Assembly: GCA_904395815.1 (NCBI GenBank)
Contig: CAJFOC010000023.1
Location: forward strand, 1-64,000
Origin: an uncultured Holdemania sp.
GTDB lineage: Bacteria > Bacillota_I > Bacilli_A > Erysipelotrichales > Erysipelotrichaceae
Reading direction: 5' to 3'
DNA: 64,000 nucleotides
This document shows, one piece after another, positions 1 through 64,000 of this stretch. A program made the translations under genes and the position numbers. Each line of letters begins with the position of its first letter. Within the stretch, counting starts at the first letter, position 1. The notes beneath the pieces were generated by a model. That model ran no database searches and was not told the DNA's origin. It saw only the letters and a program-made list of their open reading frames with translations.

Positions 1-87
1 CCCATCCAGGTTAGCCGTTGACCACAGGCATGAAACCTCACGCCTGCCGCTTGCTAAGCGGATTTACCCTGCCCCCTATGGGCGCAC
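1..87 (-). mobile_element. 5' end of a group II intron (partial, continues beyond the left window edge)
   Basis: Minus strand directly after the relaxase motif HIHNHII reads GTGCGCCCATAGGGGGCAGGGTAAATCCGCTTAGCAAGCGGCAGGCGTGAGGTTTCATGCCTG. It has the GTGCG(CCC) 5' signature of bacterial group II introns, hairpins CCGCTT/AAGCGG and CAGGCGTGA/TCATGCCTG, and a rapid stop in the relaxase frame. Confidence 0.75.
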
Positions 88-466
88 AAATGATGTGGTT
101 ATGGATGTGGGTTCTGTCTGTATGAGTGGATACTGTAAAGGCATGATTCCCTTTGGTAAAGCGCATGGCCAGTTCATAGCCAAGCCTGTTTGCTTCCTCC
201 GGCGTGATCTCTCCGGGCTTGAAGGACTGCCGGACCTGATAGGCAATGATATTTCCTTCGTATTCCTGCCCGGTGACCTGCTGGTACTGACGCTTGGAAA
301 GCAGGAATTCCATCGCTGCTGTCTCCGGATCACAGGCATAGGATGAGATCAGTTCGCCCTTCTCAGTTTTCACCGGGTTCTGCGAGTAGTCCAGGCGTTC
401 ATTCAGGCACTGGGCCACGGTTTTTCCTTTGTTTACGTGTAATGCAATCAGTCTTGTCGCTGCCAT
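88..466 (-). CDS. Relaxase/mobilization nuclease, N-terminal exon (interrupted)
   Basis: MAATRLIALHVNKGKTVAQCLNERLDYSQNP...HAFTVSTHTDRTHIHNHII; MobA/VirD2-type relaxase with the HxDxxHxHNH motif. Confidence 0.85.
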
Positions 467-490
467 TTCTTCCTCCATGCACAAAAATAA

Positions 491-529
491 GGGGACTGCC
501 CGCAGCATCTTCTGCCGTAGACAGTCCCC
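491..529. other. Inverted repeat upstream of relaxase (GGGGACTG...CAGTCCCC)
   Basis: Perfect 8-bp arms at 491-498 and 522-529, between the relaxase start and the next upstream gene. Confidence 0.4.
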
Positions 530-554
530 CGTAAGGTTCTTCAGTATTCTGATG

Positions 555-881
555 TTATGATCTCATGAAACGGATCAGACCGTCTCTCGCTCCCTCCAGT
601 GCAACGATGACCACGGCCTGGCCAAACAGGACGACGAGGCATCCGGCGCCAAGCATTGTGAGGATCGCGACATGAATCCACTGGGTAGTGATCAGGAAAT
701 AGATATCAAAGCCAAGGATGAGCAGAAGTGCCGGACCGATCACGTATCCCGAGAGATCCGTTGCGAGATTGAAAAGGAATCCCGCGATGGCCGTCAGAAC
801 GATCAGCGGCAGTGCTGCTATCTTGCCGATCAGACGAATCACGAACATTTTCATTGCCTCCTTTACTGCTTCTGGCTTCAT
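555..881 (-). CDS. Small membrane protein of the mobile element
   Basis: ORF with three hydrophobic segments, inside the mobile-element gene block. Confidence 0.6.
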   Translation of the reverse strand: MKPEAVKEAMKMFVIRLIGKIAALPLIVLTAIAGFLFNLATDLSGYVIGPALLLILGFDIYFLITTQWIHVAILTMLGAGCLVVLFGQAVVIVALEGARDGLIRFMRS

Positions 882-964
882 TGTAGATATGTCGATCGGA
901 TACCACAACGATGTCGCAGAGTTTTTTCATGTATCGGCACCGGAGATACCGATGCCTTTTTCAA

Positions 965-1300
965 TCATTTCAGCGCGGCCAGCTTCAGGAAAATGCTGCG
1001 TTCCGTATCCAGGATCTCCTGAAACTGCTCCTGCAGATCCATGATATCCGCCGCGTAGATGCTGCCGTTTTCATTGGCACGCTTGGCATACTGGTTCAGA
1101 TTGTTGCCGCACCGGGCGACCTGTTCCGTAAGGGAACGGATATCCTTCAGATCCAGGCAGATACACAGGCCGTCCAGTGCCATTTTCCGGATGTAGGCGC
1201 TCATGTTATGAATGCCGAGCTCTGCTATTTTCTCTTCGATCCGTTTGCGCTCCTGCGGCGTGACCCGAAGATAGATTATGTCGGTCTTCTGAATACTCAT
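965..1300 (-). CDS. mobC: MobC-family relaxosome accessory protein
   Basis: MSIQKTDIIYLRVTPQERKRIEEKIAELGIHNMSAYIRKMALDG...EQVARCGNNLNQYAKRANENG, typical MobC pattern. Confidence 0.85.
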   Translation of the reverse strand: MSIQKTDIIYLRVTPQERKRIEEKIAELGIHNMSAYIRKMALDGLCICLDLKDIRSLTEQVARCGNNLNQYAKRANENGSIYAADIMDLQEQFQEILDTERSIFLKLAALK

Positions 1301-1313
1301 AGGCCTGCTCCTG

Positions 1314-1520
1314 TTAATCCGGATACAGATCCAGCTGCTGAAAGGCTTCATCATCCATGACCTTGAGCTTATTGATCACCCGATCCGTCAGTTTTGCCAG
1401 CTTCTTTTCTTCCGGCTGCAGTTGCACCTTCATTCCGGCAAGCTCCCGGATCAGGCCTTCCCTGGATCCCGGATTATACAGCATCATCAGCATGGTTTCT
1501 TCCTTGGTAAATTTCTTCAT
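1314..1520 (-). CDS. Transposon-transfer assisting protein (TTRAP)-like
   Basis: MKKFTKEETMLMMLYNPGSREGLIRELAGM...DRVINKLKVMDDEAFQQLDLYPD resembles the TTRAP family; start overlaps the neighbouring gene's stop. Confidence 0.7.
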   Translation of the reverse strand: MKKFTKEETMLMMLYNPGSREGLIRELAGMKVQLQPEEKKLAKLTDRVINKLKVMDDEAFQQLDLYPD

Positions 1521-2122
1521 TCCAGATTCCTTTCTCCGAACCATGCCGGCGGTTTATGTCCGGGCTCTTTGGCAGCCTTCAGCTTTTCCAGAATGGATTC
1601 CCGTTCTTCCTTCGGTTTCTCTGTCACCTCCATGTCCGGTGCCTTTCCGTTATTGATGATCCCGTCAATCATGCCGTAATCATCCTCCATTGCCATTTCC
1701 GCATTCTTCAGATAATTCTCCGGCTTCAGGAATTCCGGCAACGTGACAAAACCGATGGAATCCACGTAATGACAGGATACCTGACCATTGGCGCGGATTG
1801 CTACGATGTCACTGACTGAAAGGCTGTGTCCGCGGAAGTCTGCCGGATGTGCGATATTGAACTTCTCATAGATCTCATCCAGCAATGTGTTCTGATCCTT
1901 ATAGGGAAGAAGCGGTGCCACATATACCACTTCATAGTGATCGATATCCGGCGTATCCCCGCTTTTCTGCAAGGCAGCATAGGATATAAAGTGCATCGGC
2001 CTGGTCTCTTCTTCATCCTTCAGCTGCAGGATCGCATAGGTATCGTTGACGGCAGACAGGAAAGCTTCCATCTTCACTTCCTGGTCCTGGCCGTTGATCT
2101 CATCCCATTTGAAAATCTTCAT
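1517..2122 (-). CDS. YodL/DUF4316-like mobile element protein
   Basis: MKIFKWDEINGQDQEVKMEAFLSAVNDTYAILQLKDEEETRPMHFISYAAL..., C-terminal NYLKNAEMAMEDDYGMIDGIINNG motif. Confidence 0.65.
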   Translation of the reverse strand: MKIFKWDEINGQDQEVKMEAFLSAVNDTYAILQLKDEEETRPMHFISYAALQKSGDTPDIDHYEVVYVAPLLPYKDQNTLLDEIYEKFNIAHPADFRGHSLSVSDIVAIRANGQVSCHYVDSIGFVTLPEFLKPENYLKNAEMAMEDDYGMIDGIINNGKAPDMEVTEKPKEERESILEKLKAAKEPGHKPPAWFGERNLE

Positions 2123-2423
2123 CGTTGTTCTTCTCCTTTTCATCAAAAGGCAGGCCGTGGATCCTGGCATCCTCAGCCTGCTGTTTTCGTCTTTTTGCAC
2201 TGTAGGGAGGCCGGATACTGACGCATTTCTTCGGGATCCGGTAGGTCACCGAATGCTGCGGCCCCTTCTCCAGCAATATGAACTGGTCCGGATATTTCTG
2301 CGAAAGCTCCTTCAGCTTCTTTCCGATCCTGCGGTCAAAGGTATAGACCGATGCGGTATCCAGCTCATTGTCCCAGTTGATGATCGTTTCCTGCTCAGAC
2401 AGCGTATAGCGGTATCTCTTCAT
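2100..2423 (-). CDS. Hypothetical mobile element protein
   Basis: 107-aa ORF in tight operon spacing with topB (ATGA-type overlap). Confidence 0.6.
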   Translation of the reverse strand: MKRYRYTLSEQETIINWDNELDTASVYTFDRRIGKKLKELSQKYPDQFILLEKGPQHSVTYRIPKKCVSIRPPYSAKRRKQQAEDARIHGLPFDEKEKNNDEDFQMG

Positions 2424-4498
2424 TTTCTGCCGCCTTTCTGCGGAAGCTCCATGGAAAAGGATGCTTTTCCTTCCGCATCCGCCTTCACCGAGATCACTGC
2501 GTCAAATGTCTTTCCGCTCTTTCTGGAGATGCACTTTTTGAGCTTCACCTTTTCTCCGGAAATCAGCTTCACCGCCAGATCCCTGGTCAGGTTCTTGCCG
2601 ATGCTCTGCAGGAACCGGTTGTCTTTCCATAAGGCAAACCTGCAGTCCCGGTTGGTGCAGGAATAGCTCTGCTTCCGTTCGATGATCTCCGCACCGCAGA
2701 CCGGACAAATGCCCAGCTTTTCTCCGTCGGAAGTCAGTCCCGGTATATTCTGCTCTGTCCTCTGTGTATCGATCAGATCCTGCACAAATGCGCCGATCTC
2801 TCCCATAAAACGGCCTGAATCATAGGAATGATGCTCCATGTCCAGGAGCTTCTGTTCCCACTCTGCCGTCATCATCGGAGATTTCAGCTTTTCAGGCATG
2901 ACAGCGATCAGGGATGCGCCTTTTTCCGTCGGAAGCAGGATCTTCGTTTTCTTGTCTCCGGAGCGGATGACAAAGCCCTTCTGGATCAGCTTCTCGATCG
3001 TACCTGCCCTGGTAGCCGGAGTTCCCAGTCCTTTGCGCTCTGCCTCCTCCGGAATGTCTTCCGCACCGGCGGTTTCCATCGCTCGAAGAAGCGACCCTTC
3101 CGTATAGTGTTGGACTGGTTTTGTTTTGCCCTCTTTCACTTCGGCATTACTGATTGCAAGTACCTGACCTTCCTGTACATCCGGAACTGTCTCTTCCTTC
3201 TCTTTGGCCGGATAGTAATGATTCATGACAGCCTTCCATCCGGAATCCAGGATCTGTTTTCCCCGGATGGAGAAGGTTTCCTCGGCACAGGTGATCGTGA
3301 CCGCTGTTTCCGTAAACCGGCAGGGAAGCCCTATTGCACACAGAAGCCGGACTGTTACCAGCTTCAGGATCTCCGCTTCACTCTTCGGCAGTTCCCGGAT
3401 CTTCGCAACACTTACTTCCTTTGTCGGAATCACCGCATGATGATCGGAGACCTTGGCGTTATTGATCACCTGCTTCGCATTGACTGGAACCGGGTCAGGA
3501 TACTCCAGGGCACCGGCTGCAGTCTTTGCAAGCTGCGGCAGTCCTGCAGCCATATCTTCTATCAGATACCGGCTGTCTGTTCTCGGATAGGTGACCAGCT
3601 TCTTCTCGTACAGGCTCTGCAGATAGTCCAGTGTCTGCTGCGCCGAATATCCCAGGATCTTATTGGCATCTCTTTGCAGGGAAGTCAGGTCATACAGGAG
3701 CGGAGGTTTTTCTGACTTATCCTTCGTCACAACCTTCGTTACGCTCATCTGTACCTCATTCCTGCAGCGCTCAGCCAGTTCCTCAGCTTCAGTTTTGTCC
3801 TTATATTTTCTGCCGGAAGCCTTCAGGCCATCGGACTGCAGCTGCACTGTATAAAACGTCTCCGGCACAAAATCTCGGATCGACTGTTCCCGATCCACCA
3901 GTATGGCTAGCGTGGGCGTCATAACCCTGCCGACATTCAGCGTGGAACCATACAGGCATGAATAAAGCCGGGTAGCGTTCATTCCGACAATCCAGTCAGC
4001 ACATTCCCGGCATAAGGCTGCTTCATATAATGCATCATAGTCTTTGGAAGGTCTGAGACTGGCAAAGCCCTCCTGAATTGCGGAGTCTTCCATGGAAGAG
4101 ATCCACAGGCGGTCAAAGGGCTTTTTGCAATGTGCCTGATGATAGACAAGCCGGAAGATCAGCTCACCCTCTCTTCCGGCATCGGTTGCGCAGCACAGGC
4201 GGTCCACATCACTTCGTTCCATCAGCTTCTTCAGGATCCCGAACTGCTTTTTCGTTGAAGCAGAGACCGCATATCTCCAGTGATCCGGAAGGATCGGCAG
4301 GTCCTCTCTCCGCCATTTCTTATACTTCTCATCGTAGCTTTCCGGAGGCTCCAGCTCGACCAGGTGACCGACGCACCAGCTGACGATCCAGCCGTTTCCT
4401 TCAAAATATCCGTCCTTCCGGGCGGATGCTTTCAATACCTTTGCCAGAGAAGCCGCCACAGACGGCTTCTCCGCGATCACCAGACGGCTCACAGGCAC
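2420..4498 (-). CDS. topB: DNA topoisomerase III (type IA)
   Basis: MPVSRLVIAEKPSVAASLAKVLKA...ATDAGREGELIFRL...YPRTDSRYL...GLGTPATRAGTIEKL, C-terminal zinc motif CPVCGAEIIE. Confidence 0.97.
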   Translation of the reverse strand: MPVSRLVIAEKPSVAASLAKVLKASARKDGYFEGNGWIVSWCVGHLVELEPPESYDEKYKKWRREDLPILPDHWRYAVSASTKKQFGILKKLMERSDVDRLCCATDAGREGELIFRLVYHQAHCKKPFDRLWISSMEDSAIQEGFASLRPSKDYDALYEAALCRECADWIVGMNATRLYSCLYGSTLNVGRVMTPTLAILVDREQSIRDFVPETFYTVQLQSDGLKASGRKYKDKTEAEELAERCRNEVQMSVTKVVTKDKSEKPPLLYDLTSLQRDANKILGYSAQQTLDYLQSLYEKKLVTYPRTDSRYLIEDMAAGLPQLAKTAAGALEYPDPVPVNAKQVINNAKVSDHHAVIPTKEVSVAKIRELPKSEAEILKLVTVRLLCAIGLPCRFTETAVTITCAEETFSIRGKQILDSGWKAVMNHYYPAKEKEETVPDVQEGQVLAISNAEVKEGKTKPVQHYTEGSLLRAMETAGAEDIPEEAERKGLGTPATRAGTIEKLIQKGFVIRSGDKKTKILLPTEKGASLIAVMPEKLKSPMMTAEWEQKLLDMEHHSYDSGRFMGEIGAFVQDLIDTQRTEQNIPGLTSDGEKLGICPVCGAEIIERKQSYSCTNRDCRFALWKDNRFLQSIGKNLTRDLAVKLISGEKVKLKKCISRKSGKTFDAVISVKADAEGKASFSMELPQKGGRK

Positions 4499-6138
4499 TC
4501 CTCCTTTCCCTTACTGACTGCCAGCTTCTGCGTCTTCGGCATTTCCTTATGAAGATTTGCCAGGATAGACGGCTTATCTATCACAGAAGGTTCCGCGACT
4601 ACAGAGATCTTCACCGGCTCCATTGCGGCAGCCTTCTGATCGATCTCATCCACTGCCTGCAGCTGTTCTGACTTCTGCAGCTCCTGCAGATGCCCTTCAA
4701 TCTCCGAAATCATTTCACTGGCCGTCGCCTGGATCCTTCCAAGAGACGCCTTCAGTTCAGCAGTCTCCTTGCCGGAGGACCACCCGGCGATATAGCCGAA
4801 GGAATAATCCGAGAAATCCAGCTTCAGCTCCGGATGGTCTGCAGACAGCGCTGTTCCTACCACAAAGGCAACGCTGTCTGCCTCCACTTCCATGCTGCGG
4901 CGGCTGAGCCTTTCTTCCACCGGTTTTTCTTTTTCATGAGAATGCATGCGTTCATGGCTCATCTCATGGATCAGCGTCTTGACTGTCTGCATCTGGCTCA
5001 TGCCTTCCTGCAGCGCGATCCGGTGATCCTCTGTGTGGTAATAGCCCTTTGCACCGGACGGAATATCCTCAAAAGCGATCGGCACCGGGCAGGTTGCCTT
5101 CAATGCATCAAACAAAGCTTCATAGCCCTCGACTCCGTCGGACAGCTCATTGACGCCGATGGACGGGAGTTCTTTTCCTTCTGTCTGGCTGATATCAAAC
5201 ACCGTCGCGACCTTAAAGGCAGGTCTCTACACTTCTATGATTTCCTTCAGCGGATTACCATGGGCATCCATCTGCGGTTTACCGGTCTTTGGATCCAGAG
5301 CATCCCGTTCCTGCTTTACCTTATACGGAGCCGGGGCGATGATCTGGATGCCTTTTTCACCCTTCTTTACATGCCGATCATGATCTTTCTGCCAGGCTGT
5401 ATATCCGGCAACCAGCGTAGCTCCCGGCTTCTGCATGGCAATCAGGATCGTATTATTCAGGGAATAGCTGTGAAACTTTGCCATCGTGGAAAGATAAGCC
5501 CTGTAGTTATCACTCTCAAAGATCTGATGCACACCCTGCTCCAGCTTATCGGTGATCTGTTTGATCTTCTCCTGGCGTTGCTCTGGCGTCGTATGATAGG
5601 ATCCTCTCTTCTCGGAAACGACAGGCTCTGCGACATTCTCAAACTTGATCTCCGCCGGATCTCTTGCAAACATCTGTGTTCCGATCGGCATCACACTGTT
5701 TTCCTTAAAGGAATAATACTGATCGCCGTTGCCGATGATAATGTGATCCAGAAGCGGCATATCCGCCATGGCAAACAGCTTGCTCATCCGGTCCGTGATC
5801 TCAGTATCCTCCCGGGAAGGCATCAGATTCCCGAACGGATGGTTATGAAACAGCATCGTGGCACTCGCATTGGAGAGCACAGCACTCTTCAGGATCTCCC
5901 TGGGATGAGCAAGGGACGCATTCAGCGTCCCTGTACTCACGATATTCATATTAATCGGGGAAAGATCATTCCGGAGATTCACGATGCAGAACGCTTCCCG
6001 GTCGTACTGCCGCAGCATGTCAGCGATGACTTTTACGGCAGCCTCCGGGGATCTGAGCGGTTCTGAGCTGTAAAGCGGCGGCTCCTTTACCATGCGGATC
6101 GCCACCCTGTCCAGCTTATACGGTCTCCTCGAACTCAT
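4489..6138 (-). pseudogene. RadC-like JAB domain + ArdC/LtrC-like metallopeptidase fusion, interrupted by an in-frame TAG at 5227-5229
   Basis: ORFs 5227-6156 and 4489-5202 lie in the same frame; the junction reads ...GNPLKEIIEV*RPAFKVATVFDISQTEGKELP.... JAB motif NHPFGNLMPSRED and zinc motif HEMSHERMH are both present. Confidence 0.8.
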
Positions 6139-6322
6139 CCTTTCCTCCAATCTCAACGGAGATCATATATTCCTGATCTCCCATCTGGTCCATCGTTTCC
6201 CGAAGCGTGCCGGCAGTACTGAAGGCCGGCATCCCGCCTTCGCCATTGTTCACACGGATCCCAAGTGCATTGGCATAGGCCTGCATCCTGGCACCTCTCA
6301 TCTCTTCAAACTTCATCATCAC
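6116..6322 (-). CDS. Small hypothetical mobile element protein
   Basis: 68-aa ORF between repA and the RadC/ArdC gene, overlapping both ends by a few nt. Confidence 0.5.
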   Translation of the reverse strand: MMMKFEEMRGARMQAYANALGIRVNNGEGGMPAFSTAGTLRETMDQMGDQEYMISVEIGGKDEFEETV

Positions 6323-7086
6323 AGTACTTCCTCCTTTCCGGCTCTGGCCGCACGAGCATGCATGGGCTGCGGTCTTGCGGCTTCACTCTTTTCCTTCAGT
6401 GCCTGCAGGACGGACGGTCTTTCCGTCTGCAGTTCTGCTTTTCTGGCATCGTACTTCTCAGCCAGCTCGAACACTCTGTCCCTGAAATACCTCTCATAAG
6501 ATTTTCTTTTTTTGATAGGATCCTCTCTCATCTCATCCATCCCATCAGATTCTTCGTCCATGCCTGTGACATTCACGGATAGATGGATAAGATCAGTCTT
6601 ATTATTTTCAGTCTGGTTTTGATTAGTTTTATTACCGTGTGATTCCCACATTTCTTGATGTGTGGTTTTCACATCTCCAGAAGTGTGATTTTCACATTTC
6701 TTGAAATGTGATTCTGAATCCTTCTGTGGACAGACTGTGGAAAACTTCAGAACATAGATCAAAGACGGCTTTCCAAGTCCCTGGCGCTTCTTCTTGATGA
6801 GCCCGGCTTTCTTTTCCAACTCCGCGATCAGCTTGATTGCTTTCTGGTTCCCGCAGTGCATGTCTTCCATGACATCTTCGACGGTGTAGATGATGTACGC
6901 CCGGTTGAGCGAATCGAACCACCCGTTCTTTATCGATAAAGAGAGCCGGTCCAGCATCAGACCATACAGAAGCTTTGACTCGACCGAGACATCTTTAAAA
7001 TGTTCGCTGGTGATCAGCAACTTCGGGATCCGATAGAACTGATACTGCTCGGCATCTTCCGGTCCGTAGAAATAGTCAAACTCCAT
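6319..7086 (-). CDS. repA: Replication initiator protein A (RepA_N-like)
   Basis: MEFDYFYGPEDAEQYQFYRIPKLLITSEHFKDVSVESKLLYGLMLDRLSLSIKNGWFDSLNRAYIIYTVEDVMEDM... Confidence 0.9.
   Translation of the reverse strand: MEFDYFYGPEDAEQYQFYRIPKLLITSEHFKDVSVESKLLYGLMLDRLSLSIKNGWFDSLNRAYIIYTVEDVMEDMHCGNQKAIKLIAELEKKAGLIKKKRQGLGKPSLIYVLKFSTVCPQKDSESHFKKCENHTSGDVKTTHQEMWESHGNKTNQNQTENNKTDLIHLSVNVTGMDEESDGMDEMREDPIKKRKSYERYFRDRVFELAEKYDARKAELQTERPSVLQALKEKSEAARPQPMHARAARAGKEEVL
6637..6705 (-). repeat. Tandem 23-bp iterons inside repA
   Basis: gtgtgattcccacatttcttgat / gtgtggttttcacatctccagaa / gtgtgattttcacatttcttgaa: three copies at exact 23-bp period plus a partial fourth. Confidence 0.8.
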
Positions 7087-7190
7087 CTGCTCTCCTCCTT
7101 TCTCAAATCTTCTTTAAAACGCAAAAAAGACGTTTACTCTCCGCGGAATGCAGAAAATAAACGTCCATAATCAACGCGATATTCTATTGT

Positions 7191-7439
7191 CTATAAGTCC
7201 TCAAGTTTTGTGCCTACAGTGACGAGTTCTATTGCTATAGCCACCCGGACATACTTTTCGAGGCGTTTTCCGCGTTTCGACCAGTCGGTCTCACCGAAGG
7301 TGAAATGCTCGTAAAAGTGCTTAAAATAAAGGATTTCTACGAGTTCAACTTTTGTAGCAACACTATTGTCTCGACGTGAAGTGTAGCCGGAAACATGTCC
7401 AGCGGCTGAACCCGTTCCAGCTGATAACCATGGGCGCAA
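7191..7439 (-). CDS. Short ORF spanning the element/rlmD junction
   Basis: 82-aa ORF overlapping the rlmD 3' end in another frame; its C-terminal part (KVELVEILYFKHFYEHFTFGETDWSKRGKRLEKYV...) lies in the element. Confidence 0.35.
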   Translation of the reverse strand: MRPWLSAGTGSAAGHVSGYTSRRDNSVATKVELVEILYFKHFYEHFTFGETDWSKRGKRLEKYVRVAIAIELVTVGTKLEDL

Positions 7440-8686
7440 AGCCAGGCGCAGTCCCGGGCCAGAGTCGCCGGATCACAGGAAACGTACACAATTCGCTGCG
7501 GATTCATGCCTTCCAAGGCGTTCAGCGTCTTTTCATCCAGTCCTTTGCGAGGCGGATCGACCATAGCCACATCCGGCTGAACTCCCTGTTTTCGCAGTTT
7601 TTCCGTCCACTCGCCGGCCTCTCCGCAATAGAACTCGGCATTGGTGATCCCGTTTCGCAAGGCATTGCGCCGCGCGTCTTCCACCGCGGAAGGCACAATT
7701 TCAATACCGATCACCCGTTTTGCCTGACGGCTGGCGCACAGACCAATCGTCCCGGTTCCGCAATACACATCCATCAGCGTTTCGCTGCCCGTCAGACCGG
7801 CGAAATCCAGCGCCGTCTGATACAGCTTTGCCGTCTGCAGCGGATTGATCTGATAAAACGCCCGGGCCGAAATCTGAAAACGCAGCCCCAGCAGTTCCTC
7901 CTCAATAGTGGAATCTCCCCACAGCACCGTCTGCTGATCTCCCAGAATCACATTGTCCTGACGCTGATTCAGCTGCATCAGAATGCTTCTGATCTGTGGA
8001 AAACGACGGCGCAAGGTCTCCACGAACACCGCTTGCCCTGTAAGCGGCTGCTGGTTGACGATCAGCACCACCATGACCTGCCCTGTGACAAAAGCATGCT
8101 TGATCAGAATATGACGAAACTGTTCCGGATTCCCGTGACGCCGGATCAGCTCCCTCAGACACAGAAGAATCTCGTTTTCCAGTTCGCTGTGCAGACAACA
8201 GCGATCCCAGTCTACGATGTCATGGGAATGAGTGCGGTAATACCCCATCCTGATCTGTCCTTGCGAATCCACGCCGACAGGAACCTGAACCTTATTGCGA
8301 TAATGCCATGGCTGCTGCATCGTGATGACCGGCAGCGGCTGAACCTCCATCCGCCCGATACGGCGAAAACAGTCCGCTACACGCTGGCGTTTGAACTGCG
8401 CCTGCAAGTCGGCGCTCATATGCTGCAGCTGACACCCACCGCATTTTCCGGCAACCGGACAGCGCGGAGCCGTTCGCTGAGGGCTTGTCCGAAGCAGACG
8501 GAGAACCCGGCCATATCCCCGGTTTTTCTTGACCGCCATGATCTGGATTTCCGCCTGTTCCCCAACCAGAAGATTCCGCACAAAAAAGCACATGCCCTGA
8601 TAGCGGACAATTCCCAGACCATCGAAGGTATAATCCGTGCATTCAGCGATAAATGTTGTATTCTTTGCCCATTCCATTGTCTTCAC
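7337..8686 (-). CDS. rlmD: 23S rRNA (uracil-5-)-methyltransferase RlmD/RumA
   Basis: TRAM domain, CxxCxxC cluster (CPVAGKCGGCQLQHM), VYCGTGTIGL, VSCDPATLARD, terminal HVETIVLLQKLNS. Confidence 0.95.
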   Translation of the reverse strand: MKTMEWAKNTTFIAECTDYTFDGLGIVRYQGMCFFVRNLLVGEQAEIQIMAVKKNRGYGRVLRLLRTSPQRTAPRCPVAGKCGGCQLQHMSADLQAQFKRQRVADCFRRIGRMEVQPLPVITMQQPWHYRNKVQVPVGVDSQGQIRMGYYRTHSHDIVDWDRCCLHSELENEILLCLRELIRRHGNPEQFRHILIKHAFVTGQVMVVLIVNQQPLTGQAVFVETLRRRFPQIRSILMQLNQRQDNVILGDQQTVLWGDSTIEEELLGLRFQISARAFYQINPLQTAKLYQTALDFAGLTGSETLMDVYCGTGTIGLCASRQAKRVIGIEIVPSAVEDARRNALRNGITNAEFYCGEAGEWTEKLRKQGVQPDVAMVDPPRKGLDEKTLNALEGMNPQRIVYVSCDPATLARDCAWLCAHGYQLERVQPLDMFPATLHVETIVLLQKLNS

Positions 8687-8695
8687 CCTGCCCTC

Positions 8696-8723
8696 AATAA
8701 AAAGGGCTGACGCCCTTTTTATT
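8696..8723 (-). terminator. Intrinsic terminator
   Basis: AATAAAAAGGGC-TGAC-GCCCTTTTTATT perfect stem overlapping the stop of the 8719-9423 ORF. Confidence 0.8.
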
Positions 8724-9423
8724 CAATTCCTTCACTGTTATCCTGCTGTTCGGTATCTTCTCCGCTGACAATTTCCTCATCCTCATTATCATCGGACGGA
8801 TTGCGCTTTTCTTCCAGCTCATCCCGCAGCTGCTGCGCCAGATCAGCATCCAGCGGTTTGGATACGGTCTGCACTTCCGCCTGTTCCATCGCCGCGTTTT
8901 TCGTACGGATCACATACATGTAGCCATCCGTTCCCGCCAGGCTCAGATCATTGTATACATGTACTTCCAGATCGTACATTTTCTTGCTTGATGTAGAAGT
9001 GAAATACGTTGATTCCGGAAGCACGGAGGTCACATCCTGATAGACCGTCTGCGACAGCGCTGTCGCCTCCTCCTCGCTCAGAGAATCCGCCGCATCCACA
9101 TAAATGCGCAGCGTCGCCGTCGCCAGCTCCACCGTCACAGAATCCACCGAGCCTTCACTGGCAACCTGGGTTTCGATCTGACTGATCTGTTCGCTGGTGA
9201 TAGCCGGATCCAAATCGCCCTGGAAACGGTCGCCGAGAATCGGCGTGCCTGTATCCAGCGAAGCGCTGATCAGAATCCAGCCGAGAATCAGGCAGGGAAT
9301 CGCAATCAGCACCAGACCGGTAATCAGGATCACTGTCGATCGGTCAAGTTCCTTTTTTTTATGTTTCTTTGCCGTACCGGTAACCGGTTTTTTATTCTTC
9401 TTGTCCTGTTCTGACAAAGTCAC
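8719..9423 (-). CDS. Hypothetical single-TM protein
   Basis: Lys-rich N-terminus followed by one TM helix and an acidic C-terminus. Confidence 0.7.
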   Translation of the reverse strand: MTLSEQDKKNKKPVTGTAKKHKKKELDRSTVILITGLVLIAIPCLILGWILISASLDTGTPILGDRFQGDLDPAITSEQISQIETQVASEGSVDSVTVELATATLRIYVDAADSLSEEEATALSQTVYQDVTSVLPESTYFTSTSSKKMYDLEVHVYNDLSLAGTDGYMYVIRTKNAAMEQAEVQTVSKPLDADLAQQLRDELEEKRNPSDDNEDEEIVSGEDTEQQDNSEGIE

Positions 9424-9513
9424 TCACTCCTAACTTTTTACTATTGTACAGGAAAACCAGGAATTTGACCAGCCTTTTCCCGTTTGTCCGGAATTTGTAA
9501 GAAATCGCTCCGC

Positions 9514-10941
9514 TCAGCCGATCCGTTTCTTCAGCTCCTGCACAATCAGCTGATTGGTCATCGCCGGATTGGCCTGTCCGCGGGATTTCTTCATCACCTG
9601 ACCGACCAGAAAGCCGACCGCACGATCCTTTCCGTTCTTATAGTCTGTGATCGACTGCGGCTGCTCATCCAGCACCTGATTGATCAGCTCCAATAACGCA
9701 GAGCTGTCGGACAGCTGCTTCATTCCCTTCTGTTCGGCAACCTGCTTCGGATCATGCCCTTCCATGACCTCTTCAAACAGAACCTTAGCCTGTTTGCCGG
9801 AAATATCGCCGGCAACGATCATGTCAACCAGCGACGCCACATCCTGCGGCCGGGCCGGATTCTCGCTCAGCTTCAGATTGCGCTTGGTCAGCGCTGCTGT
9901 CAGTTCGACGATAACCCAGTTAGCGGCAATACGGGCGTTGTCCGTGTGCTGGATAACCTGATCGTAAATGTCCGCCAGATCCTTGTTGGCGACCAGCAGA
10001 CGCACATCGCTGTCCGGCAAGCCCAGCGTCTGATAGCGCTTCTGGCGGACTTCCGGCATCTCCGGCATCGCCTGCTGCAGCGAACGGATCCACGCTTCAT
10101 CCAGCCGGATCGGGAAAATATTCGGTTCCGGGAAATATTTGTAATCCACCGCTCCTTCTTTTTTGCGCATAGACACCGTGGTACGGGTTGCTTCATCAAA
10201 ACGACGGGTTTCCTGAATCACCTGATCGCCCTGATCCAGAATCTGACTCTGGCGTTCAATTTCGTATTCCACCGCTTTCTGCACATTGCTGATGGAATTC
10301 AGATTCTTGATCTCGGTTTTGACGCCGAACTCACTGGAACCCTGCGGCCGCAGGGAAATGTTGACGTCGCAGCGCATCGATCCCTCTTCCATCTTCACAT
10401 CGGACACGCCAAGATAATACAGCGTCGTCCGCAGCTTCTCGACATAAGCCATCGCCTCTTTGCCGCTGCGGATATCCGGACAGGAAACGATCTCGACCAG
10501 CGGCGTTCCGGCGCGGTTGAAATCGATCAGCGTTCCCACATCATAATGAAACTGCTTGGCGGTATCCTCTTCCATGTGCAGCCGTTCAATCCGGATCGTC
10601 TTGGTTCCTTCTTCCGTTTCAATCTCGATATGTCCGTTGCGGCCGATCGGATGAAACTGCTGGGTGATCTGAAACCCCTTCGGCAGATCGGAATAATAGT
10701 AATTCTTGCGGTCAAAACGAACCAGCGGATCAATTTCCATATTCAGCGCAGTACAGGCCTGCACCGCCATGGCGACCGCCTGGCGATTGACGCAGGGCAT
10801 GGCGCCGGGATGGCCAAGGTCAATTTCATTGACGCAGGTATTGGCCGGCGCCCCAAACAGCACCGGCGCTCCGGAAAACATCTTGGTTTTGGTTTTCAGT
10901 TCGCAATGAATTTCAATACCGATGATCACTTCATAATTCAT
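9514..10941 (-). CDS. gatB: Asp-tRNA(Asn)/Glu-tRNA(Gln) amidotransferase subunit B
   Basis: MNYEVIIGIEIHCELKTKTKMFSG...DLPKGFQITQQ..., classic GatB. Confidence 0.98.
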   Translation of the reverse strand: MNYEVIIGIEIHCELKTKTKMFSGAPVLFGAPANTCVNEIDLGHPGAMPCVNRQAVAMAVQACTALNMEIDPLVRFDRKNYYYSDLPKGFQITQQFHPIGRNGHIEIETEEGTKTIRIERLHMEEDTAKQFHYDVGTLIDFNRAGTPLVEIVSCPDIRSGKEAMAYVEKLRTTLYYLGVSDVKMEEGSMRCDVNISLRPQGSSEFGVKTEIKNLNSISNVQKAVEYEIERQSQILDQGDQVIQETRRFDEATRTTVSMRKKEGAVDYKYFPEPNIFPIRLDEAWIRSLQQAMPEMPEVRQKRYQTLGLPDSDVRLLVANKDLADIYDQVIQHTDNARIAANWVIVELTAALTKRNLKLSENPARPQDVASLVDMIVAGDISGKQAKVLFEEVMEGHDPKQVAEQKGMKQLSDSSALLELINQVLDEQPQSITDYKNGKDRAVGFLVGQVMKKSRGQANPAMTNQLIVQELKKRIG

Positions 10942-10942
10942 C

Positions 10943-12364
10943 TTACTTCACCTCCGCCACCGCGTCCCGAAGACCGGTTATCTCTTCCATCGCCGCGGCA
11001 AAATCAAACAGACTTTGTTCATCCCAGGCGTGCGAAGTCATATTCAGTCCCACCGGCAAGCCGTCGATCATGCCCATCGGCACCGTACAGCTTGGCCAGC
11101 CGGTAAAATTGCCGATAATCATATGATTTTCCGCAATCAGCACCCCGTCGGACAGCTGATCCCGCGAATCGTCATCCAGTTTCGGCGCCACATCGCCGCT
11201 GGCCGGAGCGATCAGAATATCAAAATCCTGCATAGCCCGGGTCACGTCCTCCACGATCAGCCGGCGGACACGCTGCGCCTGACGGAACAGCTTCTCCTGA
11301 TTTTCAACAAACAGACCATAGCTGCCGATGACAAACCGCTTGCGGATCAGAGAACCGAACCCTTCTGTCCGGGAGCGGATCATGACCTCTTCCATGCTGT
11401 CGCCCGGCTGCTGAACGCCGAAGCGAATACCATCCAGGTTGGAATGATTGGCCGTTGCCTCACAGTTGGCAATCAGATAATAAGCCGGCAGAATGGCTTT
11501 CATCAGATCTTCGTTCAGATAGATGACGCGCACCTCGGCGCCCCGCTGCTTCAGCGCTTCCACGCTCTGTTCAAACAGCGCCTTAACCTGAGGGTTGTCG
11601 ATCGCTTCCATGACATTGCCCAGTACCGCGACCCGCCGGCCACGCAGATCGCTGTTCAGCGCCGCCGCATAATCCGGCACTTCACGATCAGAAGAAGTCA
11701 TATCCCGATCATCCCGGCCGGCCAGAATCTTCAGTGCCTGCGCGGCATCCAGCGCGCTGCGGGTAAAGTAGCCGACATGATCCAGCGAGGAAGAATACGG
11801 GATAATCCCATACCGTGAAATCCGGCCATACGTCGGCTTCATTCCCAGCACGCCGCAAAAGGAAGCCGGTTTGCGGACAGAGTCCCCGGTATCCGAACCA
11901 ATCGCAAACGGAACGACGCCCGCCGCCACCAGCGCGGCGCTGCCGCCGGAAGATCCCCCCGCCATGCGGGAGCGATCATAGGGATTGTAGACCGGGCCGC
12001 TCGCCGCCGTCAGGTTGGTGCCGCCCATCGCCAGCTCATCCATCGAAGCCTTGGCGATCACAATCGCGCCGGCCTGCTGAAGCTTGTCAACGATGTGCGC
12101 GTTGTAAAACGGAACATAATTGTCCAGGATTTTGCTGGACGCGGTCGTTCGAATCCCGCGAGTGCAGACGTTGTCCTTCAATACTACCGGCACGCCATGC
12201 ATCGACGTTTCCGGCTTGTCCGCCAGCTGGTCCAGCTGCGATTGCGGGTCCACAAACGTAACGACCGCATTCAGCAGCGGCTGCAGCGCTTTCGCTTTGT
12301 TCAGCGCCTCCTCTACCCGCTGCCGCGCTGGCATGGAGGCTCTCAGTTCGTTCATCGTCGCCAT
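10943..12364 (-). CDS. gatA: Glu-tRNA(Gln) amidotransferase subunit A
   Basis: Amidase signature GGSSGGSAALVAAGVVPFAIGSDTGDSVRKPASFCG. Confidence 0.98.
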   Translation of the reverse strand: MATMNELRASMPARQRVEEALNKAKALQPLLNAVVTFVDPQSQLDQLADKPETSMHGVPVVLKDNVCTRGIRTTASSKILDNYVPFYNAHIVDKLQQAGAIVIAKASMDELAMGGTNLTAASGPVYNPYDRSRMAGGSSGGSAALVAAGVVPFAIGSDTGDSVRKPASFCGVLGMKPTYGRISRYGIIPYSSSLDHVGYFTRSALDAAQALKILAGRDDRDMTSSDREVPDYAAALNSDLRGRRVAVLGNVMEAIDNPQVKALFEQSVEALKQRGAEVRVIYLNEDLMKAILPAYYLIANCEATANHSNLDGIRFGVQQPGDSMEEVMIRSRTEGFGSLIRKRFVIGSYGLFVENQEKLFRQAQRVRRLIVEDVTRAMQDFDILIAPASGDVAPKLDDDSRDQLSDGVLIAENHMIIGNFTGWPSCTVPMGMIDGLPVGLNMTSHAWDEQSLFDFAAAMEEITGLRDAVAEVK

Positions 12365-12365
12365 C

Positions 12366-12662
12366 TTATTTCACCACCTTCGGTACCAGAATATGGCATT
12401 CTCTGACCTTCGGCGCGCAGCCTAGCGCCTCCTCACGGTCCGCCACCTGCGTTACCTCGTCCTCACGCAGAAACCGGGTCGGCTCCTCAAACGGATAAAC
12501 CATCGGTTCCACTCCGGTGGTATCGATCTTCTCCAGCAATTGCAGCTGACGGGTCAGCGTGCTGAACTCCTGAATGATATCGTCGGCTTCCTGATCGCTC
12601 AGGTCAAACATCAGCTGACGGGCCAGCTTTCTGAAATACGCCCGTTCCTTGATTTCTTCCAT
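12366..12662 (-). CDS. gatC: Glu-tRNA(Gln) amidotransferase subunit C
   Basis: 98-aa ORF with GatC pattern, directly upstream of gatA. Confidence 0.93.
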   Translation of the reverse strand: MEEIKERAYFRKLARQLMFDLSDQEADDIIQEFSTLTRQLQLLEKIDTTGVEPMVYPFEEPTRFLREDEVTQVADREEALGCAPKVRECHILVPKVVK

Positions 12663-12680
12663 TGTCTCTCTCCTTTGTAT

Positions 12681-15831
<3,151 letters not shown>

Positions 15832-15867
15832 CTACGTATGAAAAACCGCGAAGCCGCGGTTTTCATC

Positions 15868-18030
15868 TCAGGATTCCGGTATTTTCTGCAGTGAAGGATG
15901 GGTTGCCAGAATCCGCCGCACTCCAAACGGAAAGGCAAACGCAATTTTCAGCATTCCCTCGCTGTACTCGACCACCACCCCGTCGCCAAAAGCGGCATGA
16001 CGGACATGATCGCCCTTTTTCCAGCGGGATCTCGGCTTGTCTGCCATCCTTTCCTCAAAAGGCGCCGGCTGCTCAAACAGCGCGGAAGGCAGAGAACTTT
16101 CTCTGAGCGTACCGCCGTCAAAGGAAGCGCCGATGTGCTCGATCCACTGCGCATCGATTTCACGGATAAACCGCGAAGGAACCTTGACCCGGTTAAGAAT
16201 GTAGCTGAAACCGCTGCTCTCCGTCAGATACAGCGTATTGCGGGCCCGGGTAAAGGCGACATATGCCAGCCGCCGTTCTTCCTCCAGCCCTTTCAGCTGA
16301 CTCTCCTGCATCGCCCGTTCATTGGGAAAAATCCCCTCGCTCATCCCGTAGACAAAGACCGTATCAAATTCCAGTCCCTTGGCCGCATGGACCGTCATCA
16401 GCTGAACGTGATCATGGCTTTCCTGCTCTCCCTTATCGCCATACAGCGATACCAGCTGCAGGTATTCTTCCAGCGAGCTGTCCGGATAGTTGACGGTATA
16501 GCTTTCAATATCGGTAATCAGTTCCTTGAGGTTTTCCAGCCGTTCGTTTTCCTGATCGTTTTCCAGCATCTTCCGATACCCGCTGTCATCCAGAATCATT
16601 TCCAGCAGCCGGCTGATCGGCAGCTGATCCGCCTGCGCGCGCCACTTTTCCACCATCCTGACAAATTCGTCCAGCGTTGTCTGCGCCTTGCCGCTGACTA
16701 CCTTGTTATCCCGGATCACCTCATACATCGTCCGCTGCTCTTCCCGCGCCCGCCGGACGATCGTATCCAGCGTTTTGTTGCCCAGTCCCCGCCGCGGCAC
16801 GTTGATAATCCGGGTCAGCGCCAGATCGTCCGCGCCGCAGACCATTCGCAGATAACAGAGCGCGTCCTTGATCTCCGCCCGTTCATAGAACTTGATACCG
16901 CCGGTAATCACATACGGAATCCGCTGTTCAATCATCGCTTTTTCCAGCGCCCGGGACAGATAATTCGAGCGGTACAGCACCGCACAGTCGCGAAACGAAC
17001 TTCCCTTGCGGTGCAGCTCGTTGATCTTGCAGGCAACCCAGGTTGCCTCATACTCTTCCCCCGCACTGCTGTAATGGACGATCTTGCCATGATCCGGCCG
17101 GCTGGTGAACAGATCCTTTTCCACCCGGTTGCGGTTGTTGTGAATCAGCGCGTTGGCGCCATTGAGGATGCTGGGCGTCGAACGGTAATTCTCATTGAGC
17201 ACAATCGTCTCGCATGGCTGGAAATCTTTCTCAAAATTCATGATGATGTTGACGTCAGCCCCCCGCCACGTATAGATGGTCTGATCCGGATCCCCGACCA
17301 CATACACCGAATTGACCTGATTGGCCAGCAGCCGGATCAGATCGTACTGAATCTTGTCGATATCCTGAAATTCATCGACATGGATATACTGAAAACGCTG
17401 CACCCACTTGGCCTGGATTTCCGGAAACTGCCGCAGCATTCTGACCGTCACCAGCAGCAAATCGTCAAAATCCAGCGCGTAGATCGCATTCTGCCGGTGA
17501 ACATAATACTCGTACACCTTGGCCTTGTCGTTTTCTCCTTTCAGATCCCCGGCCAGCACAGCCGCCCTTTCCGGAGTAATTTCAGCGCATTTGTTGTTGG
17601 CGATATAATCCAGCATCGACGCAAAGGAGTAGGTCTGCTTGTCCAGGCCGAACTCCTTGTACGCTTCCTTGAGAAGACTGCGCTGATCATCGGCATCCAT
17701 GACGGTAAAATTACGCGGCATGCCCATGCTGCCGATATCCTCGCGCAGAATCCGCACGCACAGGGAGTGAATTGTTGAAATCCATACCGCGCTGCCCTGC
17801 TGAGGCAGCATCTGGCGGATTCGCTCCTTCATTTCATTGGCCGCCTTGTTGGTAAAGGTAATGGCCAGAATCCGGCTCGGCCAGACCTGACGCTGCTGAA
17901 TCAGCGTGGCGATCCGCATTGTCAGAACACGGGTCTTGCCGCTGCCGGCGCCGGCGATAATCCGGACATACCGGCTGTCCGTCAGCACCGCCTGTTTCTG
18001 ATTGTCGTTGAGCATTTCTATTGAAACCAT
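15868..18030 (-). CDS. pcrA: ATP-dependent DNA helicase PcrA/UvrD
   Basis: MLNDNQKQAVLTDSRYVRIIAGAGSGKTRVLTMRI...VDEFQDIDKIQYDL; SF1 helicase motifs. Confidence 0.97.
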   Translation of the reverse strand: MVSIEMLNDNQKQAVLTDSRYVRIIAGAGSGKTRVLTMRIATLIQQRQVWPSRILAITFTNKAANEMKERIRQMLPQQGSAVWISTIHSLCVRILREDIGSMGMPRNFTVMDADDQRSLLKEAYKEFGLDKQTYSFASMLDYIANNKCAEITPERAAVLAGDLKGENDKAKVYEYYVHRQNAIYALDFDDLLLVTVRMLRQFPEIQAKWVQRFQYIHVDEFQDIDKIQYDLIRLLANQVNSVYVVGDPDQTIYTWRGADVNIIMNFEKDFQPCETIVLNENYRSTPSILNGANALIHNNRNRVEKDLFTSRPDHGKIVHYSSAGEEYEATWVACKINELHRKGSSFRDCAVLYRSNYLSRALEKAMIEQRIPYVITGGIKFYERAEIKDALCYLRMVCGADDLALTRIINVPRRGLGNKTLDTIVRRAREEQRTMYEVIRDNKVVSGKAQTTLDEFVRMVEKWRAQADQLPISRLLEMILDDSGYRKMLENDQENERLENLKELITDIESYTVNYPDSSLEEYLQLVSLYGDKGEQESHDHVQLMTVHAAKGLEFDTVFVYGMSEGIFPNERAMQESQLKGLEEERRLAYVAFTRARNTLYLTESSGFSYILNRVKVPSRFIREIDAQWIEHIGASFDGGTLRESSLPSALFEQPAPFEERMADKPRSRWKKGDHVRHAAFGDGVVVEYSEGMLKIAFAFPFGVRRILATHPSLQKIPES

Positions 18031-18154
18031 CCTGTCTCCTCCTGCCTGTGCCGTTTTTATTATACATGATTTGCCGGACTTTGTTAGGGTGGCTGCCAGA
18101 CTTTCATGATTTTCATTCAAGTCCGCCAGCCAATAAAAAAGGGCCAGGCCCTGA

Positions 18155-18922
18155 TTATTTCAGCAGCATAACCCAGCTTCCCGCCGGCACAAAACCAAGA
18201 CGGCGGTAAAGCGCGGCCGCTTCCTCACTGTCGGTAAACAGACACGGCGTCTTGCCCTCGTCCAGAAGCTGCTGGCACAGCCGGGACACCACCGCCTTGG
18301 CCATGCCCTGCCGGCGATGATCCGCCCGGGTAGCGACTCCTGCGATCATGGCTGCCCGCGGCGTTTCAGCGGTGCTGTTGGCCTGGCAATAAAGTATGCC
18401 GTTTTGCTCGATCAGCAGATGACGTCCGGCGCCGGTTTCAATCTGACGGCGCAGCGGCTGCACCGCTTGCGGACGGCCGAACACCTCCTGCAGTAACTGA
18501 GCGATCGCCGGCGCATCCTGCGGCTGAGCGCGGCGGATCTCGAAATCGCCCTGCGGCAGCGGATGAAACTCGCCCATCCTGCTGAACACGCACTGCTGGC
18601 GCCGCCATGAGATCGACGGCAATTCGTCGATCACTTCCTGCCGTCCCTGAATCACCCGGATGTCATATTCGTCAACCAGTTTTTCGACAAAGGCCGCATC
18701 CACCCGTCCCTTTGCCGCACTGATCAGAAGTCCGTCATAATAAACAAGATACACCGCGTGCACCTGTTCGTCCTTATCGACAAACACCGTCTGAAAACCG
18801 TGATCAAAGCCATACTGCTGGATATCGCCGATCAGAAACAGATTCATTACCGGATCGCTGTTCAGATAGTCCAGACATTCCTGGCGATGTTTTTCACTGC
18901 AGCGAATCATCATTCCGATCAC
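18155..18922 (-). CDS. GNAT family N-acetyltransferase
   Basis: IAGVATRADHRRQGMAKAVVSRLCQQLLDEGKTPCLFTDSEEAAALYRRLGFV. Confidence 0.85.
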   Translation of the reverse strand: MIGMMIRCSEKHRQECLDYLNSDPVMNLFLIGDIQQYGFDHGFQTVFVDKDEQVHAVYLVYYDGLLISAAKGRVDAAFVEKLVDEYDIRVIQGRQEVIDELPSISWRRQQCVFSRMGEFHPLPQGDFEIRRAQPQDAPAIAQLLQEVFGRPQAVQPLRRQIETGAGRHLLIEQNGILYCQANSTAETPRAAMIAGVATRADHRRQGMAKAVVSRLCQQLLDEGKTPCLFTDSEEAAALYRRLGFVPAGSWVMLLK

Positions 18923-19048
18923 CTCGATGTTTTCTATTTTAACAAAATCAGTCCGGATCGAAAACAGGAATTTTGAACTTTCTGTAAATTTCCTCTGTTC
19001 CCCCCTGCACAGGGAGCATGCTATAATGTTTCAATAAGGAGAACAACT

Positions 19049-19951
19049 ATGCAGAGAATCGCAGATCAATGGAAAGATTATGAATGCCTGGATGCCGGCG
19101 AAGGGGAAAAGCTGGAACGCTGGGGCAGCGTCCTGCTGCGCCGGCCGGATCCTCAGGCGATATGGAATCGCGGCAACCCGGCGCTCTGGCAGCGCGTCGA
19201 CGCCCATTATCACCGCAGCCGCCATGGCGGAGGCAGTTGGGAACTGTTAAAACCGATTCCCGAAACCTGGACGATCCGATACCGTGAGCTGACCTTCAAG
19301 GTCTCTCCCACCGGGTTCAAGCATACCGGCCTGTTTCCTGAACAGGCGGTCAACTGGGACTGGATGCAAAACAAAATCGTCAAAGCGAAGGCCGAGGGAC
19401 GCACGATCCGGATTTTGAACCTGTTCGCCTATACCGGCGGGGCGACGATGGCCTGCGCCAGCGCCGGAGCGGATGAAGTCGTGCATGTCGACGCCAGCCG
19501 CGGCATCGTGCAATGGGCCAAGGAAAACATGACCCTTTCTCATCTGGAAGGACGGACCATCCGGTTTCTGGTCGATGACGCGATGAAATTTCTGGCCCGG
19601 GAACAGCGCCGCGGCCGGACCTATCACGGAATTGTCATGGATCCTCCTTCCTATGGCCGGGGGCCGGGCGGGGAAATCTGGAAATGGGAAGATCAGCTTT
19701 CCCAGCTGATCCAGGCAGCCGGACAGGTGCTGGATCCACAGGCGCTGTTTTTTCTGATCAATTCCTATACGACCGGCTACTCTTCCGTCGTGCTGGACAA
19801 CCTTTTGCGTACCACCCTGGGCAAAACCCGCAGCGGATTCATTGTTACCGGGGATGTCGTCTTGCCGATCCGCCGCGATCAGCTGCGCCTGCCCTGCGGT
19901 ATTTACGGCTGCTGGAGTGATGAAGATGACGAAATGGTCCATTCTGTTTGA
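19049..19951 (+). CDS. Class I SAM-dependent methyltransferase (RlmI/RlmK-like)
   Basis: LNLFAYTGGATMACASAGADEVVHVDAS...GIVMDPPSYGRGPGGEIWKWED. Confidence 0.9.
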   Translation: MQRIADQWKDYECLDAGEGEKLERWGSVLLRRPDPQAIWNRGNPALWQRVDAHYHRSRHGGGSWELLKPIPETWTIRYRELTFKVSPTGFKHTGLFPEQAVNWDWMQNKIVKAKAEGRTIRILNLFAYTGGATMACASAGADEVVHVDASRGIVQWAKENMTLSHLEGRTIRFLVDDAMKFLAREQRRGRTYHGIVMDPPSYGRGPGGEIWKWEDQLSQLIQAAGQVLDPQALFFLINSYTTGYSSVVLDNLLRTTLGKTRSGFIVTGDVVLPIRRDQLRLPCGIYGCWSDEDDEMVHSV

Positions 19952-20624
19952 GGACAATCACCTGCTGGTGGTGGAAAAACCGGTAAACATCGCCGTGCAG
20001 GAAGACAGCAGCGGGGATCCGGATCTTCTGACGCTGTTGAAACAGGATCTGAAAGAGCGCTACCACAAGCCAGGCAACGTCTATCTCGGTCTGGTTCACC
20101 GGCTGGACCGGCCGGTAGGCGGGGTCATGGTTTTCGCCAAGACCTCCAAAGCAGCATCCCGGCTGAGCGATCAGATACGAACCCGTCAGATCCGCAAACA
20201 GTATCTGGCTGTGCTGTGCGGCCGGCCTCAGCCTGCCTGCGCTACGCTGCAGGATTATCTTGTTAAAAACGAAAAGCGCAATCTCGTGCATGTCGCCTCG
20301 CCCCGCGAACCCGGCGCCAGAGCTGCCAGTCTGAGCTATCAGCTGCTGGAATTTCGCGACGGGCTGTCGCTGGTCAGCATTGAGCTGCAGACCGGGCGGC
20401 CACATCAGATCCGCGTGCAGTTCAGCAGCCGGCAATGGCCTCTGTGGGGAGATCAGCGTTACAATCCACAAGCCCAGCCCCGGCAGCAGATCGCCCTGTG
20501 GTCCTGGCAGCTGAGTCTGATCCATCCTGTTCATCACAAAGAAATGGTCTTCACCAGCAATCCGCCATGGCGGAAGCCCTGGAATCAGATGACGACACTC
20601 ACAGAAAGAAGGAATTGCGAATGA
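19920..20624 (+). CDS. RluA-family pseudouridine synthase
   Basis: ILFEDNHLLVVEKPVNIAVQED...YLGLVHRLDRPVGGVMVFAKT. Confidence 0.93.
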   Translation: MKMTKWSILFEDNHLLVVEKPVNIAVQEDSSGDPDLLTLLKQDLKERYHKPGNVYLGLVHRLDRPVGGVMVFAKTSKAASRLSDQIRTRQIRKQYLAVLCGRPQPACATLQDYLVKNEKRNLVHVASPREPGARAASLSYQLLEFRDGLSLVSIELQTGRPHQIRVQFSSRQWPLWGDQRYNPQAQPRQQIALWSWQLSLIHPVHHKEMVFTSNPPWRKPWNQMTTLTERRNCE

Positions 20625-21748
20625 GTCGACCTGTTCCCAAAGGACGAAAAAGAACGATACGCCGCCGGCGAAGACATCTGCGCCGTTCGGTTCGCTATGC
20701 CCTGATCGCCATCATCGCTGTTGTCGTGCTGCTGGCGGGATTTCTGATAATTCCGCGCATGATCGAACAGCGGCAACTGCGAAGCCTGGGCTATTCCTCC
20801 GAAAGCATCGCCGCCATCCGGCAATACGGACTGAGCGATCTGCTGAGGGAAAATCAGCTGTATTCAGACAATCTGAACCGCTCGTTGCCGCAGGACAATT
20901 TCCGCAGCGATTATCTCTATCTCTACCTGGCGACCGATGAGCTGAGCGACGATGATTTTCTGCTCGCCCAGCGGCTGCGGGAAAGAAATTATTCGGATGA
21001 AAAATGCGCCCGGCTGTTTGAAAGTCTTGAATTCTGGGAAATCACACCGCTGCTGGTCTTCGATTATGTGGCGGATATCGAAGCCTATATTCAGGATTGT
21101 CAGAATCACCGCGACGTCAACAGCATCCATCATTTCGAACTGGACGGCACCTATGTCAGCTGGTACTCCGATCCGCAGCCGGCCAACACCGAGGATACCT
21201 CCATGCTGGTCAACAAACAAAACTACCTGACCGAAGAATATCAGCCGGATGATCTGGTCGAGCTGAGTCTGACCTACGCCTCCTCCGATCGCTGGATGAA
21301 ACAGGAAGCGGCCGATGCGTTCATCCGCATGTGCGATGAACTCAATGCCGGCGGCAGCCCGCGCATGTACGCTTCCTCCACCTACCGCGATTACGCCTAT
21401 CAGGTGGAACTGTACGATCAGTATGTCGCCCGCAACGGACAGCAATGGGCGGATTCCATCGCCGCCCGGCCCGGCTATTCCGAACATCAGACCGGACTGA
21501 CCGCCGATGTCGCCAGTACCGCTTCCGGCGGACTGTCGCAGTTTGAAGACTCCGAGGAATTTCAGTGGATGCAGCAGAACGCGCATCGCTTCGGCTGGAT
21601 TCTCCGTTATCCGCAAGGCAAGCAGACCCTGACCGGTTACGATTATGAATCATGGCATTACCGCTATCTCGGCGTCGAGCTGGCTACCCAGGTCTACCAG
21701 TCCGGCCTGACCTACGACGAATACTACGCGCTGTATCTGGCCGACTGA
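20621..21748 (+). CDS. M15 family D-alanyl-D-alanine carboxypeptidase (VanY-like)
   Basis: ASSTYRDYAYQVELYDQY...ARPGYSEHQTGLTADV...YDYESWHYRYLG. Confidence 0.92.
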   Translation: MSRPVPKGRKRTIRRRRRHLRRSVRYALIAIIAVVVLLAGFLIIPRMIEQRQLRSLGYSSESIAAIRQYGLSDLLRENQLYSDNLNRSLPQDNFRSDYLYLYLATDELSDDDFLLAQRLRERNYSDEKCARLFESLEFWEITPLLVFDYVADIEAYIQDCQNHRDVNSIHHFELDGTYVSWYSDPQPANTEDTSMLVNKQNYLTEEYQPDDLVELSLTYASSDRWMKQEAADAFIRMCDELNAGGSPRMYASSTYRDYAYQVELYDQYVARNGQQWADSIAARPGYSEHQTGLTADVASTASGGLSQFEDSEEFQWMQQNAHRFGWILRYPQGKQTLTGYDYESWHYRYLGVELATQVYQSGLTYDEYYALYLAD

Positions 21749-21755
21749 CCACGTG

Positions 21756-21803
21756 AAAACTCCGCAGATTCCCTGCCTCACTGACAGGATCCGCGGAGTT
21801 TTT
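21756..21803 (+). terminator. Intrinsic terminator
   Basis: GAAAACTCCGC...GCGGAGTTTTTATT. Confidence 0.75.
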
Positions 21804-21870
21804 ATTATGACGCAAAGAAGCCTTGCCCTTTTTGCGAACCAGCGGCACAGACCGGCATGATTTCTGCCGC

Positions 21871-22713
21871 TCAGACCTCCACCACGCCCAATGCCGCCAG
21901 CACTGTCGCGATCACGATGGCCGCCAGAATCAGCCGGTTGGAATTCATCCACTTTTTCCCCAGCAGCCAGTAACACAGTATCGCAAACAATGCCGGCATC
22001 AGCTTTGGCATGATGGAATCCGCATACTGCTGCAATGGAAACTGCTGCACCAGCGCTTCGCCGGTCACCGGATCCGTTGCGACCGTAACGGACACCGTAC
22101 GCAGCGGAAACTGCACCATCGTCGCCACCATGCCGCCCACTACCGTCAATCCCAGCACCGAAGCCGATTCCGTGATTTTTTCCTTCATGCCGCTCAGGGA
22201 ACTGACGAATTTGGACCCCTGCCGGTAACCGATATCGAACAGCTGGATCCGGATCGCCAGCACGGCAACCATCCAGACCTCCCACAAAAGAATTCCGACC
22301 AGGCTGCCCTCCCGGGCCATCGTCGCGGCGATGGAACCCAGTACCGCGCCGGGAATCATGCTGAAAATCGTATCTCCCACTCCGGCAAACGGTCCCATCA
22401 ACCCGGTTTTCAATGTGGACGCGATATCAATACCGGCGCCCGTATCTGCCATTTCCTCTTCGATCGCCACATTCATGCCGACGATGATGTTGCCCATGGC
22501 CGGTGTGGTATTGAAAAAAGCCGAATGCGCCTTCAGCGCTTTTTTCTTCAGTTCCGGCCGGTCGCCATACAGCTTTTCGATGACCGGAACCATCGTGGCC
22601 AGATACCCCAGCCCCTGCATTCTTTCATAGTTCCAGCCGATCTGGGCATGCCAGATCCAGCGCAGATTGACGCGAAACCTTTCCCCTGGAGTTAATTTCC
22701 TTGCCGTAGTCAT
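21871..22713 (-). CDS. PTS mannose-family IID component (orphan)
   Basis: RVNLRWIWHAQIGWNYERMQGLGYLATMVPVIEKLYGD...AFFNTTPAMGNIIVGMNVAIEEEMADTG; no IIA/B/C gene adjacent. Confidence 0.92.
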   Translation of the reverse strand: MTTARKLTPGERFRVNLRWIWHAQIGWNYERMQGLGYLATMVPVIEKLYGDRPELKKKALKAHSAFFNTTPAMGNIIVGMNVAIEEEMADTGAGIDIASTLKTGLMGPFAGVGDTIFSMIPGAVLGSIAATMAREGSLVGILLWEVWMVAVLAIRIQLFDIGYRQGSKFVSSLSGMKEKITESASVLGLTVVGGMVATMVQFPLRTVSVTVATDPVTGEALVQQFPLQQYADSIMPKLMPALFAILCYWLLGKKWMNSNRLILAAIVIATVLAALGVVEV

Positions 22714-22852
22714 TCTCTTCTCCTTTCCCGGTTGTGCCAACCGTCCCTTGTGAATGATGGATGTGAAATTCTCCTGCTGTTAGTTTCATTATAGCGCATC
22801 CGTCCGTCTCTTCCAATTAACGATTCAAAAAACAGACAAAAAATATGAATTA

Positions 22853-24721
22853 TTATTTCTTAAGACGCAACCGGCTGGCGGGCGAGCTCTTCTGCAGCGC
22901 CCTGGCATAAAACCATCCGCGCTGGATCAGATACACAACCAGAACGATCTTCACGGCCGCCCTGGAAACGGCCATGCTCATGATCTGTACCGGCGTAGGC
23001 TGATAGAACACATCATAGCTCACCGGACTCTCGCTGGCCAGCACGTCAAACTGAACCAGTCCGGTCTCTTTGGCAGGATAGGGAATCAGCGTCGCGATCT
23101 GCCGGCCATCCTGATACGCCGCAACCTGATAGCCGGTATAGTAGGTCCGGGGAACGATCAGCCATTGTCCTGCCGGTGCGGAATTCACGATGAAGCGGAA
23201 ATGACCGTATTCACTTTCGTCCACATCCCGATCAAAAATCGGCAGTTGCATGCTGCTGTCAATGATCGATTCACTCGGTGAAACCGCCCACTTTACCCAT
23301 TCCCGATATACCTTGTAGTTCACATGTCCCGGAACCGGCAAATAGTCCGCGCTGCTGAGCTGCTGAACATTGTAGGTGGCCTGCTGCTGAATCTCGCCAT
23401 ACACGCTGAGCTGCGCTTCCTTTGCCGTCATCGAATCCGGATAGCCGGCAATCTGATCAAAGTTGATTTTCAGCATCAAAGCGGAAGGAACAAGAATCAT
23501 CGCATAGCTGATGATCCAGGCATGGCGATGCTGAACCGGAGTGCGAAAGCGGCGCAGAAACAAAGTCCAGTAATAACTTCCGGACAACGCCAGCAACACA
23601 ATACAGACCGGCAGCAGCCGCTGCACAAACTGCATGAAGCTGAAAAAAGGAAACAGCGCCCACGGAAACAGCCGCGTCATCATCAACAGCGTCGCATACC
23701 CCATCACCCAGCAATGAAACAGAAACGGATGATGTTTTCGCTTGTTGCGGATCAGCAAACCGCTCAGCGGCAAAAACAACAGAAACGGTCCCGGTGAATT
23801 GTTCAGGTAAATTCCGGTGTCTACCCGAAAGTTCAGCAGATCGCTCAGCCCGGCGGCTGAAGAGGCCAGACCGCCTTCCAGATTGAACGTATGCGACAGG
23901 ACCATCTCCACAGTCCATAGCTGTTCCAGCATCGGCGCGATGAAAAACAGCGAACACGCCAGCGCCGCCAACACCGCCTCCGCCATATGCCAAAGCCGCT
24001 GTTTGTGACGCCACAGAAAACGGATACGGATCAGCGCAAACGCGGCGAAAACAAAACACATCAGGATAAAACTGATATTATGCGACAAGACCAGTCCGCA
24101 ATATCCCGCCGCCAGCGTAATCCAGCGCCGGCTATCGCCGTACATCGTCTGATAAATCCCCCTTAGACACAGCGGAATCCATACCAGCGCCAGCAATTCT
24201 CCCAAACCGCCCCGGCGCAGCACATCGGTGATGCTGTGCGTGTTCAGAATCATCATCACCATGCCCAGTACCGCCGCATTCCGGCATCCCCGTGTCACTT
24301 TCTCACTGCACAATCCCAGCGACAGCGCCGCCAGCCACACCAGTACCACGACCAAAAGCTTGTAAACGATCACCGGCGGCATGCCTGACTGCAGCAGCGC
24401 AGCCGGTGCGCTCAGAAACAGATTGCAGTAAAAAATCGGCGTCGGATAACCAAACTGATAATTCTGCTCACAGAATAGATAGGGATAACGGATCCCGTTC
24501 TCTCTGGCCAGCGCCAGGCTGATTATCCGGTTCAGATGAAACCCGGTATCCGCGCCCTGATGCAGTTGCCCGTTGGCAAACGGAAAACAGAAAAAGACGG
24601 CGATCGCCAAAGCGCAGAGCGCAATCAGCCCCCAGCTGCGCACACGCCGCTCAAAATATTCCATTTGTTTACCGTTTCGATGAGGATTCATGATCTTATT
24701 CCCTGACATTTCCATTTTCAT
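22853..24721 (-). CDS. Multi-TM membrane protein (6-pyruvoyl-tetrahydropterin synthase-related/YfhO-like)
   Basis: Many TM helices; GADTGFHLNRIISLALARENGIRYPYLF. Confidence 0.75.
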   Translation of the reverse strand: MKMEMSGNKIMNPHRNGKQMEYFERRVRSWGLIALCALAIAVFFCFPFANGQLHQGADTGFHLNRIISLALARENGIRYPYLFCEQNYQFGYPTPIFYCNLFLSAPAALLQSGMPPVIVYKLLVVVLVWLAALSLGLCSEKVTRGCRNAAVLGMVMMILNTHSITDVLRRGGLGELLALVWIPLCLRGIYQTMYGDSRRWITLAAGYCGLVLSHNISFILMCFVFAAFALIRIRFLWRHKQRLWHMAEAVLAALACSLFFIAPMLEQLWTVEMVLSHTFNLEGGLASSAAGLSDLLNFRVDTGIYLNNSPGPFLLFLPLSGLLIRNKRKHHPFLFHCWVMGYATLLMMTRLFPWALFPFFSFMQFVQRLLPVCIVLLALSGSYYWTLFLRRFRTPVQHRHAWIISYAMILVPSALMLKINFDQIAGYPDSMTAKEAQLSVYGEIQQQATYNVQQLSSADYLPVPGHVNYKVYREWVKWAVSPSESIIDSSMQLPIFDRDVDESEYGHFRFIVNSAPAGQWLIVPRTYYTGYQVAAYQDGRQIATLIPYPAKETGLVQFDVLASESPVSYDVFYQPTPVQIMSMAVSRAAVKIVLVVYLIQRGWFYARALQKSSPASRLRLKK

Positions 24722-24798
24722 AGTATTCCCGCCGGGGATGAAAATCAATGAAAATTCATCAATCTGCATAAAAAAACCGGTTTGATCACCGGTTGCGT

Positions 24799-25653
24799 TT
24801 AGCGATGAGCCAGAAAGGACAACAGCTGATCGCGGCGGTTTTCGCAATCCTCAATGCCCAGCTCAAACAGCTGTTTCAGCGCTTTGGCATCGCCGGAAAA
24901 CCGCTTGACCCCCAGATTGCGGGAAGGTCGGATCAATAACGCTTTTCCCTGCTGCTGCAGCTGTTCCACCTGCGCCATTTCCTGATAATAGACGTCGCTG
25001 CGCACTTTCAGCGCCTCGATCAGCGCGTCGTTATGATACAGCAGCCGGCACGTCTTCAGCAGCATGCCGCTGGACGGCTTGCGCACATAGCTTTCATCCT
25101 TGGTCACAATGACCAGATGACGGTCGCAGCCATGCGCCAGCGACCGCTGGATCGGCACCATCGTCGTCACTCCGCCATCCATGTACAAGCCATCGCGATA
25201 AGCCACCGGCGCGCCAGCCACCGGCAGCGTACAGGCCGCTTTCAAAAGCCGCAGATCATCATCCAAATCTTCCTTTTTCAGCCATTCCACACGGCTGGCA
25301 TTCAGATTGAACACGCCGATTTCAATCTCCATCGTCCCCTGCCGCAACGGTTCCAGCTGATACTGCACCGCGTTTTTCAGCAGATGATCAAACATGAAAT
25401 CATAACCGACATAATGATGCTCCCGCAGCAGCGGATTCACGCCGACATTGCGTTTATCCGGCATGTAGGTCACGCTGACATCATACAGATACTGTTTATT
25501 TTTCATCGCGTAGCTGCACAGATTCATCGCTCCGGCGGAAATTCCGACACCGTAGTCCATTTCGATTCCCTGATCGATCAGCCAGCTCAAAACTCCCGCG
25601 GTATACGCTCCGCGCATGCCGCCGCCTTCCAGAACAAGTCCGGTCTTACTCAT
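24799..25653 (-). CDS. Patatin-like phospholipase
   Basis: LVLEGGGMRGAYTAGVLSWL...GISAGAMN...YMDGGVT. Confidence 0.93.
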   Translation of the reverse strand: MSKTGLVLEGGGMRGAYTAGVLSWLIDQGIEMDYGVGISAGAMNLCSYAMKNKQYLYDVSVTYMPDKRNVGVNPLLREHHYVGYDFMFDHLLKNAVQYQLEPLRQGTMEIEIGVFNLNASRVEWLKKEDLDDDLRLLKAACTLPVAGAPVAYRDGLYMDGGVTTMVPIQRSLAHGCDRHLVIVTKDESYVRKPSSGMLLKTCRLLYHNDALIEALKVRSDVYYQEMAQVEQLQQQGKALLIRPSRNLGVKRFSGDAKALKQLFELGIEDCENRRDQLLSFLAHR

Positions 25654-25713
25654 TCGTCTCACCTCAACAATGTAATATTTTATCGAAGATTGGACAGAAA
25701 TACCAGACCCAAT

Positions 25714-26391
25714 TCATTCTTTCAGACATTGTTCGACTTTCTGACGGAACTCATCCATCCGCTGCTGATCCAACAGCTGACGCGGACAATGCTTACCGGA
25801 GAAATCCTGATGAGTCCGGATGTCCTCGACTCGCAGATGATACGCCCGGATCAGCTCAGCGCACAAAGCGGCGGCATTGTCCAGCGTCTTTTCAAAATCA
25901 TTGCCTTCATTGACGCACAGCTCAATGCCGATACCGTTGAGATTACCGCCGTTTTCCTCCAGTCGATCGCCGGCATGCCATCCCACTTCATTGTCAGGCA
26001 GCGAATGAACGATCGTATGATCGTCCACCGTATAATGCCATGAATTGACGTCAGTCTCATTGGTTCTCAGATATTCGCCATGATGCAGGGCATCCGCCGA
26101 GGCAGCAGTGTTGTCCGTCTCATGAATGACAATCCAGCGAATCTGCCGGATGATCTGCGGCCGGTTCTGATGACCCGGAGGAATTTCATCCTGCACGATG
26201 ACCAGATCCGCAGCCCGTTCGATCAGCACCGCCTCACTGCTGTACCGTCTTCCTCCTGCCAACGGCGCCAGCGCAACCGCGCACGCCAGCAATCCGCACA
26301 CCACCGCCAGCAACGCCAGAAAGTGCCGAACTTCCTTTTTCAGCCGGATTCTTTTTCTTTTCCGGCGTACCGCCTGTTTTTTTCCTGCCAT
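25714..26391 (-). CDS. N-acetylmuramoyl-L-alanine amidase (Amidase_2)
   Basis: RWIVIHETDNTAASADALHHGEYL...HYTVDDHTIVHSLPDNEVGWHAGD...THQDFSGKHCPRQLL. Confidence 0.92.
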   Translation of the reverse strand: MAGKKQAVRRKRKRIRLKKEVRHFLALLAVVCGLLACAVALAPLAGGRRYSSEAVLIERAADLVIVQDEIPPGHQNRPQIIRQIRWIVIHETDNTAASADALHHGEYLRTNETDVNSWHYTVDDHTIVHSLPDNEVGWHAGDRLEENGGNLNGIGIELCVNEGNDFEKTLDNAAALCAELIRAYHLRVEDIRTHQDFSGKHCPRQLLDQQRMDEFRQKVEQCLKE

Positions 26392-26477
26392 GACTGAATC
26401 ACTCTTTCCCGGTTATTGTATCACAATCCTCTGTGAGAAAATCTTAATTCTTTCCAAAGGAAAACGACGCCGGCGTT

Positions 26478-27047
26478 TCAGAAAAACATGTGTTCAATAA
26501 AGATCTTCAGCCCGATTCCAACCAGAATCACTCCGCCTGTCAGCTGCGCCTTTTCCCTGACCAGACTGCCAAACCGTTTGCCCAGCTGGGTACCGGCAAG
26601 ACTGATCAGAAATGTCGTCAGACAGATCGAAGCGGCAGCCTGCAGAATGTTAACCCGCATGACGGCAAAACTGACGCCCACCGCCAGCGCGTCAATGCTG
26701 GTAGCGATAGCCTGCATCAGAATCATCCTGCCGCTCAGCATCCGGCTGGGACTTTCACATTGCGGCTCGTTGCGCTGCTGCCAGGCTTCCTTGATCATGT
26801 TCAGACCGATAGCGCCCAGAAGAATCAGCGCGATCCAGTGATCGATCGAGGCGATCGCATCGCTGAAAGTACGGCCGCAGAAATAACCGATCACAGGCAT
26901 CAGGCCCTGAAACAAACCGAACGCGCCCGCTACCATCAATGCCTGCCGGCGATGAAAGTTCTGACAGCACAGACCGTCGGTCACCGCGACCGCAAACGCG
27001 TCCATCGCCAGCCCGACCGCCAGAATCAACAGTGTTACTCCATCCAT
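26478..27047 (-). CDS. mntP: Manganese efflux pump MntP
   Basis: MDGVTLLILAVGLAMDAFAVAVTDGL...ATSIDALAVGVSFA, DUF204/MntP; preceded by a Mn riboswitch. Confidence 0.93.
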   Translation of the reverse strand: MDGVTLLILAVGLAMDAFAVAVTDGLCCQNFHRRQALMVAGAFGLFQGLMPVIGYFCGRTFSDAIASIDHWIALILLGAIGLNMIKEAWQQRNEPQCESPSRMLSGRMILMQAIATSIDALAVGVSFAVMRVNILQAAASICLTTFLISLAGTQLGKRFGSLVREKAQLTGGVILVGIGLKIFIEHMFF

Positions 27048-27072
27048 GTTCTCTTCTCTCTCTTTCCATCCC

Positions 27073-27201
27073 AAAAAAAGACTCAGGCACAGATTCTTCC
27101 TCAGAGTCTATGCTTGAGTCTTGTTCATTAAGCCAAACCAGGCTCGCTGCCATTGTGTTGATTTGACACGCACGGGATCATGCGCAAACTACTCCCTCAA
27201 G
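27073..27201 (-). ncRNA. yybP-ykoY (Mn2+) riboswitch with terminator expression platform
   Basis: P1 CTTGAG (27201-27196) / CTCAAG (27118-27113) flanks GGGAGTAG and ACAAGAC motifs. Then GACTCAAGCATAGA/TCTGTGCCTGAGTC hairpin + T7 directly upstream of mntP. Confidence 0.88.
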
Positions 27202-27257
27202 AAGCGATTTTACTTTACCAGAAAGCTGTCGGGCTTTCAAGTCTTTTCGCCTCTTTT

Positions 27258-28793
27258 TTACAGCAGCGGAGAAAACAGATTCAGCACCGCCTGCGCAATC
27301 CGTACCGGCAATCGGGTCCGGCGGCAATCCTGCAGCGTGACCTCCACGCATTCGCTCAGCGTATCCAGGTAATCCTGCTTCATATCCTTGATAATGGAGC
27401 TGCCATACATCAGCACCCCGCATTCAAAATGCAGATAATAGCTGCGATAATCCATATTGGTCGTTCCGCACAGTCCGATTTCATCATCGCTGACAAACGA
27501 TTTGGAATGCAGGAATCCCGGCGTGTATTCATAAATCCGCACCCCCGCTTTCAGTAACGGCTCATAATTGGCGCGGGTAATCATGAATACCAGTTTCTTA
27601 TCGGGAATGTGCGGCACGGTAATGCGCACGTCCACCCCGGATTTGGCCGCGATTTCCAGCGCCCGCTGCATCTCATAACCGATGATCAGATAAGGAGTGT
27701 GGATATAGACATACCGGCGGGCCTGATTGATGATGTTGAAATGCACGCTGGCGCCCACCGCTTCCTCATCGGTCGGACTGTCGGAAAAGGGCTGAATATA
27801 GCCGTCGCTGCGAAAATGTTCATCCGGTTTAAATACCGGCCAGTAATCGTCATAGTTGCTGGCTGCCGCCGGATAGGCAAAGTTCCAGAACTGCAGAAAC
27901 ATCACCGTCAGACTCCACACCGCCTCCCCTTTCAGCATGACCGCGGTGTCCTTCCAGTGACCGTATTTCTCATAGGCGTTGATGTATTCGTCCGCCAGAT
28001 TGATTCCTCCGACAAAGCCAACCTTGCCGTCAATGACGGTAATCTTGCGGTGATCGCGATTGTTCATTTCAATCGCCAGTCGCGCCCGCAGCGGATTGAA
28101 CACCGCGCAGCGGATGCCCAGCTTTTCCAGAATCCGGCGATAATTCGCCGGCAGTGTATAAACGCAGCCGGCATCATCGTACATGACGCGCACATCGACG
28201 CCCTGCTTCACCTTCTCAATCAGAATTTCCAGAATGGAATCCCACATGATGCCGTTATCCACAATAAAATATTCCAGAAAGATGTACCGTTCCGCTTTTT
28301 TCAGTTCTTCCAGCATATGCCAGAACTTGTCCTCCCCGGTGCGGCAATACGTCACTTCCGTATGGGTATACACCGGAAAATAGGCGTTATCGGCTACATA
28401 GCGAAACTGTTTGACCGTCTGTTCATCCTGTTTGGCAATCTGCTGCAGCACTTTGGGATTCTGAATCAGCACCGGATGAGTCCGCGCCGCCTCCGCCATC
28501 GCATCCTTGCGCAGCGCCTTGGGCATCTTGCGGCCGCCGAACATCAGATAAAACAGACCGCCAAACAACGGCAGCACCAGCACCAGAAGAATCCAGGCCA
28601 GCTTGTAAGACGGATTTTCCTGCCGGTTCACAATGTAGACGACAAGAAACAGATTCAGAAAACGCAGAAAGTTACTGAAAAAGCGGAAACCGGACAGACT
28701 GACCATGACGCCCATGATCAATCCCAGCTGCAGCAGAATCAGCACCGCTACGATAAACATCCGGTTGGACAGAAGATTCAATAGCTTTTTCAT
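27258..28793 (-). CDS. cls: Cardiolipin synthase
   Basis: Two HKD motifs (NNRDHRKITVIDGKVGFVGGIN; HSKSFVSDDEIGLCGTTNMDYRS). Confidence 0.95.
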   Translation of the reverse strand: MKKLLNLLSNRMFIVAVLILLQLGLIMGVMVSLSGFRFFSNFLRFLNLFLVVYIVNRQENPSYKLAWILLVLVLPLFGGLFYLMFGGRKMPKALRKDAMAEAARTHPVLIQNPKVLQQIAKQDEQTVKQFRYVADNAYFPVYTHTEVTYCRTGEDKFWHMLEELKKAERYIFLEYFIVDNGIMWDSILEILIEKVKQGVDVRVMYDDAGCVYTLPANYRRILEKLGIRCAVFNPLRARLAIEMNNRDHRKITVIDGKVGFVGGINLADEYINAYEKYGHWKDTAVMLKGEAVWSLTVMFLQFWNFAYPAAASNYDDYWPVFKPDEHFRSDGYIQPFSDSPTDEEAVGASVHFNIINQARRYVYIHTPYLIIGYEMQRALEIAAKSGVDVRITVPHIPDKKLVFMITRANYEPLLKAGVRIYEYTPGFLHSKSFVSDDEIGLCGTTNMDYRSYYLHFECGVLMYGSSIIKDMKQDYLDTLSECVEVTLQDCRRTRLPVRIAQAVLNLFSPLL

Positions 28794-29611
28794 CTCCGGG
28801 CTCCCTTTTTCAGCAGCGATTCATCCCACTGTTCCACCAGGCGCAATCCCTTCAGATCCACAAAAGAACGCACCAGCGCAATCCGCTCGGACATCAGGGT
28901 CAGCTGCTGCGGCGCATGCGCATCCATGCCGAACACCGCCCGGCAGTGAAAGTCCGCGGCAATACGCCAGAAATCATTCCAGGGATAGGCATACCGTTTC
29001 CCCTGCGTCATCTGCCGCAAACCATAGCGGATTCCGTTCAGATTGATTTCCGCCGGCACATCCCAGGCAGCCAGCGCCCGGCAGATTCTGATGGAAGCCT
29101 GCTGACAGGCTTCAGACCAGTCCCCTCTTCCCAGCATGAAATAATCCGGATGAGCCAGCACGTCCACCAATCCCTGCGCCAGCGCCTCTTCAATCAGCTC
29201 CGCATACCGCAGCACTGCTTCATCGCTGCAGACGACGCCAAAATCCACGCCGCCCGGACCGTCGTAATGCTGTCCCAGAATCATCAGATCCGTTTCCTGC
29301 CGGCGCTGTTTCAGCTCCTTCAGACACTGGGGAAAATATTCAAATTCATAGCCGGAAAGAATCCGGAGCGAGCCCTGAAACTCCTGACGCAGACTTTGAA
29401 TCGAGTTCAGATACCCTTCTCTTTCTTCCGGATTCATCCGATCACTGACATCACGCAGACAGGAAAACGGACAGTGATCGGTAAATCCCAGCACCTTCAG
29501 TCCGGCGCTGAGCGCGGCCTGGGCATATTCGCGATCCGTGCCCACCGCATGACGGCAGCGCGCAGTATGGGTATGAAGGTTAAAATCAGGCATATTCTCC
29601 CTCCTCAACAT
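28790..29611 (-). CDS. PHP-domain histidinol-phosphatase-like
   Basis: NLHTHTARCRHAVGTDREYAQAALSAGLKVLGFTDHCPF. Confidence 0.88.
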   Translation of the reverse strand: MLRRENMPDFNLHTHTARCRHAVGTDREYAQAALSAGLKVLGFTDHCPFSCLRDVSDRMNPEEREGYLNSIQSLRQEFQGSLRILSGYEFEYFPQCLKELKQRRQETDLMILGQHYDGPGGVDFGVVCSDEAVLRYAELIEEALAQGLVDVLAHPDYFMLGRGDWSEACQQASIRICRALAAWDVPAEINLNGIRYGLRQMTQGKRYAYPWNDFWRIAADFHCRAVFGMDAHAPQQLTLMSERIALVRSFVDLKGLRLVEQWDESLLKKGARR

Positions 29612-29697
29612 GTCCTATTATAGCGAAATCACCGCGGCATTGCATCTACCAGTTATCGCCTGCCGCTCAAATCAACAGCCGGGATATTCCCGGCCGC

Positions 29698-30159
29698 TTA
29701 CAGTTGAAATTCAAAGATGCATTTTTCCACATCGCCATACCGCACCAGATAATGATCCTGCGGAATCCTGACGATTTCCTTCAGCGTTCCGCCCAGATGT
29801 TCCAGCGTTCTGCGCGAGGGCAGATTGTCCGGATTGCACGTAATGATCAGCGATGACATGCCATATTTTTCACGGGCCAGCTGAAACAGAATCCGGCACG
29901 CCTTCAGCGCGGTATGATGTCCCCGATAGGGCGGATAAACCGTGTAGCCGACCTGCCCGGCATAATACAGCTCCTCGTTCATCCCCAGCCGCAGATCACA
30001 GCGGCCAATCGCCGTCAGACTGCCATGACGGCGGATTTCAAAGACGACCGAAGGGATGCCGTCCCCGGCATCCGCCGCCTTGATGTCCATGACTTTAACG
30101 AGGTCAATCTCTCCATCCGTCAGGATTTCCCTGCGCAGCAGCCGGCTGATCATTCCCAT
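29698..30159 (-). CDS. GNAT family N-acetyltransferase
   Basis: GQVGYTVYPPYRGHHTALKACRILFQLAREKYGMSSLIITCNPDNLPSRRTLEHLGG. Confidence 0.85.
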   Translation of the reverse strand: MGMISRLLRREILTDGEIDLVKVMDIKAADAGDGIPSVVFEIRRHGSLTAIGRCDLRLGMNEELYYAGQVGYTVYPPYRGHHTALKACRILFQLAREKYGMSSLIITCNPDNLPSRRTLEHLGGTLKEIVRIPQDHYLVRYGDVEKCIFEFQL

Positions 30160-30163
30160 CGGA

Positions 30164-30427
30164 TTACCCCTGAACCGCTTCTTCAAGCAGCTGACGGATC
30201 TGTTCTTCCTGCAGCGCGCCTTCCAGCTTCTTCTGGCTGCCCAGATAAAAGGTCGGAACATAATAATAATCGGCCTTGTCCGCCAGTTCCGGCTGTTTCG
30301 CTTCGTCAATGATCGTCACCGAAAGCGCCCCATAGCGCGGATCCGATTCCATCAGGGCTTTCAGCTGTTTTCTCGCCCGGATGCAGTACGGGCAGTTCTC
30401 CAGAACAAACATCGTAATCTTCTCCAT
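30164..30427 (-). CDS. Glutaredoxin/thioredoxin-fold protein
   Basis: MEKITMFVLENCPYCIRARKQL, CPYC motif. Confidence 0.9.
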   Translation of the reverse strand: MEKITMFVLENCPYCIRARKQLKALMESDPRYGALSVTIIDEAKQPELADKADYYYVPTFYLGSQKKLEGALQEEQIRQLLEEAVQG

Positions 30428-30516
30428 CAGAGCTCACCTTCCTTTTATCAGTTTACCAGATTCTTCCAGCGGAAACAACGGCTTTGATCTGTCAGTTTTC
30501 GACACCCTGCGTCATT

Positions 30517-32067
30517 TCAGTCAGCCATCAGGTTGTTGCCGGACAACAGCGGACAGGCAGCCAGAAGCAATACCAGTCCCGCCAGCAGATTGACGGACAA
30601 CGCCGCCAGATTCAGCCAGAAAGCGCCACATCCGGCGAGCATCAGAAAGATCATCAGCACTCCGGAAGGAATGGCGGCGATCACGGCGACCGTGATTTTG
30701 ATCAGCTGTTCCATCAGCATCGTCGAACGGCTTTTCAGAATGCGCAGACAGAACAGCGAAGCGCACAGAAACAGCCAGCTGTATCCAAACAAAAGCAGCG
30801 CGCTGCCGGCGACCTCGCCCCATCCCACGCCAAAGATCAGCGGACAGAGAATCAAGGAGGCGACGACGACCGCCGACATATGCAGCATCGAAGGCACCGT
30901 CAGCGCCAGCATCTTCTTCAGCCGCCGCTCCGGTATCAGATACAGATAAAAGACTCTGAGATCCCGTGAAATCTGATCGGTAGTGGCGCTGGTAAAAATC
31001 ACGATCAGGATGAAAAACTGATAGAAATCATATCCCTGTCCCATCCAGCTGATTCCCAGATACAGTGCGATCAGCACGATCTCCTGCAGACTGAGCAGCC
31101 GTCGGGTTTTGCGCAGGATCAGCAGATTTTTCGAGATCAGCGCGGCGGCGCCGGCGCCAAAAGAGAACCGACCCACCGCATGGATTTTTTCCTGCGTACC
31201 ATTCTGGCTCTGACCCCGGCGCATTTTCTGGCGCAGATCACTGATCCACTCCGCATCCTGCATCGCCTTCTCATAAAAATCGCCCTTCACATTGAGGATC
31301 ATCCACGTCAGCCCGCCGCACAGCGCCAAAGTCGCGCCCAGTCCTGCTATGCAGAACAGCAGATTGCCTTCCACCAGGCTGACCAGCGCCGTCTTGCACC
31401 AGCCGAAAACCGGAATCCAGTTGAACAGCGGATCAGAGACAAACCGGATCAGCACCGTTTCCATCGAACCGCCTGCCGCCACGTTGCGCAAGGCGATCAA
31501 CGCGATTGCCAGCAGCAGCGCCGCCAGTAACCCCAGCTTCACCTTCCGGGCATGAGGATTCACCATTTCCCAGAAATAAAACCAGGTGATCAGAGCGAAT
31601 ACGAAATAAAACATCAGCAGACTGCCGGCAATCAGCGCCATGACCAGTCCCGGGGTCAGCACGACGTTCACACTCATCAGAAGCAGCATGTACAGCACTG
31701 CGATAACCGCGTACAACAGACTGCCCTGAACCGTCTGCACCAATAGAAATCCCAGTGTCTGACGGCGGGTAAACGGTCCGGCAAAAATAAACTGCGCATC
31801 GTCGCGGGTAACGATGGCCGTGCGCTTCTGCAGGATCATCACCGTCAGCAGAAGCAACAGATACCCGCAATACAGCATCATCCAGCCGCTGACAGACTGA
31901 ACGTTCATCAAGGCGGACAGCTGTTGCTGCTGCTGGGATACCGATACCATCAGAAATATGAAAAACGCGATACCCAACAGCGTCAGAATGGCCGAGGACG
32001 GACGGGAAAAGATTTTGCGGACCATCGCCTTCTGCTTGATTAAAAACAGATAAACCAGCGCCTTCAT
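30517..32067 (-). CDS. ABC transporter permease
   Basis: Multi-TM protein adjacent and overlapping with the ATPase gene. Confidence 0.85.
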   Translation of the reverse strand: MKALVYLFLIKQKAMVRKIFSRPSSAILTLLGIAFFIFLMVSVSQQQQQLSALMNVQSVSGWMMLYCGYLLLLLTVMILQKRTAIVTRDDAQFIFAGPFTRRQTLGFLLVQTVQGSLLYAVIAVLYMLLLMSVNVVLTPGLVMALIAGSLLMFYFVFALITWFYFWEMVNPHARKVKLGLLAALLLAIALIALRNVAAGGSMETVLIRFVSDPLFNWIPVFGWCKTALVSLVEGNLLFCIAGLGATLALCGGLTWMILNVKGDFYEKAMQDAEWISDLRQKMRRGQSQNGTQEKIHAVGRFSFGAGAAALISKNLLILRKTRRLLSLQEIVLIALYLGISWMGQGYDFYQFFILIVIFTSATTDQISRDLRVFYLYLIPERRLKKMLALTVPSMLHMSAVVVASLILCPLIFGVGWGEVAGSALLLFGYSWLFLCASLFCLRILKSRSTMLMEQLIKITVAVIAAIPSGVLMIFLMLAGCGAFWLNLAALSVNLLAGLVLLLAACPLLSGNNLMAD

Positions 32068-32762
32068 CCCTGTTCCCCCTGCGTGCATTCAAAAAACAGC
32101 TGCTTCAGCGAAGTGTCCCCCAGCTCCTGCCGGCTGACGCTGCGGACAATCTGACCGTGATCCAGAATGTAGGCCGTATCCCACAGCGATTCAAACATAT
32201 CGATGATATGCGTCGAAATCAGGATGCTTTTGCCCTGTTCACGCAATTCCTGCAACAGCTGCAGCACCGACTCGATCGCCGCCGGATCCAGGCCGATCAT
32301 CGGCTCGTCGATCAGGATCGAATCCGGATCCGTCAGTAACGCCAGCACCATCGACAGCTTCTGCGACATACCCTTGGACAGCTCGCGGGCCGTCTTTTTC
32401 TTCTTGTCGCTCAGCTCAAAACGTTCCAGCAGCGCCTGCGCCCGCTGTTCTCCCTGGGGCGCGCGGTACGCTTTGGCAATGAAACGGATATGCTCCTCCA
32501 CCGTCAGCTGTTCGTAAAGCACCGGCGCCTCCGGAATATAACCGAAACGCTGCTTGGCCTTGACCGACGTGTTGCTGAACCCATCGATCAGAATCTGGCC
32601 ATCGTAGCTCAGCAAGCCGGCGATACTTTTGATCGTCGTCGACTTGCCGGCGCCATTGGGCCCCAGAAGAATCGTAATCCGGCCATTCGCGGCGATCATC
32701 GACACATCGTCGACGGCCTTGAAATGACCATATTTTTTGGTGAGATGACTGACCTCAAACAT
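32064..32762 (-). CDS. ABC transporter ATP-binding protein
   Basis: LLGPNGAGKSTTIKSIAGLL...LSKGMSQKLSMVLALLTDPDSILIDEPMIGLDP. Confidence 0.95.
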   Translation of the reverse strand: MFEVSHLTKKYGHFKAVDDVSMIAANGRITILLGPNGAGKSTTIKSIAGLLSYDGQILIDGFSNTSVKAKQRFGYIPEAPVLYEQLTVEEHIRFIAKAYRAPQGEQRAQALLERFELSDKKKKTARELSKGMSQKLSMVLALLTDPDSILIDEPMIGLDPAAIESVLQLLQELREQGKSILISTHIIDMFESLWDTAYILDHGQIVRSVSRQELGDTSLKQLFFECTQGEQG

Positions 32763-32861
32763 GAAAATCCCCCTTTTTTTTCTTACGATTCTTATCGTAT
32801 CATATTTTTCTTATTTTATTTATTAAGATTTGGTAAAGAACCGCTTTTCTTTTTCACGGCT

Positions 32862-33324
32862 TCATGACGGCTCTGTTTCTTCGGCTGACGAGGTCTGTTC
32901 ACCGATCATTTCAGCCATTCCCCCGCAGATCAGCCGCTGAGCCGGATCGATCAGCTCCTACAGCGGCAATTTTTCGCCATCCGCCACCCATTGCCGGTAA
33001 AGAATGGTCGTATTGGCTCCAACATAGGCGAAAACCAGACTTTCCGCGGCCTCGCTCAGACCGAAGACGCCCCGGTTGGTTTTTCGCCGGTAGTCCATGA
33101 CCGCCTTGTTGATTCTCGCCCAGACCGGCTGATCACTGCCGCTGCTGCAGCAGATCATCCAGCCCGGTGTAATGAGAATAAAAGGTTTTGCGGTTGATCC
33201 GGGCGCGGCGGGCCAGCTCCTTGACCGTAATCTGATCGTAATCCATTTCGCAGATCATCGTCTGAAACACATCCCGGATCGCCTCGCGGGTTTTGACGAC
33301 CCGCAGATCCTCTCTGTCCTTCAC
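32862..33324 (-). pseudogene. Degraded TetR-family regulator
   Basis: Intact TetR HTH (AIRDVFQTMICEMDYDQITVKELARRARINRKTFYSHYTGLDDLLQ) ends at a stop. The C-terminal part continues in another frame (PVWARINKAVMDYRRKTNRGVFGLSEAAESLVFAYVGANTTILYRQWVADGEKLPL*ELIDPAQRLICGGMAEMIGEQ) with a further in-frame TAG. Confidence 0.8.
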
Positions 33325-33435
33325 AAGGCATCCCTCCTTCAGTCTCCGTTATAAATTGGGACTATTATAATCCCGATGATCAGAAAAATGCAACACGTGA
33401 GGAATCCTTCTCACCTGTTTCTCAAAAAGCGGAAA

Positions 33436-33500
33436 AAAACAGAGATTTCCTCCAGTCAGCTGTCTGCTGCCGTGGCAACCGGATCATCTCTGTTTTTAGC
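33436..33500. terminator. Terminator-like inverted repeat
   Basis: AAAAACAGAGAT...ATCTCTGTTTTT. Confidence 0.55.
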
Positions 33501-33516
33501 GTTATCCTCAAAACGA

Positions 33517-34188
33517 TCAGCCGGCGTTTCGTCCTGTGCGCATCACCTGTTCGAACACAAACAGCGCAAACCCGAAAAAAGCCGCCAGCATGACTGAAAA
33601 CAGTACGGTAAAGCGATCGATATTCTGCAATAACAGCGGAATCAGTTCACGCGGCCGCAGCACATCCCAGGTATTCAGCCGCAGAAACCTCCCGATATAG
33701 ACGCCATAGCCGCACAGAAGAGAAATGACCGTCAGCCACAGTCCGTCAAACAGCGGATATTTCTTCCACTTGACCGCCTGATGAATCAGCGCGGTGGAAA
33801 ACAATCCGTCCACCAGCGCCAGAAAAATCCCGCCTGCGATGTAAACCAGCTGAATCCAGCCGGACAGGCTTTGCAGATACACTCCGTTGCCGCCGATCAG
33901 CTGCGATCCCTGCAGGTGGATCAGATCTGTTACCATGTAGCAGGAATTCGGCAGAAATAACAGCCATACCAGCGCCAGAAACAGAGAACACGGCCCCCAG
34001 TGTCCGCGCCGGGCGCTCAGCCAGACCGCCGGCAGCGCCAGCATTACCGGAACAAACGCCAGAAACAGATTCCACCACAGCCAGCGCAGATTCAGCGCAA
34101 CCCCCGCTTCTCGAAACAGCCATCCGGCCGCAAGATACACCCCGTGAATCAATACGATGCCCGCCGCGCATTTCAGATTTCTGTGCAT
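33517..34188 (-). CDS. DUF1361 membrane protein
   Basis: LFLPNSCYMVTDLIHL...ALVDGLFSTALIHQAVKWK...GYGVYIGRFLRLNTWDVL. Confidence 0.8.
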   Translation of the reverse strand: MHRNLKCAAGIVLIHGVYLAAGWLFREAGVALNLRWLWWNLFLAFVPVMLALPAVWLSARRGHWGPCSLFLALVWLLFLPNSCYMVTDLIHLQGSQLIGGNGVYLQSLSGWIQLVYIAGGIFLALVDGLFSTALIHQAVKWKKYPLFDGLWLTVISLLCGYGVYIGRFLRLNTWDVLRPRELIPLLLQNIDRFTVLFSVMLAAFFGFALFVFEQVMRTGRNAG

Positions 34189-34314
34189 TCCATCACCTCC
34201 GGTTTCCGATATTATAGCGCAGCCCGCCGCGCTTTTTTTTAAGTTTTTCTTACAGAACCCTGAATAAACAGCGAAGGGAATTTCCGTCAATTCGGAAATT
34301 CCCCTTTCTTACTG

Positions 34315-34887
34315 TCATACAAGTTTTCTGAACATTTCGCGGTAAATATCCTTCAGCTCGTTTTTCTGCGCTTCCGTCATGTTTCCCTGACTTGGACTGT
34401 AGGATTCCACCGTGCTCAGATGATCGCCGACCACCTTGCCGTTTTTCACCACGAACACCTGCGGAACATAGAATACCGCTTCTCCGTCTTCATGCTGCAG
34501 ATAATCGTCAACATAGCTGATCAGCGTGTTGTAGACTTCTTCCGTATTGCCATCATCGCTGTACATATCCACATAGTAGATCGTCAATCCCAGCTCGGCA
34601 GCGACTTCATTCATCACCGGCACCGCCTGAGTACACCAGGCACAGCTGGAATATCCGTAATAAAGAATACCGCTGCCGCCTTCGGCAAACAGCCGGTTCG
34701 CTTCCTTCATCGTCAGCTTGCGGAACTGATGATCCGCGACGTTGAACCCCTGATACACGCTCATGTCCACATCCGTCGTCACCAGATCGTCAAGATAAAC
34801 CGCTTCCGAGTTATCCTGCTGACTGCAGCCGGCCCATGTCAGAAGACAGACCAGCGCCGCGATGGAAATCAGTAATCTCTTTTTCAT
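34315..34887 (-). CDS. Thioredoxin-like lipoprotein
   Basis: Lipobox LTWAGC; LYYGYSSCAWCTQAVPVMNEVAAELGLTIYYVDMY. Confidence 0.85.
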   Translation of the reverse strand: MKKRLLISIAALVCLLTWAGCSQQDNSEAVYLDDLVTTDVDMSVYQGFNVADHQFRKLTMKEANRLFAEGGSGILYYGYSSCAWCTQAVPVMNEVAAELGLTIYYVDMYSDDGNTEEVYNTLISYVDDYLQHEDGEAVFYVPQVFVVKNGKVVGDHLSTVESYSPSQGNMTEAQKNELKDIYREMFRKLV

Positions 34888-36488
34888 CTGCATCCTCCTG
34901 TTCGATTGATAGAACGGCTATAGTATAAATCAATTTCGTCAGTTTGACCAGAACCCGTTCCGTTTTCTTCCCGCAGTCCCTGCGGTCCCAGTCTCAGACA
35001 GCGATCCGTCACTTCCTGCAGAAACTTCCGGTCATGGCTGACCGCCAGAATACAGCCCGGAAAAGACGCCAGCTGAGCGCGGATCTGACGGGCTGACATG
35101 GGAGAAAGATTGCGCGTCGGCTCATCGAGAAGCAGCACATCGTTTTTCTCCGTCACCAGCTTGACCAGCAGCACCTTGGCTTTCTGACCGCTGGAAAAAT
35201 CGCTCATCGGCCGCATCATTTCCTCCGGCGTGAATTTCAGCGATCCCAGATGATTCTGAATGCGGGTGCGATGCTGAGCGTCTTTCTCCCCACACAGATA
35301 ATCCACCGGATTAAGCTGCAGCGGCAACAGCTCCTCATAATTCTGCGGCATGTAGCCTACCCGCAGATCCCGCCGCTGTTTCAGCTTTTCCCAGCACACT
35401 TTCAACAGCGTGGTTTTGCCGCAGCCGTTCGGACCGATAATCGCCGTTTTTTCCCGTCCGTACAGACTGAGCTCCACGTTTCGGGCACACAGATGATCCT
35501 GCGCCCACAGCTCATCCAGCCGCAGCTGCAGAATCTGTTTGCGCTCATGAGCAATCCCGACATCCGGTTCAAACAGCAGTTCGATCTGTTCCTCCCCTTC
35601 AAACCGGTGCGTGAGCTCCTTTTCATCCAGCCGCCGCTGCAGCGCTCTGACCGAATGCATTTTCCGCTTGAGCATTTTGGCCGCATGCGGCTGTTGGCGG
35701 GAAACGGAATTCAGCGCGACTTCCACGTTCTGAGCCAGCCGCTGAACCCGCTGTTGTTGTTTCTGATATTCCTGACGCTGTTTTGTTGCCAGCTGATCCT
35801 GCCGCTGGGCAAGATGATTTCGCTGTTCGAGATAATCCCGATACCCCAGATGGCAGAAAGTCCAGCGTGGCTGCGTTTTGCGCTTGATCTGTTCCAGATG
35901 CAGCACCGCCGTAGCGCAGCGCTCCAGCAGCGTTTCGTCATGGGAGACAAACAGAATTGCCGCTTCGCTTTCCAGGATGAACTGTTCCAGAAGCTTCAGC
36001 GTCGGCAAATCCAGATCGTTGGTCGGCTCATCCAGCAGAATCAGGTCCGGATGCGCCAGCTGCAGCCGGATCAGCTGCAGTTTGACCCGCTCCCCGCCGC
36101 TGAGCACCGCCATGCTGCGCTCCAGCAGTTCCGCATCCGCGCCAGTTTTCTCCATCAGCTGCAGCAATTCGCCCATCTTTTCATACTGAGCCATCTGCTG
36201 CGGCGACTCACAAAGACAGAAATCCAGTCCGCTGCTTTCCTCCCATTGCGGATCCAACGTCTGAGGCAGCATTCCGATGACCGCCCCGCCGGTATCCACA
36301 GTTCCTTCCATTCGCGCGTATTCTGAAATCTGCTGCGGACAGGCAATCACTTTCAGCAGCGTGCTTTTGCCGTTTCCTTCTTCGCCGATCACTGCGATTT
36401 TATCCTTAGGCAAACAGGTAAAACTGACATGATCAAGAAGAATTCTGTTCTTCTGGGTTATGACTGTACAATTGTGTAATTTCAGCAT
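34884..36488 (-). CDS. ABC-F family ATPase
   Basis: Two ABC domains (GEEGNGKSTLLK; GPNGCGKTTLLK), LSGGERVKLQLIRLQLAHPDLILLDEPTNDLDL, FSSGQKAKVLLV...LLLDEPTRNLSP, no TM segments. Confidence 0.92.
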   Translation of the reverse strand: MLKLHNCTVITQKNRILLDHVSFTCLPKDKIAVIGEEGNGKSTLLKVIACPQQISEYARMEGTVDTGGAVIGMLPQTLDPQWEESSGLDFCLCESPQQMAQYEKMGELLQLMEKTGADAELLERSMAVLSGGERVKLQLIRLQLAHPDLILLDEPTNDLDLPTLKLLEQFILESEAAILFVSHDETLLERCATAVLHLEQIKRKTQPRWTFCHLGYRDYLEQRNHLAQRQDQLATKQRQEYQKQQQRVQRLAQNVEVALNSVSRQQPHAAKMLKRKMHSVRALQRRLDEKELTHRFEGEEQIELLFEPDVGIAHERKQILQLRLDELWAQDHLCARNVELSLYGREKTAIIGPNGCGKTTLLKVCWEKLKQRRDLRVGYMPQNYEELLPLQLNPVDYLCGEKDAQHRTRIQNHLGSLKFTPEEMMRPMSDFSSGQKAKVLLVKLVTEKNDVLLLDEPTRNLSPMSARQIRAQLASFPGCILAVSHDRKFLQEVTDRCLRLGPQGLREENGTGSGQTDEIDLYYSRSINRTGGCR

Positions 36489-36631
36489 AGGCGCCACCTC
36501 CTTTTTCAGCAGGCGGCAAAGAAAGAACGACAAAAAACAAGATTTCAGAAAAAATGTTTTTCTTCATCTTATTTTCTGTACATCCTCTCACCTCTCATCA
36601 TTCCGACAGCATTATAGTCCGTTTGCCGGCA

Positions 36632-37546
36632 TCAGTCAATCCGGGTAATCTCAATTTCATCAAACAGACTGTCAATTTTTTCCCGGGTCGCCATGCCTTT
36701 GGAAAAGATCGTCGCCACCCCGCAGCAGTTGGCATAGCGGAACGTGCTGATGATATCCCGCGAACGCAGATAGTTCATGACAAATCCGGCAATCATCGCA
36801 TCCGCCGCGCCAACCGAGTTAACCACCTTGGCCTCAACGGAGTTGGCATGCCAGGCGCCCTCGCGGTTGATCAATAGCGAACCCTTGCGGCCGTTCATGA
36901 CGATGATGTTTTCCGCTTCCTCGCCATACAGTCCGCGGACGCAGTCAACAATCTGCCGATCCGTTTCCAGCGGCTGACCGGAAAGACGGCGCAGATCGCT
37001 CAGATTCGGACGGATCAGAAACGGACGATACGGCAACAGCCGCGGATACAGCTCCGGATTGATATCCAGTACAAACTTGACTTCGTTTTCATGGCAGATC
37101 CCGATCATTTTCTCCACCATCTCCGACAGATTTTTCGGACAGTTGCCCGACAGCACAAACATGTCGCTGCGGTTGATCCGTTCCACTCTGCGCAGCATCA
37201 TCCGCATATCCTCTTCCGTGATGCTGGGGCCCTTGGCGTTCAGTTCGGTTTCCTTGCGGCCCTTGACCTTGACGTTGATGCGGGTATGCCCCTCAATGAA
37301 TGTGAAAACCGGTTCAATGTATTCGTATTTCTGCAGCAGACTGATGAAGAAATCACGGGTAAAGCCGCCGACAAACCCCAGCGCACGGGAAGGAATCATC
37401 AGATTGTTGAGCACGATGGAAACGTTGATGCCCTTGCCTCCCGCTTCAAAATATTCCAGCGAGCTGCGGTTGGTCTTCCCCAGCTCCACCTGGTCAAATT
37501 CCATATAATAATCCAGCGACGGATTCAGTGTACACGTATAGATCAT
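36632..37546 (-). CDS. PfkB-family 1-phosphofructokinase-like kinase
   Basis: MIYTCTLNPSLDYYMEFDQVELGKTNRS...GGKGINVSIVL...NSVGAADAMIAGF. Confidence 0.9.
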   Translation of the reverse strand: MIYTCTLNPSLDYYMEFDQVELGKTNRSSLEYFEAGGKGINVSIVLNNLMIPSRALGFVGGFTRDFFISLLQKYEYIEPVFTFIEGHTRINVKVKGRKETELNAKGPSITEEDMRMMLRRVERINRSDMFVLSGNCPKNLSEMVEKMIGICHENEVKFVLDINPELYPRLLPYRPFLIRPNLSDLRRLSGQPLETDRQIVDCVRGLYGEEAENIIVMNGRKGSLLINREGAWHANSVEAKVVNSVGAADAMIAGFVMNYLRSRDIISTFRYANCCGVATIFSKGMATREKIDSLFDEIEITRID

Positions 37547-37631
37547 GTGAAAACTCCCCTTTCCTTGCTTACTATTTTATCACAATCCTAACCCGGCCAT
37601 ATATCTTTTTCAAGTTCCGCCTCCCCACAAA

Positions 37632-37809
37632 TGAGAAAAGAAACTCCGCCAGGGATTGCGGAGTTTCCTTTCAGAAGAACGACTTCAGGGAATAAGCCAT
37701 CTTCTGCTTTGGGAAAGGCTGCAGGGAAACAGCCCTACCCTCATTATTTTTACATTAAGAAGAGGAAAAATGTTTTTCTTTATGAAACTAACTGCTGCCC
37801 TCCTTTCTG
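37632..37809 (-). ncRNA. Candidate sibling sRNA M0
   Basis: Minus-strand promoter ATCACT-AATTC-TTCACA-TGAAC-GCCATA-CAGCT-GCCACA-(9 nt)-TAAACT (37816-37869); CU-rich ATTTTTCCTCTTCTTAATG; UUCCCUG repeats; terminator AAACTCCGC-AATCCCTG-GCGGAGTTT. Confidence 0.65.
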
Positions 37810-37830
37810 GCTCTTAGTTTAAAAAAAGGA

Positions 37831-37869
37831 TGTGGCAGCTGTATGGCGTTCATGTGAAGAATTAGTGAT
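37831..37869 (-). promoter_or_regulatory. 11-bp direct-repeat array (OmpR/PhoB-type) upstream of M0
   Basis: Four boxes at exact 11-bp spacing, 9 nt from -10 TAAACT. Confidence 0.65.
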
Positions 37870-37889
37870 AATTCACTTCTTTTTTTGAC

Positions 37890-38055
37890 GCCAAGAAAAA
37901 ACCTGTCCAGGGGAGGGACAGGTTTTCTGACTCCGGGAGGGGAAACCCTTCGTCAATCATTATTCATAAGTTAATAAGAGGGGAAAACTTGTTTTAAGGG
38001 ATGTATCTTTCAACAGATTTCAGATCGTTTCTCTTTGATGCCTCCTTCCTTGTAT
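37890..38055 (-). ncRNA. Candidate sibling sRNA M1
   Basis: Promoter TTCACG-CACTG-TTCACC-TGCTT-CCGATA-CTCAT-CCCATA-(9 nt)-TATACT (38062-38115); CU-rich TTTTCCCCTCTTATTAA; terminator AAACCTGTCC-CTCCCCT-GGACAGGTTTTTT. Confidence 0.7.
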
Positions 38056-38076
38056 GGCATTAGTATACGAAAACAT

Positions 38077-38115
38077 TATGGGATGAGTATCGGAAGCAGG
38101 TGAACAGTGCGTGAA
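38077..38115 (-). promoter_or_regulatory. 11-bp direct-repeat array upstream of M1
   Basis: Four boxes, 11-bp period, further TTCAK repeats upstream (38116-38145). Confidence 0.7.
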
Positions 38116-38152
38116 CTTCCTGAAGAACTTCTGAAGAAGTGATGAACAAACG

Positions 38153-38689
38153 TTAAAGAGCGGATTGTTCCTTGTTTCTGCGCCATTGCAGCGCCGCCTG
38201 TTCCAGTTTTCTGACCAGATCATCCTTGCCGTCACAATAGCTTTCGATATCCCAGGGAAACTGCTGTGCCAGCTGCCGCTTCAGCCGGCCGTAGACCGCC
38301 GCGTCCTGCGGATGAGCACGCAGATAATCCCTCAGCGCCAGATGACGTTCGATCTGTTCATCAGCTCCCTGTTCAAAGATGTGCAGCTGATGAGTCCGCT
38401 CATCGCCCCCTTTTCGCAGATAGCGGCGCCCGGCAATGCCGAATTCCCCCAACACCTCATAGCCGATTGCTTCAAATGCCTTTTTCTGTGCGTCGACCCG
38501 CGCCAGACTGACGACGACCGGCATGATGTCGATCACCGGTTTGGCGCACAGCCCCACCACCGCCGTGCTGCCGATATGATGAATGGCGACGCAGTTATCC
38601 CGCAGAATAGCTCGAATCTGTTCTGCCTCCTGCCGGTAAAGCTGCGGCCACAGCGGATTGTATTCCGTCACGATCACATGCTGAGCCAT
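38153..38689 (-). CDS. GrpB family (UPF0157) protein
   Basis: VIVTEYNPLWPQLYRQEAEQIRAIL...IHHIGSTAVVGLCAKPVIDIMPVV. Confidence 0.92.
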   Translation of the reverse strand: MAQHVIVTEYNPLWPQLYRQEAEQIRAILRDNCVAIHHIGSTAVVGLCAKPVIDIMPVVVSLARVDAQKKAFEAIGYEVLGEFGIAGRRYLRKGGDERTHQLHIFEQGADEQIERHLALRDYLRAHPQDAAVYGRLKRQLAQQFPWDIESYCDGKDDLVRKLEQAALQWRRNKEQSAL

Positions 38690-39134
38690 CGGATCTTCCT
38701 CCTTCCTTTTCGTTTTGCGGCCAGCGCATTGTCAGCTCTTTCATCCCGCTGTCCTTTTCGACGCTTTGCCGCACGGTGACAAACCCTTCCCGACGGTAAA
38801 AGGCCACCGCTTTCTCGTTTCGCCTGTAAACGCTCAAAGAGAGCGTCGGATGCCGCCGTTTCGCCTCGTCCAGCAAGGCTTTGCCGATGCCGGCGCAGCG
38901 GTTCTGCCGCCGCACAAAAAGCCCCGCTACCCATTCCCCCTGCAATCCGATAAACCCGCAGATCTGATCCCCTTCTGTCGCCACGATCACTTCCGCCTGC
39001 ATCAGCTGCTGCCGTACCGCCGCCTGCTGCTTTTTCCACCACGACGCGCGGATAAAATCATGGGCATCCAGATTGGCGCTCAGCCAGAGCTCGGATACTG
39101 CCTGCAAATCTTCCTTCTGAAAATCTCGCAGCAT
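38595..39134 (-). CDS. GNAT family N-acetyltransferase
   Basis: GLFVRRQNRCAGIGKALLDEAKRRHPTLSLSVYRRNEKAVAFYRREGFV; C-terminus overlaps GrpB N-terminus by about 95 nt. Confidence 0.85.
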   Translation of the reverse strand: MLRDFQKEDLQAVSELWLSANLDAHDFIRASWWKKQQAAVRQQLMQAEVIVATEGDQICGFIGLQGEWVAGLFVRRQNRCAGIGKALLDEAKRRHPTLSLSVYRRNEKAVAFYRREGFVTVRQSVEKDSGMKELTMRWPQNEKEGGRSDGSACDRDGIQSAVAAALPAGGRTDSSYSAG

Positions 39135-39192
39135 CTTTTCATCTCCCCTTGTCCTTACAGCATAACCGCTTTGTTTCCTTACGGCAAGCGAT

Positions 39193-39352
39193 GACAGAAA
39201 AAAACCGTCCTGCGGACGGTTTGCGCATTCCGAAGAAGGGGGCTTCGGAACGCTTTTTATGATAATAAAAGGTTAAGAGAGGGGAAATTGATTGTCTTCT
39301 TCGTAATCATCACATCGATTGTATCTGTCGCCTGCCGCATTCCTCCTTTCAT
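39193..39352 (-). ncRNA. Candidate sibling sRNA M2 (possible dual-function, encodes a 27-aa ORF)
   Basis: Promoter TTCACA...ACCATA-CTCTT-CCCATA-(9 nt)-TATAAT (39359-39403); CU-rich ATTTCCCCTCTCTTAA; hairpin GCGTTCCGAAG-CCCCCTT-CTTCGGAATGC; terminator AAACCGTCC-GCA-GGACGGTTTTTTC. Confidence 0.7.
39257..39340 (-). CDS. 27-aa small ORF within M2
   Basis: AAAGGAGGA-ATG...; MRQATDTIDVMITKKTINFPSLNLLLS. Confidence 0.4.
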   Translation of the reverse strand: MRQATDTIDVMITKKTINFPSLNLLLS

Positions 39353-39373
39353 GCTTTGATTATAGAAAACAAT

Positions 39374-39403
39374 TATGGGAAGAGTATGGTGCGGCCATGT
39401 GAA
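39374..39403 (-). promoter_or_regulatory. Direct-repeat array upstream of M2
   Basis: TTCACA/ACCATA/CCCATA boxes, 9 nt from TATAAT; one inter-box spacing is 13 instead of 11. Confidence 0.6.
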
Positions 39404-39431
39404 ATCTTGGCAGTGATCCTCAAATGCTGCC

Positions 39432-39586
39432 GGACAGAAAAAAACCGCATGAGGGAACAATGCGGTTCGCAGAAAGGAAGCGGGAATCTTCCTTTCATCA
39501 TGATCTTCAACAGGAAAGAACGGGTTGTTATAGAAAGGAAAATTGAAATGAAGAAATAGGTTAGCGTTTCGTTCTTTTCTGTTTAC
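39432..39586 (-). ncRNA. Candidate sibling sRNA M3
   Basis: Promoter TTCACC-AAAAC-TTCACA-GCTTT-TCCATC-GTTAT-CACACA-(9 nt)-TATAGT (39593-39646); CAATTTTCCTTTCTATAA; hairpin GAAAGGAAG-ATTCCCG-CTTCCTTTC; terminator AACCGCAT...ATGCGGTTTTTTTC. Confidence 0.68.
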
Positions 39587-39607
39587 GATATCACTATACC
39601 CGGATTT

Positions 39608-39646
39608 TGTGTGATAACGATGGAAAAGCTGTGAAGTTTTGGTGAA
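39608..39646 (-). promoter_or_regulatory. 11-bp direct-repeat array upstream of M3
   Basis: Four boxes at exact 11-bp spacing. Confidence 0.68.
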
Positions 39647-39866
39647 ATCGTTCGGTTATAAAACAGCCGCTGTCAGATTGTTCGCTTTGAACAATGGCCA
39701 GTGACCCGCGGTAAAAAAAGAAATTGTTCGTGCGGTCAATCCTGCAAAAGAGAAAAGAGGCAACGCTGCCGGGCAGAAAAAACAGTCCATGTTTTCGTTT
39801 TTTGCTCCGGCAAAAATGAAAAAGAACTTTCCCGATCCTGCGGGAAAGCTCTGAAGCAAAAATCCG

Positions 39867-40658
39867 TTATTCCGGCTGTTTGCCGATGTAAGCCAGAATA
39901 CCGCCGTCCACGTACAGAATGTGGCCATTGACGAAATCCGAAGCATCCGAAGCCAGGAAAACAGCCGGTCCCATCAGATCTTCCGGCTTGCCCCAGCGGG
40001 CGGCCGGCGTCTTGGAAATGATGAAGCTGTTGAACGGATGACCCTCGGTGCGCAGCGGCGCAGTCTGCGGAGTCTCAATGTAGCCCGGACCAATTCCGTT
40101 GCACTGGATGTTGTACTGTCCGTATTCGGAAGCGATGTTCTTGGTCAGCATCTTCAGACCGCCCTTGGCTGCCGCATAAGCCGATACCGTTTCGCGGCCC
40201 AGCTCGCTCATCATCGAACAGATGTTGATGATCTTGCCATGACCTTTCTTGATCATGCCCGGAATGACCGCCTTGGAAACGATGAACGGGCCGTTCAGGT
40301 CAATATCGATAACCTTGCGGAAGTCGGCCGCTGCCATTTCCAGCATCGGCACACGCTTGATAATGCCGGCATTGTTGACCAGAATGTCGATGACGCCTAC
40401 TTCTTCTTCTACCTTTTTGACCAGTTCGTTGACGGCGTTTTCATCCGTTACATCGCAAACATAGCCATGAGCGTCAATGCCCTCTTCCTTGTAGGAAGCC
40501 AGTCCGCGATCAACCAGTTCCTGATTGATATCATTGAAAACGATCGTCGCTCCCGCCGCCGCAAAGCCGCGCGCGATGTTGAAGCCAATACCATACGAAG
40601 CGCCGGTAATCAGCGCTACCTTGCCCTTCAAAGAAAAGCTGTTCATGAAGTTGTCCAT
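39867..40658 (-). CDS. kduD: SDR family gluconate 5-dehydrogenase / 2-dehydro-3-deoxy-D-gluconate 5-dehydrogenase
   Basis: SLKGKVALITGASYGIGFNIARGFAAAGA...VNNAGIIKR...AYAAAKGGL; adjacent to kduI. Confidence 0.88.
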   Translation of the reverse strand: MDNFMNSFSLKGKVALITGASYGIGFNIARGFAAAGATIVFNDINQELVDRGLASYKEEGIDAHGYVCDVTDENAVNELVKKVEEEVGVIDILVNNAGIIKRVPMLEMAAADFRKVIDIDLNGPFIVSKAVIPGMIKKGHGKIINICSMMSELGRETVSAYAAAKGGLKMLTKNIASEYGQYNIQCNGIGPGYIETPQTAPLRTEGHPFNSFIISKTPAARWGKPEDLMGPAVFLASDASDFVNGHILYVDGGILAYIGKQPE

Positions 40659-40689
40659 CTGTTTTCCTCCTTTACTGTATTATGCGCAA

Positions 40690-41532
40690 TCAGCGAAGAT
40701 CTTCCGTAGCGATGTTGTCCATGTCGTCAAACGCCTTGTTTTCTCCGCCCATCGCCCAGATAAACGTGTAGTTGCTGGTGCCGCAGCCGCTGTGAATGCT
40801 CCAGGATGGAGAAATCACCGCTTCTTCATTGTGCATGACAAGATGACGGGTCTGATCTGCTTCTCCCATCAGATGGAAGACAACGTTGTCCTGCGGAATG
40901 TCATAATAAAGATAGATTTCCATGCGCCGTTCATGAGTATGCGCCGGCATGGTGTTCCAGACGCTGCCCTCTTCCAGACGGGTCAGTCCCATCGACAGCT
41001 GGCAGGTTTCCAGCACATCCGGATGGATAAACTGATTGATCGTTCTGGCGTTGGATGTTTTCAGCGATCCCATCGGACGCTTGTTGGCGTCCTGCATCGA
41101 AATGAACGTTGTCTTGCAGGCCTTGTGAGCCGGCGCGCTGACCATGTAGAATTTGGCCGGCCGGTGCTCATCTTCACTGCGGAATGTCACCTCACGGGTT
41201 CCCATTGTGATGTACAGGCAATCCTCATGCCCCATTCTGTACTCGACGCCATCGGCAGTGATGACGCCCGGTTCTCCGATATTGAAGATTCCGATTTCCC
41301 GGCGCTGCAGAAAATACTCCGTACCAAAGTTTTTCCAGCAATCGATACCCTTGTCGATCGAAACCGTTTCCTTCACCGGCATGCAGCCCAGCGTGACCAT
41401 GCGGTCTACATGCGAATACACCGCGCTCACCTGGTCAGCTTCAAACAGATGACGAATCAGAAATTCATCGCGGATTTCCTCTGTTGTATAACGTTTGAAA
41501 TCACGCTGGTTGACTGAATAACGAATGTCCAT
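40690..41532 (-). CDS. kduI: 5-dehydro-4-deoxy-D-glucuronate isomerase
   Basis: MDIRYSVNQRDFKRYTTEEIRDEFLIRHLFEADQVSAVYSHVDRMV...NTMPAHTHERRMEIYLYYD. Confidence 0.96.
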   Translation of the reverse strand: MDIRYSVNQRDFKRYTTEEIRDEFLIRHLFEADQVSAVYSHVDRMVTLGCMPVKETVSIDKGIDCWKNFGTEYFLQRREIGIFNIGEPGVITADGVEYRMGHEDCLYITMGTREVTFRSEDEHRPAKFYMVSAPAHKACKTTFISMQDANKRPMGSLKTSNARTINQFIHPDVLETCQLSMGLTRLEEGSVWNTMPAHTHERRMEIYLYYDIPQDNVVFHLMGEADQTRHLVMHNEEAVISPSWSIHSGCGTSNYTFIWAMGGENKAFDDMDNIATEDLR

Positions 41533-41579
41533 ACCACGTCCTCCTTTTTCCTCTGACCCTATCATACCTCATTTTCGCC

Positions 41580-41595
41580 AACTTGTATACAAGTT
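41580..41595. promoter_or_regulatory. Palindromic operator candidate upstream of kduID
   Basis: AACTTGTATACAAGTT, perfect 16-bp inverted repeat 48 bp upstream of the kduI start; GntR-like. Confidence 0.65.
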
Positions 41596-41663
41596 TTTCA
41601 ACAAATTTGTTTTTTGTGGTGCCATCCGGGTTTGCCGGCATCCGCATACGATCCTGTTTCCTG

Positions 41664-44201
41664 TCATTCCGCCTCTTCCCGCAATGCGCTGATGATTCGC
41701 TCACGCCGGCTTCGCACCGCGCTGAGCTGCTGGAACATCATCGTCATCAGGATCAGAACCAGCGCGATCAGACCCGTCAGAACTAACGGCAGTCTCACTG
41801 ACACTTCCCTGCCGTTAAGCAGGTTGTAACGGATCAGCTGGATCAGCGCCAGGCTGACAGGCACTCCCATCAACACCCCGCCTGCCCCGACAATCAGCCC
41901 TTCCAGACTCAGCATGCGCCGGATCTGCCGCTGATCCATCCCGACCGATCGCAGCATGGCCAGCTCGCGGCGGCGTAGCTGGGCGCCGGAAAAGAGCGTG
42001 TTGATCACATTGACCAGACAGATCAGAACAAGCAGCAGCACAAATCCCATCAGAAAAATCGCCACTATTGTTACCGACATCTGTTCATCACGAAGATTTT
42101 CAGCCGGACTGTAAAGGCTGAAACTGTAATTCAGATCTTCTCTGGCCAAGGTTCGGATCTGATCCAGCATCGTCTGCAGCTGACCTTCTCTGGCTTTGAG
42201 AATCAGCTGATCGGTATAACTGATCGAACCTTCCTCAGAAAAGATCAGCTGCTGCATCGCCGCAGCGGGAATGACCACCAGAATTCTGTCGCCGTACAGC
42301 GTTTCATAGCCGATCAATCCGCTGCCCTCCACCATCGCCGCCGGCCAAATCGAAAGGGGCGGACGATCTTGCGCAAACCGCAGCGTCAGCGTCTGCGGCA
42401 GTGAGGAAAAACAGGGCTGCGCCGGATCCGCTTCGTCATGGTGAGAATCCGAACAGCCGCCAAGCAGCAAGCCGCGCAGCTGTCCGTCGGCACTCAGCGA
42501 TGATTCGCTGATCCCGTTTTGCTGCAGCAGCTGTTGCCAGGAATGCTCATCCAGCGCCACCAGCGCCGCCGGCAGCGAAGATTGCCGGTTGGCGCCTTCC
42601 AGATCCAGCCCCGCGGTCTGTAGCTGCCCGTATACCTGGATCACCCGCTGTGCCTGTTGGACTGAATCCAGCTGCATGATACGCGCAAAACTGGGTTTTT
42701 CCGTTTCAATCGACCGGGAAGAATAATCACTCACCCAGGCGTCATAGCTTGCCTGCCGCGCCGAATTGTTCAAAGAGTTCATCAGCATGATCAGAAAGCT
42801 GCCCGCCGTGCTCAGCAACGTCAAACTGACGGCCAGCGACATCATCATCAACAGCGTCCGGCGGCGTCCTCGCTGCACATGATTCAGCGCCAGTTCCGCT
42901 TCCACTCCCCACAGACGCCCTGTCAGACTGCCCAGCTTCAGCTGGCATCGATTCAGCCGCAGATCATGCGGCTGACGAAGAACCTGCATCGGCATCATGC
43001 GAAAGGCATGGCGGGCCGGAAGCCAGCAAGCCAGAAGAATCATGATCAGTGAACATCCCGCTGTCACCATGACCGCCGGACCCGTGAGCACCGGCCGCAG
43101 CGGAATCTGCGGCAGAATCATCTCCATCGACTGCAGCATCGGGCTGACGGCCGACAACGTCACCGTCATGCCGCACCAGCCGCAAAACAAGCCCGGTGGT
43201 ATCGATAACAGCGCCATCATCAGCGCTTCCTGCACAACGCAGCCAAACCGCTGTCTGCCGGTAGCGCCGACGCTGGCCAGCAGACCGAACTGGCGGCTGC
43301 GCTGCGACAGCGACATCGCAAACGCGTTATAAATCAGAAATACCGCGCTGCCGATAATGATCAGCACAACCACCGCCGCCGCTATCGCGAACCTCATCCA
43401 GTATGAATTGTCCCAGAAAGCGCCGTGAAACTGCAAAACGTTGTCATTGATGGCAACCAGTTGCGAGCTCAGCGCCGGAAATGTCCGGGCCGAGGCGATG
43501 CTTTTGTCCCGCAGCGTCACACAGAAAAGACTGTCCTGTCCGGCTTGCCCCTGCCATGTCAGCGCCGTGTATCCCGGCGCCTGGCGTGGTTCCAGATCGG
43601 AGCGCTCCATCAATCCGACTACCGTGTACTGGACCGTCCTGCCATTGCGGATATCCTCTGGCGAAGCGCTGTCCAGAGGATCGTTCTGATTCAGCGTCTG
43701 CTCTGGCTGATCGCGGACTGTCCGCTCGCCCAGCTGCAGTGTGAGCGTCTGTCCCAATCGCAGCTGCAGGCCGCCGTTGTACAGGGCATGTTCGCTGACC
43801 ACCAGTTCATTTTCCTTTTCCGGAAAGCGGCCGGCCACCAGATGCAGGCCCAGACCGTGAAACGTCTTGTCATTGCCTGCCACGACATAAAGATAAGGTT
43901 TATATGCATTGCCGCTTTCCGGCAGCAGCGCATAGCCCAGTTCACTGACTTCAAAAGTGGCGGCGGTTTCAGGGCTGTCCGCGATTGCCTGCCGTTGTGT
44001 TTCATTGAGCTGCCGGTAGGCAAGATCCCAGCTGCCCGTTTCGTACACCGCCTTGCGCTGCAGATAATCCAGAAGCGAGGTGCCAAACATCATCACCGCT
44101 GTGATCATCGCTACCGCAATAACAATCCCCGCTGCGCTCAATATCGTCCGTTTGCGATGCGTTTGCAGCGAACGGACGGTATACCGGATCAGAATGTTCA
44201 T
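41664..44201 (-). CDS. FtsX-type ABC transporter permease
   Basis: 845 aa with two FtsX-like TM modules; overlaps the ATPase gene. Confidence 0.92.
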   Translation of the reverse strand: MNILIRYTVRSLQTHRKRTILSAAGIVIAVAMITAVMMFGTSLLDYLQRKAVYETGSWDLAYRQLNETQRQAIADSPETAATFEVSELGYALLPESGNAYKPYLYVVAGNDKTFHGLGLHLVAGRFPEKENELVVSEHALYNGGLQLRLGQTLTLQLGERTVRDQPEQTLNQNDPLDSASPEDIRNGRTVQYTVVGLMERSDLEPRQAPGYTALTWQGQAGQDSLFCVTLRDKSIASARTFPALSSQLVAINDNVLQFHGAFWDNSYWMRFAIAAAVVVLIIIGSAVFLIYNAFAMSLSQRSRQFGLLASVGATGRQRFGCVVQEALMMALLSIPPGLFCGWCGMTVTLSAVSPMLQSMEMILPQIPLRPVLTGPAVMVTAGCSLIMILLACWLPARHAFRMMPMQVLRQPHDLRLNRCQLKLGSLTGRLWGVEAELALNHVQRGRRRTLLMMMSLAVSLTLLSTAGSFLIMLMNSLNNSARQASYDAWVSDYSSRSIETEKPSFARIMQLDSVQQAQRVIQVYGQLQTAGLDLEGANRQSSLPAALVALDEHSWQQLLQQNGISESSLSADGQLRGLLLGGCSDSHHDEADPAQPCFSSLPQTLTLRFAQDRPPLSIWPAAMVEGSGLIGYETLYGDRILVVIPAAAMQQLIFSEEGSISYTDQLILKAREGQLQTMLDQIRTLAREDLNYSFSLYSPAENLRDEQMSVTIVAIFLMGFVLLLVLICLVNVINTLFSGAQLRRRELAMLRSVGMDQRQIRRMLSLEGLIVGAGGVLMGVPVSLALIQLIRYNLLNGREVSVRLPLVLTGLIALVLILMTMMFQQLSAVRSRRERIISALREEAE

Positions 44202-44881
44202 CGCCGCAGCACCTCGTCCTTGACGATCCGTCCATCCTCCAGCACCAGAATCCGATCCGCCTGCAGCGCAATGTTTTCATCATGCGTGATGACAATGCAC
44301 GTCTGATTGCGCTGCCGGTTGGCGCGTCTTAGCATCGTCATGACCTGTTGTGAATTGCGGCTGTCCAGATTGCCGGTCGGCTCGTCCGCCAGCAGAATCG
44401 CCGGCTGATGAATCAGCGCCCGGCCGATGGATACCCGCTGCTGCTGACCGCCGGAAAGCTGAGAAGGAAGCAGATTGCGCTGTTTCGTCAGTCCCAGCTG
44501 TTCCAATAACGCCTCCACCGTCGCCGGATCCGGGCGGCGGCCATCCAGCAGCAGCGGCAGCATGATGTTTTCCTGAACGGTCAATACCGGGATCAGGTTG
44601 TAAAACTGATAAATCAGCCCCACCTGACGGCGCCGGAACACCGCCAGCTGCGTCTCATTCAGCGAGGTGATCTCCGTCCCCTCCACAATCACCTGTCCCT
44701 GATCCGGTCTGTCCACGCCGCCCAGAATGTGCATCAGTGTCGATTTTCCGGATCCGGAAGGTCCGATGATGGCGATGAATTCTCCCCGCCGCACCTGGAA
44801 GCTGACATGATCCAGCGCTCTGACCGCCAGCGAACCATGACCATAGATCCTGCAGCACTGACTGACCCTGAGTACTTCCAT
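44198..44881 (-). CDS. ABC transporter ATP-binding protein (MacB/LolD-like)
   Basis: GPSGSGKSTLMHILGGVDRPDQG...LSGGQQQRVSIGRALIHQPAILLADEPTGNLDSRNS. Confidence 0.96.
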   Translation of the reverse strand: MEVLRVSQCCRIYGHGSLAVRALDHVSFQVRRGEFIAIIGPSGSGKSTLMHILGGVDRPDQGQVIVEGTEITSLNETQLAVFRRRQVGLIYQFYNLIPVLTVQENIMLPLLLDGRRPDPATVEALLEQLGLTKQRNLLPSQLSGGQQQRVSIGRALIHQPAILLADEPTGNLDSRNSQQVMTMLRRANRQRNQTCIVITHDENIALQADRILVLEDGRIVKDEVLRR

Positions 44882-44948
44882 CTTCCCGCGCTCCTTTCCT
44901 TTTTTCTATTCCGCATTGCCTCTCGTTGTTGTTTTTCGTAAGCAAGCC

Positions 44949-45947
44949 TCACACGATCTGACGGGGAAAACGCAGCTGAAAACAGCTGCCCTGCCCCAGC
45001 TGACTGACCACCCGCAGCATGCCGCCCTGACCGGTGATGATCTGATAGGACATCGCCAGACCGATGCCCACGCTGTCCGGCCGGGCATTGCGGCCGCGGT
45101 AAAAGCGCTCAAACAGATGCGGCAGATCCTGCGGATCGATCCCCTCACCATTGTCTTCAATCTCTATCTGATCCGCCAGCATCGTGCGCCGGCAGCGAAT
45201 CACAATCCGGCCGCCGCGTCCGGTATGCTCGGCACAGTTGCGCAGAATGTTGCCCAGCGCTTCTACCGTCCAGTTCTCATCAAGCATCAGCTCAAAATCA
45301 TCCGGACATTCCATGATCCATTCCACCCCGCTGCGAACCAGTTCCGCTTCCGCTTGCGACAGCGCCTTGCTGAGCAGGGAACGTACTTTCTGGGGCGAGG
45401 GGGAAAACTGTACCGCTCCGGCCTGCAGCCGGGCCATTTTCAGCAGCGACTGAATCAGCCATTGCATCCGGCTCAGCTGATTGCTGATCACGCGCAGAAA
45501 TTCACTGCGCTGCTGCGGATCCATCTGCGGCTGCTGCATCAGCTCCACCATCATCATCATCGAAGTCAGCGGCGTTTTCAGCTGATGGGAAATGTCGCTC
45601 AATGAATCGGAAAGAAACTGCTGGCTTTCCTGCAGCTGCTGCGCCGTCTCCCGCAGCTGCACCGTTACCTTGTAAATTTCGCTGTACAGAATGCTCAGTT
45701 CTCCTTCTTCAAACTGATCCATCTGCATGCGGTAATGCCCCTCCCGCACCCCGCGCATCTGATCGTTCAGCTGCCGCAGCCGCTGATATCGACGCAGTGT
45801 GAACAGGGTGAACCCGCTGAGAAGCAGAACCGCCTGCGCCACGCATACGACAAGCATTTCTCTGGAAGAGGCCGCGGCCAGCAGAAAAAAAGGAAGACAG
45901 GCCGCCAGGCCAAACAGCAGAAAACGCGCGATTTCCCGATTGCGCAT
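44949..45947 (-). CDS. Sensor histidine kinase
   Basis: DISHQLKTPLTSMMMMVELMQQ, EDNGEGIDPQDLPHLFERFYRG. Confidence 0.95.
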   Translation of the reverse strand: MRNREIARFLLFGLAACLPFFLLAAASSREMLVVCVAQAVLLLSGFTLFTLRRYQRLRQLNDQMRGVREGHYRMQMDQFEEGELSILYSEIYKVTVQLRETAQQLQESQQFLSDSLSDISHQLKTPLTSMMMMVELMQQPQMDPQQRSEFLRVISNQLSRMQWLIQSLLKMARLQAGAVQFSPSPQKVRSLLSKALSQAEAELVRSGVEWIMECPDDFELMLDENWTVEALGNILRNCAEHTGRGGRIVIRCRRTMLADQIEIEDNGEGIDPQDLPHLFERFYRGRNARPDSVGIGLAMSYQIITGQGGMLRVVSQLGQGSCFQLRFPRQIV

Positions 45948-45951
45948 AGGC

Positions 45952-46638
45952 TTAATCTCCCATCTTGTAACCCAGGCCCCGCACGGTCTTGATCAGCTGC
46001 GGCTGCGCCGGATCTTTTTCCAGTTTTTCACGCAGCCGTTTGATGTACACCGTCAGCGTGTTGTCGTTGACATACTCGCCACCCAGATCCCAGATCGCTT
46101 CAAACAGCTGATCCCGGGTCAGTACCTGATTGTGATGGGTCGCCAGCGTCAGCAACAGGCGGTATTCCATCCCGGTCAGAAAAATCTCTTCCGATCCGCG
46201 GAAAACCCGGGCTGCGATCGTGTTGATCGTCAGATCCTGAAAACGCAATACCGACTCCTTGCTGCTGCGGCCCATTCTTCGCAATACCGAATTGATCCGC
46301 GACAGCAGCTCGCGTACCCGAAACGGCTTGGTGATGTAGTCATCCGCCCCCAGATCCAGCCCCATGACGATGTTCACCTCATCGTCGCACGCCGTCAGAA
46401 AAATAATGGGAATCAGCTTCAGTCTCGAATCTTCCCGCATCCAGCGGCACAGATCATACCCGCTGCCATCCGGCAGCGTCACATCCAGAAGCACCAGATC
46501 CGGCGCCGACTGTTCGATCAGCGTCTGTCCCTGCCGGACTGTCGTCGCAGTCTGTACCTGATAGCCTTCCTGGGTCAGCGTGTACTGAAGTGCGGTCAGG
46601 ATCGCGCTGTCATCTTCAATGCAGTAAATATGCGTCAT
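45952..46638 (-). CDS. OmpR-family response regulator
   Basis: MTHIYCIEDDSAILTALQYTL...DLVLLDVTLPDGSGYDLC...winged-helix C-terminus. Confidence 0.96.
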   Translation of the reverse strand: MTHIYCIEDDSAILTALQYTLTQEGYQVQTATTVRQGQTLIEQSAPDLVLLDVTLPDGSGYDLCRWMREDSRLKLIPIIFLTACDDEVNIVMGLDLGADDYITKPFRVRELLSRINSVLRRMGRSSKESVLRFQDLTINTIAARVFRGSEEIFLTGMEYRLLLTLATHHNQVLTRDQLFEAIWDLGGEYVNDNTLTVYIKRLREKLEKDPAQPQLIKTVRGLGYKMGD

Positions 46639-46801
46639 GTTTGATCACCTGAGTTTATTATAGCTGATCCGCTGTTTTCTCACATGACGAGTTCGTCACA
46701 TTTCCGCCTCTTGCAGCCGATAAAAAAAGGAAACGCGTTGTCAGACACATCTCTTTCTGTGAGGCTCACTGCGTCAAAAAACGGCTTCCTTTTTTTGAAT
46801 G

Positions 46802-48046
46802 TTATTTTTTCAGCTGACTGGCGGCGGCGACCAGATTCATCAGAATCTGGACAACCTGATGCATCTGCTGAATGCTGCAGACCTCATAGCGGCCATGACA
46901 GTTGGCGCCGCCGGTTCCCAGATTAGGGCAAGGCAATCCCATAAACGTCAGCCGGGCGCCATCCGTTCCGCCGCGAACCGATTCCCGAAACGGCTGCAGC
47001 CCCGCATCCCGGACCGCCTGCATGGCCATCTCGCTGATCCATTCCTGGTCTTTCAGCACTTCCCGCATGTTGTAATAGGAATCCGTGACCGCCACCTCAA
47101 CCAGTCTCCGTCCGGCCCGTTCGTTGAGAAACTGAGCGGCCTGCGCAAACAGCGCCTTCTGCCGCGCAAATTCTTCCGCGTCGTGATTGCGGATGATGTA
47201 CTCCATCCGAACCTGTTCCACATTGCCCTCCATGCGGTTGAGATGATTGAAGCCTTCCCGGCCTTCCGTATTTTCCGGACGGCACTGCGCCGGCAGCAGG
47301 GCATGAAATTCCATCGCGACATTCAAAGCGTTGATCATCTTGTTTTTGGCGCTGCCCGGGTGAATGGAAACCCCGTGGACGACCACGCTGGCCGAGGCGG
47401 CGTTGAACGTTTCATCGCAAACGCCGGCCGCATCTCCGCCATCCACCGTATAGGCAAAATCGGCGCCGAATGCCGCGATGTCAAAACCATCCGCGCCGCG
47501 GCCGATCTCCTCGTCCGGCGTGAAGGCGATGCACACCTCGCCATGAGGAATTTCCGGATGAGTCAGCAGCGTTTCCGCCACCGTCATAATCTCGGCAATC
47601 CCGGCTTTGTCATCCGCCCCTAACAGCGTATTGCCGTCAGTAACGATCAGATCGTGACCGACAAAGCGGGCCATTTCCGGAAATTCCGCGCTTTTGAGCA
47701 CCACTTCACTGTTCAGCGCGATATCTGCGCCATCATAACGCTCAATCTTCCGCGGCCGCACCGGTCCGCCGCAGAAATCCGGCGAGGTGTCCATGTGCGC
47801 GATCAGCCCCATCGACATCACCGGATGATCGAGATTGGAAGGGATCTTTCCATACAGATAGCCCCGATCCTCAACCACTTCTTGCACGCCCATGGCGATC
47901 ATTTCTTCTTTCAGTACTTTCAGCAGGTCCAGCTGCCGGGCCGAGCTGGGAACGCTGGCGCTGTTGGGATCGGATGTGGTGTCAATCTGCGCATAGCGCA
48001 GCAATCGTTCTTCAGGTGTCAATTCTGATTCCTCTTTTCTGTCCAT
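46802..48046 (-). CDS. pepT: Peptidase T
   Basis: LIAHMDTSPDFCG...DGNTLLGADDKAGIAEIM...FTPDEEIGRGADGFD. Confidence 0.95.
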   Translation of the reverse strand: MDRKEESELTPEERLLRYAQIDTTSDPNSASVPSSARQLDLLKVLKEEMIAMGVQEVVEDRGYLYGKIPSNLDHPVMSMGLIAHMDTSPDFCGGPVRPRKIERYDGADIALNSEVVLKSAEFPEMARFVGHDLIVTDGNTLLGADDKAGIAEIMTVAETLLTHPEIPHGEVCIAFTPDEEIGRGADGFDIAAFGADFAYTVDGGDAAGVCDETFNAASASVVVHGVSIHPGSAKNKMINALNVAMEFHALLPAQCRPENTEGREGFNHLNRMEGNVEQVRMEYIIRNHDAEEFARQKALFAQAAQFLNERAGRRLVEVAVTDSYYNMREVLKDQEWISEMAMQAVRDAGLQPFRESVRGGTDGARLTFMGLPCPNLGTGGANCHGRYEVCSIQQMHQVVQILMNLVAAASQLKK

Positions 48047-48618
48047 TGCAGGCTGTCAATCATCATGTCGGAAAACTCGGCGTCAAAGCTGGAATCCCCC
48101 GGACTGCAGGCATAGAATCCGGCCCGGACAACGCCTTCCTTCAACGGCAGCGAAAACTCCCGCAGCCACTTGAAGCGCTGGCCATTGAAGGAAAACTCAG
48201 CTTTGAACTCGTTGTCACGCCGGTGCAGACGAAACGTCATGTGATGAATACCGCTGGAAACCGGCATTCCCGCCCAGTCGGAAAATCCGCCATAGGTGAC
48301 GGTGGAGCAGACCGAGGAGGAAAGGCCGTCGCGGCATTCCAGACCAACCTTGCCCCAGTCGGATTCATCATCCATGACAAACAAACCGGCCTGATCGTAC
48401 GGCGCGTGAAATTCCGCCCGGACCCGGGCGGTCAGCGTAAAGTTCTGCCGAATGGGAAACAGCGCCGCATGACCGTTAAAGCGGATCTGCCGGCGCAGAT
48501 GATTCGCCCAGAAGTCCGTAAACGGATCCGTGCTCAGAATGATTCTGTTTTTTCCTACCGTCGCCAGCGTCGGCCGGTTCATCCATGTCAGCAATGACGT
48601 GTCCAGTCTTTTTCCCAT
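48019..48618 (-). CDS. DUF1349 domain protein
   Basis: TDPFTDFWANHLRRQIRFNGHAALF...QAGLFVMDDESDWGKVGLE. Confidence 0.85.
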   Translation of the reverse strand: MGKRLDTSLLTWMNRPTLATVGKNRIILSTDPFTDFWANHLRRQIRFNGHAALFPIRQNFTLTARVRAEFHAPYDQAGLFVMDDESDWGKVGLECRDGLSSSVCSTVTYGGFSDWAGMPVSSGIHHMTFRLHRRDNEFKAEFSFNGQRFKWLREFSLPLKEGVVRAGFYACSPGDSSFDAEFSDMMIDSLQWTEKRNQN

Positions 48619-48792
48619 GATGCTTTTACCTCTGTTCTGATTATAACAAATTCCTGCTGTCTGCGCTGCTCAAAAACACGGTCAGCTCGTTAAATTCGTG
48701 TAAAAAACAGACAAAACCAGGTCATTGTCATTGACACTTTTTATTTGAGCGATTAATATTTAATGCGTTAATTATTTTCAAAGGAGTGTGCT

Positions 48793-49260
48793 ATGTCATC
48801 GAATACCGAGGCTACCGAGCTGCTGGATCTGGTCCGCAGCATCAATCACCAGATCAACAGCGTACTGAACCAGTATTATGCTCCCTACGGTCTGACCCGG
48901 CCGCAGGCCATCGTTCTGACCGAAGTGGAACATGGCGGACCGGTTTCGCTGAGCACGCTGGCCCAACGTCTGAACATGACCACCAGCAATCTCTGCCTGA
49001 TTGCTCAGCGGCTGGAAAAAAGCGGTTTTCTGCTGCGCCAAAGAGATCCGTCAGATCAGCGCAGCGTGCTGTTGGAAGGAACCGGAAAGACCCATGAGCT
49101 GATCGGACAGATTCAGGCTCATGTCGACGGCATGGTCCGGCTGCGGCTCAATCACACCGACCCGGAAAATTTCGATAAGATTATGGAAGGTTTGCGGCTG
49201 CTGAACGCCGTGATGGCCAAAGAAGAAGACAGGAGGAACACCCATGCGCTTGGGAATTGA
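48793..49260 (+). CDS. MarR family transcriptional regulator
   Basis: GLTRPQAIVLTEVEHGGPVSLSTLAQRLNMTTSNLCLIAQRLEKSGFLLRQRDPSDQRSVLL. Confidence 0.93.
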   Translation: MSSNTEATELLDLVRSINHQINSVLNQYYAPYGLTRPQAIVLTEVEHGGPVSLSTLAQRLNMTTSNLCLIAQRLEKSGFLLRQRDPSDQRSVLLEGTGKTHELIGQIQAHVDGMVRLRLNHTDPENFDKIMEGLRLLNAVMAKEEDRRNTHALGN

Positions 49261-52153
49261 TATCGGATCCACAACGATCAAATATGTTGTGCTGGATGAG
49301 GAGGGACGCTGTCTCAGTCAGGATTATCAGCGGCACAGCTGTCAGATCAACGAAAAACTCATCGACGTGCTGCAGACCGTCAGCGAACGTTATCAGACCG
49401 AAACGATGCCGGTCGTCGTTTCCGGCTCGGCGGCGATGGGACTGCAGGAAAAATGCAGCGTTCCTTTCGTTCAGGAAGTGTACGCCACCCGCGTCGCGGC
49501 CCGTCACCAGCTGGAAAACACCGACTGCATCATCGAACTGGGCGGCGAGGACGCCAAAATTCTTTTTCTCAGCGGCGGTCTGGAAGTGCGGATGAACGGC
49601 ACCTGCGCCGGCGGTACCGGCGCCTTCATCGATCAGATGGCGACGCTGCTGAATCTGAGCGCGGAACAGATGAACGAAGCCGCCAAGCATGCGGAAAAAA
49701 CCTATACCATCGCTTCGCGGTGCGGCGTCTTTGCCAAATCGGACATCCAGCCATTGATCAATCAGGGCGCAGACAAGGAAGATCTGGCCGCCAGCATCTA
49801 TCAGGCCGTCGTCAACCAGACGATCCAGGGTCTGGCGCAGGGGCGCCGGATTGAAGGCAACGTCGTGTATCTGGGCGGTCCGCTGACGTTCAACAGCGAG
49901 CTGCGCGCCGCCTTCGACAACACGCTGCATCTGCGCGGCCTGTGTCCGGAAAACAGCCTGTATTATGTCGCCATCGGCGCCGCGCTGTCGGCCAGTGAAC
50001 CGGTCAGTATTCCTCAGCTGATCGAGCAGCTGCGCAATCTGGACAGCTTCGGCACCGTCCGCTCGCTGGCGCCGCTGTTTTCCAGTCAGCAGGAATATGA
50101 CGAATTCACCCGCCGGCATCAGCGCAACCAGGTCAAGGTTCACCAGCCGAAAGAGATTACCGGTCCGGTCGCACTGGGGATCGATGCCGGCAGCACGACG
50201 ATCAAGCTCGTTCTGATCAATCCGCAGGAAGAAATTCTGTACACGATGTATCGTCCCAACCAGGGCAACGCCTTGCAGATCGTGCGGGAAACGCTGCTTC
50301 AGGTGATGGAACAGAATCCGCGCATGAACATCATCGCCAGCTGCGTGACCGGTTATGGCGAAGATCTGATCCGCAGCGCGCTGGGCGTGGATTTCGGCAT
50401 CGTGGAAACGATGGCGCATTTCACCGCCAGCCGCAAATACATGCCGGATGTCGATTTCATCATCGATATCGGCGGCCAGGATATCAAATGTTTCAAAATT
50501 CATAACGGCGCGATCGACAACATTTTCCTCAACGAGGCCTGTTCCAGCGGCTGCGGCAGCTTCCTGCAGACCTTCGCCAACGCACTGGGCTACGACATTG
50601 CGGATTTCGCCCGCCTCGGTCTGTTTGCCAAGCATCCGACTGATCTGGGCAGCCGCTGCACCGTCTTTATGAATTCCTCAGTCAAGCAGGCGCAGAAAGA
50701 TGGCGCAACGATCGAGGAAATTTCAGCCGGCCTGTCGATCAGCGTTGTCAAAAACGCTCTGTACAAGGTCATCCGCACCGCGGATGCCCGTTCGCTGGGA
50801 AAACACATCATTACCCAGGGCGGTACCTTCTACAATGACGCGGTGCTGCGGGCTTTCGAACAGGAGCTTCAGACGGAGGTCATCCGGCCGAACATCGCCG
50901 GACTGATGGGCGCTTACGGCTGCGCGCTGCACGCTTTGCGCAAAGCGCCGCAGACCAGCACGCTGTTGAATCTGCAGCAGCTGCGCGACTTTCATACCGA
51001 AGTCCGCTATGTCCAGTGCGGCTTATGCAACAACCATTGCCGTCTGACAGTCAACCAGTTTCCGGATGGCCGGCGTTTTATCGGCGGTAACCGCTGCGAA
51101 CGGCCGGTCACCAAAAAATCCACCGCCCAGCAGCTGAATATGTACGCCATCAAGCGTGAACTGCTGCAGCAATATCAGCCAGTAGCCGGCAAACGCGGCA
51201 AGATCGGTCTGCCGCTGGCGCTGAACATGCTGGAACTGCTGCCGTTCTGGCACACGTTCTTTACGGAGCTGGGCTTTGAGGTCGTCACCTCCGGCTTCGC
51301 CTCCATGGACGTGCTGCAGCGGGCGCAGAATTCCATTCCTTCCGATACGGTCTGCTTCCCGGCCAAGCTTGTCCACGCTGCCATTGAGAAGCTTCTGGAA
51401 CTGAAAGTACCGGTCATCTTCTACCCATGCATGACCTACAACATGCCGGAGAAAAACGCGGACAACAATTATAACTGCCCGATTGTGGCCTACTATCCGG
51501 AAGTGATCGAAGGCAACGTGCAGGAAATACAGAACGTCGATTTCATCTACGATTATGTCGGCATTCACCGGCCAAACGATTTCGCGATAAAGATTCACAA
51601 AATTCTCAGCCGGCACTTCGTCGGCCTGGGCGTCCGCGAAGTCATCAAGGCCAGCCGCCGCGCCTACCAGGCTTACGATCAGCATCTGCAGACAATCCGG
51701 GAAAAGGGCCAGGAAATCATCACTCAGGCGCAGATCGAAAACCGCGACATCATCGTGCTGGCCGGCCGGCCGTATCACATCGATCCGCTGGTCTGCCACG
51801 ATATCGATAAACTGATCACCAGCTATGGCGCTGCCGTGATCAGCGAGGACGTCATTAACGAGGAAGTCGGCAAAAAAGAGCTGGGCGTGTGGAATCAGTG
51901 GACCTATCATTCCCGTCTGTATGCCGCCGCCCGTTACGTCTGCACCCAGCCGAAAATGAACCTGGTACAGCTGGTTTCCTTCGGCTGCGGCGTGGATGCG
52001 ATCACCACCGATGAGGTGCGGGAAATTCTGGAAGATCGGGGCCGGATTTACACCCAGATCAAAATTGATGAAATCACCAATCTGGGCGCGGTCAAGATCC
52101 GGCTTCGCTCTCTGTTTGCCGCATTGAACCAGCAGGAGGATTCCCATGAGTGA
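49244..52153 (+). CDS. Acyl-CoA dehydratase activase (two BcrAD/BadFG ATPase domains + DUF2229-like)
   Basis: GIDIGSTTIKYVVLDEEG...CAGGTGAF...SRCGVFAKSD; second domain GIDAGSTTIKLVLIN...CSSGCGSF...SRCTVFMNSS. Confidence 0.92.
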   Translation: MRLGIDIGSTTIKYVVLDEEGRCLSQDYQRHSCQINEKLIDVLQTVSERYQTETMPVVVSGSAAMGLQEKCSVPFVQEVYATRVAARHQLENTDCIIELGGEDAKILFLSGGLEVRMNGTCAGGTGAFIDQMATLLNLSAEQMNEAAKHAEKTYTIASRCGVFAKSDIQPLINQGADKEDLAASIYQAVVNQTIQGLAQGRRIEGNVVYLGGPLTFNSELRAAFDNTLHLRGLCPENSLYYVAIGAALSASEPVSIPQLIEQLRNLDSFGTVRSLAPLFSSQQEYDEFTRRHQRNQVKVHQPKEITGPVALGIDAGSTTIKLVLINPQEEILYTMYRPNQGNALQIVRETLLQVMEQNPRMNIIASCVTGYGEDLIRSALGVDFGIVETMAHFTASRKYMPDVDFIIDIGGQDIKCFKIHNGAIDNIFLNEACSSGCGSFLQTFANALGYDIADFARLGLFAKHPTDLGSRCTVFMNSSVKQAQKDGATIEEISAGLSISVVKNALYKVIRTADARSLGKHIITQGGTFYNDAVLRAFEQELQTEVIRPNIAGLMGAYGCALHALRKAPQTSTLLNLQQLRDFHTEVRYVQCGLCNNHCRLTVNQFPDGRRFIGGNRCERPVTKKSTAQQLNMYAIKRELLQQYQPVAGKRGKIGLPLALNMLELLPFWHTFFTELGFEVVTSGFASMDVLQRAQNSIPSDTVCFPAKLVHAAIEKLLELKVPVIFYPCMTYNMPEKNADNNYNCPIVAYYPEVIEGNVQEIQNVDFIYDYVGIHRPNDFAIKIHKILSRHFVGLGVREVIKASRRAYQAYDQHLQTIREKGQEIITQAQIENRDIIVLAGRPYHIDPLVCHDIDKLITSYGAAVISEDVINEEVGKKELGVWNQWTYHSRLYAAARYVCTQPKMNLVQLVSFGCGVDAITTDEVREILEDRGRIYTQIKIDEITNLGAVKIRLRSLFAALNQQEDSHE

Positions 52154-53417
52154 AAACAAAGTACTGTTTACCAAAGAGATGAGCAAGGACTACACCATTC
52201 TGATCCCGATGATGGCGCCGATTCATTTTCAGCTGCTGCGCAACGTTCTGGTGCACAGCCGATACAAGGTCGAGCTGTTAGAAAATACCGGACCGGCAGT
52301 GGTGGAAGAAGGACTGAAATATGTTCATAACGATACGTGCTATCCGGCGCTGTTGGTCATCGGTCAGATGATCGACGCTTTGAAAAGCGGAAAATACGAT
52401 CCGCACAAGTCGGCTCTGATCATCACCCAGACCGGCGGAGGATGCCGGGCCAGCAATTACATTTTCCTGCTGCGCAAGGCGCTGAAAAAAGCAGGGCTGG
52501 GTTATGTTCCGGTCATTTCACTGAACATGGCCGGTCTGGACTCCCAGCCGGGCTTCAAGCTGACGTTGTCCATGCTGCAGAAAATGCTGGCCGCGCTGGT
52601 CTATGGCGATCTGCTGATGGATCTGAGCAATCAGGTACGGCCTTATGAAGCCGATAACGGCACTGCCGACCGGCTCGTTCAGCACTGGATCGACGATCTT
52701 TCCCGTCAGTTCGATCACCGCCAGGGACTGTCCGCAGCGCAGATGAAACGCAACATGCGCGATATCGTCACCTCCTTTGCCGCCATTGAACGGCAGCCGC
52801 GAAACTGCGTTAAGGTCGGCATCGTCGGGGAAATCTATATCAAGTATTCGCCGCTGGGCAACAACGATCTGGAAAAGTTTCTGGCCGAACAGGGCTGCGA
52901 GGTCAAAGTGCCGGGAATCATGGGCTTTCTGCTGTACTGCATCTACAACGGCATCGAGGATATCAAGCTTTATGGCGGCGGGCGTTCACGGGCAGCGGTG
53001 CTGCGCGTCGCTTACGCCTATGTGCTGAAGCTGGAAAAGATGATCATCGACGCCATCCGCCGGTATTCTGATTTTGAAGTTCCGGGCACCTTCCCGCAGA
53101 TGAAAGCCGGAGCGGAAGAAATCATCGGTCTGGGCGCCAAGATGGGCGAGGGCTGGCTATTGACTGGCGAAATGGTCGAACTCAGCCGCAGCGGCTACAA
53201 AAACATCATCTGCACGCAGCCGTTTGGCTGTCTGCCCAACCACATTGTCGGCAAGGGCATGATCCGCAAGATCCGCCATCAGGATCCGGACTGCAACATT
53301 GTGGCCATCGATTACGATCCGAGCGCGACCCGGGTAAATCAGGAAAACCGCATCAAGCTGATGCTGGCCATCGCCCGGGAAAACATGGCCCGCAACGCGC
53401 AGCAGACCTCCGTCTGA
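52146..53417 (+). CDS. 2-hydroxyacyl-CoA dehydratase D-component-like protein
   Basis: NDTCYPALLVIGQMIDALKSGKYDP...ITQTGGGCRASNYIFLLRKAL...CTQPFGCLPNHIVGKGMIRKIR. Confidence 0.88.
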   Translation: MSENKVLFTKEMSKDYTILIPMMAPIHFQLLRNVLVHSRYKVELLENTGPAVVEEGLKYVHNDTCYPALLVIGQMIDALKSGKYDPHKSALIITQTGGGCRASNYIFLLRKALKKAGLGYVPVISLNMAGLDSQPGFKLTLSMLQKMLAALVYGDLLMDLSNQVRPYEADNGTADRLVQHWIDDLSRQFDHRQGLSAAQMKRNMRDIVTSFAAIERQPRNCVKVGIVGEIYIKYSPLGNNDLEKFLAEQGCEVKVPGIMGFLLYCIYNGIEDIKLYGGGRSRAAVLRVAYAYVLKLEKMIIDAIRRYSDFEVPGTFPQMKAGAEEIIGLGAKMGEGWLLTGEMVELSRSGYKNIICTQPFGCLPNHIVGKGMIRKIRHQDPDCNIVAIDYDPSATRVNQENRIKLMLAIARENMARNAQQTSV

Positions 53418-53422
53418 GCACA

Positions 53423-53453
53423 GGAATTCCTTTCTTTAAGGAGTTCCTTTTTT
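53423..53453 (+). terminator. Intrinsic terminator
   Basis: AGGAATTCCTTTCTTTAAGGAGTTCCTTTTTTATTTTT. Confidence 0.65.
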
Positions 53454-53517
53454 ATTTTTCCTTTTCCGCGATATCCCGTCTTTGACCGATTTAAAAAAGC
53501 GAAGCATACCGCCTCGC

Positions 53518-54531
53518 TTACAGACATTCCATCAGTTTTCGGGTCAGCTGCTGCTTCTGCTGACGATCCAGAAACGCAGCGCGGACACTGTTGAGATTCA
53601 GATGAATCAGATCCTCACGGGTCATGCCCAGATACCGCACTGCCCGCTCATATTCCTGATCCAGCGTCGTTGCGGAAATGGTCATGTTATCGGTGTTGAG
53701 CGTAACCAGCGCGCCCCGCTCATACAGCGGCCGCAGCGCATGATCACTGTAGCTGGCCTGATTGCGGCACTGAACGTTGCTGGTAAGACACATTTCCAGC
53801 GGAATCTTCCGTTCGATGACCTCGGCCAGCACCGCCGGATCCTGCAGGCAATGCCCGCCATGACCGATCCGCGAAGCCCCCAGCCGAAGCGCCGTTGCCA
53901 CCGAAGAGGCCGGTCCGCTTTCTCCGGCATGAATGGTATAGGGAATGCCGTATTCCTGCGCTTTGCGGAAACAATCCTGATAGCTTTCCATCGGTACTGC
54001 GCCTTCTGCGCCAGCCAGATCCAGCGCGACCACGCCCTTGCCCTGAAACTCCCGGGCCGTCTGTACCGTTTCCAGATTCTGCAGGTGGTTGATCTGCGCA
54101 TCCTGCAGCGTCATCATCGACAGAATCAGGCCGACTCGAATCTGCGGATGTTCGCTCATCGCGATCCGCATCCCCTTGATGACCGCTTTGACCACCTGAT
54201 GCTGCGTCAGTCCCTTACGGGTGTGCAGCTGCGGGGCAAAGCGAATTTCCGCATAGACAAGCCCCTGCAAAGCCAGCGTCTTGACCAGCTCGCGTGAGCA
54301 CAGCAATAACGCTTCCTCATCCTGCAGAATGGAGATCGGCAATTCAAAACAGGCCAGATAATCTTCCAGCGAACGGATATCCGGACGGACTGTCATCTGA
54401 CGGGCAAACTCGCTGAGCGAACAATCCGGCGCGATAATGCCTCTTTCCTGCGCCAGCGCATACGCCAGCTTGATGTCCAGCGATCCATCCAGATGCAGAT
54501 GCAGGTCAATTTTTGGAAAATTCAGATTCAT
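53518..54531 (-). CDS. add: Adenosine deaminase
   Basis: PKIDLHLHLDGSLDIKLAYALAQERG...TIHAGESGPASSVATALRLGASRIGHGG. Confidence 0.95.
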   Translation of the reverse strand: MNLNFPKIDLHLHLDGSLDIKLAYALAQERGIIAPDCSLSEFARQMTVRPDIRSLEDYLACFELPISILQDEEALLLCSRELVKTLALQGLVYAEIRFAPQLHTRKGLTQHQVVKAVIKGMRIAMSEHPQIRVGLILSMMTLQDAQINHLQNLETVQTAREFQGKGVVALDLAGAEGAVPMESYQDCFRKAQEYGIPYTIHAGESGPASSVATALRLGASRIGHGGHCLQDPAVLAEVIERKIPLEMCLTSNVQCRNQASYSDHALRPLYERGALVTLNTDNMTISATTLDQEYERAVRYLGMTREDLIHLNLNSVRAAFLDRQQKQQLTRKLMECL

Positions 54532-54590
54532 GGTTGTTTCACCTCAATGCTATTTCTTGTTATCCAGTTAACCAGATTTTCAAAAGGTTG

Positions 54591-55598
54591 TCAATCGCTT
54601 TCCGACGACCGTTCCCCAACCAGACTGCGTTCAAACAACGCGCGGATCTCAACCGGATCCGAAGTCTGTCCCAGCACCCACATCAGCTTGGTTACCGCCG
54701 CTTCGCTGGTCATGTCCTTGCCTTCCAGCACGCCATAACGCAATACTTTCTGTCCGACTTCATACACGCTGAAATCGCTGGGTTCATACAGGCACTGACT
54801 GCAGACCACTACCGTAATTCCCTGCTCTGTCATCTGCCTCAGCTTGGCGCTCAGATCCCGCCGCACAAAGGACAGGCCGCCGATACCAAACGCCTCGATG
54901 ACCACTCCCTGCACCTTCATCTGCATCAGCGCGTCAAACAGCCGCGGATCCATTCCCGGAATCAGCTTGATCAGCACGACGTTCTGACACAGCTGCGGAC
55001 GCAGACGGAAAGAACCGTGAAGCGACGGAAGCACGGACTCGCGGATATTCAGCCCGCGGCTGTCAATCCAGCCGGCATTCTTTTCATTGACGCTTTCAAA
55101 CGCCTGAAAATGTGTGGTTCTCACCTTGACCGCCCGTGTTCCCAGCATGATAGTCCGGTTGAAGGCAATGTACACGCCCGGTTTGCCGCTGGCCGCCATC
55201 GCCAGAGCGGTGCGGATGTTTTCCGGACCATCGCTCAGCGGATGATTCAGCGGCAGCTGAGATCCGGTCAGTACCACGGGAAACGGAACGTTTTCCAGCA
55301 TAAAGCTCAGTGCCGCCGCCGTATAGGCCATCGTATCGGTTCCATGCGTCAGCAATACGCCGTCCACTTTTCCTTTCTGTACCAGATTCGCAATCTGTCC
55401 GGCAATCCGCTGCCATTCTTCCGGCTGAATGTTGGAGCTGTCCAGCGCAAACAGATCCATGATCTCAATTTCATACTGATCGATCAGCGAGCCCAGCAGC
55501 GCCCGCAGCTGCCGGCCATCCAGACGCGGCGTCAGTCCCTGCTGATCCTGCTGACAGGCGATTGTGCCGCCGGTAGTCAGCCATGCGATATGATGCAT
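54591..55598 (-). CDS. ansA: L-asparaginase (type I)
   Basis: IAWLTTGGTIACQQDQQGL...VLLTHGTDTMAYTAAALSF. Confidence 0.95.
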   Translation of the reverse strand: MHHIAWLTTGGTIACQQDQQGLTPRLDGRQLRALLGSLIDQYEIEIMDLFALDSSNIQPEEWQRIAGQIANLVQKGKVDGVLLTHGTDTMAYTAAALSFMLENVPFPVVLTGSQLPLNHPLSDGPENIRTALAMAASGKPGVYIAFNRTIMLGTRAVKVRTTHFQAFESVNEKNAGWIDSRGLNIRESVLPSLHGSFRLRPQLCQNVVLIKLIPGMDPRLFDALMQMKVQGVVIEAFGIGGLSFVRRDLSAKLRQMTEQGITVVVCSQCLYEPSDFSVYEVGQKVLRYGVLEGKDMTSEAAVTKLMWVLGQTSDPVEIRALFERSLVGERSSESD

Positions 55599-55702
55599 TG
55601 TCATCCCTGCTTTCTTCTGTATCATCATACAGGAACCAGGACGGAATGCAAGCCTGTCTGTCATTTTTCTGAGGATATGCTACAATAGGGACGGTGATGA
55701 CA

Positions 55703-57352
55703 ATGGATTTCAGAAAACAAATCATTTATCAGATCTGGCCGCGCAGCTTTCAGGATTCCAATCACGATGGTATCGGTGATCTGCGGGGCATTCTGCAGCG
55801 TCTGGATTATCTGCAGTCGCTGGGCGTCGATCTGATCTGGCTGTCGCCGATATACTGCAGTCCCAACACGGATTATGGTTATGACATCAGTGATTATTAT
55901 CAGATTCACCCGGAATTCGGCACTATGGAGGATTTCGATGAGCTGCTGGCGCAGTGCCGTCAGCGCGGCATGGGCATCATCATGGATCTGGTTGCCAACC
56001 ACACCAGCGACCAGCATCCCTGGTTTCAGCAATGTCTGCGCGATGTTCACAGCCCGTTCCGTGACTGTTATTATTTCCGGGAAGGAAAAGACGGCAATCC
56101 GCCCAACAACTGGATCAGCATGTTCGGCGGCAGCGCCTGGACCCGCGATCCGCTGAAGGAAAACAGCTGGTATCTGACGACCTTCACGCCGCATCAGTGC
56201 GATCTGAACTGGGAAAACCCCGCCGTCCGGCAGGAAATCGTCAACATCATGCGTTTCTGGCTGAATAAGGGCGTCAGCGGATTCCGCATGGACGTGATCA
56301 ATACCATTGCCAAAAAAGAGGGCCTGCCCAGCTATCGGCCGCACAAAAAAGGATATCAGTTCGCACGGGAATACATGACCAATCTGCCTCGTTCCCATCA
56401 GTTTCTGCAGCAGCTGATGGCTCAGCTGCAGGACTTCGATTTCATCACAATCGGCGAGGGCATGATGGCGGATAACGATGCCTGCGCGCTGTATGCCGGC
56501 GAGGGACGCGGTGAGCTGAACATGATGATCATGTTTGATCTTCACCTGCAGGATTGCGGCCCGCTGGGCAAATATGATTTCCGCAAGCTGTACCACTGGA
56601 CAATCCCCGGTTTCAAGTCCATTCTTTTCCGCTGGCAAAGCGACAGTCAGCAGCGCCATTACTGGGTAGCCAATTACATGAACAATCACGATCAGCCCCG
56701 TTCTCTCTCCCGTTTCGGCGACGATCACCGTTATCGCACAGAAAGCGCCAAAGCTTTCGCGCTGATGAACCTGACGCTCAGAGGCACGCCGCTGATTTAC
56801 CAGGGCGAGGAAATCGGAATGACCAACTGTCTTCTGCAGCCGCAGGAATGGCGCGACTACGAAGCCATCAACATCTTTCAGACGCTGCAGACCATGATGC
56901 ATCTGCCTCGTTTTCTGGCGCTGAAAGTCGTTCAGCGCATGACGCGGGATCATGCCCGCACGCCGATGCAGTGGGATGACAGCCCTTATGGCGGTTTCAG
57001 CGACCACCAGCCATGGATCAAGGTCAATCCCAACTATACCACGATCAACCTGAAGCGGGATGAACAGTCCGACCAGAGCATTGTCCGCTGGTACCGTGAA
57101 GTCATCCGCCTGCGCAAAGCTCACAGCGCTCTCAATACCGGGGCCATGGAACCGGTGCTGCGCAAGCATCGTCAGATTCTGGCCTACCGGCGTTTTGACT
57201 CACAGCAGGAATTTCTGATTCTGATCAATCTCAGCGGTTCTGTTGCCCGCTATTCGCTGAAAGAACAGGGCCGCCGGCTGCTGGATTCGCATCCGGATCC
57301 GCGCCCGGGACTGTTAAAACCGTATGAATCACGTCTGATTCAGATACGCTGA
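55703..57352 (+). CDS. GH13 alpha-glucosidase / oligo-1,6-glucosidase-like
   Basis: FRKQIIYQIWPRSFQDSNHDGIGDLRGI...GFRMDVINTIAKKEG...NNHDQPRSLSRFGDD. Confidence 0.95.
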   Translation: MDFRKQIIYQIWPRSFQDSNHDGIGDLRGILQRLDYLQSLGVDLIWLSPIYCSPNTDYGYDISDYYQIHPEFGTMEDFDELLAQCRQRGMGIIMDLVANHTSDQHPWFQQCLRDVHSPFRDCYYFREGKDGNPPNNWISMFGGSAWTRDPLKENSWYLTTFTPHQCDLNWENPAVRQEIVNIMRFWLNKGVSGFRMDVINTIAKKEGLPSYRPHKKGYQFAREYMTNLPRSHQFLQQLMAQLQDFDFITIGEGMMADNDACALYAGEGRGELNMMIMFDLHLQDCGPLGKYDFRKLYHWTIPGFKSILFRWQSDSQQRHYWVANYMNNHDQPRSLSRFGDDHRYRTESAKAFALMNLTLRGTPLIYQGEEIGMTNCLLQPQEWRDYEAINIFQTLQTMMHLPRFLALKVVQRMTRDHARTPMQWDDSPYGGFSDHQPWIKVNPNYTTINLKRDEQSDQSIVRWYREVIRLRKAHSALNTGAMEPVLRKHRQILAYRRFDSQQEFLILINLSGSVARYSLKEQGRRLLDSHPDPRPGLLKPYESRLIQIR

Positions 57353-57375
57353 CAAACCCGCCTGCTCAGCCTTCG

Positions 57376-57525
57376 TCAAAAAGTCTGAGATGGGCGATCT
57401 TCTGTGCCAGAAAAGACAAGGGAGTCAACACCACGAATTGACTGAGAAGAGACACAATCCTCAGAGAAATGAAGATGAGGGTCTTTTAAATTGAGGACAG
57501 ATAAGATAGAATAAGTAATAGACAT
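57376..57525 (-). pseudogene. ISL3-like transposase N-terminal remnant
   Basis: MSITYSILSVLNLKDPHLHFSEDCVSSQSIRGVDSLVFSGTEDRPSQTF*; resembles an ISL3 transposase N-terminus, then truncated. Confidence 0.4.
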
Positions 57526-57607
57526 AGTGAGATTTCCTTTCTGTAATTTGTGGTGATTTTATTGTAACGGAAATTCTTACCTATGTCTCTTTTTTTATAC
57601 TCAAGAA

Positions 57608-57636
57608 AAAAGGCGTTGGTTTCCACCAACACCAAA
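57608..57636 (-). terminator. Intrinsic terminator after the HAD hydrolase gene
   Basis: GGTGTTGGTGGAAACCAACGCCTTTTTT. Confidence 0.75.
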
Positions 57637-57670
57637 ATTTATAGAACCTTTTCTTTTTGAAACAGACCGC

Positions 57671-58369
57671 TCACCCCTGAGGCTGCCGGGTCTGATTTTC
57701 TTTTTCCAGCTGCTGCAGCACCCAGCGGCGTACCGCTTCCATCGAGTCCACAACCTGCCAGGCTTCCCTGCCTTCAAACTGCCGCAGCGGCGTGGTGTCC
57801 TCGACGCCGAAAACCCGGACGCCGGCGGCATACCCCGCCTGAACGCCATTGGGCGAATCTTCGATGATAATGCAATCCTGCGGCTTCAGCGCCTGCCGCT
57901 CTATCATCGCCAGATACAGATCCGGATGCGGCTTGCGGCGGCCGGCCTCATCCGCGAAAATGGCATCGTCAAATTCTTCGGCAATGCCCGCCCGCTGCAG
58001 AAACCATTCCGCATTCTCGCGCGGGGTGGAGGAAACGATCAGCCGTCGGATTCCGTTTTCTTTCAGCGTCGCCAGCATCTCCCGCACCCCCGGGCGAAGC
58101 GGCATCCCCTGCTGTTCGACCAGCTGACGGGTGCGGATCATTTTCTGCTGACGCATCTGATCATATATTTCCGGCGGCGGCAGAAGATGACCGTATTTGC
58201 GCCGGTTTTCCTCCGGGGATCCGCCCATCATCTGTGATATGACGGAAACATCAAACACGTTGCCCCATTCCTCATTGATCTGTCGCCACAGATTCAGCGA
58301 AATCCGTTCGCTGTCAATCAACACGCCGTCCATGTCAAACATCACGGCTTTCAGACGATTCACTGTCAT
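57671..58369 (-). CDS. HAD-family hydrolase (beta-phosphoglucomutase-like)
   Basis: KAVMFDMDGVLIDSERISLNLW...IIEDSPNGVQAGYAAGVRVFGVED. Confidence 0.92.
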   Translation of the reverse strand: MTVNRLKAVMFDMDGVLIDSERISLNLWRQINEEWGNVFDVSVISQMMGGSPEENRRKYGHLLPPPEIYDQMRQQKMIRTRQLVEQQGMPLRPGVREMLATLKENGIRRLIVSSTPRENAEWFLQRAGIAEEFDDAIFADEAGRRKPHPDLYLAMIERQALKPQDCIIIEDSPNGVQAGYAAGVRVFGVEDTTPLRQFEGREAWQVVDSMEAVRRWVLQQLEKENQTRQPQG

Positions 58370-58376
58370 TCCTCCT

Positions 58377-58739
58377 TTATTCTTCCTGATGATTCTGCTG
58401 ATCCTGATAGCTGATCTTATGCCCGTACAGACAGGCCGCAAAAATCACCAGCGCTACCAGTCCGCCCATCAGAAAATTTCCGTCGGTGAACCAGCCATTG
58501 CTGAAGCACCAGGCCCAGAAAGCGCTGAATCCCGCTGAAATCAGCCAGTAACCAATCAGAAAGCGAAACACCAGCCGCAATAGCAGAATCAGCGCTGCCC
58601 CCGCTGCCAGCGCCAGCCAGGCCGGACGCCCCTGATCCAGCAGCGTCAGTCCGGCCAGCACCGCCAGCAGAAGACTTTCTATATTGATCATGGTCAGGCT
58701 TCGAATCGCTTCCATTCTTCCTTTTCCAAATGGATTCAT
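58377..58739 (-). CDS. Hypothetical membrane protein
   Basis: 120 aa, several TM helices. Confidence 0.65.
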   Translation of the reverse strand: MNPFGKGRMEAIRSLTMINIESLLLAVLAGLTLLDQGRPAWLALAAGAALILLLRLVFRFLIGYWLISAGFSAFWAWCFSNGWFTDGNFLMGGLVALVIFAACLYGHKISYQDQQNHQEE

Positions 58740-58778
58740 CGTGACTCACCTCATTGTTTACTCGTCTTTCATTCCGTT

Positions 58779-59204
58779 TTAATAACTGTCCGTATACCGG
58801 AACACGAACCTATCCTGATCGGCAATCACCGTCTGATCGACGGCTGGACAAAATCCGGATGCCGTACAGGATTCATTGTTGTCCGACTCAAACAGCCACC
58901 ACGGTCCCGTCGTCATCTCTCCCTGATTCAGATCCAGCAGCGATACAAGCAGCCGTCCATACGTGCTCTGTTCCATCACCGCCTTCAGCTCTTTTGTCTC
59001 ATCCAGCAATTCGCCCAGCGTCTGAGCCTGCGTTTCAACGGTATCGGAAAACAGCTCCATTCCTTCAATGTCATTGATTACTGTAATCGTGACCTGTTTG
59101 ACATCCTCATTTCCTTCTTCCCCGGGAAGCAGGAAACGAAAACCCAGGACACACAAAACCATGGCGGCCAGAATGACCGCCGCTGCCATCCATTTCTTTT
59201 TCAT
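58779..59204 (-). CDS. DUF4430 domain protein
   Basis: TVINDIEGMELFSDTVETQAQTLGELLDE...TTGPWWLFESDNNESCTASGFCPAVDQTVIADQDRFVFRYT. Confidence 0.85.
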   Translation of the reverse strand: MKKKWMAAAVILAAMVLCVLGFRFLLPGEEGNEDVKQVTITVINDIEGMELFSDTVETQAQTLGELLDETKELKAVMEQSTYGRLLVSLLDLNQGEMTTGPWWLFESDNNESCTASGFCPAVDQTVIADQDRFVFRYTDSY

Positions 59205-59698
59205 CTGTAATTCCTCTCTATTCGCTGCAGCCGATCGACCAGCGGATCAAACAGAAACAACGCCTCCAGAGCACTCAGCATTCCCTGAAGAAGCGATGTT
59301 TTCAATCCCATCAGCACATAAATCATCGTTACCCGTGCATCCAGCAGAATAAACGGCAGATCCAGCAGCTGTCCGGTGGCAAACGAACACAACCCCACCA
59401 TCACCACAGCCAGCCAGCGATGCCGCAGAAGTACCGGTTTCATCCATCCCAGCAGCATCGCATATCCCGGATATACCAGCAGATACGCCATCGTCCAGAG
59501 GGAAATTCCCTGAATCATCATGTTAACCAGAGCGAAAACCACGGCAGCCATCACGACATCCCGACGTTGCACAACCGCTGACAGCACCGCGATGGTCAGT
59601 GTGATCGCTTCCAGATACAGAATCTGGGAGAAAAGATGAAAAACGGTCACCATCACTGCCGCCATCACCGCAATGCGGGCTATACGCCGGGTACTCAT
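59201..59698 (-). CDS. ECF transporter S component
   Basis: Small multi-TM protein RIARIAVMAAVMVTVFHLFSQILYLEAITLTIAVLSAV, coupled to DUF4430. Confidence 0.8.
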   Translation of the reverse strand: MSTRRIARIAVMAAVMVTVFHLFSQILYLEAITLTIAVLSAVVQRRDVVMAAVVFALVNMMIQGISLWTMAYLLVYPGYAMLLGWMKPVLLRHRWLAVVMVGLCSFATGQLLDLPFILLDARVTMIYVLMGLKTSLLQGMLSALEALFLFDPLVDRLQRIERNYR

Positions 59699-59751
59699 GA
59701 CCTTCGACCTCTTTTTGTACCTATCTCATTTTTGACTTGAAATGGGTTCAT
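59695..59751 (-). CDS. 18-aa upstream ORF coupled to the ECF-S gene
   Basis: AGAAGGAGAACGGCA-ATG; MNPFQVKNEIGTKRGRRS; its TGA overlaps the ECF-S ATG (ATGA). Confidence 0.45.
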   Translation of the reverse strand: MNPFQVKNEIGTKRGRRS

Positions 59752-59904
59752 TGCCGTTCTCCTTCTGTGTTTGCCGATGATCCTCGATCGCTGAAAAGCT
59801 TCTTTATTATAGCACAGCCTTTTCCTCTTTGCCCTTCCGCAATGACAGGAACTGCTTCAAAACGACAGAAAGCGCGGTATAATGAAAAAAAGGAGAGATG
59901 CCCC

Positions 59905-60474
59905 ATGTCATTGCAGGTGCGGCTGGCCGTTGCTGCCGATGCGGTCGCTTTCGCCGATCTTTACCGGCCTTATGTTGAACAGACCGCCATTACCTTTGAA
60001 ACCGAAGCTCCGGATGCCCGTGAATTCTTATCCCGGATTCGCAATATTACCCGTCTCAATCCATGGATCACCGTCACCGAGCAGGAAGAAGTGATCGGAT
60101 ATGCCTATTATCATCCGTTTCATTCCCGCGCCGCCTATCAGTGGTGGGCTGAGATTTCCGTTTATCTGCGTCAGGATTGTCGGGGCCGGGGAATCGGAAC
60201 GCGGCTGATGTCCTGTCTTGAAGAATGCGCAGCCATCCAGGGATACACCGAACTGCTGTCGCTGGTGACTTCTTCCAATCCCGCCAGTCTCCATCTGCAC
60301 CAGCGCTGTGGATATCAGCAGCTGGGACTTTTGCCCAACTGCGGATTCAAACTGGGACAATGGCATTCCGTTTACTACCTTGGCAAAACGCTGGCTGCTC
60401 CGATCGCTCCTTGTCCCATTCAGCCCCTGGACCAGGTTCGCTCCCAGATTGAACAGCGGCTTTGTCACTTCTAA
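59905..60474 (+). CDS. GNAT N-acetyltransferase (phosphinothricin acetyltransferase-like)
   Basis: EISVYLRQDCRGRGIGTRLMSCLEECAAIQGYTELLSLVTSSNPASLHLHQRCGY. Confidence 0.92.
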   Translation: MSLQVRLAVAADAVAFADLYRPYVEQTAITFETEAPDAREFLSRIRNITRLNPWITVTEQEEVIGYAYYHPFHSRAAYQWWAEISVYLRQDCRGRGIGTRLMSCLEECAAIQGYTELLSLVTSSNPASLHLHQRCGYQQLGLLPNCGFKLGQWHSVYYLGKTLAAPIAPCPIQPLDQVRSQIEQRLCHF

Positions 60475-60719
60475 GCGGCAGGCTCTGGTCTCATTCCGAC
60501 TCAAAAAAGATTCCTTTCCTTCAATAAGAAAAGAACACGGCAATGATTTCCCTGTATTTGCCATCCTGATTATATTCGTTATGACGAAAAAAAGGAAATA
60601 TGAGTGGTGGCTCCTGGCTTGAAAGCGTCAAAGATTCTTTTCTTCAAACTGCACTTCGGTCATTTTGCTTCAAAAATTCTTCCCTTTTATGCTGGAATCT
60701 GGTATAATCATTAAGCAAT

Positions 60720-60804
60720 GCACCGGTGGCGGAATAGGCAGACGCGCACGTTTGAGGGGCGTGTGATTGATATCGTACGGGTTCAAGTCCCGTTCGGTGC
60801 ACCA
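60720..60804 (+). tRNA. tRNA-Leu (GAG)
   Basis: GCACCGG...TCGGTGC-A-CCA acceptor; anticodon arm CACGT-TTGAGGG-GCGTG; long variable arm; GGTTCAAGTCC T arm. Confidence 0.95.
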
Positions 60805-60852
60805 TGGAAAAACAGTCCACAGTTCAATGTGGTTAGCCTTTCATAAAGGGCA

Positions 60853-60891
60853 AGGGTGTCAACCTTTTTCTCAGGTTGACACCTTTTTTTG
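60853..60891 (+). terminator. Intrinsic terminator downstream of tRNA-Leu
   Basis: AAGGGTGTCAACC-TTTTTCTC-AGGTTGACACCTTTTTTT. Confidence 0.9.
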
Positions 60892-61061
60892 AACATATAT
60901 CGAAACTATTTTACAAACAATTCTGCCGATGATTTCATGCTGCTGATCAATAAGATGTTTGATAACTTTATCAATGAAACAAACGGCTTTCCCTTTCTTT
61001 CAGAGGGAGATGAGGAAAGTGGGAAGCTGGTCTGGGCTTATTTACCGGAGGAGAATACTCC

Positions 61062-61160
61062 ATGCTGCGCAAATGGCTGATGGAGGATATTCAAAAATCA
61101 CCGCAGGAAATCGCGGAGCTGATGGTCAACATCATGAATTACACTCATAACAAAAGTTAA
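61062..61160 (+). CDS. Small hypothetical protein (32 aa)
   Basis: GGAGGAGAATACTCC-ATG; MLRKWLMEDIQKSPQEIAELMVNIMNYTHNKS. Confidence 0.35.
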   Translation: MLRKWLMEDIQKSPQEIAELMVNIMNYTHNKS

Positions 61161-61305
61161 CGTTCAATGCAGGCCATAAGCCTCTCTTTCAGCACTGCCG
61201 TTCTTTCAGGGTAATTATTGTGTTGAACGGAGTGCATCAACAACAAAGGACAGCGATCGTTTCGCTGTCCTGTTTTGTCAGTGAAGAGTTGCCCGATATG
61301 TGGGT

Positions 61306-61392
61306 TTATTCCTGTTCCTTTCGTTTCTGAACTACCGCTACCGCTCCTGCGACCACCACCGCCGCCAACAGAATTCCCAGCCATTTCTTCAT
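61306..61392 (-). CDS. 28-aa single-TM peptide
   Basis: MKKWLGILLAAVVVAGAVAVVQKRKEQE, followed by terminator AGGACAGCGAAACGATCGCTGTCCTTTG. Confidence 0.5.
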   Translation of the reverse strand: MKKWLGILLAAVVVAGAVAVVQKRKEQE

Positions 61393-61490
61393 TTCACTTT
61401 GCGCCTCCTTCATGTTCTGATTTCATTATAGTACGATTAGAATTTTATGCCATCGCCTCCCCTTACAGCCTTCTTACAAATCTGTCATAC

Positions 61491-61583
61491 AAGAAAAAAT
61501 AGAAACTGCTCATTCCGTTTCTATTTCTCCGCCGAATTTTTCGGCCTGGGGGGAGAAAGAAATGGATCAAATTTCTTTGATCG
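61491..61583 (-). ncRNA. Candidate sibling sRNA M4 (compact, about 93 nt)
   Basis: Promoter TTCATC-ATTTT-TTCACG-CCTTT-TCCATA-CAGAA-AACACA-(9 nt)-TACAAT (61590-61643). Hairpin GATCAAA-GAAA-TTTGATC; open CATTTCTTTCTCCCCCCA; hairpin GCCGAA-AAA-TTCGGC; terminator ATAGAAAC...GTTTCTATTTTTTC. Confidence 0.75.
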
Positions 61584-61604
61584 ATTCTGATTGTAGATCA
61601 TCGC

Positions 61605-61643
61605 TGTGTTTTCTGTATGGAAAAGGCGTGAAAAAATGATGAA
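61605..61643 (-). promoter_or_regulatory. 11-bp direct-repeat array upstream of M4
   Basis: Four boxes at exact 11-bp spacing, same 9-nt distance to -10 as M0, M1 and M3. Confidence 0.75.
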
Positions 61644-61646
61644 CGC

Positions 61647-62306
61647 CTATTCGCGGATGACAATGCCCAAAACCCGCGCCAGATCCACCGCCTGAGACGG
61701 ATTAACAATCACACCCTTGAGTTCATCCCCGCACAGGGCAACGCCTTCAATCGAACAGGTGCTGAGATCGACACCCTCCAGCCGGCTGTGAAACAGTTCA
61801 GCGCTCTCCAGCCGGCAATCCGTTATCTCAAACGACTGGAACCGGGTTTCGCTGAACGAAGAAAACGATGCGTCGCATTCATGAAAGCGGCAGCTTTTGA
61901 AATGGCTGAAGGAAAAATTGCCGTAACTGAGCGCGCAATTGAGAAAGACCGTATCCTGAAAGCTGCAGCGGGACAGATCCGTTCCGGTCATCCGGCAGTG
62001 ATCAAACAGAACTCTTCGAAAGGTGCTTTCGCTGAAATCACAGTTGGACAGATCGCAGCGGCTTATGATCACATCGATAAAATACGATTTAACGCCCATG
62101 GGCGGCATCGTGACCCGAGTCAGTCGGCATTCGCTGAATTCTGTGTTTTCAGCCTTTTCCAACGGCCAGGCCTCGTCACTGATCTCCATTTCCGTCAGTC
62201 TGGACTGCAGAGCCAGCTGCCGTGTCAGCACCGGCCGGTTCAGCTCACTTCTGATCCGCGGAGCCTGCGGTTCTTTTTTTCTGATCATCACGTTCACCCT
62301 TTTCAT
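61647..62306 (-). CDS. Pentapeptide repeat protein
   Basis: CDLSNCDFSESTFRRVLFDHCRMTGTDLSRCSFQDTVFLNCALSYGNFSFSHFKSCRFHECDASFSSF. Confidence 0.88.
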   Translation of the reverse strand: MKRVNVMIRKKEPQAPRIRSELNRPVLTRQLALQSRLTEMEISDEAWPLEKAENTEFSECRLTRVTMPPMGVKSYFIDVIISRCDLSNCDFSESTFRRVLFDHCRMTGTDLSRCSFQDTVFLNCALSYGNFSFSHFKSCRFHECDASFSSFSETRFQSFEITDCRLESAELFHSRLEGVDLSTCSIEGVALCGDELKGVIVNPSQAVDLARVLGIVIRE

Positions 62307-62351
62307 CTTATCACAGCGCAGACAAAAAGAAACCGGTTTTCCCGGTTCCTG

Positions 62352-64000
62352 TTATAAGGTAATCTGAATTTCTGCCTTACCGGCTTTCTGCTGGAAAGCC
62401 GTCAGCTTCAAAACGGTGCCCGGCTGCGCCTGAACAAGCCAGCAAACCGTTTTGACCATCGGCTCGTGGTTGCCGGTCTGCAGCGTACAGGCGCTGTAAC
62501 TGGCATGAGCGCCGGAATAGCCCTGCAGATCCCCGATCTCCATGACCTGCTTGCCCTGCACCAGCGAAACGCTTTGCCCCTGCAGAGAAACTCTGACCGG
62601 TTCGTTGATCTGCAGCGAGCGGGCCTCTTCCGTCAGATACGTCGGCAGGTACCCGTTGTTGCCGATAACAGCACTGACTTCAGCAAGATCCTCCGCCAGC
62701 CAGCGAACCTCTGTTTTTTCAATGGACAGCTGCGGCAGCGCTCTGGCATAACGCAGACAGAATCGGGTCGTCTTTTCCACTTCCTGTTTCAGAAAAGCGA
62801 CCGGACAGTTCTGTTCGGTAAATTTCAGATTCAGTCCGCCGATTTCCACCTCGCCCAGCTGCGGATGATTCCACTTCGTCCACGGTTCAAAGCCGGAATC
62901 CGCGTTTTTGGCACACCAGTCCATCACCTGCGTCAGAATTTGCAGCGATTGTTTTTCCGTACGCTCGCCACGGTGATCCCAGTCGATCTTGGAACCTGCT
63001 CTTTCCAGCAGATTCCACAATTCCAGCGTATAGGCCGGAATTCCCTGATTCTGGAAACACCAGTCGTCAAAGGCGCCGGAAGAATAGTTTTCCTGATCGA
63101 TCATGAAATGATCAAAAATGTTGATGGCCGGATATCCCATCTCTTCGGTAGCCATCGCGCCGATTTCCCGCAGGCGAAGACTGTCCAGCGCATGCGCGCT
63201 TTTTTCCGGCCGGGTTCCCGGCGGATACAGAATCACGCCGCCGCTGGTATGATGAGTCGCTACGGAACCGATATTCGGATGTCCGAGCACAAAGTCGACC
63301 ACTGCCTTATTTTCCGGATTGGACAGCGGATAGGGTCCGGCTCCCGGCTGACGGGCTTCGCTGAACCAGCCATAAGGATAGTTGCGATTGAAATCCAGTC
63401 CCCACAGCGTTTTGGCCGGCTGAACTTCGTTTCCCTGCTGCTGTTCAATCATTCCTTCGCTGAGCACCGTATAGAACTCGCCCTCGCGATCGTCCGGTTT
63501 CCGCTTTTCCATCAGCTGCGGATGATCCGGGCTGATTTTCCAGGCGCCATGCGGATCCTTAAACCGCATCATCCGGATCACGCCGTCATCGTCCAGATCC
63601 TGAGGAAACAATCCCGGCTGCTGAACCGGATGCGGATAAGGGCGATCCGCCGAGCGCAGCCGCGCCGGGGTATGCAGATAGACCTCCGTTCCGTCCACGC
63701 TGATACGCGGAATGATATAGAAAGTCATCTCATCCAGCAGACGGCGCAATGACGCGTCGCTGTCATAGCCGGTACACAGCACATCCATCGTATGCATCGC
63801 GGCCATCGAACCGGTAACCTCGCCCGCATGAGTATTGCCGTCGATATACAGCGCCGGCTTGGAAAGAGCCGGACCGCTTTTTTTGTTGGTCAGCGTCACC
63901 GCCCAGACCTGACGGCCTTTTTCACTGGTACAGATCGATTCCACACTGACCAGATCCGGATAGCTTTTCGCCAGCTGTTCTATGCAGTGAGTCAGTTCCT
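62352..64000 (-). CDS. M14 family zinc carboxypeptidase (5' end beyond the window)
   Basis: ALYIDGNTHAGEVTGSMAAMHTMDVL...DFNRNYPYGW...SVATHHTSGGVILYPPGTRPE; the frame remains open to the window edge (ELTHCIEQLAKSYPDLVSVESICTSEKGRQ). Confidence 0.92.
   Translation of the reverse strand, partial: ELTHCIEQLAKSYPDLVSVESICTSEKGRQVWAVTLTNKKSGPALSKPALYIDGNTHAGEVTGSMAAMHTMDVLCTGYDSDASLRRLLDEMTFYIIPRISVDGTEVYLHTPARLRSADRPYPHPVQQPGLFPQDLDDDGVIRMMRFKDPHGAWKISPDHPQLMEKRKPDDREGEFYTVLSEGMIEQQQGNEVQPAKTLWGLDFNRNYPYGWFSEARQPGAGPYPLSNPENKAVVDFVLGHPNIGSVATHHTSGGVILYPPGTRPEKSAHALDSLRLREIGAMATEEMGYPAINIFDHFMIDQENYSSGAFDDWCFQNQGIPAYTLELWNLLERAGSKIDWDHRGERTEKQSLQILTQVMDWCAKNADSGFEPWTKWNHPQLGEVEIGGLNLKFTEQNCPVAFLKQEVEKTTRFCLRYARALPQLSIEKTEVRWLAEDLAEVSAVIGNNGYLPTYLTEEARSLQINEPVRVSLQGQSVSLVQGKQVMEIGDLQGYSGAHASYSACTLQTGNHEPMVKTVCWLVQAQPGTVLKLTAFQQKAGKAEIQITL

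Follow-up and report, generated by a model that had tools for sequence, protein, structure and literature searches.

Putative small RNA genes of Holdemania share TTCAC-type promoter repeats with htrA genes and a two-component system

Background

In streptococci, several related small RNAs (sRNAs) per genome are controlled by the OmpR-type response regulator CiaR. These csRNAs do without Hfq and are composed of a hairpin, a single-stranded region antisense to translation initiation regions and a terminator, while the CiaR sites preceding them are direct repeats of the type TTTAAG-N5-TTTAAG with an 11-bp period, lying some 10 nt before the -10 box (PMC3091779, PMC8186281). The LhrC1-5 RNAs of Listeria are controlled by LisR, an envelope stress regulator for which the paper defines no consensus site; four of the genes are clustered and one lies elsewhere, the copies are nearly identical and bind Hfq, and their redundant C/U motifs are distributed over a stem-loop, a single-stranded stretch and the loop of the terminator (PMC4132741). 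In Bacillus subtilis one two-component system, CssRS, acts on the htrA genes and on its own regulator operon through the CssR box TTTTCACA, and the account of this regulon does not mention sRNAs (PMC6749698). Two other described elements are the cre/blr tag of CreB/BlrA, of the TTCAC-N6-TTCAC type (PMC4689548), and STAB-SD, a Shine-Dalgarno sequence without start codon near the 5' end of the cry3A mRNA (PMC4113751).

Here we analyse a stretch of 64,000 nucleotides (the window) from an uncultured Holdemania sp., whose genome is available as a draft of 2.02 Mb in 63 contigs. A preliminary description of the window had pointed out four sibling modules (M0 to M3) and a distant fifth (M4), and had proposed that they form a multicopy sRNA regulon under one OmpR/PhoB-family regulator. 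In a literature search we found no relevant publication on sRNAs for either Holdemania or Erysipelotrichaceae. For comparison we used the genomes of H. massiliensis AP2 (G001), H. filiformis DSM 12042 (G002) and Holdemania sp. Marseille-P2844 (G003).

Results and discussion

Promoter repeats of the five modules

All modules are read on the minus strand. The M0 promoter (37816-37869) consists of the hexamers ATCACT, TTCACA, GCCATA and GCCACA, followed after 9 nt by the -10 box TAAACT. The same arrangement, with an 11-bp period and 9 nt before the -10 box, is found for M1 (38062-38115; TTCACG, TTCACC, CCGATA, CCCATA; TATACT), M3 (39593-39646; TTCACC, TTCACA, TCCATC, CACACA; TATAGT) and M4 (61590-61643; TTCATC, TTCACG, TCCATA, AACACA; TACAAT). 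The promoters described for these four modules were all located at the stated positions, with 0-1 mismatch to the consensus; as small corrections, the first box of M0 is degenerate (ATCACT) and the third of M1 reads CCGATA. M2 (39359-39403) has the form TTCACA-N7-ACCATA-N5-CCCATA-N9-TATAAT, and its first step of 13 bp, already noted in the preliminary description, is retained in the Holdemania orthologues (L047 9312, L048 9568, L049 about 11426). None of these promoters has a -35 box, as expected where an activator takes its place.

Allowing up to 3 mismatches, the 4-box pattern occurs four times in the window and never in 100 dinucleotide shuffles, and the matches in the own genome are the same four 4-box sites, with one match for the reversed control pattern. 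A scan of the region with generic sigma-70 and terminator consensus sequences stayed at chance level and caught only the terminators of M0 and M2. Between M2 and M1 lie the genes of a GNAT acetyltransferase and a GrpB-domain protein (38153-39134, minus strand), for which we found no sign of membership in the regulon.

The three relatives each contain 6-7 matches to the 4-box pattern (reversed control, 0). Their cluster occupies the same site, flanked by a PfkB-type kinase gene on one side and an SDR/KduI pair on the other, and comprises six modules, with one extra M1-type copy elsewhere. A recognisable orthologue was found for each of M0, M1, M3 and the 13-bp-step M2, and the box/9-nt/-10 geometry is retained at these loci in all three species. 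M4 follows a pentapeptide-repeat gene in the own genome, in H. massiliensis and in sp. P2844.

Predicted RNAs of the cluster

The predicted M0 RNA (37633-37811, minus strand), whose 5' end we infer to lie about 5-7 nt after the -10 box, carries AAAGGAGG (37806-37799) near its 5' end without a start codon, and the C/U segment ATTTTTCCTCTTCTTAA (37771-37755). It folds into three hairpins with UCCCUG-type loops, the last of which is the terminator. In the predicted M1 RNA (37893-38057, minus strand) an AAGGAGG without start codon (38047-38041) and the segment TTTTCCCCTCTTATTAA (37987-37971) are followed by a hairpin with the loop UUUCCCCU (37954-37929) and a terminator with the loop UCCCUCCCC. 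Among the Holdemania copies the loop CUUCCCCU of this internal hairpin (37929-37954, minus strand) is invariant and the stem varies on both sides: three pairs show two-sided changes, and the covariation score is 0.279 versus 0.093 for shuffled alignments (0/500). The predicted M2 RNA (39195-39354, minus strand) has an AAGGAGG without start codon (39348-39342), AATTTCCCCTCTCTTAA, a hairpin with a CCCCCU loop and a terminator. The predicted M3 RNA (39435-39588, minus strand) lacks AGGAGG and contains AATTTTCCTTTCTATAA, a UUCCCG hairpin loop and UUCCCUC in the terminator loop. The -10 boxes and C/U segments had been quoted correctly, and folding agrees with the intrinsic terminators proposed earlier, since in every module the 3' end forms a stable hairpin with a run of T behind it.

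The AAGGAGG of M0, M1, M2 and the B-type copies lies 8-17 nt from the expected RNA start and lacks a usable start codon; in several of the folded RNAs its predicted partner is the first C/U motif. An anti-start CAU or CAA stands beside the C/U motif in 5/5 modules of the own genome and is not retained in the relatives. A DNA search detected the M0-M3 types only within the genus, except for two short matches, both weak, in a different family of the order. An Rfam scan of the modules gave no match at gathering level, and a permissive scan only weak sub-threshold ones. The M1 terminator loop (37897-37933, minus strand) resembles the C-rich end of FsrA (22.8 bits against a gathering threshold of 80, E 0.088), a similarity that is probably convergent. 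From their sequence and folding, the modules look like non-coding RNAs whose C/U-rich anti-Shine-Dalgarno motifs are either unpaired or placed in the loops of hairpins, followed by a terminator.

A family of M4-type RNAs

The predicted M4 RNA (61491-61586, minus strand) folds into a 5' hairpin (GATCAAA/TTTGATC, 61582-61565), followed by the single-stranded segment CATTTCTTTCTCCCCCC (61564-61548; core CAUUUCUUUCUCCCCCC) and a terminator. It belongs to a family spread widely in Erysipelotrichaceae, with a 5' hairpin, UUUCUUUCCCYCC and a terminator; 25 more box-driven RNAs of Erysipelotrichaceae have TTTCTTTCCC-type cores with invariant columns. A C/U run follows the box match in 91% of 35 Erysipelotrichaceae cases, versus 10% of random stretches from the same loci. 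The hairpins and terminators vary in sequence and still fold, mostly with z of -3 to -6 in single-sequence folding. RNAalifold found no pairs in a MAFFT alignment of the family, because the stems differ in both length and sequence. Counted by hand, the combined M4 pattern was found in about 59 of the 70 genomes of genus g32, against about 13 for the reversed control, a family-wide count that has a visible chance background and is an underestimate, the motif TTTCTTTCC missing even the M4 of the own genome.

Genus g63 (G074, G249, G251-G253) has M4-type RNA genes in tandem pairs about 145 bp apart, and G145 has five M4 pattern matches. Just after M4 (61478-61340, minus strand) a WalR/YycF-type box, TGTAAG-N5-TGTAAG, precedes the gene of a tiny single-pass membrane protein (MKKWLGILLAAVVVAGAVAVVQKRKEQE); H. 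massiliensis (L053 7155-) and sp. P2844 (L054 7012-) have retained the box together with a similar small protein.

The box at htrA and regulator genes

The 4-box form, 9 nt from a -10 box, is also found upstream of htrA1 in 4/4 Holdemania genomes, and a box with 9 nt and a -10 box stands directly upstream of htrA2 and of the regulator genes RR-A and RR-B, again in 4/4. RR-A (C52:54107-54772 in the own genome) is an OmpR-type response regulator and RR-B (C18:8929-9588) its paralogue; a histidine kinase gene follows each of them. The pattern of two boxes, 9 nt and a -10 box has 22 matches over the four genomes and none for the reversed control. Its other matches include an M1-type sRNA and a few more genes, such as those of a glycosyl hydrolase 9 lipoprotein and an ASST-like protein (two species). 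With a matrix from 21 sites, the sRNA and htrA sites score 33-52 bits and the 197 kb around the regulator genes yield at most 14 bits, a gap that is flattering as the scored sites also trained the matrix.

The regulators of this subfamily have the helices RTLDTHIKLLRK and RTVDTHIKMLRHNL. For most of them in the family, those of the own genome included, TTCACN-N5-TTCACN-N9-TANNNT lies upstream of the regulator's own gene. The box also precedes many htrA genes of the family, with HtrA downstream of it in G023, G033, Traorella and Lactimicrobium; in G013 it stands at the head of an htrA-regulator operon.

The main new result is that the sRNA promoters most likely fall into one group with htrA and a two-component system under autoregulation, as judged from these promoter sequences. 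Since the box is common to the sRNAs, both htrA genes and RR-A/RR-B, the htrA-linked pair, with its TTCAC-N6-TTCAC site resembling the cre tag, is most likely the controller of the modules, rather than a Pho regulator. The multicopy sRNA set under an OmpR/PhoB-family regulator, proposed in the preliminary description, is supported by the conserved geometry, the htrA and regulator boxes and the conserved C/U-loop RNAs; the single regulator gives way to two paralogous candidates.

A BceRS/BceAB-like operon (41664-46638, minus strand), with an FtsX permease, ATPase, kinase and regulator, lies near the sRNA cluster, and a homologous regulator is found near the cluster in other Holdemania genomes too. 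The BceRS-like regulator (45952-46638) was considered as a controller, but its nearness to the cluster was not taken as evidence, since it is part of the FtsX-type transporter operon and its gene showed no box.

Comparison with described systems

The parallel with the csRNAs drawn earlier holds for the functional design. The modules are likewise multicopy, come from genomes without a detected Hfq and are preceded by OmpR-type direct repeats with an 11-bp period near the -10 box, and the order of 5' hairpin, unpaired anti-Shine-Dalgarno segment and terminator recurs in the M4 family, with an anti-start CAU in part of its members. The parallel does not extend to the sequences: the module box is of TTCAC type and fourfold, whereas the CiaR box NTTAAG-N5-TTTAAG is absent, as is the csRNA nonamer [A/C]UCCUAAA[A/C] (PMC3091779), TCCTAAA occurring in none of the modules. 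The regulator helix is TLDTHIKLLRKNL here and VVEVYVSKVRKKL in CiaR; among CssR, CiaR and LisR, the comparison with RR-A/RR-B covers the recognition helix of CiaR only. With LhrC the modules share the 4 + 1 layout, the presence of several C/U motifs each, in loops and terminator, and probably control by an envelope stress regulator, but they have diverged from each other, show no Rfam homology and come without a detected Hfq.

The TTCACA core is common to the module box and the CssR box, and, as in a regulon of the HtrA type for envelope or secretion stress, one site is shared by htrA and the regulator gene. The box is also of the cre/blr-tag type, and the 4-box scan reaches creD of Gram-negative bacteria among the matches listed; RR-A and RR-B, however, score 186-192 bits against an NCBIfam cut-off of 273 for CreB, and no creD is among the Holdemania matches. 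As in STAB-SD, the AAGGAGG of the modules, known here from its sequence and position, is start-less and near the 5' end, in a genus that possesses RNase J; the difference is that it is carried by a predicted sRNA, in which the first C/U motif is a possible internal pairing partner. As a whole, the set appears to be an independent counterpart to the streptococcal csRNAs and the Listeria LhrC RNAs. If so, an envelope-stress two-component system driving htrA together with sRNAs against ribosome-binding sites would have arisen, or been preserved, in a third lineage next to Streptococcus and Listeria, and this logic would occur in common gut bacteria with a site and RNA families of their own.

Alternative explanations

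The modules could form a phosphate-starvation regulon governed by PhoB through Pho boxes. The 11-bp spacing is of OmpR/PhoB type, and the best score of RR-A is against PhoB models, below their cut-off. An exact 4-box scan of 84,980 species returned, among the matches listed, many sRNA-like loci and HtrA genes of Erysipelotrichaceae and Lachnospiraceae, and in Gram-negative bacteria creD, PstS-like and Na/Pi cotransporter genes, the last two types in Planctomycetota and Elusimicrobia. Judged from these neighbourhoods, related regulators in other phyla put such boxes to other uses, and the box sequence alone therefore cannot name the regulator. Within the own genome, the candidate Pho box, located upstream of a PstS-like gene and beside an OmpR-type regulator, reads TTAACG-N5-TTAACA-N5-TTCATA-N5-TTAACA and scores 14 bits, versus 33-52 for the sRNA and htrA sites. 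The resemblance of the module boxes to PHO-box-type repeats, suggested in the preliminary description, is not borne out by this comparison, and membership in the Pho regulon was rejected for this genome: the Holdemania TTCAC sites sit at htrA and RR-A/RR-B. We regard this explanation as very unlikely.

Even less probable is that the modules encode small peptides or leader peptides. Three of them carry AAGGAGG close to the 5' end, and the C/U segment can be read as part of short ORFs, with 28 codons in M2 (ATG 2 nt after GGAGG) and 17 codons from a TTG in M1. The AAGGAGG of M0, M1 and their relatives nevertheless has no usable start codon, the indels between orthologues are not multiples of three, and conservation resides in loops and stems, not in codons. 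The RNAs could also bind mainly a protein or the ribosome, as a CsrB-like sponge or a 30S decoy, instead of mRNAs. Identical UCCCUG hairpin loops are repeated in the M0 types, and the start-less AAGGAGG is conserved in the M0-M2 types, as such a role would predict, but AAGGAGG is absent from M3 and M4, and the element common to all complements Shine-Dalgarno sequences, as in csRNAs and LhrC (PMC3091779, PMC4132741). We consider this role unlikely.

Proposed mechanism and targets

We consider it quite probable that M0-M4 encode small RNAs acting in trans within an envelope or secretion stress regulon. Phosphorylated RR-A, autoregulated, and/or RR-B would bind the conserved TTCAC-type repeats, which would stand in for a -35 box, and would activate htrA1, htrA2, its own gene and the sRNA genes. 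As suggested by sequence and folding, C/U-rich motifs of the RNAs would lie accessible in unpaired segments and in the loops of hairpins, ahead of an intrinsic terminator. These motifs may pair with the Shine-Dalgarno regions of mRNAs and block ribosome loading without Hfq, for which no family match was found in four Holdemania genomes (positive controls were detected). Synthesis of the targets, for which envelope or secreted proteins would fit, would then fall while HtrA clears the misfolded ones. Multiple copies, each with more than one motif, may raise the dosage and widen the range of targets. The conserved 5' AAGGAGG of M0, M1, M2 and related copies could bind 30S subunits and protect the RNA from RNase J in a STAB-SD-like manner, or else mask the first C/U motif; carried by sRNAs, a start-less Shine-Dalgarno sequence would represent a novel variation of 5' RNA protection.

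Target prediction on 583 predicted genes (0.74 Mb of the own genome) gave a weak hint: pairing with signal-peptide genes was slightly better for M1 and M3 only (p about 0.005 and 0.01, respectively, uncorrected, with controls equal in the top 3%), and that of M4 with such genes in this set was no better. CUUUUUCAUA, present in box-driven RNAs of Lachnospiraceae and Traorella, is the exact antisense of UAUGAAAAAG, the start of Met-Lys-Lys signal-peptide genes. Met-Lys-Lys being a common start of exported proteins, it is an attractive hypothesis that envelope stress would lead to repression of such proteins. More speculatively, a class of TTCAC-box stress sRNAs may have gone unnoticed in gut Firmicutes, with M4-type members in Erysipelotrichaceae, CUUUUUCAUA RNAs in Lachnospiraceae and Traorella stopping the translation of exported proteins while HtrA is induced, and some Holdemania RNAs using a start-less Shine-Dalgarno sequence as a 30S-bound cap or self-masking switch; we hold this wider proposal to be possible though somewhat doubtful. 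We found no description of an sRNA combining C/U motifs with such a cap or switch. The regulon would be small and testable, with two regulators, two htrA genes and five to eight sRNAs in each genome, and two of the species are in culture (H. filiformis DSM 12042 and H. massiliensis AP2).

Box-driven RNAs in other bacteria

In Lachnospiraceae genomes the 2-box pattern led to further sRNA loci but to no htrA or regulator gene. Box-driven RNAs with CUUUUUCAUA, a hairpin and CUCCUCC were observed in Lachnospiraceae (L245, L249, L292, L284, L285, L328, L333) and in Traorella (L332), and Lacrimispora amygdalina has two CUUUUUCAUA-type RNAs in tandem. In Fusibacter (L237, L241) a 4-box promoter stands ahead of a C-rich multi-motif RNA with repeated ACCCCAAA.
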